This document shows positions 1-39,903 of a stretch of DNA of 39,903 bases, piece by piece. The notes beneath the pieces are model-generated. The model was not told the origin of the DNA, ran no database searches, and was given only the letters and a program-made list of their open reading frames with translations. This stretch comes from Acidobacteriota bacterium. GTDB taxonomy: Bacteria; Acidobacteriota; Vicinamibacteria; Marinacidobacterales; Marinacidobacteraceae. How positions within the stretch are numbered: the first letter of the stretch is position 1; each line of letters starts with the position of its first letter. Position numbers and translations under genes: made by a program. Where the stretch lies: contig VXWI01000111.1 in assembly GCA_009835985.1 (NCBI GenBank), positions 1 to 39,903 on the forward strand. Direction: 5' to 3'.

Positions 1-205
1 GGCCGGCATCGCCCCAGTCCTCCCGGTGGGGGCGCGCAGCGAAGCGAAACGCGCATCGTCGGTCTTCCGGCATGGCTCGGCGCCAAACGGGACGGTGCGG
101 TGCCATCGTTCGCCGTCCCCGGTTCGGCTCACGCCCTGCGAGTCGACGGCGTCGTGCGTTTCGCGGCCTGGGGCCGCGATGCCGGCCGGAGGCCGGCGCT
201 CCGAA
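1..205. repeat. REPIN-like inverted pair of palindromic repeats
   Basis: The right half (about 145-205, reading on the minus strand) holds two adjacent hairpins: GCCGGCC/GGCCGGC at 181-197 and GCGGCC/GGCCGC at 163-177. It then runs into GCGAAACGCACGACG. The left edge (1-60) holds a facing half that begins GGCCGGCATCGCCCC and ends GCGAAACGCGCATCGTCGG. The two halves are therefore inverted relative to each other around a spacer of about 80 bp. The same unit, GGARCGCCGGYCTCC followed by RGRCCGGCA, recurs at 29363 and 39061. The left half is cut by the window edge. No believable gene lies in 1-313; the 63-codon open frame at 26-217 is made of this repeat. Confidence 0.6.
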
Positions 206-313
206 GCCGTCTGCTAACATTTTCTCCCCCTCCTGATGGTTCGGATCGCGTCTCTTCAACACCAGACTGAGGTTCTGCGATCACCTGCGATCCGCTAACT
301 CACTCAAGCCGAT

Positions 314-2554
314 TTGTCTGAAGCTGACGCCCTGCGGTCCAACGGGCGGGAAGCTGCTGCGGACGAAAAAGTCCCCGCCGCCGATTCCTCCGTAACCGTG
401 GAGCGGACCGGCGAGGCCGTGAACGGAAACGGGCGCGACGCGGTCGTCGAGGGCGAACCCGAAGACATTCCCGCGCTTAGTCCGGAAGAACTGAAAGCCG
501 CCTACCGGGTGATGCTCACCGCCCGGGAGGTGGACCAGCGCGAGATCGCCCTGAAGCGGCAGAACAAGGCGTTCTTCCAGGTGAGTTCGGCCGGCCACGA
601 GGCCGTCACCGCCGCCGCCGCCGCGCTGCTGCGGCCGCAGACCGACTGGGTCTACGCCTACTACCGGGACCGCGCGCTGGCGACCGGACTGGGCCTGACC
701 GCTCTCGAGCAGCTCGCGGCTTCCTGGGGCGCCGAAGCCGATCCCTCCTCGGGCGGAAGGCAGATGCCTTCGCACTTCTCCAAGCGCTCGCTCGGCCTGA
801 CGGTCCACTCGAGCTGTGTGGGAACGCAGTTCCTGCACGCGGTCGGAACGGCGTACGCCGAGCGCTACCTGGGCCGGCACCGCATCCCGGGACTGCCCGC
901 CGCCCCGAACGGCGACGGTATCGTGCTCGTGAGCGGCGGCGACGGCGCTACCAGCGAGGGAGAGTTCTGGGAGGCGCTGAACAGCGCCGCGCTCCGCCGG
1001 CTGCCGGTCCTGTTCCTGATCCAGGACAACGGTTACGCCATCTCGGTGCCGGTGGAGCACCAGACGGCCGGTGGCGCAATCGCCCCGATCGTTCGGAGCT
1101 TCCCCGACCTGAAGGTCCTCGAGTGCGACGGCTGCGACTACGAGGAGTCCTACCGCACCCTCGAGGAGGCATTCGACTACGTCCGTTCCGGCGAGGGTCC
1201 CGCGCTCGTCCACGCCCGCGTGATCCGCCTGCAGCCCCACTCGCTTTCGGACGAGGACCGGGATTACAAGACGGCGGCGGAACGCGAGTCGGACCAGGGC
1301 CGCGATCCGCTGGCGCGCCTGCGCGACCGGCTGACTGCATCCGGCGCCGCCACGCGCGAAGAACTCGACGGCCTCCGCAAACGGACCCAGGCCGAGGTGG
1401 CGGCGGCGGCCACCGATGCCCTCGCCCTGCCCTGGGCCCATCCGGACACCGCCTGCGACCATCTGTACAGCCCGGACGTGGACCCGTGTTCGTCAGCGTT
1501 CGAGACCGAGCCCGAGTTCGCGCCGGACGCGAAACCGGGCACGATGGTGGACCTGATCAACGCCACCCTCCGCTCGGAGATGGCCCGCGACCCCCGCATC
1601 GTGGTGTTCGGGCAGGACGTGGCGGACGCGAGCCGCGAGGCGAACCTCCGGGAGGTCAAGGGCAAGGGCGGCGTCTTCAAGGTGAGCTACGGACTCCAAC
1701 GCGAGTTCGGGTCCGAGCGGGTGTTCAACAGTCCACTCGCGGAGGCGACCATCGTGGGACTCGGAGTCGGCATGGCGCTGCGTGGCGTGCGTCCGGTCGC
1801 GGAAATCCAGTTCCTGGACTACATCTGGCCTGCCTACATGCAGATCCGGAGCGAACTCGCCAGTCTTCGCTGGCGCGCGAACAGCAACTACAGCGCACCG
1901 CTCGTCCTGCGGGTTCCGACCGGCGGCTATCTGACCGGCGGCGCCGTCTACCACAGCCAGTCCGCCGAGGTGCTCTTCACGCATCTTCCGGGGCTGCGGG
2001 TGGTGCAGCCCTCCACCGCGCTTGACGCGGCGGGGCTGCTCCGCACCGCAATCCGCTGCGAAGACCCGGTCATCTTCCTCGAGCACAAGCACCTGTACCG
2101 CCAGACCTACAACAAGAGTGCGGACCCCGGATCGGAGTTCATGATCCCCTTCGGGAAGGCCCGGACGGTGCGGGCCGGCGAGGACATCACGGTGGTCACT
2201 TTCGGGGCGCTCGTCCACCGGGCCGAACTCGCCGCCAGGAAGGCGGCCGCCGACGGGATCTCGGTGGAGATCCTGGACCTCCGCTCGCTCGCCCCCTACG
2301 ACTGGGAGGCGATCCGCGAGAGCGTGGGCCGCACGAGCCGCGCGCTGGTGGCCTACGAGGACACTCGCAGCTTCGGGTACGGCGCCGAGATCGCGGCCCG
2401 TATCGCCGACGAGCTCTTCGAGGACCTCGACGCTCCGGTGCGGCGGGTCGCCGCCAAGGACACCTGGGTTTCCTACAACCCCGATGTCGAGGCCGGGACC
2501 CTGCCGCAGCCGGAAGACCTGCTCGCCGCCATCCGGAATCTCGCCGAGTACTGA
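314..2554 (+). CDS. 2-oxoacid (branched-chain type) dehydrogenase E1, fused alpha and beta subunits
   Basis: Thiamine-diphosphate-dependent E1 component of a 2-oxoacid dehydrogenase complex, which decarboxylates a 2-oxoacid (probably branched-chain) and passes the acyl group to the lipoyl E2. Residues about 55-390 are the alpha subunit, with the ThDP motif beginning GDG at 209-211 and closing with Asn239 (LIQDN). Residues about 410-746 are the beta subunit (transketolase pyrimidine-binding and C-terminal domains, starting [10 protein letters not shown]). In many bacteria these are two genes; here they are one 746-residue chain. The first 50 residues are low-complexity and acidic and lie outside the family. 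The start is a TTG with no clear ribosome site, so the true start may be downstream (for example a GTG near residue 39). No E2 or E3 gene is in the window. The acyl-CoA dehydrogenase 43 bp downstream supports a branched-chain amino-acid pathway. Confidence 0.9.
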
Positions 2555-2597
2555 GGCCGGGGTGACGCCGGCGCTACGCGATAGTCTGGCCTGAGCC

Positions 2598-3812
2598 ATG
2601 TCCGTTCAGGTGCTGCAGAGCCCGCTGGCCCAGGTCGAGCCACTGCCGGCGAGCCGCGACACGAACCCCCTGACCGTCCTCTCGGAGGACGAACGCCTCC
2701 ATTTCGGGGCGGTGCACCAGGTGGCGATGGCGGAAGTGGCGCCCCTGACCCGGCGCATGGAAGAACAGGGCCGGATCCCGACCGAGCTGGTGGAGACGCT
2801 GGCACGGTACGGGTTCTTCGGGGTGGTGGTGCCCGAGCAGTTCGGGGGGAGCGGCCAGAACTTCTTCGCCGTGGTGCTCACCGTCGAGGCCCTCGCGCGG
2901 GCCGACGCCGCGGTGGCGCTCCTCGTGGACGTGCACAACACCCTCATGACCGGGGCCATCAACCGGTTTGGCCGGCGGAGCCAGCGCTTCCGGCTGCTGC
3001 CGCAGTTGGCGGCGGAACGCATCGGCGCCTTCTCGCTGTCGGAGGCGCATGCCGGCAGTGACGCCTTTGCCCTCAGGACAACCGCGGCGCCGGTGGAGGG
3101 AGGCTTCCTGCTCAACGGTTCGAAGGCCTGGGTATCAGGCGGCCGCGAGGCGGGGCTCTATCTGGTCTTCGCCCGGCTCGCCACACCGGGCGGGGGCAAC
3201 TCCCGCGACGGGATCACCGCGTTCCTCGTCGATCGCGAGAGCCCCGGACTGAGCGTGGGGCCGCCCGAAGCGAAAGTCGGCCTCAAGGCCTCGAGCACCA
3301 CGCCGCTGTTCCTGAAGGACTGCTTCGTCGCCGAGGACGACGTCCTCGGCGAGGTCGGCAAGGGACGGCGGCTCGCCATGGCGCTCCTCAACGAGGGGAG
3401 GATCGGGATCGCCGCCCAACTCGTCGGGCTCGGACAGGCGGCCCTCGACCTGGCCGTCGCCTACGCGAAAGCGCGGGAAGCGTTCGGCCGCCGGATCGGC
3501 AAGAACCAGTCGGTGGCCTTCGCGCTGGCGGACGCCGCCATGCAGGTGGAGACGGCGCGTCTTCTGACCTGGAACGCCGCGAGGCTGGCGGATCAGGGGA
3601 ACGAGACGCGTTACGCGGCGGCGATGGCCAAGCTTACGGCCCAGCGCATGGCCGAATCGGTGACCTCGCTCGGCATCGAGATCCACGGCGGCGCCGGATA
3701 CACCACCGACTGCCTCGCGGAGAAGCTCTGGCGGGACGCCAAGGCCGGGACGATCTACGAGGGCACCGAGAACATGCAGCTCACCACGATCGCCCACGGC
3801 CTCGACCTCTGA
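2598..3812 (+). CDS. Acyl-CoA dehydrogenase (short/branched-chain type)
   Basis: FAD-dependent flavoenzyme that introduces the alpha-beta double bond into acyl-CoA and passes electrons to electron-transfer flavoprotein. The 404 residues match the usual family length. The N-terminal helical domain spans about 30-145, the middle beta domain about 150-245 (FSLSEAHAGSD contacts flavin and substrate), and the C-terminal helical domain 260-400. The C-terminal IYEGTENMQ carries the glutamate used as catalytic base in butyryl-CoA and short/branched-chain enzymes. IHGGAGYTTD is the conserved C-terminal flavin-contact region. The gene starts at ATG 43 bp after the E1 fusion, consistent with an operon for oxidation of branched-chain amino acids (2-oxoacid to acyl-CoA to enoyl-CoA). 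Family is certain; exact chain-length preference is inferred from the neighbour. Confidence 0.93.
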   Translation: MSVQVLQSPLAQVEPLPASRDTNPLTVLSEDERLHFGAVHQVAMAEVAPLTRRMEEQGRIPTELVETLARYGFFGVVVPEQFGGSGQNFFAVVLTVEALARADAAVALLVDVHNTLMTGAINRFGRRSQRFRLLPQLAAERIGAFSLSEAHAGSDAFALRTTAAPVEGGFLLNGSKAWVSGGREAGLYLVFARLATPGGGNSRDGITAFLVDRESPGLSVGPPEAKVGLKASSTTPLFLKDCFVAEDDVLGEVGKGRRLAMALLNEGRIGIAAQLVGLGQAALDLAVAYAKAREAFGRRIGKNQSVAFALADAAMQVETARLLTWNAARLADQGNETRYAAAMAKLTAQRMAESVTSLGIEIHGGAGYTTDCLAEKLWRDAKAGTIYEGTENMQLTTIAHGLDL

Positions 3813-3833
3813 CGCGCGGGGAGGACTTCGTCC

Positions 3834-5588
3834 GTGGGAGCCGCCGCCGGCCCGGCGAACCGGGGAGTCCGCTTCGAACCCGGAGAACGCCCACCCCTGC
3901 CGGCGGTACTGGGTCTCGGGCTGCAGATCGCGGGGACCCCGCTGTTCGTGGCGATTCTGGTTCCCACGGTCGCGTTCCGCGCCGCCGGCGCGGACGACGG
4001 CCTAGTGACCTGGGTGGTCTTCGTCTCGCTGCTCGTCTGCGGTCTCACCGCAGCCCTCCAGGCCGCGCGTTTCGGGCGGATCGGCGCCGGGTTCATCCTC
4101 GCTCCCTCGGTGTCCGCAGCCGCCATCGCGGTCGCCGCCGACGCGCTCCGCTCGGGCGGTCCGGCCCTTCTCGCCACCCTGGTGGTCAGCGCCGCCGTGC
4201 TGCAACTGCTGCTGTCCCTCCGGCTCTCCTGGCTCCGCCGGATCCTCACCCCCACGGTGTCCGCAACTGTCGTGCTACTCATCGTCGTCAACGTCATGCC
4301 GGTGATCTACGGGATGCTCGACGACGTTCCCGAAGGCGTTTCGCCGACGGCCGCGCCCCTGGCGGCGCTCACCACGGTCTTCGTGATCGCCGCGATCTCC
4401 CTCAAGGCCACCGGCGTCTGGCGGCTCTGGGCGCCCATCGCGGGCGTGGTCGCGGGGGCGGCGGTCGCGGCGCCATTCGGGCTCTATGACACTACCCGAC
4501 TGGCCGAAGCGGCCTGGATCGCCGTTCCCGAGCCCCAGTGGCCCGGGCTGGACCTGACGCTCGGCTCGACGTACTGGGCGCTGCTGCCAGCGTTCGGGTT
4601 CGTGACCCTGGTGACCACCATGCAGGCCATCAGCGGCGTCCTCGCGAGCCAGAACGTGTCGTGGCGCAGGCGGCGAGCCGTGGACTACCGGTCGGTGCAG
4701 AACGCGGTCGCGACGAGCGGCGTGAGCAGCGTGCTGGCCGGCCTCTCCGGGGGCATCTCCATGTCGAGTCTCTCGACCGGGGCGTCGGTGATCCAGATCA
4801 CCGGAGTCGCATCCCGCGCCGTCGGGTTCGCCATGGGGGCCGTGCTCGCGGCCTTCGCGTTCATGCCCAAGGCCCTGAACCTGATCCTCTCGGTGCCGGG
4901 CGCCGTGCTCGGCGCCTACATCGCCGTCCTCATGGCGATCCTGTTCGCGGTCGGCCTGAAACTCCTCCTGACCGACGGCTTCGACCACCGCAAGGGGCTC
5001 ATCGTCGGGCTGTCCTTCTGGATCGGGCTCGGGTTTCAGTATGACCTCATCTTCCCGGAACTGATCCGGGACTTTGCGGGCGGCCTGCTGACCAACGGAA
5101 TGACCTCCGGCGGTCTCGTCGCGATCCTCCTCACCGGGTTCATGCTGTTGACCGAACCCCGGGCCAGCCGGTTGCGGACCGATCTCGACCGGTCGGCCGG
5201 GGAGGACCTCCAGCAGTTCCTGGCGGGATTCGCAGCGCGCAGCGGCTTCGGCGAGCCGATGGCCGAGCGTCTGGCGGCCGTGGGCGATGAGGCCCTGCTG
5301 ACGCTGCTCTCACCGGAAGGGGCAACCGACCGTCCGGGTTCCCGGCGGCTCGGGGTAACCGCCCGCCGCCGGGGCGCCGGAGCCACCCTGGAGTTCGTGG
5401 CGTCCACCGGTTCGGAGAACGTCGAGGACCGGATGGCGCTACTGGGCGACCGGGTCGACGAGGTCTCGGCGGAGCGGGAGGTGTCCCTGAGACTCCTGCG
5501 GCACCTGTCGTCTTCGGTCCGCCATCAGCAGTACCACGACACCGACGTCGTCACGGTCCAGGTGGACGCGCCGGAAGCCGCAGACTGA
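3834..5588 (+). CDS. NCS2-family xanthine/uracil-type permease with C-terminal cytoplasmic extension
   Basis: Inner-membrane nucleobase transporter of the NCS2 (xanthine/uracil permease) fold. Residues about 20-440 form a run of hydrophobic segments. Segments such as GGISMSSLSTGASVIQITGV and the following PKALNLILSVPGAVLGAY fit the central family signature region, where substrate-contacting residues sit. Residues about 445-584 are a soluble tail unusual for the classical 430-residue permeases; it ends in a conserved-looking SSSVRHQQYHDTDVVTVQV segment. The GTG start at 3834 is favoured by GGGGAGGA at 3818-3825, eight bases upstream. It lies 21 bp after the acyl-CoA dehydrogenase gene and is probably co-transcribed. 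The substrate cannot be told from sequence. Confidence 0.85.
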   Translation: MGAAAGPANRGVRFEPGERPPLPAVLGLGLQIAGTPLFVAILVPTVAFRAAGADDGLVTWVVFVSLLVCGLTAALQAARFGRIGAGFILAPSVSAAAIAVAADALRSGGPALLATLVVSAAVLQLLLSLRLSWLRRILTPTVSATVVLLIVVNVMPVIYGMLDDVPEGVSPTAAPLAALTTVFVIAAISLKATGVWRLWAPIAGVVAGAAVAAPFGLYDTTRLAEAAWIAVPEPQWPGLDLTLGSTYWALLPAFGFVTLVTTMQAISGVLASQNVSWRRRRAVDYRSVQNAVATSGVSSVLAGLSGGISMSSLSTGASVIQITGVASRAVGFAMGAVLAAFAFMPKALNLILSVPGAVLGAYIAVLMAILFAVGLKLLLTDGFDHRKGLIVGLSFWIGLGFQYDLIFPELIRDFAGGLLTNGMTSGGLVAILLTGFMLLTEPRASRLRTDLDRSAGEDLQQFLAGFAARSGFGEPMAERLAAVGDEALLTLLSPEGATDRPGSRRLGVTARRRGAGATLEFVASTGSENVEDRMALLGDRVDEVSAEREVSLRLLRHLSSSVRHQQYHDTDVVTVQVDAPEAAD

Positions 5589-5606
5589 AGGCTGAGGGCA
5601 GCCCCG

Positions 5607-7088
5607 TCAGAGCAGACTGCGGGCGGTGCGGGCGATGAGGTCCCAGGCCTGCCGCACGTGGGACCGCGTGGTGTTGGTCTGGGCCACCACCATTCGCAGC
5701 GCGACCCCCGCGGGGACGCGGGTGTGCGTGAGGTAGAGACGGCCGGACTCGTTCAGGGTGTCCAGCAGCCTCCGGTTGAGATCGTCCAGCGAGTCGCCGG
5801 GCCTCCGGTAGCGGAAGGTGACGTGGTTCAGAGGGGCCGGGGTGAGGACCTCGAAGTCGTCCGCCGCCTCGACCCACCCGCGAAACTCCTGGCCCAGCGC
5901 GACGTGCTCGCGGATGAGGTCCCGGAGTCCCGCCGCACCGTAGTGGCGCAGCACCAACCACAGTTTGAGCGCCCGAAACCGGCGTCCGAGCGGGATGTGC
6001 CAGTCGCGGTAGTCCAGGACCTCCCCGGCGTCGGAAGCGGGGTTCCGCAGGTATTCGGGCGTCACCGAGAGCGTCTCGATCAGCCCCCGCCGGTCCCGCA
6101 CCCAGAAGGCGTCGCAATCGAAGTTCGTGAACATCCACTTGTGCGGGTTGAAACAGTAGGAATCGGCGAACTCCAGTCCGGCCTGCAGGTGACGGAACTC
6201 GGGACAGAGGAACGCGGTCCCGGACATGGCGGCATCCACGTGGACCCAGACCCCGTGTTCCCGCGCGATCCGCCCGATCTCCGCGAGCGGGTCGAACGCC
6301 CCCGTGGAGGTGGTCCCGAGGGTGACGGTCACGAAGCACGGGATCCGGCCGGCGGCGAGGTCTTCGCGGACCAGCGAAGCAAACGCCTCCGGCCGGGCGG
6401 CGCGGTTGGCCGGGTCCGCCGGTATGGACCGCAGGTTGTCGCCGCCGAGCCCCGCGATGCGCACCGCCTTGAGCAGCGAGGAGTGCGACTCCTCCGACCC
6501 GTAGGCGACGAGCGGCGCGCGGACCCCGATCCGATTGGATTCGAAACCGGTGGCGCGCTCGCGGGCGGCCAGCAGCGCGGTCAGGGTGGCCGAGGAAGCG
6601 GTGTCCTGAATGACCCCGCCACCCGGTCCGTCCGACCGGAATGCCGCGGGCAGCTCCATCAGGTCGACGAGCCAGTCGAGGACATGCGTCTCGAGTTCGG
6701 TGCAGGCCGGGCTGGTCGCCCAGAGCATCCCCTGCACCCCCAGACCGGCGGCCAGGAGTTCTCCGAGCACCGAGGGCCCCGAGCTGTTGGAGGGGAAGAA
6801 GGCAAAGAAACTCGGCGACTGCCAGTGGGTGAGCCCCGGCACCACGATGCGGTCGAGGTCCCGCATCACCTCCTCGAAGGACTCACCGGTCTCCGGAGCC
6901 GCCTCGGGGAGGCGCGCGCGGATCTCGCCCGGCCGGACGCGCGAGAGGACCGGGTAGTCCTCGATCTGGCTCCAGTAGCGGGCCAGCCAGTCGAGCACCG
7001 CGCGGCCGTTGTCGACGAACTCGGCCGGGGTGAGGTGGGCGGCCGGACTCGCGCCGCGATCCAGGACCCGCGGGTGTGAACCGGTCAT
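5607..7088 (-). CDS. Pyridoxal-phosphate-dependent (group II, aromatic-type) amino-acid decarboxylase
   Basis: Group II PLP decarboxylase related to aromatic-L-amino-acid, tyrosine and histidine decarboxylases; it releases CO2 from an L-amino acid to give an amine. The 493-residue length is typical. Visible features are His202 in SEESHSSLLKA (stacks on the cofactor ring), Asp285 in WVHVDAAMSG (binds the pyridine nitrogen) and Lys317 in NPHKWMFTNFDC (Schiff-base lysine). The early TTSPA-type substrate region reads MLWATSPACTELE. Its ATG (7086-7088) abuts the end of a repeated inverted-repeat element, so little native leader sequence remains and no Shine-Dalgarno is visible. It converges with the permease gene 18 bp away. 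The amino-acid substrate is unknown; a relation to the pterin dehydratase upstream (aromatic amino acid metabolism) is only suggestive. Confidence 0.92.
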   Translation of the reverse strand: MTGSHPRVLDRGASPAAHLTPAEFVDNGRAVLDWLARYWSQIEDYPVLSRVRPGEIRARLPEAAPETGESFEEVMRDLDRIVVPGLTHWQSPSFFAFFPSNSSGPSVLGELLAAGLGVQGMLWATSPACTELETHVLDWLVDLMELPAAFRSDGPGGGVIQDTASSATLTALLAARERATGFESNRIGVRAPLVAYGSEESHSSLLKAVRIAGLGGDNLRSIPADPANRAARPEAFASLVREDLAAGRIPCFVTVTLGTTSTGAFDPLAEIGRIAREHGVWVHVDAAMSGTAFLCPEFRHLQAGLEFADSYCFNPHKWMFTNFDCDAFWVRDRRGLIETLSVTPEYLRNPASDAGEVLDYRDWHIPLGRRFRALKLWLVLRHYGAAGLRDLIREHVALGQEFRGWVEAADDFEVLTPAPLNHVTFRYRRPGDSLDDLNRRLLDTLNESGRLYLTHTRVPAGVALRMVVAQTNTTRSHVRQAWDLIARTARSLL

Positions 7089-7272
7089 GGCAGCCGGTGG
7101 AGGAAGTCACGTGAGCGCCGAGAGTGGCGAGGCGCCCGGTTGACAAGGCGCGCGAGGGAGGAATACCGGGTGTATTTCGACCGAAGCGCAACGCAGAGCG
7201 CCTCGAAGAGGCGCGGTTCAGGCGGGATGCGTCGCCGCTCGAACGCCGCGTGACTTTCTGCACCGGCTGCCA
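7089..7272 (+). mobile_element. MITE-like inverted-repeat element, copy 1
   Basis: A 184-bp noncoding unit. The left terminal repeat is GGCAGCCGGTGGAGGAAGTC, and the reverse complement of the right end reads GGCAGCCGGTGCAGAAAGTC. The interior shares long blocks with copies at 11475-11805 and 34259-34457, notably GCGCAACGCAGAGCGCC and the near-palindrome GGAATACCGGGTGTATTTC. No transposase is encoded, so any movement would need an enzyme supplied in trans. The left end touches the decarboxylase start codon, and that gene is transcribed outward from it. Confidence 0.7.
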
Positions 7273-7471
7273 GGCCGGCGGCGGGAAAAGGCTCCGTCGG
7301 CGGCGGCGGAAGCGGGTCAATCCGGCTGAGGCTCACGCCGGCGATTATGCCCCGGCGGGTGGAATTCCGGCCCGCCGGTCGCGGGCGCGCGCAGTCCGGC
7401 CCGCAGCCGTAGGAAACCCGGTCGGGATCGGTTCCCCGCCGGGCTGCCGACGGCGGCCTTCACCCGCGGTT

Positions 7472-7489
7472 GGCGGCGTTCCCGCCGCC
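7472..7489 (-). terminator. Hairpin downstream of the 106-residue membrane protein gene
   Basis: GGCGGC (7472-7477) and GCCGCC (7484-7489) can form a GC stem a few bases after the minus-strand gene that ends at 7501. There is no U tract, so it is a weak terminator candidate at best. The rest of 7273-7500 is GC-rich spacer in which I see no gene. Confidence 0.3.
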
Positions 7490-7500
7490 CGCCGCTTCGA

Positions 7501-7821
7501 TCAGCCCTTGAGCCGGTTCACCGTCCGCATGATGACCACGGTCGCCGCACCGCCCCAAAGGGCCATGCTCAGACCGCCCACCAATCCGGTGAGCCCTTCG
7601 CCGACCGCCGGGATGGCGCCGAGCACCCCCGAGCCGGCCACGCCGCTGGCCGCGAGCGCCACCACCAGATAGGCCGTGGCGTCCTCGGCATCCACCGCCA
7701 ACGCGCCGTACACGATGCCGGCCAGCACGATGATGAGTCCCGCCATCGGGACCACACCGGGCACGAAGCCTTCGAGAAGCGCGAGTAGCGCTACGACTCC
7801 GACAAGAACTCTGTTTGCCAT
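7501..7821 (-). CDS. Small four-helix membrane protein, paralogue A
   Basis: I do not recognise a named family. The 106 residues are almost entirely hydrophobic and suggest four membrane segments: about 4-22, 26-43, 49-71 and 78-100. The central loop VDAED is conserved with the paralogue. The protein aligns without gaps to the product of 8390-8710, with 56 of 106 identical residues by hand count. Identity includes the start (NR..LVG), PGxVPM, GIVY-VDAED, IPAVG and the end (NR.KG). The ATG at 7821 is chosen because GGAGGA lies just upstream (about 7826-7832) and because the paralogue starts at the same residue. A matching promoter lies upstream. Function unknown; an inner-membrane protein is the only safe statement. 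Confidence 0.8.
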   Translation of the reverse strand: MANRVLVGVVALLALLEGFVPGVVPMAGLIIVLAGIVYGALAVDAEDATAYLVVALAASGVAGSGVLGAIPAVGEGLTGLVGGLSMALWGGAATVVIMRTVNRLKG

Positions 7822-7892
7822 TTTGTCCTCCAATCCGTCTGTTGCTTCCGAGCGTGCCGTCCCTTCCTTCAAGGCAGACACACAGTCCCCCG

Positions 7893-7922
7893 TGAGTACC
7901 ACTTTCGGGGGTCGAAAGTCAA
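7893..7922 (-). promoter_or_regulatory. Predicted promoter of membrane protein A
   Basis: On the minus strand TTGACT (-35, 7917-7922) is followed after 18 bases by TACTCA (7893-7898). The three bases before the -10 plus its start read TGGTAC, the same as in the paralogue promoter at 8788-8817. The RNA leader of about 65 bases also shares a GAAGGAAGG-ACGRCACGC block with the paralogue. Duplication of the whole transcription unit supports the call. Confidence 0.5.
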
Positions 7923-7971
7923 CCCCGCGTGGGCGCCGAGTGCGACCCCGGGAACGGGTCCCCGGTCCCGG

Positions 7972-8298
7972 TCAGGCGAGCTGGTCGATCTTGGCCGCGA
8001 GAATGAAGTCGCTTTCGGTCAACCCGTTGACCTTGTGCGTCCAGATGGTGACCTCGACCCGTCCCCAGGCGACCAGCAGATCGGGGTGGTGCCCTTCCGC
8101 TTCGGCGATCTCACCGACCCGGTTCGCGAAGTCGAGCGCCCCCACGAAGTCGGAAAACACGAAAGTGCGCGAAATCCGGCGGTGGTCGGCGTGTCCCCAT
8201 CCCTCGACCTTGCCCAGGTAGTCCTCCACATCGGCGGATTCCATCGGGGGCACCCCGCCCCGGCACGGAACACAGTTCTTGCTGGCCAGCTCACTCAT
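7972..8298 (-). CDS. Pterin-4a-carbinolamine dehydratase
   Basis: 4a-hydroxytetrahydrobiopterin dehydratase, which removes water from the 4a-carbinolamine pterin formed by aromatic amino-acid hydroxylases and so recycles the cofactor. The 108-residue protein carries the family active-site pattern: EAEGHHPDLLVAWGRVEV (His pair), then a WTHKVNGLTESDF segment with the third His and the Asp. The start at MSELASKN is chosen by family length; an ATG three codons upstream (8307) is possible and neither has a good ribosome site. No phenylalanine or tryptophan hydroxylase is in the window, so the enzyme may serve a distant hydroxylase or act in another pterin or moonlighting role. It sits between two paralogous membrane proteins, all on the minus strand. 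Confidence 0.9.
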   Translation of the reverse strand: MSELASKNCVPCRGGVPPMESADVEDYLGKVEGWGHADHRRISRTFVFSDFVGALDFANRVGEIAEAEGHHPDLLVAWGRVEVTIWTHKVNGLTESDFILAAKIDQLA

Positions 8299-8361
8299 GG
8301 CGGGCATTATGGCCGCACCCGCGCGCGGTCCGCGCCCGCCGGGGGGCGGCGGTCAGCCTCG

Positions 8362-8385
8362 GGGGACGATCCGGAGGTCGTCCCC
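8362..8385 (-). terminator. Stem-loop downstream of membrane protein B gene
   Basis: A perfect 8-bp stem GGGGACGA (8362-8369) / TCGTCCCC (8378-8385) with an 8-base loop begins four bases after the stop codon at 8390. It lacks a U tract. It may end or stabilise the transcript of the minus-strand gene. Confidence 0.4.
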
Positions 8386-8389
8386 GGTG

Positions 8390-8710
8390 TCAGCCCTTGA
8401 CGCGGTTGAGAATCCGCGTCGCCGCAACCGTCGCCACGCCAGCCCACAGCGCGATGGCGAGGGCCTCGAACGCGCCGTCGATCGCCATGCCGACCGCCGG
8501 GATGTGATGCAGCACATCCGACGCGGTCATGCCGCCGACCGCGATGGCCATGACAAGCGCCACCGTCGGATCCTCGGCATCCACGTTCATTACGAAATAC
8601 ACGATCCCGATGAGCACCATCAGGAGCCCGTCCATCGGGACCGTGCCGGGAGCGAAGCCCATCGCGAGCCCGATCAGCGTGCCTGCGCCGACGAGTATTC
8701 TGTTTACCAT
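8390..8710 (-). CDS. Small four-helix membrane protein, paralogue B
   Basis: Second 106-residue hydrophobic protein, 53% identical to the product of 7501-7821 with no gap. It differs mainly within the membrane segments; the loop VDAED, the IPAVG turn and the basic C-terminus (NRVKG) are kept. The ATG at 8710 follows GGAGG with good spacing (TTGGAGGAACCACG before the ATG). It lies 91 bp upstream of the pterin dehydratase gene on the same strand but has its own promoter-like sequence and a downstream hairpin, so it may be a separate unit. No recognised domain. Equal lengths, conserved leaders and conserved promoters indicate a segmental duplication with both copies maintained by selection. Confidence 0.8.
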   Translation of the reverse strand: MVNRILVGAGTLIGLAMGFAPGTVPMDGLLMVLIGIVYFVMNVDAEDPTVALVMAIAVGGMTASDVLHHIPAVGMAIDGAFEALAIALWAGVATVAATRILNRVKG

Positions 8711-8787
8711 CGTGGTTCCTCCAAGCGTCCGTCTCGCTTCGGTTTGCGTGTCGTCCTTCCTTCGTGCGAACCACACGCGTCCACGCC

Positions 8788-8817
8788 TAGGTACCACGGT
8801 CGCGACATCGCAGTCAA
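8788..8817 (-). promoter_or_regulatory. Predicted promoter of membrane protein B
   Basis: On the minus strand TTGACT (8812-8817), an 18-base spacer and TACCTA (8788-8793) repeat the architecture of the paralogue promoter at 7893-7922, including TGGTAC across the -10. The divergent ABC transporter operon starts at 8868, so this spacer may serve both directions. Confidence 0.5.
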
Positions 8818-8867
8818 CCGGTCGCCGGCCACCGATTCCCGGCTAGAACTCCCCACTGGAACTCGTG

Positions 8868-9695
8868 ATGGCCAGCCCGCTCGCATCCTCCCGTCCGCCA
8901 CCGGAGGTCCGCCGGAACATCCGCTGGTGGAACGCGGGATGGTTCGACGTCCTCCAGTTCACCGTGTTCGTCGCCGCCCTCCTGGGGCTGGCGGTTTCGG
9001 GCGCTGTCGGCATGGGCTACAACTGGCAGTGGTACCGCGTTCCCGAGTATCTCGTCCGGATCGTCGAAGGAGAACTGCTGTGGGGCCCGCTGGCGCGCGG
9101 CCTCCTCGTCACCCTGGAACTGACCGGCTGGAGCGTCCTCATCACCCTCGCGATCGGACTCGCGGCGGCGCTGCTGCGGCTTTCGGACTCCTTCTCCGGA
9201 CGCTTCGTCGCGAAGGCCTACGTGGAGGCCGTGCGCAGCACCCCGCTCCTGATCCAGGTGTACCTGTTCTACTTCGTTCTGGGCCCGATCCTGGGTCTCG
9301 ACCGGTTCTGGGTCGGGGTGCTGGCGCTGTCGATCTTCGAGGGCGCCTTTGCCGGCGAAGTGGTCCGGGCGGGCATCCTCTCGGTCCGCCGCGGGCAGTG
9401 GGAGGCGGGTGCGAGTCTCGGCCTGAGCCGGCGGCAGCTCTACCGCTCGGTGGTCCTGCCGCAGGCGGTTCCGCTGATGCTCCCGCCTCTCACCGGGATC
9501 GTGATCTCCCTCGTCAGGAACTCGGCGATCGTGAGCGTGATCGCGGTGTTCGACCTCACCACCGAAGCACGGAACATCATCGCGGAGACGTTCCTGAGCT
9601 TCGAGATCTGGATCACCGTCGCCGCCATCTACCTGGCATTCACGGTGGCCCTCTCCGTCGTCGCGAACCGCCTCGAACACCACGTACGCGGGTGA
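8868..9695 (+). CDS. Polar amino-acid ABC transporter permease (first)
   Basis: Inner-membrane permease of the HisM/GlnP type. Hydrophobic segments appear at about residues 28-52, 80-105, 120-145, 155-175 and near the C-terminus. The cytoplasmic EAA loop, which docks the ATPase, reads WEAGASLGLSRRQLYRSVVL and is followed by PQAVPLMLPPL. The N-terminal extension (RWWNAGWFDVLQFTVFVAA) is common in permeases of the amino-acid type with a periplasmic insertion. ATG at 8868 was chosen; a GTG directly before it (8865) is equally possible. The next gene, for the binding protein, begins 41 bp later. Together with the products at 9737, 10588 and 11810 this forms a complete importer. The substrate is probably a polar or acidic amino acid; it is not determinable from sequence. 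Confidence 0.9.
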   Translation: MASPLASSRPPPEVRRNIRWWNAGWFDVLQFTVFVAALLGLAVSGAVGMGYNWQWYRVPEYLVRIVEGELLWGPLARGLLVTLELTGWSVLITLAIGLAAALLRLSDSFSGRFVAKAYVEAVRSTPLLIQVYLFYFVLGPILGLDRFWVGVLALSIFEGAFAGEVVRAGILSVRRGQWEAGASLGLSRRQLYRSVVLPQAVPLMLPPLTGIVISLVRNSAIVSVIAVFDLTTEARNIIAETFLSFEIWITVAAIYLAFTVALSVVANRLEHHVRG

Positions 9696-9736
9696 TTCCC
9701 CCGGTTCCCTTCCGCACCGGAGCAAGGAGAAAGAGC

Positions 9737-10591
9737 ATGAGGTGCCCCAACCCCCGGTCGGGCAAGGCGCTGGCTCCGTTGCTGGCGCTCGGCGTGGCCA
9801 CCGGATTCCAGTTGCGGTGCGCCGGTCAGGAGCGTTCCGGCGAAAGCGTCATCGAGACGATCCAGCGGCGCGGCGCCCTGAAGGTCGGCGTTTCGACGTT
9901 CGAACCGTGGGCGATGCGCGACCGAAACGGCGACCTCGTCGGCTTCGAGGTGGACGTCGCGACGAAGCTCGCCGAGGACATGGGGGTGAGCATCGAGTTC
10001 GTGCCGACCTCGTGGGACGGGATCATCCCTGCCCTCCTCGCCGGGAAGTTCGACGTGATCATCGGCGGAATGAGCATTCGTCCGCAGCGGAACCTCACCA
10101 TCAACTTCACCATTCCCTACGCCCACTCCGGCATGGGGATCGCCGCCAACCGGGAACTGGCGGCGGACCTGGTGTGGCCGGACGGTTACGACAGCGAAGA
10201 GGTGACTCTCACCTGCCGGCGCGGCGCCAGCGCGTGCAACGACGCGGCCCGCCTCTTTCCGGGGGCGACGATCCGTCGCTTCGACGACGATATCCAGGCC
10301 ATCCAGGAGGTGCTGAACGGCAACGCGCACGCCGTGCTGTCTTCGTACCCGAAGCCGGTCGAGTGGGTGGGCCAGAACCCGGGACTCCTCTTTCTGCCGA
10401 CAACCGACAACCTCTCGCAGGGAGACGAGGCGTTCGGGCTCCGCAAGGGTGACCCGGACGCGCTGAACTTCTTTTCCAACTGGATCCTGGTGAACACGAC
10501 GAGCGGCTGGCTCGCGGAGCGGTACGACTACTGGTTCAAGACGACGAACTGGATGGATGAGGTGCGTCCCGGGAGTCCGCCGCAGCAGTGA
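9737..10591 (+). CDS. Amino-acid ABC transporter periplasmic binding protein
   Basis: Periplasmic solute-binding protein of family 3 (SBP_bac_3). After an N-terminal export signal (about 1-30; ends ATGFQLRCAG, which is a poor lipobox because of the Arg before Cys) the mature protein opens with GALKVGVSTFEPWAMRDRNG and GFEVDVATKLAEDMG. The segment SWDGIIPALLAGKFDVIIGG and the following IRPQRNLTINFTIPY are the classic ligand-contact and hinge region. The 284-residue length is normal. ATG at 9737 has AAGGAGA at 9724-9730. Its stop overlaps the GTG start of the second permease (GTGA). ATG positions farther upstream in the same frame belong to a non-gene extension across the first permease. Confidence 0.93.
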   Translation: MRCPNPRSGKALAPLLALGVATGFQLRCAGQERSGESVIETIQRRGALKVGVSTFEPWAMRDRNGDLVGFEVDVATKLAEDMGVSIEFVPTSWDGIIPALLAGKFDVIIGGMSIRPQRNLTINFTIPYAHSGMGIAANRELAADLVWPDGYDSEEVTLTCRRGASACNDAARLFPGATIRRFDDDIQAIQEVLNGNAHAVLSSYPKPVEWVGQNPGLLFLPTTDNLSQGDEAFGLRKGDPDALNFFSNWILVNTTSGWLAERYDYWFKTTNWMDEVRPGSPPQQ

Positions 10592-11478
10592 TCCCCGGAA
10601 GCCGGCGGGCGCGCCTGGGATGGGTGGACGCCGCGGTCCTGTCCGCAGTTGTCGTGGCCTTCGGGTACGTCTTCCACCGCGTCGATACCGTTCTCGAGTA
10701 CCGCTGGGACTGGAGCGCCATCCCGAATTCCCTCTACCGGTGGGACGAGGAGACCGGGCGATGGGTCCCGAACCTGCTCATGCAGGGTTTTTTCACGACG
10801 ATCCGGCTGGCGATCCTGAGCATGATCCCGGCCGCGCTCTTCGGCACCGTCTTCGGCGTCCTGCGGACCGCGGGGCGTCTCTTTCCCCGTCTTCTGAGCC
10901 GGACCTACGTCGAGCTGATCCGGAACATCCCGCCGCTTGTCTTCATCTTCATCTTCTACTTCTTCATCAGCAGCCAGATCATGCCGATCCTGGGGGTGGA
11001 GGACTTCGTGCGGCGTGCTTCGCCGGCTGCCCTCCGGTCCCTGGAACTCGTGTTCGGGCCGGCCGCCCTCATCCCGAACGTGGTTTCGGGGGTCATCTGC
11101 CTCGCCATGTTCCAGGGCGCTTACATGACGGAGATCGTGCGCGCCGGGATCCAGTCCATCCCGAAGACGCAGGCGGAAGCGGGTCTCAGCCTCGGGCTCT
11201 CCCGGTGGGAACTCTGGCGGCGGGTGATCCTGCCTCAGGCGCTCCGGCGCGTGATCCCGCCCCTCGCCGGCCAGTTCATCACTCTCGTCAAGGACTCTTC
11301 GATCCTGTCGCTCATCTCGATCCAGGAACTCACGTTTCTGGCGATGGAGACCGCGGTCTCGACGACCCGCGTCTTCGAGGTGTGGATCACGGTCGGCGGG
11401 TTGTACTTCTGCCTGTGTGCCCTGCTCTCGCTGGCGTTCAACCGGCTCGAGAAGAGCGCGGCGGCCGCCCGGGCTTAG
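10588..11478 (+). CDS. Polar amino-acid ABC transporter permease (second)
   Basis: Second HisQ/HisM-like permease subunit. The EAA loop reads QAEAGLSLGLSRWELWRRVI followed by LPQALRRVIPPL. The region TYVELIRNIPPLVFIFIFYF is the conserved second membrane segment. The GTG start overlaps the binding-protein stop by four bases, suggesting translational coupling. The stop codon TAG (11476-11478) is formed by the first bases of an inserted inverted-repeat element: the TA (11476-11477) appears to be target sequence and the G the first base of the terminal repeat. The native C-terminus may therefore have been altered, although the protein (296 aa, ending KSAAAARA) is full length for the family. Confidence 0.9.
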   Translation: MIPGSRRARLGWVDAAVLSAVVVAFGYVFHRVDTVLEYRWDWSAIPNSLYRWDEETGRWVPNLLMQGFFTTIRLAILSMIPAALFGTVFGVLRTAGRLFPRLLSRTYVELIRNIPPLVFIFIFYFFISSQIMPILGVEDFVRRASPAALRSLELVFGPAALIPNVVSGVICLAMFQGAYMTEIVRAGIQSIPKTQAEAGLSLGLSRWELWRRVILPQALRRVIPPLAGQFITLVKDSSILSLISIQELTFLAMETAVSTTRVFEVWITVGGLYFCLCALLSLAFNRLEKSAAAARA

Positions 11479-11805
11479 CAGCCTGTGGACAAAGTCACGC
11501 GGCATTCCCGAGCCAAGAGGGATAGGGGCCGGGTGAACCCGTCCCCTGCCCCTCTCGCTCCGGGGTCTGCGCGGGGCTCACGCCCCGCTAACGACGCGAA
11601 CGCCGATGCATCCCGCCTGAACCGCGCCTCTACGAGGCGCTCTGCGTTGCGTTTCGGTCGGAATACACTCGGTATGCCTCCCTCACGCGCCTTGTCGGCC
11701 GGGCCCCCACCGGGAGGACTGGCCCCACCGGGAGGACTGGCCCCACCGGGAGAACTGGGCCTGAGCGTTCTCGGTGCTCACGTCACTTTGTCCACAGGCT
11801 GCTAA
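11475..11805 (-). mobile_element. MITE-like inverted-repeat element, copy 2, inside the ABC operon
   Basis: A 331-bp unit. The left end TTAGCAGCCTGTGGACAAAGT (11475-11495) matches the reverse complement of the right end (11785-11805) over 21 bases; with one mismatch the match extends to 25. A TA dinucleotide just outside each GCAGCC end would fit a TA target duplication. The interior carries the same core as copies 1 and 3 in the opposite orientation (TCTGCGTTGCGTTTCGGTC). It also has a unique insert of about 90 bp with two hairpins (one is GCGGGGC/GCCCCGC at 11571-11588) and an 18-bp tandem repeat. No protein is encoded. It separates the second permease from the ATPase gene. Confidence 0.8.
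11705..11758 (+). repeat. Three tandem 18-bp units within the element
   Basis: Three head-to-tail copies of CCCCACCGGGAGGACTGG; the third has one G to A change. The same unit is present once in element copy 3 (near 34410-34430) and, inverted, near 12-30 at the left window edge. It is absent from copy 1. The copy-number difference points to slippage. Confidence 0.85.
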
Positions 11806-11809
11806 ACCG

Positions 11810-12559
11810 ATGGAGGGCCTGACTCCGGCAGAGCCGTTGATCGAACTCGACGGCGTCAGCAAGTGGTTCGGCGCGTTCCAGGTGCTCCGCGGGGTGCATC
11901 TCCGGGTCGCGGAGGGCGAACGCATCGTGATCTGCGGCCCCTCCGGCTCCGGCAAGTCCACGCTGATCCGGTGCATCAACCGCCTCGAGGAACACCAGGA
12001 AGGACGCGTCGTCTTTGCCGGGCGGGAACTCGGGCCGGACACGGCCGACCTCACGGAGGTCCGGCGCGAGATCGGCATGGTGTTTCAGGAGTTCAATCTC
12101 TTTCCGCACCTGACGGTGCTCGAGAACTGCATGCTGGGGCCGATCCGGGTGCTCGGGATGCCCCCCGCGGACGCCCGCGAGCGGGCCATGGAGTTGCTCG
12201 GCCGGGTCCGGATTCCGGAACAGGCCGGGAAACACCCGGCCCAGCTCTCGGGCGGTCAGCAGCAGCGGGCGGCCATCGCGAGGTCGCTCTGCATGCGGCC
12301 CCGGGTCATGCTGTTCGACGAACCCACCTCGGCGCTCGACCCGGTGATGATCAAGGAGGTCCTCGAGGTGATGAACGATCTCGCCCAGAGCGGCATGACG
12401 ATGATCGTGGTCACGCACGAAATGGGTTTCGCCCGTACCGTCGCCGACCGGGTGGCCCATATGGACGAGGGCAGCATCGTCGAGTGTCTGCCCCCGGACC
12501 GGTTCTTCACAAACCCCGCCGACGAGCGGACCAAACGCTTCCTGAGCCAGATCCTGTGA
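11810..12559 (+). CDS. Polar amino-acid ABC transporter ATP-binding protein
   Basis: Cytoplasmic ATPase (GlnQ/HisP type) that powers the importer encoded upstream. Of 249 residues, Walker A is GPSGSGKST at 43-51, the Q-loop lies at [10 protein letters not shown], the signature LSGGQQQR is at 146-153, Walker B VMLFDEP ends near 172 and the switch His is in VVTHEMGF. All catalytic residues are present. The ATG at 11810 lies four bases beyond the end of the inverted-repeat element, with only AGGCTGC of the repeat as a possible weak ribosome site. Expression relative to the permeases may therefore depend on read-through of, or a signal within, the element. The gene converges with the M20 peptidase gene at 12579. 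Confidence 0.94.
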
Positions 12560-12578
12560 TCGGAGCGCCCGCCTCCGG

Positions 12579-13790
12579 TCAGAGCTCGAGCAGGAGGGCA
12601 GCCAGTAGGGCGGCGCGCCGTGGCAGATCGGCCGTGACCACCTGCTCGTGGCGCGCGTGGGCGCCGTCCCCGAGCGGCCCGAGCCCGTCCAGCACCGGAA
12701 CGCCGAGGCCGGCCACGATGTTCCCGTCCGAACCCCCACCGGCCGAGCCCTCGCCGATCTCCCAGTCGAGTGCCCCGGCCAGCCGCCGGGCCCGTTCGTA
12801 GAGCCTCGCGACCCCCGCGTTCCGCACGAGCGCCGGCCGGTTCACCCCACCGGTCCAGTGCACTTCGGCCTCGGGATGTTCCGCGCCCAGTTCCCGGAGC
12901 GCCCGGATCAGCCGCTCTCCCGATTCCGGGTCATCCATCCGGATGTCCACGTCGGCCGACGCCTCGGCCGGAACGACGTTGGTGCGCGACCCGCCCCGGA
13001 TCAGCCCCACGTTCACCGTGACGCCCCGCTCGGGCGCCGAGAGGGCGGCCGCGGCGGTGACGACACCGGCGAGCTCGGTGATCGCGTTGATCCCGCGTTC
13101 GGGATCGAGACCGGCATGGGCGGCCCGTCCCCTGACCCGCACGCTCAGGATCCCGACGCCGCGACGGCCGGTCTTTGCGCCGCCTCCGGGCAACGACGGC
13201 TCCATGACCAGACAGGCGGCCGCTTCCGAGGCCTCCGCTTCGATGAACTCGCGGCTCGCCGCGCTCCCCGCCTCTTCGTCGGTGTTCCAGAGGATGGTGA
13301 GCGGCCGGCGCGGGCGGAGTCCGTGGCGGTCGAGGACCCGGAGCGCCCAGATCGTCTGCACCAGGCCCGCCTTCATGTCATAGACGCCCGGCCCCCGGGC
13401 GACGCCGTCCTCGATCCGGAAGGGGATCTCGTCCAGGGTGCCGTGCGCCCAGACGGTGTCCAGGTGGCCGAGCAGCAACAGGGGTTTCTCCCTTGCCATC
13501 GCTCCCGGAACCCGCACCAGCACATGGGGTCCGCGCGGCGTCCCGGCGCCTGTCCCGGAAACGCGCGAGACGGATGCGCCGTCCAGCAGGCGCCGGGCGG
13601 CGTCCGAGAGCGCGGCAACGGCCTCGTCGCCCATCCGGGCGGTGGCCTCCGGGTCGTCGGTGGGCGACTCGATCCGGACGAACCGCCCGAGCATTTCCTC
13701 CATCCGGGGCTGCTCCCCGCTCAGCGCGGAGAGCAGCCCCCTGATGTCCGGGATGCCGTCCGAGATGTCGCCGCTACCCCGGGCCGTCAT
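12579..13790 (-). CDS. M20 family zinc metallopeptidase (glutamate carboxypeptidase-like)
   Basis: Di-zinc hydrolase of the M20 family, most like carboxypeptidase G2/ArgE-type enzymes that cut C-terminal or N-acylated amino acids. Metal and catalytic residues are visible: His109 and Asp111 (GHLDTVW), Asp138 (VYDMK), Glu172-Glu173 (TDEEAGS), Glu197 (VMEPS) and a C-terminal His in ARHEQV. The dimerisation domain lies between about 205 and 310. The 403-residue form starts at ATG 13790, which overlaps the stop of the upstream TPR gene by four bases (ATGA); a longer open frame upstream runs antiparallel-free into that gene and is not used. No signal peptide is seen, so it is probably cytoplasmic. 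The adjacent amino-acid ABC importer suggests a role in use of peptides or acyl amino acids. Confidence 0.9.
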   Translation of the reverse strand: MTARGSGDISDGIPDIRGLLSALSGEQPRMEEMLGRFVRIESPTDDPEATARMGDEAVAALSDAARRLLDGASVSRVSGTGAGTPRGPHVLVRVPGAMAREKPLLLLGHLDTVWAHGTLDEIPFRIEDGVARGPGVYDMKAGLVQTIWALRVLDRHGLRPRRPLTILWNTDEEAGSAASREFIEAEASEAAACLVMEPSLPGGGAKTGRRGVGILSVRVRGRAAHAGLDPERGINAITELAGVVTAAAALSAPERGVTVNVGLIRGGSRTNVVPAEASADVDIRMDDPESGERLIRALRELGAEHPEAEVHWTGGVNRPALVRNAGVARLYERARRLAGALDWEIGEGSAGGGSDGNIVAGLGVPVLDGLGPLGDGAHARHEQVVTADLPRRAALLAALLLEL

Positions 13791-15565
13791 TCGGCGACTT
13801 GATTCCTGACCTCCTGGAGCACCGCGATCCGCTCGGCGAGGACGGGGTCCTGGACACCCAGCGCCACGGCCTTCTCGTACTGGGTGGCGGCAGCAGCCAC
13901 CCGCTCGTAGTCGGCGTCGGTCGCCGGGCACCCCACTCCGGCCGCCTGCATGCGCTCTCCGAAGGCAGCGTCCTTCAGCCGGCAGGGGCCGTACGCGATC
14001 TGGGCGGTATGGGCCCAGGCCAGCATCTGGAAGGGCGCTCCCCAACTGTCCATCTTCTGGGTCGCCTCGCTGAACTGGGTCTCGGCGCCGGCGAAGTTCT
14101 GCGCGGCCATGTAGGCCTGCCCGAGCGCCCAGTGACCGACCGCGAGGTCGTCCATGTTCCCGTCGGCCGGGAAGTTGGGAACCCCCGCTTCGAGAACCGG
14201 CACGGCGTCAGCCACCTGCTGATTCAGGATGAGCGCAATCCCGTGCTCCACCTGGTAGACCGGGTTGTCGGGATCGGCAGCGCTGGCCGCCTGCGCCGCG
14301 GCGAGGGCGCCCGCGACGTCCTGGGCCTGTCGCTTGGCCTTCGCGCTCGCGTGGCTCGCCATCCCGAGTCCCGCCTTGGCTTCCTCCGAGTTCGGGTCGG
14401 CGGCGACCGCCTCGTTCATGTGGTTGACGGCTTCGTCGTAGTTCAGGTTCTCGATGGCGAAACGTCCGAGCGCGACGTGGGCCGTCACCTTCGAAGCCGG
14501 CGGAGAGTTGGCGAGCGTCGTGACCTTCCGGTAGTAGCTCGACGCCTGGCCCCGGTTCTCCAGCGCCTCGTACACCTGGGCGAACGCGAGGTTCGCCGCC
14601 GGATCGTCGGGGTTCACGGTCACCGCCATGGACAGATCGCCCTGGGCCTCCGCGGAGTTGCCGAGGGCGTTGTTCGCGAGGCCCCGGATCCCGTAGGCCG
14701 CCGTCAACTGGTCGTTCAGGCCGAGCGCGGCGGTCGCCGCGTCCACGGCCGCCTGGAAGTCCTCGCGCTCGTAGTAGATGTCGGCGAGGCCGGCATGGGC
14801 CCGGGCGGTGTTCGGGTCAAGCTCGACCGCCCGCCGGAAGGAAGCCTCGGCTTCGTCGAGGTCGCCCCCGGCGGCGGCGGCCTGGCCGAGGGTCGAGTGG
14901 GCCATGGCGCTGTCGGGTTCGATCTCCAGCGCGCGCCGGGCCATGCTGGAAGCTTCTTCGAACTGCCCCTGCCGGGCCATGCTGGATCCGATCGCAACGA
15001 AGGTGCTCGCCGGCGGGTTCGGATTCAGTTCGATCACCTTCTGCCCGGCCTCGATGACCTTGAGGTCGTCCTCGAGCATCCCGTAGGCGCTCGTCACCGC
15101 GGTCCAGGCTTCGAGAATCTCTTCGGCGTCCTCGACATTCTCGAACGCCCAGCCGTCGATGTCCTCTTCCTCCGTCGGGGGATCCGTCATCAGCGCCTCC
15201 TCGAAGGCGCTGGCGACGTTCTCCCACTCTTCGAAGTGGAGATAGATGCGGCCGAGCCGCATCCGGATGTCCCGGCGGTAGGGATGGTCCTGCAGCACCC
15301 GGAGGAAGAGCCCGCCCGCCTGGCTGAAGGCCGCCTGGGCGGCTTCCGCGTCTTCATCCCGGAGCGCCCGCTCGGCGTCATCGAGATGATCCTCGGCGAT
15401 GTCGATCGCACGCGAGACCTCCCGGCGATTGAGCGGCGCCTCGTCCTGCGCGAGAGCGCTCGGAACGCCCACGACGGCGGCCAGGCCCAGTACCGCGAGG
15501 GGGAAGAACCGGCGTCGGAAACCGGTTGACCGGCGGGGCGCCGGGTGGAGGGTCGTTTGGATCAT
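13787..15565 (-). CDS. Secreted TPR-repeat protein
   Basis: A 592-residue protein with a strong Sec signal (RRRFFPLAVLGLAAVVGVPSALAQ) and then an acidic, helical body made of tetratricopeptide repeats. Clear repeats read SMAHSTLGQAAAAGGDLDEA, ARAHAGLADIYYEREDFQAA and GIRGLANNALGNSAEAQGDL, at about 210-330; more diverged ones continue to about 520. TPRs bind other proteins, so a periplasmic scaffold or assembly role is likely but no specific partner is known. ATG 15565 is chosen because GGAGG lies five bases upstream; a TTG at 15580 is the alternative. It is translationally coupled to the M20 peptidase that follows. It diverges from the RND efflux operon across 137 bp. Confidence 0.85.
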   Translation of the reverse strand: MIQTTLHPAPRRSTGFRRRFFPLAVLGLAAVVGVPSALAQDEAPLNRREVSRAIDIAEDHLDDAERALRDEDAEAAQAAFSQAGGLFLRVLQDHPYRRDIRMRLGRIYLHFEEWENVASAFEEALMTDPPTEEEDIDGWAFENVEDAEEILEAWTAVTSAYGMLEDDLKVIEAGQKVIELNPNPPASTFVAIGSSMARQGQFEEASSMARRALEIEPDSAMAHSTLGQAAAAGGDLDEAEASFRRAVELDPNTARAHAGLADIYYEREDFQAAVDAATAALGLNDQLTAAYGIRGLANNALGNSAEAQGDLSMAVTVNPDDPAANLAFAQVYEALENRGQASSYYRKVTTLANSPPASKVTAHVALGRFAIENLNYDEAVNHMNEAVAADPNSEEAKAGLGMASHASAKAKRQAQDVAGALAAAQAASAADPDNPVYQVEHGIALILNQQVADAVPVLEAGVPNFPADGNMDDLAVGHWALGQAYMAAQNFAGAETQFSEATQKMDSWGAPFQMLAWAHTAQIAYGPCRLKDAAFGERMQAAGVGCPATDADYERVAAAATQYEKAVALGVQDPVLAERIAVLQEVRNQVAE

Positions 15566-15702
15566 GAAAGCCTCCGTCAAAACAGGCCGCAGCCTGACGG
15601 GAACCGAAATGCGAGCGAATGATCGTACGCGAGCCGACGCCGCCCTTCAACAGGGGCGGGACCCCGCCCGCCGGGGAGTGGCACCGAATACACTCACGCG
15701 CC

Positions 15703-17196
15703 ATGAAGGTGGGCCGACGAACGGCGCTGACCGTCGCCTGCGCGCTGGCGAGCGGTTGCGGTGGTCTGCGGGTACCGGTCGCGGACCCCGAGGTCGAGTT
15801 CACCCCCGAGCCTGCGGCTCCCGCGGCCGCCGCGGCGGAGGCCACCCCGGCCGCGGACTGGTGGACCTCGTTCGGCGATCCGGCGCTCGACCGGGTCGTC
15901 GAGCGGGCGCTGTCGGGCAACCTCACGCTTCGGGAGGCGGCGGCGCGTCTCGCACAGGCCGCAGCCGACGCGGGGATCGCGAGGAGCGCGCTCTATCCCC
16001 AGGTCGGAGCGGGAGTGGACCGCCTGCAGGCGCGGCAGGCCTTCATCGGCCTGCCGATCTCGGACATTGCCGGCTCCGTGGGCCTGCCGATCCCCGGGCT
16101 CGGGGAAGACGAGGTGCTCACCGCGGACTTCGTCCGTTACGGCCTCTCCCTGGACCTGAGTTGGGAAGCGAACCTCTGGCGCGCCGCGACGCCACGGGCG
16201 CGGGCCGCGAACGCCGTGATGGAAGCGGCGGTCGCTGAGGTTGCGGGAGCGCGGGTCTCGCTGGCCGGCCAGGCTTCCCGCCTCTACTTCCTGGCGGTCG
16301 AGGCCCGGGAGCAGGCGCGCATTGCCGAGGCGATCGCGGCGAGCCGGGAAGAGACGGTGCGCTGGACGCGGGAACGGGCGCGCATCGGCGAAGCGGCGCT
16401 CGCCGAGGTGGATGCCGCGGAGGCCCGTCTCGCCGATGCGCGGGCGGCCGCCGCCAGCCGGCGGCAGGCGCGGGCGGCCGCGGTGCGGGGTCTGGAGGTT
16501 CTCTTCACGGACTATCCCGACGGCGAACCGGGGCCGGACTGGGATCTTGGCCGTGGCCTGCCCCCGGCCCGGAGTCCGGTTCCGGCGGGAGCGCCGGCGG
16601 ATCTCATCTCCCGGCGTCCGGACGTGGCAAGCGCGGAGCGGCGCCTCGCGATGTCCAGGGAGTTCACCGAGATGGCGCGGCGGGCGCGTTATCCCCAGTT
16701 TCCGCTGACCAGCTCCGTGGGTACGGCGTCAACGCGGCTGCGGCAGCTCGTGAACGGGGACTTCTCGGTGTGGAGCCTGATCGCGCGGATTGCGGCGCCC
16801 GTGTTCCAGGGAGGCCGGATCCGGGCGCAGATCCGCCAGGAGGAAGCGCGCGACCGTGAGGCGCTGGCGGTGTACGCGCGGACGGTATTGACCGCCTACC
16901 AGGAGGTCGAGGCGGCGCTTTCCGCGGAGGAGTCGCTCGGGGAGATGGAGTCGCGTTCCGCGGAGGCGCTCACGGCGAGCCGCCGGGCGCTCTCGCGGAC
17001 CCGAAGCCAGCGCCGCGGGGGCTTCGTCACGCGGCTCATGGAGTTGGAAGCGGAGCGGGCGGTCCTGCTGGCGGAGTCGGGCCACCTCTCGCAGGCGCGG
17101 GCGCGGCTCGACAACCGCGTGAACCTGTCGCTGGCGCTCGGGGGCGGGTTCGAGCGCACGAACGGGGACGAGACGGCGGACGCCGGGGAGCGGTGA
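15703..17196 (+). CDS. RND efflux outer-membrane factor lipoprotein (NodT/OprM family)
   Basis: Outer-membrane channel component of a tripartite RND pump. The N-terminus MKVGRRTALTVACALASGC is a lipoprotein signal with Cys19 as the lipidated residue. Two TolC-type repeats follow: the first from DWWTSFGDPALDRVVERALS with the helical barrel, the second from LISRRPDVASAERRLAMSRE, a hallmark of the NodT group. At 497 residues it is of usual length. The ATG at 15703 is chosen because it places the lipobox correctly; the 28 codons upstream are repeat-rich and non-coding in character. Its stop overlaps the adaptor start (TGATG), so the three pump genes form one operon. The spacer before it contains a GGGCGG/CCGCCC hairpin near 15653. 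Confidence 0.92.
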   Translation: MKVGRRTALTVACALASGCGGLRVPVADPEVEFTPEPAAPAAAAAEATPAADWWTSFGDPALDRVVERALSGNLTLREAAARLAQAAADAGIARSALYPQVGAGVDRLQARQAFIGLPISDIAGSVGLPIPGLGEDEVLTADFVRYGLSLDLSWEANLWRAATPRARAANAVMEAAVAEVAGARVSLAGQASRLYFLAVEAREQARIAEAIAASREETVRWTRERARIGEAALAEVDAAEARLADARAAAASRRQARAAAVRGLEVLFTDYPDGEPGPDWDLGRGLPPARSPVPAGAPADLISRRPDVASAERRLAMSREFTEMARRARYPQFPLTSSVGTASTRLRQLVNGDFSVWSLIARIAAPVFQGGRIRAQIRQEEARDREALAVYARTVLTAYQEVEAALSAEESLGEMESRSAEALTASRRALSRTRSQRRGGFVTRLMELEAERAVLLAESGHLSQARARLDNRVNLSLALGGGFERTNGDETADAGER

Positions 17197-18359
17197 TGCG
17201 AAGGTTCTTGTTCATACCGATACTGATCGGCGCGGGCGCCTTGCTGGCGCTCCTGGTGGCGCTCGGCCCCCGGCCGGAGGCGCAGGAGATCGAAACGGTG
17301 CTGCCCGAGGTGCGGGCCGCAACGGTCCGCGTCGGCCCCGAGCGGGTGATGGTCCGGGCGGACGGGACCGTCCGCCCGGCGCGGCGGACCACGGTTGCGG
17401 CCGAGGTGGCGGGCCGGGTCGTCTGGTCGGCGCCCGGCCTCCGCGACGGAGCACGGGTGGAAGAGGGCGCGGCGCTCTTCCGGATCGAGTCGCTCGCGTA
17501 TGAGCAGGCGGTGGAGATGGCGCGGAGCCAGGTGGCGCAGGCCCGGCTGCAGTTGCAGTCGGAGGAAGGCCTGGCGCGGCTCGCGGAGGAAGAGTGGGCG
17601 GGAGAAGGCGCGGAACCGGATGCCCTCGCGCTTCGGGTCCCGCAGCTCGCCGCGGCGCGCGCCGGGGTCGCGGCGGCGGAGGCATCGCTGAAGCGGGCGG
17701 AGAACGAGCTCCAGAAGACGGAGGTGCGGGCGCCCCACACGGGCCTCGTGGGCTCACGGAACGCCGAGGTGGGCGAATGGGCCGCGCCCGGAGTGCCGCT
17801 GGTGGAACTCCTGTCGGTGGACGTGGCGGAAATCCGGGTGTCGCTGCCGGATGCCGCACTCGAGCTCATGGCGCTGCCGTTCGGAGGCGCTTCCGGCGGC
17901 CAGGGGCCGCGCGCCCGGCTGACGGCGGTGCTGGGTCCGGCGCTCGCCTCGATCACCTGGAGCTGGGAGGGCCGGCTGGTGCGGATGGCGGGCGAGGTGG
18001 ATCCGGCGACGCGGTTCTTCCCGGCGGTGATCGAGGTCCGGGATCCCTACGGGGACGGACCGGGAGGCCGTCCGCCGCTGGTGGCGGGGATGTTCGTGCG
18101 GGCGGAGATCGAGGGACGGGAGTATCCCGAGGTGGCCGTGGTGCCCCGCAGCGCGTTCCGCGAGGACGGGCGGGTGCTGGTCGTGAACGATGAAGGCCGG
18201 ATCGCGATCCGCGAGGTGGACGCGTTCTGGTCCACGGAAGACGGAGACCTGCTGGTCCGCTCGGGACTCGGGGACGGGGAGCGGGTGGTGACGAACCCGC
18301 CGGCGATCGTCACCGAGGGGATGACGGTGCGGCTGGCGGCGGTCCCGGACGGCGAGTAG
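17196..18359 (+). CDS. RND efflux periplasmic adaptor (HlyD/MFP family)
   Basis: Membrane-fusion adaptor linking the RND pump to the outer-membrane channel. A single N-terminal membrane anchor (RRFLFIPILIGAGALLALLV) is followed by the beta-barrel and lipoyl halves (TVRPARRTTVAAEVAGRVVW and later APHTGLVGSRNAEVGEWA), with an alpha-helical hairpin between them at about 105-185 containing several Glu/Ala-rich heptads. The C-terminal membrane-proximal domain runs to residue 387. ATG 17196 overlaps the previous stop; the GTG at 17193 directly before it is possible. The order channel, adaptor, pump is complete. The transported compound cannot be inferred. Confidence 0.9.
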   Translation: MRRFLFIPILIGAGALLALLVALGPRPEAQEIETVLPEVRAATVRVGPERVMVRADGTVRPARRTTVAAEVAGRVVWSAPGLRDGARVEEGAALFRIESLAYEQAVEMARSQVAQARLQLQSEEGLARLAEEEWAGEGAEPDALALRVPQLAAARAGVAAAEASLKRAENELQKTEVRAPHTGLVGSRNAEVGEWAAPGVPLVELLSVDVAEIRVSLPDAALELMALPFGGASGGQGPRARLTAVLGPALASITWSWEGRLVRMAGEVDPATRFFPAVIEVRDPYGDGPGGRPPLVAGMFVRAEIEGREYPEVAVVPRSAFREDGRVLVVNDEGRIAIREVDAFWSTEDGDLLVRSGLGDGERVVTNPPAIVTEGMTVRLAAVPDGE

Positions 18360-18366
18360 TTCGGAC

Positions 18367-21300
18367 ATGGACGCGATGGTGGAGGGACCCTCCACCGGAC
18401 CGGGCACTCGCCCGGAGTCGGGGGTGATCTCCTGGTTCGTCAGGAACCGGGTGGCCGCCAACCTCCTGCTGCTCGGAATCTCGCTGGGCGGGCTGCTCAC
18501 CCTCGGCGGCATCCCGCAGGAGATGATCCCCGAGACGCGGTCCTCGGCCCTGACCGTCACCACCGTCTTTCCGGGCGCCGGCGCCGAGGTGATCGAGGAC
18601 AGCGTCCTGTTGGGACTCGAGGAGACGCTCGACGACGTCTCGGGCGTGAAGGAGATCGCCGGCCTCGCGACCGAGGGAGTCGGCGTGCTCACCGTCGAGG
18701 TGGAACGGTGGGCCGACTTCCGGAGCGTGAGCGACGAGATCCGGGAGCGGGTGGAGTCCCTGACGACCCTGCCGGCGGACGCCGAGGAACCGGTGATCGC
18801 GGAGGTGCGGGTGGACCCGCTGCTGCTGCGGATCGCGGTCCACGGGGACGCCGACGAACGCAGTCTTGCCGAAGCGGCGCACCGGGTCCGGGACGCGCTC
18901 GCCCCCATCCCCGGGGTGGCGACGGTGGAGATCGCCTCGGGGCGGGACTACGAGATCTCGATCGAGGTCGCCGAAGACGTCCTCACGCGCTTCGGTTTGA
19001 CGTTCGACCAGGTCGCCATGGCGATCCGCCGGGGTTCGGCGGACGTCCCGGGCGGCTCCATCCGGTCCGACAGCGGCGAGCTGCGGGTCAGCACCGAGGC
19101 GGAAGCGGTCACCGGGGAGGACTTCGCGCGGATTCCCCTGATCGCCGCGCCCGGCGGCGGCGTCGTCACGGTCGGAGACGTCGGAGTCGTCACCGACGGT
19201 TTCGCGGACGTCCAGCGGTCAGCGCGCATGAACGGGGAGCCCGCGGCGCTTCTCGAGGTGATGCTGGCGAGCGGCGCCCGGCTCCTCGAGACCGCGCAGG
19301 CGGTCCACGCCGAAGTCCGCGAGATCGAACGAGCCATGCCGGAGGGTCTCTCGGTGACACCCTGGTTCGACGCCTGGCAACTCTTCGAAAGCCGCATGGA
19401 CGTCCTCGTCCGGAACGGGCTGCAGGGCCTGGCCCTCATCTTCCTCGTTCTCTTCTTCACCCTGTCGAGCCGGCTCGCGGTCTGGACCGCCGCCGGACTC
19501 CCGGTCGCCTTCTTCGGCGCCTTCCTGATGATGCCCGGGCTCGGGGTAACCGTGAACATGTTCAGCCTGTTCGGGTTCATCCTGACCCTCGGGATCGTGG
19601 TGGACGACGCCATCGTCGTGGGGGAGAACGTCCAGCGCCATGTCTCCCTCGCAAAGACTGGGGTGGAAGCCGCGGCCGTCAAGGGCGTGCGGCAGGTCCT
19701 GTTTCCCGCCTCGTTCGGGGTCCTGACCACGATGGCGGCGTTCGGGCCGCTGCTCGGTCTCCCCGGCATCTGGGGCGACCTCATGGGCACCCTTCCCCGC
19801 ATCGTCATCCCGGTGCTCGCCTTCTCGCTGGTGGACGCCGCCTGGATCCTTCCCCACCACATGGCGCACGGTGGACTCGGGGTGCGGCCGAGCCGCCGGC
19901 TCGCCCGGGTCCGGGCGGGTTTCCAGAACGCTCTCGACTGGAGCATCGAGGCCCTCTACCGCCCGGCGCTCGGCTGGTCGCTCAGGAACCGGCTCGCGAC
20001 CGTGGCCCTCGGGGTCCTGTCGCTGGCGCTCTCCCTGGGCCTCCTGGGCGGCGGCTGGGTGCCGGTCGAGACCACGCCGCCGTTCGACAGCGACGTGATC
20101 ACCGTGCAGGTCTCGCTCCCGCCCGGTTCCTCGGCGAGTGCCACGGAGGAAGTCGTCGGAGAGGTCGAGGCCGCAATCGTCCGGATCCGGGAAGAGGTCC
20201 GGGCCGAGTACGGCGTGGACCCGCAACGGAACCTGACGGCGCTCTCCGGTCAGCAGCTTCCCTTCGGCCCGGGAGGAGCCATCGGGGGAGCGTTGGCAGG
20301 ATCCGGAACCACCATCGGCCAAGTGGTGCTCGAGCTCATTCCCGCCGAGCAGCGGACCGGCTTCACCGCCCGGGGGATCGGCGACCGGCTGCGCGGCCTC
20401 ACCGGCACGCTGCCGCACGGCGGCGAGGTGACGGTCCTCACGTCGATCCTGGGCGAGGAGGCGGACATCTCGATCCGGATCAGCGGAGACGACATGGACG
20501 CGTTGCACGAAGGGTCGGCGGGCCTCCAGACGCTCCTCCGCGAGTACGGCGGAGTTAGTGCGGTGCGGGACGACTGGGACGGCAGCGCTCCCGAGCTGGT
20601 GGCGCGCGTCCGTTCCGGCGGGGCCGGGATCGGGATCGGCGCCGGCGAATTCGGACGCCAGTTGCGCCAGGCGTTCTACGGCGAAGAGGTGCAGCGGATC
20701 CAGCGAGGACGCGATGAGATCCGTGTCCTCCTGCGCTACCCGGAATCGGGCCGCACCCGGCCCGAAGACGTGACCGGGATGCGGGTCCGGCGTGCCGACG
20801 GCGGGGTGGCTCCCATCGGCGAGGTCGCCGAACTCGCCCGCGCCGAGAAGCTGGCGGCAATCCGGCGCGTGGACGGCGCGCGGGCGGTCACCGTCCACAC
20901 AAACGTGGACCCCCGGGTCGCCTCCGCCGGGGCGGTGCTGGCCGATGTCCAGGCGCGCGTGCTTCCCGATCTCGGGAACGAGTACCCCGACCTGCGATTC
21001 GATGTCGTCGGACTGGCCGGCGATCAGGCGGAGACCCTGGAGGCTCTCCAGCAGAACGTGCTGCTGGCGCTCATCCTCATCTACGCGCTGCTCGCGGTGC
21101 CGCTCTCCTCGTGGACACAACCCTTCGTCATCATGGCGGCAGTGCCCTTCGGGCTCGCAGGGGCCATTTTCGGCCACCTGATCATGGGGGTGCCGTTCTC
21201 GATTCCCAGCTTCTTCGGCATGGTGCCGCTCGTCGGGATCGTGGTGAACGACGCCCTCGTGCTGCTGGATTTCATCAACCGGGAGCGCCGCGCCGGGATG

Positions 21301-21549
21301 CCCACCCGGGAGGCGGTCCTCGCGGCCGGACCCCTCCGTTTCCGGCCCATCATCCTCACCTCGGTGACCACCTGCGCCGGGCTCGCTCCGCTGATGGCCG
21401 AGCGCAGCATCCAGGCGCAGTTCCTCATCCCGATGGCCGCTTCGCTCGCCTTCGGGGTCGCCTTCGCCACCCTCGTCACCCTGCTGATCGTTCCGGCCCT
21501 CTATAGCCTGGGGGACGACGCCGCCCTGCTGCTACGGGGCCGGAGATAG
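18367..21549 (+). CDS. RND efflux pump, inner-membrane transporter (HAE1/AcrB family)
   Basis: Proton-driven multidrug-type exporter. The 1060 residues have the duplicated RND plan: membrane segment 1 at about 30-50, a large periplasmic loop, membrane segments 2-6 from about 350-510, a second membrane segment near 545, a second loop, and the last five segments from about 895. Motif GIVVDDAIVVGEN near residue 411 carries the paired Asp used in proton relay in AcrB-like pumps. The second half has GIVVNDALVLLDFINRERR. IPQEMIPET near the start is the family N-terminal motif. It begins seven bases after the adaptor stop. The pump is a heteromeric-complex member, not a metal type: the CusA-type Met pairs were not seen. 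Substrate unknown. Confidence 0.93.
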   Translation: MDAMVEGPSTGPGTRPESGVISWFVRNRVAANLLLLGISLGGLLTLGGIPQEMIPETRSSALTVTTVFPGAGAEVIEDSVLLGLEETLDDVSGVKEIAGLATEGVGVLTVEVERWADFRSVSDEIRERVESLTTLPADAEEPVIAEVRVDPLLLRIAVHGDADERSLAEAAHRVRDALAPIPGVATVEIASGRDYEISIEVAEDVLTRFGLTFDQVAMAIRRGSADVPGGSIRSDSGELRVSTEAEAVTGEDFARIPLIAAPGGGVVTVGDVGVVTDGFADVQRSARMNGEPAALLEVMLASGARLLETAQAVHAEVREIERAMPEGLSVTPWFDAWQLFESRMDVLVRNGLQGLALIFLVLFFTLSSRLAVWTAAGLPVAFFGAFLMMPGLGVTVNMFSLFGFILTLGIVVDDAIVVGENVQRHVSLAKTGVEAAAVKGVRQVLFPASFGVLTTMAAFGPLLGLPGIWGDLMGTLPRIVIPVLAFSLVDAAWILPHHMAHGGLGVRPSRRLARVRAGFQNALDWSIEALYRPALGWSLRNRLATVALGVLSLALSLGLLGGGWVPVETTPPFDSDVITVQVSLPPGSSASATEEVVGEVEAAIVRIREEVRAEYGVDPQRNLTALSGQQLPFGPGGAIGGALAGSGTTIGQVVLELIPAEQRTGFTARGIGDRLRGLTGTLPHGGEVTVLTSILGEEADISIRISGDDMDALHEGSAGLQTLLREYGGVSAVRDDWDGSAPELVARVRSGGAGIGIGAGEFGRQLRQAFYGEEVQRIQRGRDEIRVLLRYPESGRTRPEDVTGMRVRRADGGVAPIGEVAELARAEKLAAIRRVDGARAVTVHTNVDPRVASAGAVLADVQARVLPDLGNEYPDLRFDVVGLAGDQAETLEALQQNVLLALILIYALLAVPLSSWTQPFVIMAAVPFGLAGAIFGHLIMGVPFSIPSFFGMVPLVGIVVNDALVLLDFINRERRAGMPTREAVLAAGPLRFRPIILTSVTTCAGLAPLMAERSIQAQFLIPMAASLAFGVAFATLVTLLIVPALYSLGDDAALLLRGRR

Positions 21550-21636
21550 GGCCCGACCCGGCAAGTCCCGCCCGATCCCGTTCCGGGTCCGACCACTGCC
21601 GGAGGTACGGTCGGAACGCGTCAGGTATACAGTTCG

Positions 21637-21691
21637 CTCGGTTTGTCGGTCGGTTCGATCGGTTGGGTGGGATCGGTCGATTCGGTCGGTC
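21637..21691 (+). repeat. Low-complexity TCGGT-rich tract
   Basis: A degenerate run of TCGGT and TCGATT units (for example TCGGTCGGTTCGATCGGTT) directly upstream of the oxygenase-like gene. It could be translated in frame with the next gene, but the resulting Ser/Gly/Val-rich peptide is not credible as protein. A TATACA sequence lies just before it near 21625. Confidence 0.5.
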
Positions 21692-21696
21692 ACTGC

Positions 21697-22911
21697 ATGT
21701 CCACGCGCCACGAGCGATCCGCGCCGCAACCCCCGGAGGTGTTTGTCCCGACCGCGTACCGCACCGGGTACGAGAGGGCGCGCTGGAACGATCCGGAGCT
21801 GGCGCACCGGTATGTCGAGCACACCACGAAGGGGGACCCGCTCGCCGATGCGGCGATCGAGTCGATGGTGGGCCTGCCCCAGAAACGGATCCACGAGATC
21901 ATCACGGCGGGGATGGAGGAGGACGAGGCCGGCTTCCGGGACGCGCCGCCGGAACTCAGAGAACTCATCGAGTCCAGTTCCATCCAGCCCGACTGGTTCG
22001 ATTCGAAGGCCGTCTATCCCGGCTGCCGGGCGTTCCACGCCGATTCGGATCTCTACGTCCAGGCACTGGTCGGCTCGAGCATCGTCTGGGGTTTCACCAC
22101 CCTCATCAGCAAGTCGTTCTTCACCACCGGAAGGCTGACGGACCACGGGGTCCGCCGTCTCCGCCAGAATATCCGCCAACTCATCGAGATCATGATCCCG
22201 GGGGGCCTCGAGCGCCACGGCGAGGGCTGGAAGCTGAGCGTCAGGATCCGGCTCATCCACGCCCAGGTGCGGTACCACCTCAGGAGATCCGACGAGTGGG
22301 ACGAGGCGGAGGTCGGGACGCCGATCCATATCGGGCACGTGGCGCTGGCGGCGGCCAACTTCTCGGCGCGGGTGATCGAGGCGGCGAAACGGCTCGGCGC
22401 CGAGCCGACGGCGGAGGAGAGCGAGGCGTTCGTCCAGATCTGGCGCTACTCGGGACACCTGATGGGCGTTCCGGAAACGATCCTGTTCAGGAGCGAGGCG
22501 GAGGCGCTCGAACTCTGCCGGGTGGCCGTCGCCTGCGAGCCGCGGCCGACGATCGAGGGCATCGTGATGGCGAACGCCCTTGTCAATTCCGCCCCGGTAG
22601 TCATCGGCATCCGGAAGCCCACCGAGCGCCAACACCTCGCCAACTATGTGTATCGCGTGTCCCGCGCCCTGATCGGCGACGAGTTGGCGGACAAGCTCAA
22701 CTACCCGCCCCAGTCCACCCGGGGCCTGCTCTTCTACCTCCGGAACAAGCGCCGCCTGGCGAAGCGGTTGCGCCGCCTGGTGCCGCGCTGGGAAGCGAAG
22801 GCGAAAGTCGACCGCTTCACCGCGCTCGTGGACAACTCGCAACTCCGCGATCCGCTCATCTCCTACCGGTTGCCCCCGAAACTGCATTCCGACGAAACCC
22901 AGACCTGGTAG
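21697..22911 (+). CDS. Oxygenase MpaB / rubber oxygenase Lcp catalytic domain protein (DUF2236-like)
   Basis: A 404-residue all-helical protein resembling the MpaB/Lcp catalytic domain, a b-type haem fold found in latex-clearing protein and fungal MpaB. The helix IRLIHAQVR contains R185-x2-H188-x3-R192, the kind of Arg/His arrangement expected around the haem, and a following conserved stretch reads VGTPIHIGHVALAAANFSAR. No signal peptide is visible, unlike secreted Lcp enzymes, so a cytoplasmic or membrane-associated role on lipids or isoprenoids is more likely than rubber degradation. ATG 21697 is used; codons before it lie in a TCGGT-rich tract and look noncoding. It stands alone between the RND operon and the nuclease operon. 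Assignment is by motif and fold impression, moderately sure. Confidence 0.65.
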   Translation: MSTRHERSAPQPPEVFVPTAYRTGYERARWNDPELAHRYVEHTTKGDPLADAAIESMVGLPQKRIHEIITAGMEEDEAGFRDAPPELRELIESSSIQPDWFDSKAVYPGCRAFHADSDLYVQALVGSSIVWGFTTLISKSFFTTGRLTDHGVRRLRQNIRQLIEIMIPGGLERHGEGWKLSVRIRLIHAQVRYHLRRSDEWDEAEVGTPIHIGHVALAAANFSARVIEAAKRLGAEPTAEESEAFVQIWRYSGHLMGVPETILFRSEAEALELCRVAVACEPRPTIEGIVMANALVNSAPVVIGIRKPTERQHLANYVYRVSRALIGDELADKLNYPPQSTRGLLFYLRNKRRLAKRLRRLVPRWEAKAKVDRFTALVDNSQLRDPLISYRLPPKLHSDETQTW

Positions 22912-22977
22912 CCGATCCGGGGGCGGCGCTCGCCTCGCCGACAGGATTTGTCGCGTTTGAATCCTAGAGTGGGAACC

Positions 22978-25900
22978 GTGCCGAAGCGATTTGTCAAGAG
23001 CCCGCGGGCGGCGGTGCGGATCGCGGCGGCCCGCCGGTTTCTCGAGGAGCTCGGCACGAAGCGGCCGTTCCTCGTCGTCGCGGCCGGCCGCCACGCCGCC
23101 GACCGGATCGTCCACGAGGTGGCGGAGACGAGAGGCCCTTCCGGCGCGCTCCTCGGCGCCTTCCGCTTCGGCCTGTTCGTTCTCGCCCAGGAGCTCGCGC
23201 GCGCCGAATTGGCGGCGCGCCAACTCCGGGCGCTCACCCCGGCAGCGAGGCTCGCGGCGGTCGTCCGGGTCATCCACCGGGCACGCCGGCAGGGAACGCT
23301 GGGCCGATTCGGCGAAGCCGCCGAGGGTCCGGGGCTCGCCGTCCGGCTCGCCACCACGGTCGACGAACTGCGCCGGGCAGGCGTCGGCGCCGCCCGGCTG
23401 GGCGGCCGGGGCGGCGGCCGCGGGGCGCGCTACGGCGCCTACCGGGAGACGCTGGCCGAGGTAGGCCTCGCCGACCGGGCGGAGACGTTCGCCGCCGCCA
23501 CCCGCAGGATCGAACGCGGCGCCGGTCCGCCGGTGGGCCTCCCCCTCCTCCTGCTGGACGTTCCGCTCTGGGGCGCGGCGGCGCGCCGTTTCGCGGGCGT
23601 CCTGGCTGGAGCCGCCCCCGAGGTGTTCCTGACGCTGCCCGAGGGGGACACCGCCACCGAGGAGGCCGTGCTCGCGCTTGGGGCCGAGCCGCTCCCGGCA
23701 CCCGAAGCGGGCTCGGAAGACGCGCCGCCCGACGACGCGGTGGCTTCGGCGCAACGCCACCTGTTCGCCACCCGGCGGCCCGATCCCGACCGGGAACGCC
23801 ACGGGCTCAGCGTGATCGCGGCGCCCGGAACCGCGGCGGAGGCGATCGAGCACGCCCGCGGGTTTCTCGCCGAGGCGGGCGAAGGTGTTCCGTTCGACCG
23901 GATGGCCGTCCTCCTCCCCGAGCCTGCCGGTCAGGCTTCGGCGTTTCAGGAAGCCTTCGAGCGCGCCCGGATCCCGGCGTTTTTCGATGCCGGCGCCCGG
24001 CGGCCGCACCCGGCCGGGCGCGCCTTTGTGGTCCTGCTCGACTGTGCGCGGGAGGGGCTGTCCGCCACGCGGTTCGCGGAGTACCTGTCGCTGGGAGAGA
24101 CTCCGTCCGCCCCAACGGGGCTACCCGAGGCCGACGCCGAGGGAGATGAGGCGCTGGAGGTCCCGGGTTTCGTGGCGCCGCGCCGCTGGGAGCGGCTCAT
24201 CCTGGATTCCGAGGTCATCGGGGGTCTCGACCGCTGGGAAAGACGCCTCGCCCACTTCGCGGATCGGCTGCGGCAGGACGAAGAGGCGGAGGAGGATGAG
24301 GCGAGGCGGGAGCACCACCGGCTGCGCCAGGGAGACCTCCGGCGTCTGACCGAGACCGCCCTTCCCATCCTCCGCCGGCTGGCGGCCCTCCCCTCCCCGC
24401 ACGCGAGCTATTCGGAGTGGACGCGTCACCTCGACGGGCTCGCCCGCGCCGCACTTCTCCATCCCCAGGGCGTCATCGACTGCCTGGCGGAAACGGACCC
24501 GATGCGGGATGTGAGCGAAGTCACCCTCGACGAGGTGCGGGAAAGCCTCGCCGGACGGCTGGCCGAGGTGGTCACCCGCTCCCGGGGCAGCCGCTACGGC
24601 CGGGTCTGGGTGGGGCCCATCGACGCCGCGCGCGGGCTCGCCTTCGACGTGGTGGCCGTCCCGGGACTCTCCGAACGGGCGTTCCCCCGCGTGCTCCGCG
24701 AAGATCCGATGCTCCTCGACCGGGAGCGCGCAGCGCTCACTCCGGACTTGCCGGTGCGTTCCGATCTGGCCGAGCGCGAACGCCTGCGGCTCCGGATCGG
24801 GGTCGGCGCGGCCACCCGGAGACTCACGCTCAGCTATTCCTCGCTGAATCTCGTCGAGGGCCGCCCCCAGGTGCCGTCGTACTACCTGGCGGAAGCGTTC
24901 CGGGCGGGTCTCGGGAAGATTCCGACGCTCGCCCAAATCCGTTCCCGGGCGGGCCGGGAGAGCAAGGTGGTTCGCGGGATTCGCGCGCCCCGCGACGCGT
25001 CGCTCGCGATCGACCGGCGCGAGTTCGATCTGGCGCAGGTCGCGTCCGCTCTCGGAAGGCCGGAGGCCCGCGCCGCAGACGCCGGGGCGGCAGCGTATCT
25101 GCTCTCCGATCCGGCGCTGGCGCGGGCGCTTCGCCAGGAGTACATGCGCCAGCAGTGGAAGTGGCAGTCTCCCGACGGTTTCCTGAACCCGAACCAGGCC
25201 GCGCTGGAAGCGCTGGAACGGCACCGCCCCGGGAACCGTTCCTTCTCGGCGACCGGCCTCGAGGCGTACGCCGCCTGCCCCTATCAGTTCTTTCTCAAGA
25301 ACCTCGTCCGGCTGCGGCCGGTCGAACGTCCCGAGGCGCTGGTCCACCTGGACCCGCTCACCCGCGGTTCCCTCCTGCACGACGTGTTCTTCCACCTGGG
25401 ACGCGAATTCCGGAAGCGCGGGCTGGCCCCGCTTCGGGAAGAACGGCTCGACGAGGCGTTCGATCTGCTGACGGAGATCTTCCAGCGGGTGGAAGCCGAA
25501 GTACGCGAGCGGGTCGCGCCGGCGATCGAGCGCATCTGGCGGGACCAGATGGACGGGCTGCTGGGCGACCTGCGCGGCTTCCTGCACCGGTACAAGGAGA
25601 CCGGGCGCGTCCCCCTGGCGAACGAGCTCACCTTCGGCATGGGGGCGAAACAACCCGCCGACCCAGCCAGCCGGACCGAGGCGGCGGTGCTTCCCGGCGG
25701 ACTCCGGCTCCACGGCTCGATCGACGTGGTCGAGCGGCTCCCCGACCGAACCGTGCAGATCACGGACTACAAGACCGGACGCGCCTCGATCGAGACCACC
25801 GACACCCAGAGCATCCTGTTCGGGGGCCGCGCCCTCCAGCCGCTCCTCTACGCCCTGGCCTACGAGGCGCTGTCCGGGTCGCCCGCGGCCTCGGGCCGGC

Positions 25901-26184
25901 TCTACTACGCGACCATCCGCGGCGCCTACCTGGAAACGGAGGTGGACGCCGCGAGCGAGACCTCGCGGACGGTCTTCGAGTCGTTCGTCGCCGGACTCGA
26001 CCGGGCGGTCCAGGGCGGGCGCTTCCCGGCCCTGCCCAATCCCGGGGTCACCTACCGGGTGTGCGACTACTGCGACTACCTCCCGGTCTGCGGACCGCGG
26101 CCCGCGGGGCACGCTCGAACCAAGGCCCGGGCCGGGTTCGCCGCCGCCCTCGACGACGTCGTCGGAATCCGGAGCCTCCCGTGA
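22978..26184 (+). CDS. addB: AddB-like PD-(D/E)XK nuclease subunit of a helicase-nuclease complex
   Basis: Partner subunit of an AddAB-type recombination complex that processes double-strand DNA ends for RecA. The N-terminal half is a helicase-like scaffold without a Walker A (FLVVAAGRHAADRIV where GxGKT would sit), as in the inactive AddB of several lineages. The C-terminal nuclease domain has GSLLHDVFF, then ITDYKTGRAS (catalytic Asp-x-Lys), and four cysteines consistent with an iron-sulfur cluster: one at AACPYQFFLKN and three at VCDYCDYLPVC. Length about 1068 residues fits. The start is uncertain: GTG 22978 chosen, TTG 22948 also possible. The stop overlaps the AddA-like start (GTGA). Confidence 0.85.
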   Translation: MPKRFVKSPRAAVRIAAARRFLEELGTKRPFLVVAAGRHAADRIVHEVAETRGPSGALLGAFRFGLFVLAQELARAELAARQLRALTPAARLAAVVRVIHRARRQGTLGRFGEAAEGPGLAVRLATTVDELRRAGVGAARLGGRGGGRGARYGAYRETLAEVGLADRAETFAAATRRIERGAGPPVGLPLLLLDVPLWGAAARRFAGVLAGAAPEVFLTLPEGDTATEEAVLALGAEPLPAPEAGSEDAPPDDAVASAQRHLFATRRPDPDRERHGLSVIAAPGTAAEAIEHARGFLAEAGEGVPFDRMAVLLPEPAGQASAFQEAFERARIPAFFDAGARRPHPAGRAFVVLLDCAREGLSATRFAEYLSLGETPSAPTGLPEADAEGDEALEVPGFVAPRRWERLILDSEVIGGLDRWERRLAHFADRLRQDEEAEEDEARREHHRLRQGDLRRLTETALPILRRLAALPSPHASYSEWTRHLDGLARAALLHPQGVIDCLAETDPMRDVSEVTLDEVRESLAGRLAEVVTRSRGSRYGRVWVGPIDAARGLAFDVVAVPGLSERAFPRVLREDPMLLDRERAALTPDLPVRSDLAERERLRLRIGVGAATRRLTLSYSSLNLVEGRPQVPSYYLAEAFRAGLGKIPTLAQIRSRAGRESKVVRGIRAPRDASLAIDRREFDLAQVASALGRPEARAADAGAAAYLLSDPALARALRQEYMRQQWKWQSPDGFLNPNQAALEALERHRPGNRSFSATGLEAYAACPYQFFLKNLVRLRPVERPEALVHLDPLTRGSLLHDVFFHLGREFRKRGLAPLREERLDEAFDLLTEIFQRVEAEVRERVAPAIERIWRDQMDGLLGDLRGFLHRYKETGRVPLANELTFGMGAKQPADPASRTEAAVLPGGLRLHGSIDVVERLPDRTVQITDYKTGRASIETTDTQSILFGGRALQPLLYALAYEALSGSPAASGRLYYATIRGAYLETEVDAASETSRTVFESFVAGLDRAVQGGRFPALPNPGVTYRVCDYCDYLPVCGPRPAGHARTKARAGFAAALDDVVGIRSLP

Positions 26185-29100
26185 GCGTACTGCCGGACGC
26201 CGCGGCCCGGGAGCGCATCCGCCGGGACCACGACACCACGCTGATCGTGGAGGCGGCGGCCGGCACGGGGAAGACCACGTCGGTTGTCGACAGGGTGGTG
26301 GAAATGGTGGCCGCGGGTACCGCCCGGATCGGGCAGATCGCCGCGATCACCTTCACGGAGAAAGCCGCCGGTGAACTGCGGCTCAGAATCCGGCAGGGCC
26401 TCGAGGCCCGGATCGAAAGCACGGCGGCCGGCCCGGAAGGGGCAACCGCGGGACCGCGCCTCGAAGCGGCGCTCTCCCAGATCGAGGAGGCGTCCATCGG
26501 GACCATCCACGCCTTTTGCGCCACCATCCTGCGGGAGCGCCCCATCGAGGCCGGGGTGGACCCCGACTTCCGGATCCTGACGGACGCCGAGCAGCGGGCC
26601 TTCTTCGACCGGGTCTTCCGCCATTTCGTCGACCGGCAGCTCGAGGGACCGGGACCGGGCATCGGCCGCCTGCTGCGCCGCAGCCGGAACCCGATGGTGA
26701 GCCCGCTCGACGTCCTCCACCAGGCCGGCCTGCGGCTCCTCGACTACCGATCCCTCGACGCGCCGTGGAAGCGGCGCGCCTGGGATGCGGAGACCGCGAT
26801 CCTGGAGCTGGTCGATCAACCCGGCGGCGGGAAGAGCGAACCGGGCCCTTCCCTCTTCATGCTCGAGGAGCTCTACCGGTCGCTCCCGAAGGACCCGCCG
26901 GGCACGAAACCCAACTGGCTGATCCGCTCTCTCGCCGCCGCCGCGGATCTCGCCCGGGAGGTCCGGGCGCGGGAAGCCGGCTCCGGAAGAGATCTGGACT
27001 GGCTCGAGCAGGCGCTCGCGGAGCTCAGGGTCCCGGCGTATGGCGGCCGCACGCCATCCGGCTTCCCCCACACCCGAAAGTGGCGTGACGCCTTCCGGAC
27101 CCGGCTCGCCGCGTTCCAGCGGCAGAGCAATGCGGACCTCGCCGCCCTCCTGCGGGAGGACCTCCGCGGGTTGGTGGACGACTACGAGAGCGCAAAAGCG
27201 AAGGCGGGCCTTCTCGACTTCGACGACCTGCTCCTCCGGACGCGAAGCCTGCTCCGGGACGACGCGGAGGTTCGCCGGGAACTGGCGGGTCGATTCCGCC
27301 ACCTCGTGGTAGACGAATACCAGGACACCGACCCGATGCAGACGGAGATCGTCCTGCTGCTCACCGCCGAAGAGCCTCCGGACGGCGACTGGGACGAGGC
27401 GGTCCCGAGTCCCGGCCGGCTCTGCCTGGTCGGGGACCCCAAGCAGTCCATCTACCGATTCCGGCGGGCCGATGTGGGCCACTATCTCCGCGTCAAAGAG
27501 CGGCTGCTCGCCAGCGGCGCCGCCGAGGTCCGCCTGACCACGAACTTCCGTTCGGTTCCCGGCATCTGCGACTTCGTGAACCAGGTCCTGGGGCCGGCGT
27601 TTGAAACGCGCCCGGGGCCGGGAGGCCTCGCGCGGCAGGTGGACTACGTGCCGCTCCACGCTTTCCGGGAGCCGGCTGAGGGACCGGCGCTCGCCGCCAT
27701 CCCGCTGCCGCACACCCCCTACCTTCGGCACCTCGAGGAGCACGAGCCGCAGGCGGTCGCGGAGTTCGTCGGCGGACTTCTCGATAGGGGTTTCGAGGTC
27801 TCGGCGGCGGACGGAGGTCCCGCGCGGCGGGTGGAACCGAGCGACATCTGCCTGCTCTTCCGGCGGTTCCGGAACTACGGGCGGCTCGTGCCCCAACCCT
27901 ACGCCGACGCCCTCCAGGATCTCGGCATCCCCCACTCGCTGGCGGCGGTGCAGACCTACATCAGCAGCGCGGAACTGTCGTTCCTCCGGGCGGCCCTTAC
28001 CGCCGTCGAGTTTCCCGAGGACGAACTGAGCGTCTACGCGACCCTCCGGGGTCCGTTGTTCGCGATCCCGGACCAGGACCTCTTCCTCTTCCGGGAACGC
28101 CATCCGGAGATCCGGCTGAGGCCCGCCCGAGCCCGGTTCCTGGAGTTGGACGGCGACGACGCTGCCGGGACTCGGGCGGTGGACCGGACGATCCGGGACG
28201 GGCTTGCCTTCCTCTACGACCTCCACCGCCGGCGTACCCACCAGCCGATCGCGGTGACGCTCCAGCAGCTTCTGGGGAGACACCGCGCGGAAACCGGATT
28301 CGCGTTCTGGAACTCCCCGGACCAGGTGCTCTCGAACCTCCGCCGGCTCGGCGAGGCGGCGCGCGCCTTCGAGGCGCGCGGAGGACTCTCCTTCCGCGGG
28401 TTCGTGGAGCAACTCGCGTCGGAAGCGGAGAACCCGGACGCGGGATCCGCGCACGCCATCGACGAGGACGTGCGCGGCGTGCGGATCATGACCACCCATT
28501 CCGCCAAGGGACTCGAGTTCCCGGTTGTTGTCCTCTGCGACGGGGCCGCGCCGCGGCGCGGGCGGGCGGGCCGCATCGTGAACGCCGGGGAGCGGCTCTA
28601 CGCGTGCGATCTCGGCGCCGGCATCGTGCCCTGGGATCTCATCGAGGGGACCCCGGCCGAGGAGGCCGAGGATCTCGCGGAGCTCGACCGGCTCCTGTAC
28701 GTCGCGATGACCCGGGCCCGGGATCTCCTGGCGGCGCCGGTATCCGAGGGAGATTTCCCGGAGGAGAGCCTGCTCGTCCGGGTGGCGGCAGGCCTCAAAC
28801 CACTGCGCGGACGCGGCGCCGTCACACCCCGGACACGCGAGTCGGGGCCTTCGGGCAGAGCGGTGAACCGGCGGGGAACCACCCCGCTATGGGACCTGCT
28901 CAAGGCGGATGCGGCCGGCGACGCTCCGGGCGACGGAAAGGCAGCCGAAGCCGCCTTCCTCGCCCGGCAGCGGCAAGCCGTCGATGCCGGGCGGGTCCCG
29001 ACCCGCCGGGCAATCCCGGCCACCGCGTTCGCCGCGCTGGAATCCTCCGGCGACCCGGTGGACCCCCGGGAGGTGGACGTCGTGGGACCGGTTGTCGAAG

Positions 29101-29717
29101 GACTGCCGCGGGACGCGGAGCGCCCGGCCGGGGTCGGTTTCGGGGCGCTGGTCCACCGGGTCCTCGAGCAGATTCCTCTGGACGCAGAAAAGGCGGAGAT
29201 CGAGGCGGAGGCCGCCCGCACCGTCCGGGAACTGGAACTCCGGGACGAACTCGGCCCCGCGGCGGCGAAGGCGGTGAGCGCGGCGCTCGGCCACCCGGTC
29301 CTGGCCGAGGCGCGCAAAGCCGAAGAACAGGGCGTGTGCTACCGCGAACTGCCGCTCCTCCACTTGGAACGCCGGTCTCCAGACCGGCACGACGGCCCTC
29401 CGGGCCGCGAAACCGCGCCGCGCCAGACGCTCGAAACCGCGTCGGCGCTGGAGGTGGAGTCATTCGAAGAGCCCGCCGACGCCGCCATCCCCGCCGATTC
29501 CGGCCCGACCCTGGTGGAGGGAGTCGCCGATCTGGTCTTCCAGCCGGACGCCGAGGGCACCTGGACGGTCCTCGACTTCAAGACGGACTCCCGGCCACCC
29601 GGGGACCCCGAGTTCCAGGCCAGCCAGACCCGCTATCGCCGGCAGGTCGCTCTCTACGCCCGGGCGGTCGAGCGCGCCACCGGCCAACCCGCCAAAGGCG
29701 TCCTGCTCTACGTGTAG
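26181..29717 (+). CDS. addA: AddA-like UvrD/Rep-family helicase-nuclease
   Basis: ATP-dependent 3'-5' DNA helicase with a C-terminal nuclease domain. Walker A is AAAGTGKTT at residues 25-33; motif Ia follows with AAITFTEKAAGELRLRI; motif II DEYQDTDPMQ is near residue 378; GDPKQSIYRFRRAD is motif III; VRIMTTHSAKGLEFPVV is motif V and LLYVAMTRARDLL motif VI. The nuclease domain ends with VDGVADLVF-type VEGVADLVF, DFKTD near residue 1131 and Q-x3-Y motifs (RRQVALYA). The coding order addB then addA and the GTGA overlap support one operon. Between RELPLLH and VEGVAD about 45 extra residues (about 1060-1105) contain a palindromic repeat read in frame. GTG 26181 is chosen by the overlap; a longer frame to 24417 is a shadow of AddB. 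Confidence 0.9.
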   Translation: MSVLPDAAARERIRRDHDTTLIVEAAAGTGKTTSVVDRVVEMVAAGTARIGQIAAITFTEKAAGELRLRIRQGLEARIESTAAGPEGATAGPRLEAALSQIEEASIGTIHAFCATILRERPIEAGVDPDFRILTDAEQRAFFDRVFRHFVDRQLEGPGPGIGRLLRRSRNPMVSPLDVLHQAGLRLLDYRSLDAPWKRRAWDAETAILELVDQPGGGKSEPGPSLFMLEELYRSLPKDPPGTKPNWLIRSLAAAADLAREVRAREAGSGRDLDWLEQALAELRVPAYGGRTPSGFPHTRKWRDAFRTRLAAFQRQSNADLAALLREDLRGLVDDYESAKAKAGLLDFDDLLLRTRSLLRDDAEVRRELAGRFRHLVVDEYQDTDPMQTEIVLLLTAEEPPDGDWDEAVPSPGRLCLVGDPKQSIYRFRRADVGHYLRVKERLLASGAAEVRLTTNFRSVPGICDFVNQVLGPAFETRPGPGGLARQVDYVPLHAFREPAEGPALAAIPLPHTPYLRHLEEHEPQAVAEFVGGLLDRGFEVSAADGGPARRVEPSDICLLFRRFRNYGRLVPQPYADALQDLGIPHSLAAVQTYISSAELSFLRAALTAVEFPEDELSVYATLRGPLFAIPDQDLFLFRERHPEIRLRPARARFLELDGDDAAGTRAVDRTIRDGLAFLYDLHRRRTHQPIAVTLQQLLGRHRAETGFAFWNSPDQVLSNLRRLGEAARAFEARGGLSFRGFVEQLASEAENPDAGSAHAIDEDVRGVRIMTTHSAKGLEFPVVVLCDGAAPRRGRAGRIVNAGERLYACDLGAGIVPWDLIEGTPAEEAEDLAELDRLLYVAMTRARDLLAAPVSEGDFPEESLLVRVAAGLKPLRGRGAVTPRTRESGPSGRAVNRRGTTPLWDLLKADAAGDAPGDGKAAEAAFLARQRQAVDAGRVPTRRAIPATAFAALESSGDPVDPREVDVVGPVVEGLPRDAERPAGVGFGALVHRVLEQIPLDAEKAEIEAEAARTVRELELRDELGPAAAKAVSAALGHPVLAEARKAEEQGVCYRELPLLHLERRSPDRHDGPPGRETAPRQTLETASALEVESFEEPADAAIPADSGPTLVEGVADLVFQPDAEGTWTVLDFKTDSRPPGDPEFQASQTRYRRQVALYARAVERATGQPAKGVLLYV
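29363..29416 (+). repeat. REP-like palindromic repeat inside the AddA-like coding region
   Basis: TTGGAACGCCGGTCTCC and then AGACCGGC form an 8-bp stem (29371-29388), followed by GGCCC-TCC-GGGCC at 29394-29406 and GCGAAAC. It is the same unit as 39061-39110 and, inverted, about 150-205. It is read in frame as ERRSPDRHDGPPGRETAPRQ, and the frame is not disrupted. Confidence 0.75.
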
Positions 29718-29730
29718 GGAGTGTCGCGCC

Positions 29731-29781
29731 CGTCGCAACCCCACCCACCCTCAGGGCGTGGGCGGCTTGGAACGCCGCCCC
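29731..29781 (+). repeat. Intergenic repeat with GGGCGGC/GCCGCCC hairpin
   Basis: The spacer between converging genes aligns without gaps to 39111-39161: CGTCGCAACCCCACC at the start and CGGCTTGGAACGCCG near the end match nearly fully. The hairpin GGGCGGC (29760-29766) / GCCGCCC (29774-29780) with loop TTGGAAC could act as a terminator for both genes. Confidence 0.6.
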
Positions 29782-30570
29782 TCAGAGCGGATCGAACCGT
29801 CCGTCCACCGCTGTCCAGCCGCCGTCCGCGAAGAGCACCGAGCCGGTGACGTAACTCGCCGCGGGCGACAGGAGGAACACCGTCGGCGCGGCCATCTCTT
29901 CCGCGGTCGCCCAGCGCCCGAGCAGGGTCTTGTCGGTGTAGGCCTGCTTCCAGTCGGGCCGCTTCTCGATCTGGGCCGTGAGCGGCGTCTCGACGACTCC
30001 GGGGGCCAGAGCGTTGACCCGGACCCCCGCGGCCGCCCACTCGGCCGCCGCGGTGCGGGCGAGTTGCACGATGCCCGCCTTGGTGGCCGCATAGACCCCC
30101 TGCCCCGCCTCGACCACCTGGGAGCGGATCGAGGAGAGCAGCACGACGCTGCCGCCGCCGGACCGCGCGAGACTGGCCGCCCCGTGGCGCAGCGCGTGGA
30201 AGGTCCCCTTCAGGTTCAGCGAGACGACCCGCTCGAACTCTTCCTCGTTCGTGTCGGCGAGGCGCTTCCGCACGTTCACGCCCGGGGTGGAGACGAGTCC
30301 CCGTGGCTCAAACCCCTCCGACTCGAGTCCCAGGAAGAGGTTCGCGACCGATTCCCCGGCGCGGATGTCCACCGGACGGGCAATGGCGGTGCCGCCGTCG
30401 GCGGCAGCGGTCGCCGCCACCCGCGCCGCAGCGGCTTCGTCCCGGTCGGCGACCACCACCCGGGCGCCGGAGCGGGCGGCCAGCCGGGCGCTCGCTTCGC
30501 CGATTCCGGACCCGCCCCCGATCACGACGATGTCCATCCCGGCGAGCGAGAAGGGGGAGGCGGAGGTCAC
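29782..30570 (-). CDS. Short-chain dehydrogenase/reductase (SDR)
   Basis: NAD(P)-dependent oxidoreductase of the classical SDR family, 262 residues. The Rossmann motif is IGGGSGIGEA (about 17-26), the catalytic Ser is in VVLLSSIRS, and the Tyr/Lys pair in GVYAATKAGIVQL is intact. The common NNAG motif is replaced by STPGVN, which is unusual; SDRs with this change keep activity in some groups. The GTG start lies 57 bp after the preceding reductase gene. An Asp in VVVADRDEAAA after the second beta strand favours NAD over NADP. It closes a minus-strand operon with the FAD reductase, symporter and peptidase. Substrate unknown. Confidence 0.88.
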   Translation of the reverse strand: MTSASPFSLAGMDIVVIGGGSGIGEASARLAARSGARVVVADRDEAAAARVAATAAADGGTAIARPVDIRAGESVANLFLGLESEGFEPRGLVSTPGVNVRKRLADTNEEEFERVVSLNLKGTFHALRHGAASLARSGGGSVVLLSSIRSQVVEAGQGVYAATKAGIVQLARTAAAEWAAAGVRVNALAPGVVETPLTAQIEKRPDWKQAYTDKTLLGRWATAEEMAAPTVFLLSPAASYVTGSVLFADGGWTAVDGRFDPL

Positions 30571-30627
30571 GGGGCGCGGATTATGGCCCGTGGCGGAGGT
30601 CGGCGGTCCAGGCCAGCGCGCCGTGCA

Positions 30628-31773
30628 TCAGTCCACGTCGGGAAAGGATCGCCGGCGGAAGAAGACCTGCCACGCCAGGCTGCGGAACGGCGGACATCGG
30701 AGCGCCCCGCAGACGAGTTCCATCGTGGCCGGGCTCCGGACCCCGGCCAGGAGCGCCCGCATCCAGCGGCGGGACCAGAAGCGGGTCCGGAGCTTCCCGC
30801 CGGAGTATGCCGCCAGCACCCGCGGGTCGTCGGTCTCGAAGCGCCGCACGATGAGGTCGGCGGCCTGCCGGGAGAGCCGCAGGCAGGCATCGAAACCACC
30901 GGCGGTGAGCGGCGAAACCGCGCCCGCAGCGTCGCCGACGAGCAGCCCCACGTCCGTGCCGATGCGACGCAGCACCCCGTTCACGGGAATCCGGCCGCCC
31001 CGCGTCTCGACCAACCGGCCGTCGTCGAGCGCGAAGCGTCCGTCGAGACTGGCGGTGAATTCCGCGAGCGCGGCCTGGGGGTGGAACCGGTCCGGATAGC
31101 CGCCCACGCCCACATGCGTCTCCTCGCCGTCCTGAACCACCCAGGCCAGGTAGCCGGGCGCGATGCCGGGGTCCAGAAAGCAGTGGAGCGCCGCCCCGTC
31201 CGCGAGCGGCACCCCGCTGTGGACCGACTCCAGGCCCACGAGCCATTCGGTGTTGGAATCGAGGCCCAGGTCGCGGGCTACCTGGGAATTCGCGCCGTCG
31301 GCGCCCACCAGGAGACGGGTCTCCCAGCTCAGGGACCGTCCCTCGGTTGCAACCTCGGCGACGATCCCCCGCCCCATCCGGCGGGCGGTGCGATAGCGGG
31401 CGCCGGAGACGAAGCGGACACCCGCCTCGAGGCAGCGGTCGAGGCGTTCGCGGTAGAGCGCCGCCATCCGGCCCACGCGGAACTCGTCGTGCCGGCTCGT
31501 GAGCGACAGGGCGCGCCGCGCCGGCGAATAGAGCACCGCGCGGCGGACCGGCGGACCCAGGCAGGACGGCGGCAGCGGAAAGTCCTCGAGTGACTTGCGG
31601 ACAAAGATCCCGGTGGTGTGCACCCGTTCCCCGACATCCTCCTTGCGATCCAGCAGCACCACGTCGAGCCCCGCCTCGGCCACCAACCGCGCACACTGCA
31701 GTCCGGCGAGCCCGGCCCCGACGACCACCACGTCCGCGGACGTCAGGTCCCCCGCGGAGCTGTCGGAACTCAA
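30628..31773 (-). CDS. FAD-dependent oxidoreductase, geranylgeranyl-reductase family
   Basis: Flavoprotein of the geranylgeranyl reductase/p-hydroxybenzoate hydroxylase-like superfamily, about 381 residues. The FAD dinucleotide motif VVVGAGLAGLQCARLVAEAG lies near the N-terminus, the family LVGADGANSQVAR motif is about residue 155-167, and the second FAD contact is VGLLVGDAAGAVSPLTAGGF. These enzymes reduce isoprenoid double bonds or hydroxylate/oxidise small molecules. The start TTG at 31773 gives a compact N-terminus just before the FAD motif and avoids overlap with the symporter gene, which ends at 31790; no good ribosome site is visible. The C-terminal membrane-associated tail is rich in Arg (FRRRSF). 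Exact substrate not known. Confidence 0.82.
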   Translation of the reverse strand: MSSDSSAGDLTSADVVVVGAGLAGLQCARLVAEAGLDVVLLDRKEDVGERVHTTGIFVRKSLEDFPLPPSCLGPPVRRAVLYSPARRALSLTSRHDEFRVGRMAALYRERLDRCLEAGVRFVSGARYRTARRMGRGIVAEVATEGRSLSWETRLLVGADGANSQVARDLGLDSNTEWLVGLESVHSGVPLADGAALHCFLDPGIAPGYLAWVVQDGEETHVGVGGYPDRFHPQAALAEFTASLDGRFALDDGRLVETRGGRIPVNGVLRRIGTDVGLLVGDAAGAVSPLTAGGFDACLRLSRQAADLIVRRFETDDPRVLAAYSGGKLRTRFWSRRWMRALLAGVRSPATMELVCGALRCPPFRSLAWQVFFRRRSFPDVD

Positions 31774-31789
31774 GCGGCGTCGGGTTCGG

Positions 31790-33151
31790 TCAACGCCTTG
31801 CGGTCCGCAGGTGGAGGAACACCACCGCGGCGGACGCCGCGATCCCGAGCAGGGGCGGTGGCAAGGCTCCGTCCGCCGGCGACAGGGCGAACACAAGGAC
31901 CCCGACGGCGGCACCGCTCAGGATGGCGCGCGCCGGAGGCCGCCAGCGATGGAGGCCGACGACCACCGGCACGAAGAGCGAAACCCCGAGCACGGAATAG
32001 AAGACGGTCAGCGAAGCGATCACGCTCTGGGCGATGATCGCAATGCCGACGCCCACCAGTCCCGAAGCCACCGCGGCGCCTCGCGCCACGCGCAGCACGG
32101 TGCGGTCGTCCGCGTCGGGCCGCACGAAACGATGGAAGACATCACGTGACAGCGACGTGGACAGCATGAACAACACCGCGTCGGCGCTCGAGACCTCGGC
32201 CGAGAACAACGCCGCAACCCCGAGGCACCCGAGCCACAGCGGAAGCGAGTCGATCAGCAGCGCCGGGAGGGCGGCGTCGGGGTGGGCAAGTCCGGGGTGG
32301 AGGACCGCGGCGGCAGCCCCGAGCAGCGGCGGAACCGCCGCGAAGGCAAGCAGCGCGACGCCGGCGACGGTGAGACCGCGCCGGACCGCGCTTTCGTCCC
32401 GGGCCCCGAACAGCTTCTGCAGGATCCCCGGCGAAACGAGGAATGCCGGGATCAGCAGGGCGGTGTAACCGAACGCGAGCGACGCGTTCCCGAAGACATC
32501 GAGCGCCTCCTCTCCGAGGCTCCCGCGGATTGCCGCGCCTCCCCCGGCGGCGGCCAGCGCGTAGGGGACCGCGAGTCCGAGGCCGACGAGCAGTACGCCG
32601 AGTTGCACGAAGTTGACGGACGCCGCGCTCTGGAGACCGCCGACCGCGAAGTACGCGGTCATCACCAGTGCCGCCGCGAGGATCGCGGCCGGCAGCGGAA
32701 TCCCCGCGGCTCCCTCGATGAGCACGCCGGCGGCGAGCAACTGGGCGGCGAGCACAAACAGAGTGGCGACCAGCAGCAGGCCGGTGAGGGCGACCCGCAC
32801 CCCCGCGCCGTAGCGCAACTCGAGGAAGTCGCCCACCGTCCGGAGGCGGGCCTCGGACGCCACCCGCCACATCCGGGGACCCAGCCAGGCGGCGAGCAGC
32901 AGGGTGCCGAAGCCCGCCGCCCCGACCCACCAGAAGGCGGCCAGCCCGTGCTCGTAGCCGAGCGCCGCCGCACCGATGGTGGACCCGGCCCCGATGTTCG
33001 CGGCCAGCACGGTCGCAAAGATCAGCCGGGCGGGGAGACGGCGGCCCGCCACGAAAAACCCCTCGGCGGAGCGCGCCTTTCGGGAGACGTACCAGCCGAC
33101 GGCAATCAGCAGGCCCGAGTACGCCGCGAGGACGAAGAGATGCGGGGACAC
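31790..33151 (-). CDS. Sodium:solute symporter (SSS family)
   Basis: Inner-membrane sodium-coupled importer, 453 residues, with about 12 hydrophobic segments and an outward-facing N-terminus. Family features: ASTFVAGRR-like AEGFFVAGRRLPARL at the first loop, then ANIGAGSTIGAAALGYEHGLAAFW, the substrate and sodium region in segment 1-2, and SAEVSSADAVLFMLSTSLSRDVF near 330, a conserved segment with sodium-site serines. The GTG start lies six bases after the peptidase stop. The substrate is unpredictable (sugars, proline, pantothenate and others use this family), but the peptidase neighbour points to amino acids or a peptide product. Confidence 0.9.
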   Translation of the reverse strand: MSPHLFVLAAYSGLLIAVGWYVSRKARSAEGFFVAGRRLPARLIFATVLAANIGAGSTIGAAALGYEHGLAAFWWVGAAGFGTLLLAAWLGPRMWRVASEARLRTVGDFLELRYGAGVRVALTGLLLVATLFVLAAQLLAAGVLIEGAAGIPLPAAILAAALVMTAYFAVGGLQSAASVNFVQLGVLLVGLGLAVPYALAAAGGGAAIRGSLGEEALDVFGNASLAFGYTALLIPAFLVSPGILQKLFGARDESAVRRGLTVAGVALLAFAAVPPLLGAAAAVLHPGLAHPDAALPALLIDSLPLWLGCLGVAALFSAEVSSADAVLFMLSTSLSRDVFHRFVRPDADDRTVLRVARGAAVASGLVGVGIAIIAQSVIASLTVFYSVLGVSLFVPVVVGLHRWRPPARAILSGAAVGVLVFALSPADGALPPPLLGIAASAAVVFLHLRTARR

Positions 33152-33157
33152 GCCCGG

Positions 33158-34258
33158 TTACCGGTCCGGCGGCGCCGGAAGGTCCCCCGCCGCCGGCAGC
33201 CCGGGAAGCGACTCGGCCGAGCGGACCGCGTCCAGGACCGCCCGCGCCACCACCTCGGCAGCGAGCGCCCCGACCCGGCCGACGGGCACCTCCGGCCCAC
33301 GCCCCGTCGAGAGCGCGAACAGCGTGTCTCCGTCAGAGGGGGTATGTACCGGATAGATGGTTCGCGCCAAGCCGTCGTGCGCCATCTCGGCCACCTTGTT
33401 CGTTTCCGCCTTGGTGAGCGGGGCGTTCACCGCCACCACTCCGATGGTGGTGTTGGCGCCCGCGAAAGGACCGTCGCTTCCCGCATCGGGACGGGCGGCG
33501 GGACTGGAGAGCGATTCAAGCAGCAGCCGGCGCGCGTCCGCGAGGTTTCCCTCTTCGTCGCGAACCCCGGCAACCACCCTCCCGTCCGCCGGATCCACGA
33601 TGTCGCCCACCGCGTTCACCGCGATGAGCGCCGCCACCGCCAACCCGTCCGCAGATCTCAGCGAGGCCGAGCCGATCCCGCCCTTCATCGCCCGGGCCAG
33701 ACCGCGGCTCTTCCCGACGGTGGCTCCGGCCCCGGCGCCCGCGTTACCGCGCCGCACCGGATCCGGACCCGCCACGGTAGCGGCCCGGTAGCCGCAGTCG
33801 GCGCCCGGACGGACGGCCCCGGGCCCCTGCACTCCGAGATCGAAGAGGATTGCCGCCGGGACGATCGGCACGCGGAAGGGGCCGACCGGATACCCGATCC
33901 CGGCCTCCTCCAGAAAGCGCACCGTTCCGTCGGCGGCCGCGAGTCCGAACGCGCTGCCCCCGGACAGGACCACCGCGTGCACACGCTCCACGGTGTTCTC
34001 AGGATCGAGCAGATCGGTCTCGCGGGTCCCGGGAGCCGAGCCCCGGACGTCCACCCCGGCCACCGCGCCCTCGCGGGCCAGGACCACGGTGCAGCCAGTG
34101 GGGAGGCCGTCCAGCTCGTGGTGGCCGACCTCGATGCCGGCAACCGCGACCAACCCGGGATCCGGGGCGGGCGGGACGGCCTGCGGGCGCCTGGAGTCCT
34201 CCGCGCTGCCGCCAGGCGGGACGACGATCCCGAAAGCGAGGAGCAGCAGGGGCGCCAA
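33158..34258 (-). CDS. P1-family (S58, DmpA/NylC-like) N-terminal-nucleophile peptidase
   Basis: Self-cleaving Ntn hydrolase of family S58, which includes DmpA aminopeptidase and the nylon oligomer hydrolase NylC. The autocleavage site is GANTTIGVVAVNA; by analogy with NylC, cleavage after Asn269 would expose Thr270 as nucleophile. Conserved glycine-rich parts: HAVVLSGGSAFGLAAADGTV, GNAGAGAGATVGK, and MKGGIGSAS. A short hydrophobic N-terminus (APLLLLAFGIVVPPGGSA) looks like an export signal but lacks the usual basic residues. The only in-frame start is TTG at 34258, directly next to a repeated element whose sequence supplies HHRR immediately upstream, so the original start may have been lost. 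It leads a minus-strand operon with the symporter. Confidence 0.85.
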   Translation of the reverse strand: MAPLLLLAFGIVVPPGGSAEDSRRPQAVPPAPDPGLVAVAGIEVGHHELDGLPTGCTVVLAREGAVAGVDVRGSAPGTRETDLLDPENTVERVHAVVLSGGSAFGLAAADGTVRFLEEAGIGYPVGPFRVPIVPAAILFDLGVQGPGAVRPGADCGYRAATVAGPDPVRRGNAGAGAGATVGKSRGLARAMKGGIGSASLRSADGLAVAALIAVNAVGDIVDPADGRVVAGVRDEEGNLADARRLLLESLSSPAARPDAGSDGPFAGANTTIGVVAVNAPLTKAETNKVAEMAHDGLARTIYPVHTPSDGDTLFALSTGRGPEVPVGRVGALAAEVVARAVLDAVRSAESLPGLPAAGDLPAPPDR

Positions 34259-34457
34259 CCGCCGGTGGTGAAATCCGCGTGAGCGCCGAGCCCGGTGAGG
34301 CGCCCGGCTGACAAGGCGCGTGAGGGAGGAATACCGGGTGTATTCCGACCGAAACGCAACGCAGAGCGGAGCAAAGCGGAGTGGTTCAGCCGGGATGCAT
34401 CGCCGGGCGCCCCCCCACCGGGAGAACTGGGCCGCGGGGGTTTTGCCACCGGCTGTT
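34259..34457 (+). mobile_element. MITE-like inverted-repeat element, copy 3
   Basis: A 199-bp unit with decayed ends: left CCGCCGGTGGTGAAATCCGC, right end reverse complement AACAGCCGGTGGCAAAACCC. The core matches copy 1 and copy 2, including the perfect hairpin GGAATAC (34328-34334) / GTATTCC (34340-34346) and CGAAACGCAACGCAGAGCGG. One unit of the 18-bp repeat is present. The left end adjoins the peptidase start, and that gene is transcribed outward. Confidence 0.7.
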
Positions 34458-34498
34458 GGGGCTCGCCGAAGGGACAGAACGGCTTGAATTCTATGCGG

Positions 34499-34519
34499 GG
34501 CCGCCCCCGGGAGGCGGCC
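34499..34519. other. GC hairpin in gene-free spacer 34458-34693
   Basis: GGCCGCC (34499-34505) / GGCGGCC (34513-34519) forms a 7-bp stem. The 236-bp spacer around it holds this hairpin, the one at 34624-34648 and no gene that I can support. Confidence 0.4.
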
Positions 34520-34623
34520 AGCAACGCCGGGTTCGTCCGGGGCTTGATGCGAACGGACCGCTACCGCGAACCGTCAGGGACCGCTCCGGCCCGTCACGAC
34601 GGGCTGTCAGGTCGTGCTCAACG

Positions 34624-34648
34624 CCGGGAGCGGCCATCCCGCTCCCGG
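34624..34648 (-). terminator. Strong stem-loop 45 bp after the arsR-type gene
   Basis: CCGGGAGCGG (34624-34633) and CCGCTCCCGG (34639-34648) make a perfect 10-bp stem with a five-base loop. It is downstream of the minus-strand regulator and may end its transcript, although no U tract follows. Confidence 0.45.
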
Positions 34649-34693
34649 ACCTTCGCTATTTGCCCACCCCAAGCGGAGCCCGTCGCAAAGTGT

Positions 34694-35050
34694 TCATGCC
34701 GCCTCCGGCTTCCGCTCGCCGGCGCCGCTCGGCGCCTCGTGGTCGGAATCGTCGGTGCAGCAATGCTCCGTCAGATAGTCGAGCAGATGCCGGATGCCCT
34801 GCAGGTTCACGCTGTAGATCTGAGATCGGCCACGGCGGGAGCATTTGAGGAGCCCGCCCTTCTTGAGTTCCTTCAGATGGAACGAGCAGGTCGGCGCCGG
34901 CAACTGGCAGTGCCTGGCGATGGCGCCGGCCGCGAGTCCGTCCGGCCCGCTCTGGACCAGCAGCCGGAAGATGTCGAGCCGGCTCTCCTGGGACAGGGCG
35001 CCGAGCATCTCCAGCGCCTCGGCAGTCGAGTAATCCCTGCCCATTTCCAT
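34694..35050 (-). CDS. ArsR-family winged-helix transcriptional regulator
   Basis: Small DNA-binding repressor of the ArsR/SmtB type, 118 residues. The winged helix spans about 10-95: ALSQESRLDIFRLLVQSGPD, then AIARHCQLPAPTCSFHLKEL as recognition helix region, and a wing at CSRRGRSQIYSVN. The C-terminal end HCCTDDSDHE has a Cys pair with Asp/His that could bind a metal, but the classical ELCVCDL metal box is absent; similar regulators act near arsenic genes, none of which are here. ATG 35050 is at the predicted transcription start, so the mRNA may be leaderless; ATG 35044 is two codons further in. The target is probably its own promoter and perhaps the divergent M20 operon. Confidence 0.88.
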   Translation of the reverse strand: MEMGRDYSTAEALEMLGALSQESRLDIFRLLVQSGPDGLAAGAIARHCQLPAPTCSFHLKELKKGGLLKCSRRGRSQIYSVNLQGIRHLLDYLTEHCCTDDSDHEAPSGAGERKPEAA

Positions 35051-35057
35051 GTTTCCA

Positions 35058-35086
35058 AGTATATTGAAATAAATATCGAGAGTCAA
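35058..35086 (-). promoter_or_regulatory. Predicted sigma-70 promoter and operator of the arsR-type gene
   Basis: On the minus strand TTGACT (35081-35086), a 17-base spacer and TATACT (35058-35063) sit seven bases before the ATG at 35050. The spacer holds the AT-rich inverted repeat ATATT-GAAATA-AATAT (35061-35076), suited to autorepression because it overlaps the -10. The stretch stands out as AT-rich in a GC-rich genome. Confidence 0.7.
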
Positions 35087-35095
35087 CCCCGTGCG

Positions 35096-35200
35096 TTACC
35101 GGCTGACGGGTCCGCCTCCGTACCGTCGGGCGCTCTCCCGCGAGAGTGTGCGCGGCGATCCCAGCGCTCGGGCGGTGGAATGGATAGCCGCGGATTCCAT
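35096..35200 (-). pseudogene. Remnant of a duplicated arsR-type gene (N-terminus only)
   Basis: A 34-codon open frame whose start aligns with the arsR-type protein: YFDNLGNMES upstream and at the start against YFNILGNMEM, then STARALGSP and LSRESARRY against STAEALEML and LSQESRLDIF. It loses similarity after about 30 residues and stops 45 bp before the intact gene. It has the same promoter layout. It is most likely a decayed tandem copy, though a role as a leader peptide is possible. Confidence 0.6.
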
Positions 35201-35207
35201 ATTTCCA

Positions 35208-35236
35208 AGATTATCAAAATACTGGCCAACCGTCAA
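35208..35236 (-). promoter_or_regulatory. Duplicate promoter upstream of the arsR remnant
   Basis: TTGACG (35231-35236), a 17-base spacer and TAATCT (35208-35213), then TGGAAATATGGAA, mirror the intact promoter (TGGAAACATGGAA) with identical spacing to the ATG. If active it would transcribe through the remnant into the intact gene. The divergent M20 gene starts at 35284, about 50 bp away. Confidence 0.6.
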
Positions 35237-35283
35237 GACCGTGTAACGGCCAACAGTCCCACAGGGCGGTATCCTCGGTTTCG

Positions 35284-36582
35284 ATGCCGCTCCACCCGGT
35301 CGCCGCCGGCCTCGAGGCGCGGATCCTTCGCCACGCGGAGGCCGCCCGCGCCGAGATTGCGGCGTTCTGCGGGGAGCTGATCCGGATCCCGACCGTGAAT
35401 CCCCCGGGCGAGAACTACCGCGAGTGCGCCGCCCTCCTCGGGGGCCGTCTCGCCGCCGCCGGTTTCGAGGTGACGTTCGACAATCCTCCGGCGGAGGCCT
35501 GTCCACCCGGTTCCACCGCGTATCCCCGGCAAAACGTCATCGGCCGGCTGGAGAGTCCGCTCGGAGAGGGCGGCCGGCGGCTCCACCTGAACGGCCACCT
35601 CGACGTGGTCCCCGCGGGCTCCGGGTGGACCACGGACCCGTTCTCGGGTGAAGTGCGGGACGGCGCCGTCTGGGGCCGCGGGGCAAGCGACATGAAAGGA
35701 GGCATCGCGGCGGCGTTCTTCGCCGCGATCGTCCTCCAGCGGGCGGGCGCCCGGCTCGGCGGCACCCTGGAGATCTCGGGGACGGCGGACGAGGAGACCG
35801 GGGGACACGCGGGCGTCGCGTGGCTGGCCGAGTCGGGACAGATCGCCCGCGACACCGAAGCCGTGATCATTCCCGAACCCTTCGGCTCGCGCCGGGTGTG
35901 CGTCGGGCACCGCGGGGTGTACTGGTTCCGGGTCGTCGCCGAAGGCGAGGTCGCCCACGGCAGCATGCCCTTCCTGGGCCGAAATGCCATTACCGACCTC
36001 GCGCCGCTTCTCGAGGAGATCCGGAACGAATGGGTCCCGGAGCTGGCCGCCCGCCGTACCGCCCTTCCCGTCGTCCCCGCCGGGGCCCGTGTGGCGACGG
36101 TCAACGTGAACAGCATCCGGGGCGGACAGGCAGGCGCCGGGACCGAGAGTCCCCAGGTTCCCGACCGGGCGGAACTGGTGGTGGACCGCCGGTTCCTGCC
36201 CGAAGAAGGGCTCGAAGCGGTGCGGGAAGAGGTGGCTCGCCGGATCGCGGCGTGTGCGGACCGCGAACCGGGCCGGCGCTACCGGGTCGAAGAGCTGCTC
36301 ACGGTCGAACCGGTGCGGACGCCGGCCGGGTCACTCGCCACCGAGGCGGTGCGATACGGCGTGCGGAGCGCCCTTGGCGTCGAGGTCGAGGAGGTGGCCA
36401 GCCCCGGCACCTACGACCACAAGCACGTCGCCCGGATCGCCGGAGTCCCTGACTGCGTCGCCTACGGGCCGGGGATTCTCGAACTGGCGCACCGGCCGGA
36501 CGAGTACTGTCCCGTCGAGGAACTGGTGCACTCCACCGCAGCGCTGGCGCTGGCCGCTGCCGCGGCGCTCGGTACTCACTGA
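35284..36582 (+). CDS. M20 family deacylase/peptidase (ArgE/DapE-like)
   Basis: Zinc-dependent amidohydrolase of the ArgE/DapE/ACY1 branch, 432 residues. Ligands and catalytic residues: His105 and Asp107 (NGHLDVVPAG), Asp136 (GASDMKGG), Glu170 and Glu171 (ADEETGG), Glu198 (IPEPFG), and the last His in LELAHRPDEY. The lid domain spans about 210-330. No signal peptide. It likely removes acyl groups from amino acids or cuts a dipeptide; the exact substrate is not known. ATG at 35284 follows a weak TATCCT -10 at 35270-35275. The stop overlaps the antiporter start (TGATG). It is unlike the M20 enzyme at 12579 outside the metal motifs. Confidence 0.9.
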   Translation: MPLHPVAAGLEARILRHAEAARAEIAAFCGELIRIPTVNPPGENYRECAALLGGRLAAAGFEVTFDNPPAEACPPGSTAYPRQNVIGRLESPLGEGGRRLHLNGHLDVVPAGSGWTTDPFSGEVRDGAVWGRGASDMKGGIAAAFFAAIVLQRAGARLGGTLEISGTADEETGGHAGVAWLAESGQIARDTEAVIIPEPFGSRRVCVGHRGVYWFRVVAEGEVAHGSMPFLGRNAITDLAPLLEEIRNEWVPELAARRTALPVVPAGARVATVNVNSIRGGQAGAGTESPQVPDRAELVVDRRFLPEEGLEAVREEVARRIAACADREPGRRYRVEELLTVEPVRTPAGSLATEAVRYGVRSALGVEVEEVASPGTYDHKHVARIAGVPDCVAYGPGILELAHRPDEYCPVEELVHSTAALALAAAAALGTH

Positions 36583-37769
36583 TGGACGGCTCCGGGGCGC
36601 TGGTGATCGTCGGGATCGCCGCCTTCCTGCTGCCACCGGTCGCCTCCTGGCTGCGGGCGCCCGCCGTGGTCGTCGAGATTCTCTTCGGGGTTCTGATCGG
36701 CCCGGTCTTCGGACTGGTGCAGGGCACCGAGTTGCTGGACCAGATCGGGACGCTCGGGCTCCTGATGCTGATGTTCCTCGCCGGCTTCGAGATCGACTTC
36801 CGGGCGCTGCGGCGGGGCGGCGCGGGACCCATCGGGCAGGCGCTCGTGGTCTTTGCCGGCACCTTCGCGCTCTCCTTCGTGGCCACCATGTGGCTGGAGC
36901 TGCCGGTCTTCTACGCCCCGCTGCTCGCCACCACCTCGGCCGCTCTCGTGCTGCCGAGCCTGAGAAGTGCCGGAATCACCAACGAGAGCCTCGGGCAGGC
37001 GATCCTGATCTCGGCCGTGGTCGCGGATCTGGCGACCCTCCTGCTCGTCGCGGAGATCACCATCTGGGCGCGCGACGGCTGGGGAATCGAGCTGATCAAC
37101 GGGCCGCTGCTGCTGGTCGCGGTCGTGGTCGTGCTCCGGGTGATGAAGCTGGTGCTCTGGTGGCACCCGCTCCGCGTATCCCGGCTGTTCCAGAAGGACG
37201 ACCCCGACGAGATGGGGATTCGCGGGGCGCTCGCCCTGCTGCTCATCTTCGTGGGGCTTTCGACCGTGCTCGACGTGGAGCCGATCCTGGCGGCCTTCCT
37301 GGCGGGAGGCGTCTTCGCGCTGCTCTTCCATCCGCCGGAAGGCCTCCGTCACCAGCTCTCCGGCATCTCCTGGGGCTTCCTGATCCCCATCTTCTTCATC
37401 AACGTCGGCCTTCGCTTCGAGGTGGCGGCCCTCCTGAATCCGGAAGCGCTGGCGCGCGCCGGGGTCATCATCGGCGTGGCGTTCCTCGTCAAGTTCGTAC
37501 CGTCCCTGCTCTTCGTGTTCTGGGGGTTCTCGCTTCGGGCTGCGGCCGCTACCGGATTCCTGCTCTCGGCCCGGCTGAGCCTGGTCATCGCCGTCGCCAC
37601 GGTGGGCCTCGAACTCGGACTTCTCGACGAGACGGACCGAGCGATCGCGGTGATGATCGCCGCGGTCACCTCGCTCATCTGCCCGGTTCTGTTCCGCTCG
37701 GTCATCACCCACGGCAGCGCCCGGCGGCCCGGAGATCTCGTTTCCGCCTCGCCTCCAGGAACCCGTTAG
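36582..37769 (+). CDS. CPA2-type cation:proton antiporter (membrane domain only)
   Basis: Monovalent cation:proton antiporter-2 family (Na+/H+ exchanger domain), 395 residues and about 12 membrane segments. VVEILFGVLIGPVFGLVQGT and LGLLMLMFLAGFEIDF are the characteristic segments 2-3; SAVVADLATLLLV carries the family Asp in the core. No C-terminal TrkA/RCK nucleotide-binding domain is present, unlike KefB/KefC types, so control must be by other means. Translationally coupled to the M20 gene, which may suggest that the pair handles a charged product or pH, but this is inference. Cation selectivity is unknown. Confidence 0.9.
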   Translation: MDGSGALVIVGIAAFLLPPVASWLRAPAVVVEILFGVLIGPVFGLVQGTELLDQIGTLGLLMLMFLAGFEIDFRALRRGGAGPIGQALVVFAGTFALSFVATMWLELPVFYAPLLATTSAALVLPSLRSAGITNESLGQAILISAVVADLATLLLVAEITIWARDGWGIELINGPLLLVAVVVVLRVMKLVLWWHPLRVSRLFQKDDPDEMGIRGALALLLIFVGLSTVLDVEPILAAFLAGGVFALLFHPPEGLRHQLSGISWGFLIPIFFINVGLRFEVAALLNPEALARAGVIIGVAFLVKFVPSLLFVFWGFSLRAAAATGFLLSARLSLVIAVATVGLELGLLDETDRAIAVMIAAVTSLICPVLFRSVITHGSARRPGDLVSASPPGTR

Positions 37770-37794
37770 ACTCGCTGACCCGGAGGCGCCCGCC

Positions 37795-39048
37795 ATGACG
37801 AAGTCCCTCTCGAATGCCGTGACCCGGCGCTCGTTCCTGCGCACCACGGCCGCCGTTCCGGCCGCCTTCCCGGCGCTCCGGGCCGTCGCCGCCGACGACG
37901 AGGCGCTGTTCCGGATGGTGCGGTGGGAGTTCCCCTTCGAAGAGGACAAGGTGCCGATGAACGCGGCGAACCTCTGTCCCTCGCCGCGGTCGGTGGCGGA
38001 CCGGGTGAGCGAGCTGACCCGCGACATCGACCACGACTGCTCGTTCCAGAACCGGGGGAAGTTCGGGGACCTGCGCGAGTCGGCGCGGGAGAAGGTCGCG
38101 GCGCAGCTCGGTGTCACGGGCGACGAACTGGCGCTCGTGCGAAACACCAGCGAGGCGAACAACATCGTGAACGCCGGCGTGGTCCTGGGGAACGGCGACG
38201 AGGTCGTCCTCTGGGACCAGAACCATCCTACGAACAACGTCGCGTGGGATGTCCGCGCGGCCCGCTACGGCTTCACGGTCCGGCGGGTGTCGGTTCCGAA
38301 GGCGCCGGCGGGAGCGGACGATCTCGCCGCTCCCTTCATCGAGGCCCTGGGCGCGAACACGAAGGTGATTGCGATCACCCACGTCTCGAACGTCTCCGGC
38401 ATTCACCTTCCGGTGCGCCGGATCGCGGACGCCGCGCACGAACGCGGCATCCACGTCCACGTGGACGGCGCCCAGAGCTTCGGCGGCCTTTCGGTGGACG
38501 TTCCCGCAATCGGCGCCGACACGTTCACGAGCAGCTCCCACAAGTGGTTCTGCGGACCCAAGGAGTGCGGGGTGTTGGTGGTGCGCACCGAGAGCATTCC
38601 GCAGCTCTGGCCCTCGGAGGTCGCACCGGGCTGGGGCGGCGACGCCGACCCGGACCCGAGCGGGGCCCGGAAGTTCGAGTCCATGGGGCAGCGCGACGAC
38701 GCCTGCCTCGCGGCGATGGGCACCACCGCCGAGTTCCACGGCGAGATCGGCCCCGGCCGGGTGGAAGCGCGGATGACCGACCTGGCGGGCCGCCTCAAGA
38801 AGGGCCTCCGCGAAGCCGGCATCCCGCTGGTGACCCCGATGGAGGACGCCCTCTCGGCGGGCGTCGTCATCGTCGAGGTGCCGGCCGAGTCTCGGCGCGA
38901 GGTCTTCTCCCGGATGTACGACGAGCACGGTATCGCCGGGTCGACGTCAGGCGGGTTCCGCCTCTCGCCACACCTCTACAACACCGCGGAGCATGTCGAG
39001 CGCGCGCTGGGGGGCCTGAAGGCGCTGCGTCCGCGGATCGTCGCGTAG
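37795..39048 (+). CDS. Tat-exported class V aminotransferase-fold PLP enzyme
   Basis: Pyridoxal-phosphate enzyme of the class V aminotransferase/cysteine desulfurase fold, similar in layout to isopenicillin-N epimerase-like proteins. Lys250 in SSSHKWFCGPKE is the Schiff-base residue; Asp224 in HVHVDGAQSFGG contacts the pyridine ring; RNTSEANNIV and NHPTNNVAW bind the phosphate and substrate. The N-terminus TRRSFLRTTAAVPAAFPALR is a twin-arginine signal, so the enzyme should fold with its cofactor in the cytoplasm and be exported. The 417 residues fit the family. SD sequence CGGAGGC precedes the ATG. Reaction unknown (transamination, desulfuration or epimerisation of an amino acid). Confidence 0.88.
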   Translation: MTKSLSNAVTRRSFLRTTAAVPAAFPALRAVAADDEALFRMVRWEFPFEEDKVPMNAANLCPSPRSVADRVSELTRDIDHDCSFQNRGKFGDLRESAREKVAAQLGVTGDELALVRNTSEANNIVNAGVVLGNGDEVVLWDQNHPTNNVAWDVRAARYGFTVRRVSVPKAPAGADDLAAPFIEALGANTKVIAITHVSNVSGIHLPVRRIADAAHERGIHVHVDGAQSFGGLSVDVPAIGADTFTSSSHKWFCGPKECGVLVVRTESIPQLWPSEVAPGWGGDADPDPSGARKFESMGQRDDACLAAMGTTAEFHGEIGPGRVEARMTDLAGRLKKGLREAGIPLVTPMEDALSAGVVIVEVPAESRREVFSRMYDEHGIAGSTSGGFRLSPHLYNTAEHVERALGGLKALRPRIVA

Positions 39049-39060
39049 GAGGGGAGACGG

Positions 39061-39170
39061 CTTGGACCGCCGGTCTCCAGACCGGCATGCGCGGAGCTCT
39101 GCGCCGCGCACGTCGTAACCCCACCACCCCTTACGGCACACCCGGCTTGGAACGCCGACCTAGATCACGG
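39061..39170 (+). repeat. Composite palindromic repeat (REP-like unit plus second module)
   Basis: The first part has GCCGGTCT/AGACCGGC (39069-39086) and GCGCGGAG/CTCTGCGC (39089-39104), like 29363-29416. The second part (39111-39161) repeats 29731-29781 and ends in CGGCTTGGAACGCCG. It fills most of the 202-bp spacer after the aminotransferase gene, where no gene is seen. Confidence 0.7.
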
Positions 39171-39250
39171 CCCGCACAGGGCCGAAGCACCTTCCTCCCG
39201 CAACGCATCTGAACTCGCTGCAAAGAACCGGACTTGCGACCGACGACCAG

Positions 39251-39826
39251 ATGAGCGCACCACAGATGGGCGGACGCTACGAGGTGTACGGACTTCTGTG
39301 GGTCAGTTTGGAATCCGCGGCATCACTCCGCGCCGCACTATCAGACGCTTGTGGCATTCCAAGAAGAGGCGTCGTGAGAAACCCACACCTGACCGTCTAC
39401 CACGCGCGGCGTCCCTTACCCGGACTGCGTGCCCGCAAAGAGGAGGTCGATATCACGTCTGAGGTTCAAGAAACGCGCTTCATGGTGTTGGCCCCCGGCG
39501 GTGAGAATCCGCGACCCGATCTGGACCCGTCCCAAAGGTCCTTGGGAATCAGGCTCACCAAGCGGAACGGAGCCATCCCCGAAATACAGGCTCTCCGGTC
39601 GTCCCTCTACGGTCTAGAGACTCCGAACGTAGTGGGGTCACGCAAGAAGACCACGGCGTGGACGAGCTGCTTCGGTGCCAGGCGATATCAGCCGCACGTC
39701 AAGCTCCTGTATCCGGGGAGATTCATGGCAACTGACTTGACTGCGATCGGAAACGCATTCCGAGATGCTCTTACTGCAATTCGTTTTGATCGATTTGAGG
39801 TGAAATGTGGCACCAAGCGCCCATAG
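39251..39826 (+). CDS. 2H phosphoesterase-like hypothetical protein
   Basis: A 191-residue protein with two candidate active-site segments of the 2H (LigT/2'-5' RNA ligase-like) type: PHLTVYH with His46-x-Thr48 and QPHVKLLYP with His149-x-Lys151. The spacing of about 100 residues fits the family, but the second motif has Lys instead of Thr/Ser, so catalytic activity is uncertain. Such enzymes open cyclic phosphates or cut nucleotide 2'-5' bonds. Base composition is clearly lower in GC than the rest of the window and the gene lies just beyond the palindromic repeats, consistent with recent transfer. ATG 39251 is the first clear start; no strong ribosome site is seen. The remaining 77 bases after it hold no recognisable feature. 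Confidence 0.6.
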   Translation: MSAPQMGGRYEVYGLLWVSLESAASLRAALSDACGIPRRGVVRNPHLTVYHARRPLPGLRARKEEVDITSEVQETRFMVLAPGGENPRPDLDPSQRSLGIRLTKRNGAIPEIQALRSSLYGLETPNVVGSRKKTTAWTSCFGARRYQPHVKLLYPGRFMATDLTAIGNAFRDALTAIRFDRFEVKCGTKRP

Positions 39827-39903
39827 TTGTTGGCGGGAAGCCTTACCACGGGCCTGTAAGCAATTTTGTGTGCTGAGCCGGTTTTCACAGTTACACCGAG
39901 AGC

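Follow-up and report, generated by a model that had tools for sequence, protein, structure and literature searches.

An AddA-type helicase-nuclease of an uncultured Acidobacterium contains a REP-like palindromic element that is translated in frame within its nuclease domain. The best explanation, to which we assign a probability of about 0.8, is that a REP-like element mobilised by a RAYT (REP-associated tyrosine transposase) entered a long, probably disordered linker of AddA in the common ancestor of three species of the genus and was then kept. The window, i.e., the whole stretch of 39,903 nts that was analysed, belongs to a 3.34 Mb metagenome assembly (G000), and its relatives are labelled G002 and G004-G009. 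The relevant features of the window are the following.

150..205, minus strand: intergenic family B copy, whose bases 176-203 match the family B head exactly
22948..26184, plus strand: AddB-like gene (PD-(D/E)XK nuclease; PDDEXK_1, 123.8 bits), upstream of addA
26181..29717, plus strand: AddA-type helicase-nuclease gene (GTG start; Pfam UvrD-helicase, UvrD_C, PDDEXK_1)
29361..29429 (ends approximate), plus strand: REP-like element, residues ~1061-1082 (LERRSPDRHDGPPGRETAPRQT), from genome copies of the head, intergenic blastn matches and orthologues
29371..29388, plus strand: first palindrome GCCGGTCTCCAGACCGGC, a stem-loop found by palindrome search and paired in the RNA fold
29393..29409, plus strand: second palindrome ACGGCCCTCCGGGCCGC, with a GGCCC/GGGCC core, paired in the RNA fold
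29430..29508, plus strand: ancestral variable linker, not REP-derived, aligning with the REP-free G006
29509..29584, plus strand: nuclease strands, VEGVAD to DFKTD catalytic region, with invariant D and K columns in the alignment
39061..39140, plus strand: intergenic family A copy sharing 26/27 bases (96%) with the addA copy

The GTG start codon of addA shares bases with the stop codon of the adjoining AddB-like gene (GTGA overlap). Its product combines an SF1 helicase with a C-terminal PD-(D/E)XK nuclease and, in a search with a model of the C-terminal 335 residues, the closest solved structures were AddA chains, followed by RecB. The protein scores below the NCBIfam equivalog cut-offs for addA_Gpos (257.5 vs 707.65 bits) and addA_alphas (214.1 vs 860.75 bits). 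It is AddA-type by architecture and lies outside these two curated subfamilies.

An earlier note on this DNA described a palindromic repeat in frame inside an AddA-like nuclease domain, which is confirmed by the palindromic unit CTTGGAACGCCGGTCTCCAGACCGGCACGACGGCCCTCCGGGCCGCGAAAC at 29363-29413, between the RELPLLH strand and the VEGVAD strand. In addA, the unit consists of two adjacent hairpins and ~16 further bases resembling REP tails. It lies wholly inside the gene and is translated without a stop, which corresponds to an intragenic REP in the usage of Di Nocera et al. (2013). The claim that the frame and the catalytic residues are kept also holds, the E of REL, the D of VEGVAD and the D, K and D of DFKTD being invariant in the AddA alignment. 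The transcript can pair both hairpins, with a modest z-score of -1.9 for the window copy and of -2.6 for the G002 form; the second palindrome of the window copy has lost two outer pairs compared with G002 and G007. The insert is shorter than the ~45 residues first proposed: the REP accounts for just ~22 of them (1061-1082, window 29364-29429), and the ~25 residues that follow (~1083-1107) align with the REP-free AddA of G006 (FEPGSALAGESFADPGDTSLPAGSGPT).

The element belongs to a repeat family, termed family A, whose typical copies read GGCTTGGAACGCCGGTCTCCAGACCGGCACCGCGGCGCTCCGCGCCGCGCACGTCGTAACCCCACC. The 25-mer head, with up to 3 mismatches, matches 37 times in the genome and never in the reversed control, while the bare palindrome, with up to 2 mismatches, matches 72 times vs 2 in the control. 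A blastn of the AddA linker DNA against intergenic copies gave E values down to 8e-16. A sister family B with a different head (GGAGCGCCGGCCTCCGGCCGGC; CGGAGCGCCGGCCTCCGGCCGGCATCGC) counts ~200 copies in the genome, and these copy numbers are probably underestimates since REPs probably break the assemblies, in which contig ends often lie <100 bases from a REP (e.g., G000:C63:26, C106:37; G002:C11:33, C42:26). Of the two other copies that had been assigned to the addA repeat, the one at 39061 is indeed of the same family and the one at about 150-205 belongs to family B. Family A is present in 7 of the 8 genomes of the genus; a search of six more genera, from the same family, order and class, and of 296 further genomes of the phylum found no copy. 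Distant homologues carrying the insert were looked for as well and none was found. Together with the many intergenic copies, the idea of an inserted repeat thus withstood both checks proposed for it beforehand. A second interspersed repeat of ~110-145 nts and 85-89% identity, with a head that is not REP-like, occurs in the window at 7093-7237 (+), 11597-11707 (-) and 34261-34405 (+), and further copies are found elsewhere in the genome (loci L024 and L091).

The genome of the window encodes one RAYT (NF047646 equivalog, 93 bits vs a cut-off of 80). Its gene has three family B REPs in direct orientation on one side and three inverted ones on the other, forming a REPtron (L031 / L293, G000:C102 around 28539), and the RAYT is likely to be the mobiliser. 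Family A REPs adjoin RAYT genes only in G005 and G007. From such adjacency and published REP/RAYT work, we infer that a RAYT also moves family A. In REP/RAYT systems and REPINs, a single-copy RAYT gene is flanked by inverted REPs, the other copies are non-autonomous and the repeats are restricted to a genus (PMC2817692, PMC3116915, PMC8266576). The Acidobacterium is similar in having one RAYT gene flanked by inverted REPs, many non-autonomous copies and repeats confined to the genus, with the difference that its RAYT is flanked by family B and not by family A, the family found in addA.

The part of AddA in which the element resides is long even without it. The sister genera G008 and G009 have linkers of about 50-65 residues at this place without the repeat, contrary to the earlier expectation that the inserted residues have no counterpart in the family. 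In most of the remaining AddA-type homologues of the class, this place is a short turn of only ~4-12 residues. Because ~25 residues align with G006 and the sister genera are long without repeats, the linker was already long when the element arrived. A REP origin of the entire expanded linker was considered and is unsupported, as the linkers of G008 and G009 are not repeated elsewhere in their own genomes (one weak 34-nt cross match). In an AlphaFold model (24 homologues), pLDDT exceeds 90 on both flanks and falls to ~38-62 in the loop. The insert is thus modelled as an external loop of the nuclease domain, a turn that joins two beta strands and is probably disordered.

In the AddA proteins of G002 (94% identity) and G007 (91%), which come from independent assemblies, the insert (LEPADGLERRSPDRHRGPPGRET) occupies the same site as in the window, and the three species form one supported clade in the AddA tree. 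In the window copy, LEPADG has been lost by an 18-nt in-frame deletion (six codons) beside the insert. The genus mate G006 has no REP in the AddA linker. In another genus mate, G004, a REP of another type, which contains CCACCGGGAGAACTGG as an additional module, is found in frame in the same linker (L036 / L269, G004:C7:75938-76044); many other places in the G004 genome match its bases 35-76 at 93-100% identity, and one other genomic copy matches ~80 bases at 85%. With the branching of G004 and G006 left open by the tree, this unit may have been inserted independently or may be the older unit after conversion. Hence, the insertion is bracketed by three species with the REP, one without any and one with another REP type.

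In the proposed course of events, a RAYT-mobilised REP-like element would have transposed into the nuclease-domain linker of AddA before the three species diverged. It would have been retained because its length preserves the frame, the frame used is free of stops and the loop is external to the folded core. In the species of the window, an 18-nt in-frame deletion (LEPADG) between short LE-coding repeats may later have trimmed the edge of the insert. The AddA with the insert is presumably made and active, and the insert itself is presumably neutral.

The divergence of the element is lower than that of its surroundings. Among the three species, 1-3 of the 51 nts of the REP core differ, against 16-23 of the 90 nts in the 30 codons of linker that follow (Fisher p 0.001-0.006), a signal which rests on about three changes; in the rest of addA, 5.5-7.8% of positions differ. 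This hints at constraint or gene conversion. A purely neutral passenger would not predict it, and gene conversion, constraint on the hairpin or chance could explain it. Two broader tests were set aside. The conservation of REP heads over flanks in general (5.6% vs 15-24%) is a biased comparison because sites were chosen by their head pattern. A strict test had suggested that REP sites turn over rapidly and that addA is the near-sole conserved one; this was dropped after separate flank matching, which found roughly a dozen intergenic REP sites shared between G000 and G002.

In-frame copies were sought with a codon-usage test on the stretches around REP copies of the genus. Among the 242 copies classified, which have heads with at most 1 mismatch and include about half of the family B copies of the genome of the window, no gene but addA (G000, G002 and G007) has a copy in frame; the addA copy of G004 escapes this head pattern. 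By the same test, random 55-base stretches of the window scored as coding in 223 of 300 trials (74%). REP elements thus strongly avoid genes, with addA as the exception. Three other candidates were discarded: L193 and L154 are chance palindromes without a proper REP head, and L102, a marginal coding call, is a REP just after a stop codon.

Intragenic REPs have been described as small, high-copy palindromes, mostly intergenic and occasionally in frame, sometimes in one gene per species, with inserts of 20-30 residues whose tolerance was proposed to be due to flexible linkers (PMC3733652). Many of their host genes are for DNA repair, recBCD included (Di Nocera et al. 2013, PMC3733652), and in Xanthomonas campestris and X. 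oryzae different REPs occupy about the same site of recB (PMC3733652). The addA element is similar to these GTAG/CGTC REPs in being a mostly intergenic palindrome found in frame in a single gene, a repair gene, where it adds ~22 residues to a probably disordered linker. It differs in its hosts, Acidobacteria and AddA being outside those reported (PMC3733652), and in its structure, with a TTGGAAC/GGAG head tag and a unit of two different hairpins and a conserved tail. The terminal GTAG or CGTC tag is absent, the bases before the stem being GGAAC, GGAGC or GGACC in the copies. In-frame REPs were therefore already known (PMC3733652), and the present case is a fresh, clean example in another phylum and in AddA.

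These parallels raise the alternative that RecB/AddA-type genes are preferentially hit by REPs or retain them, e.g., because the nuclease is altered by the insert or because the gene or the element benefits from the hairpin, as through a tuning of recombination and repair. The exclusive position of addA in the census, the two REP types in one AddA linker within the genus, the low divergence of the core and the recurrence of repair genes, with the shared recB site in Xanthomonas (PMC3733652), would all fit. However, the sister genera have a long and variable linker that is free of REPs, therefore tolerance alone suffices, and G006 has no REP. Since statistics would require more than one or two insertions, we regard this alternative as unlikely.

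The palindromic elements of Rickettsia (RPE) are translated in frame in many genes, within presumably functional proteins. The earlier note had likened the addA repeat to them, and the likeness in description is real, since a palindromic repeat is translated in frame within a presumably functional protein. A family specialised for insertion into genes and for translation would be expected to be open in most frames, and the element is stop-free in 6 of 6 frames in the window copy and in 5 of 6 in the family A consensus; these open frames are explained by its G+C-richness. The census of 242 copies returned addA only, whereas RPE occupy many genes, and a general protein-coding element is very improbable when, addA apart, no classified copy lies inside a coding frame against 74% of random positions. 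The census points instead to a single insertion, tolerated in addA, of an element that is elsewhere extragenic and is better described as a RAYT-linked REP than as a Rickettsia-type coding palindrome. An artefact of assembly or chance is hardly credible: the assembly is metagenomic and many of its contigs end close to a REP, but the control counts are 0 to 2 and the same in-frame insert in the G002 and G007 assemblies refutes it.

The addA insert provides a phylogenetically bracketed case of a mobile palindrome turned into protein sequence. A bolder proposal, that the turn of the RecB/AddA nuclease domain is a recurrent and selectively favoured landing or retention site for REPs in unrelated phyla, is in our opinion decidedly improbable; if true, it would connect the repeat, or its RAYT, with the enzyme responsible for degrading and repairing broken DNA. 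Together with the Xanthomonas recB cases, the addA element makes the question of why in-frame REPs are so often found in DNA-repair genes a testable one.
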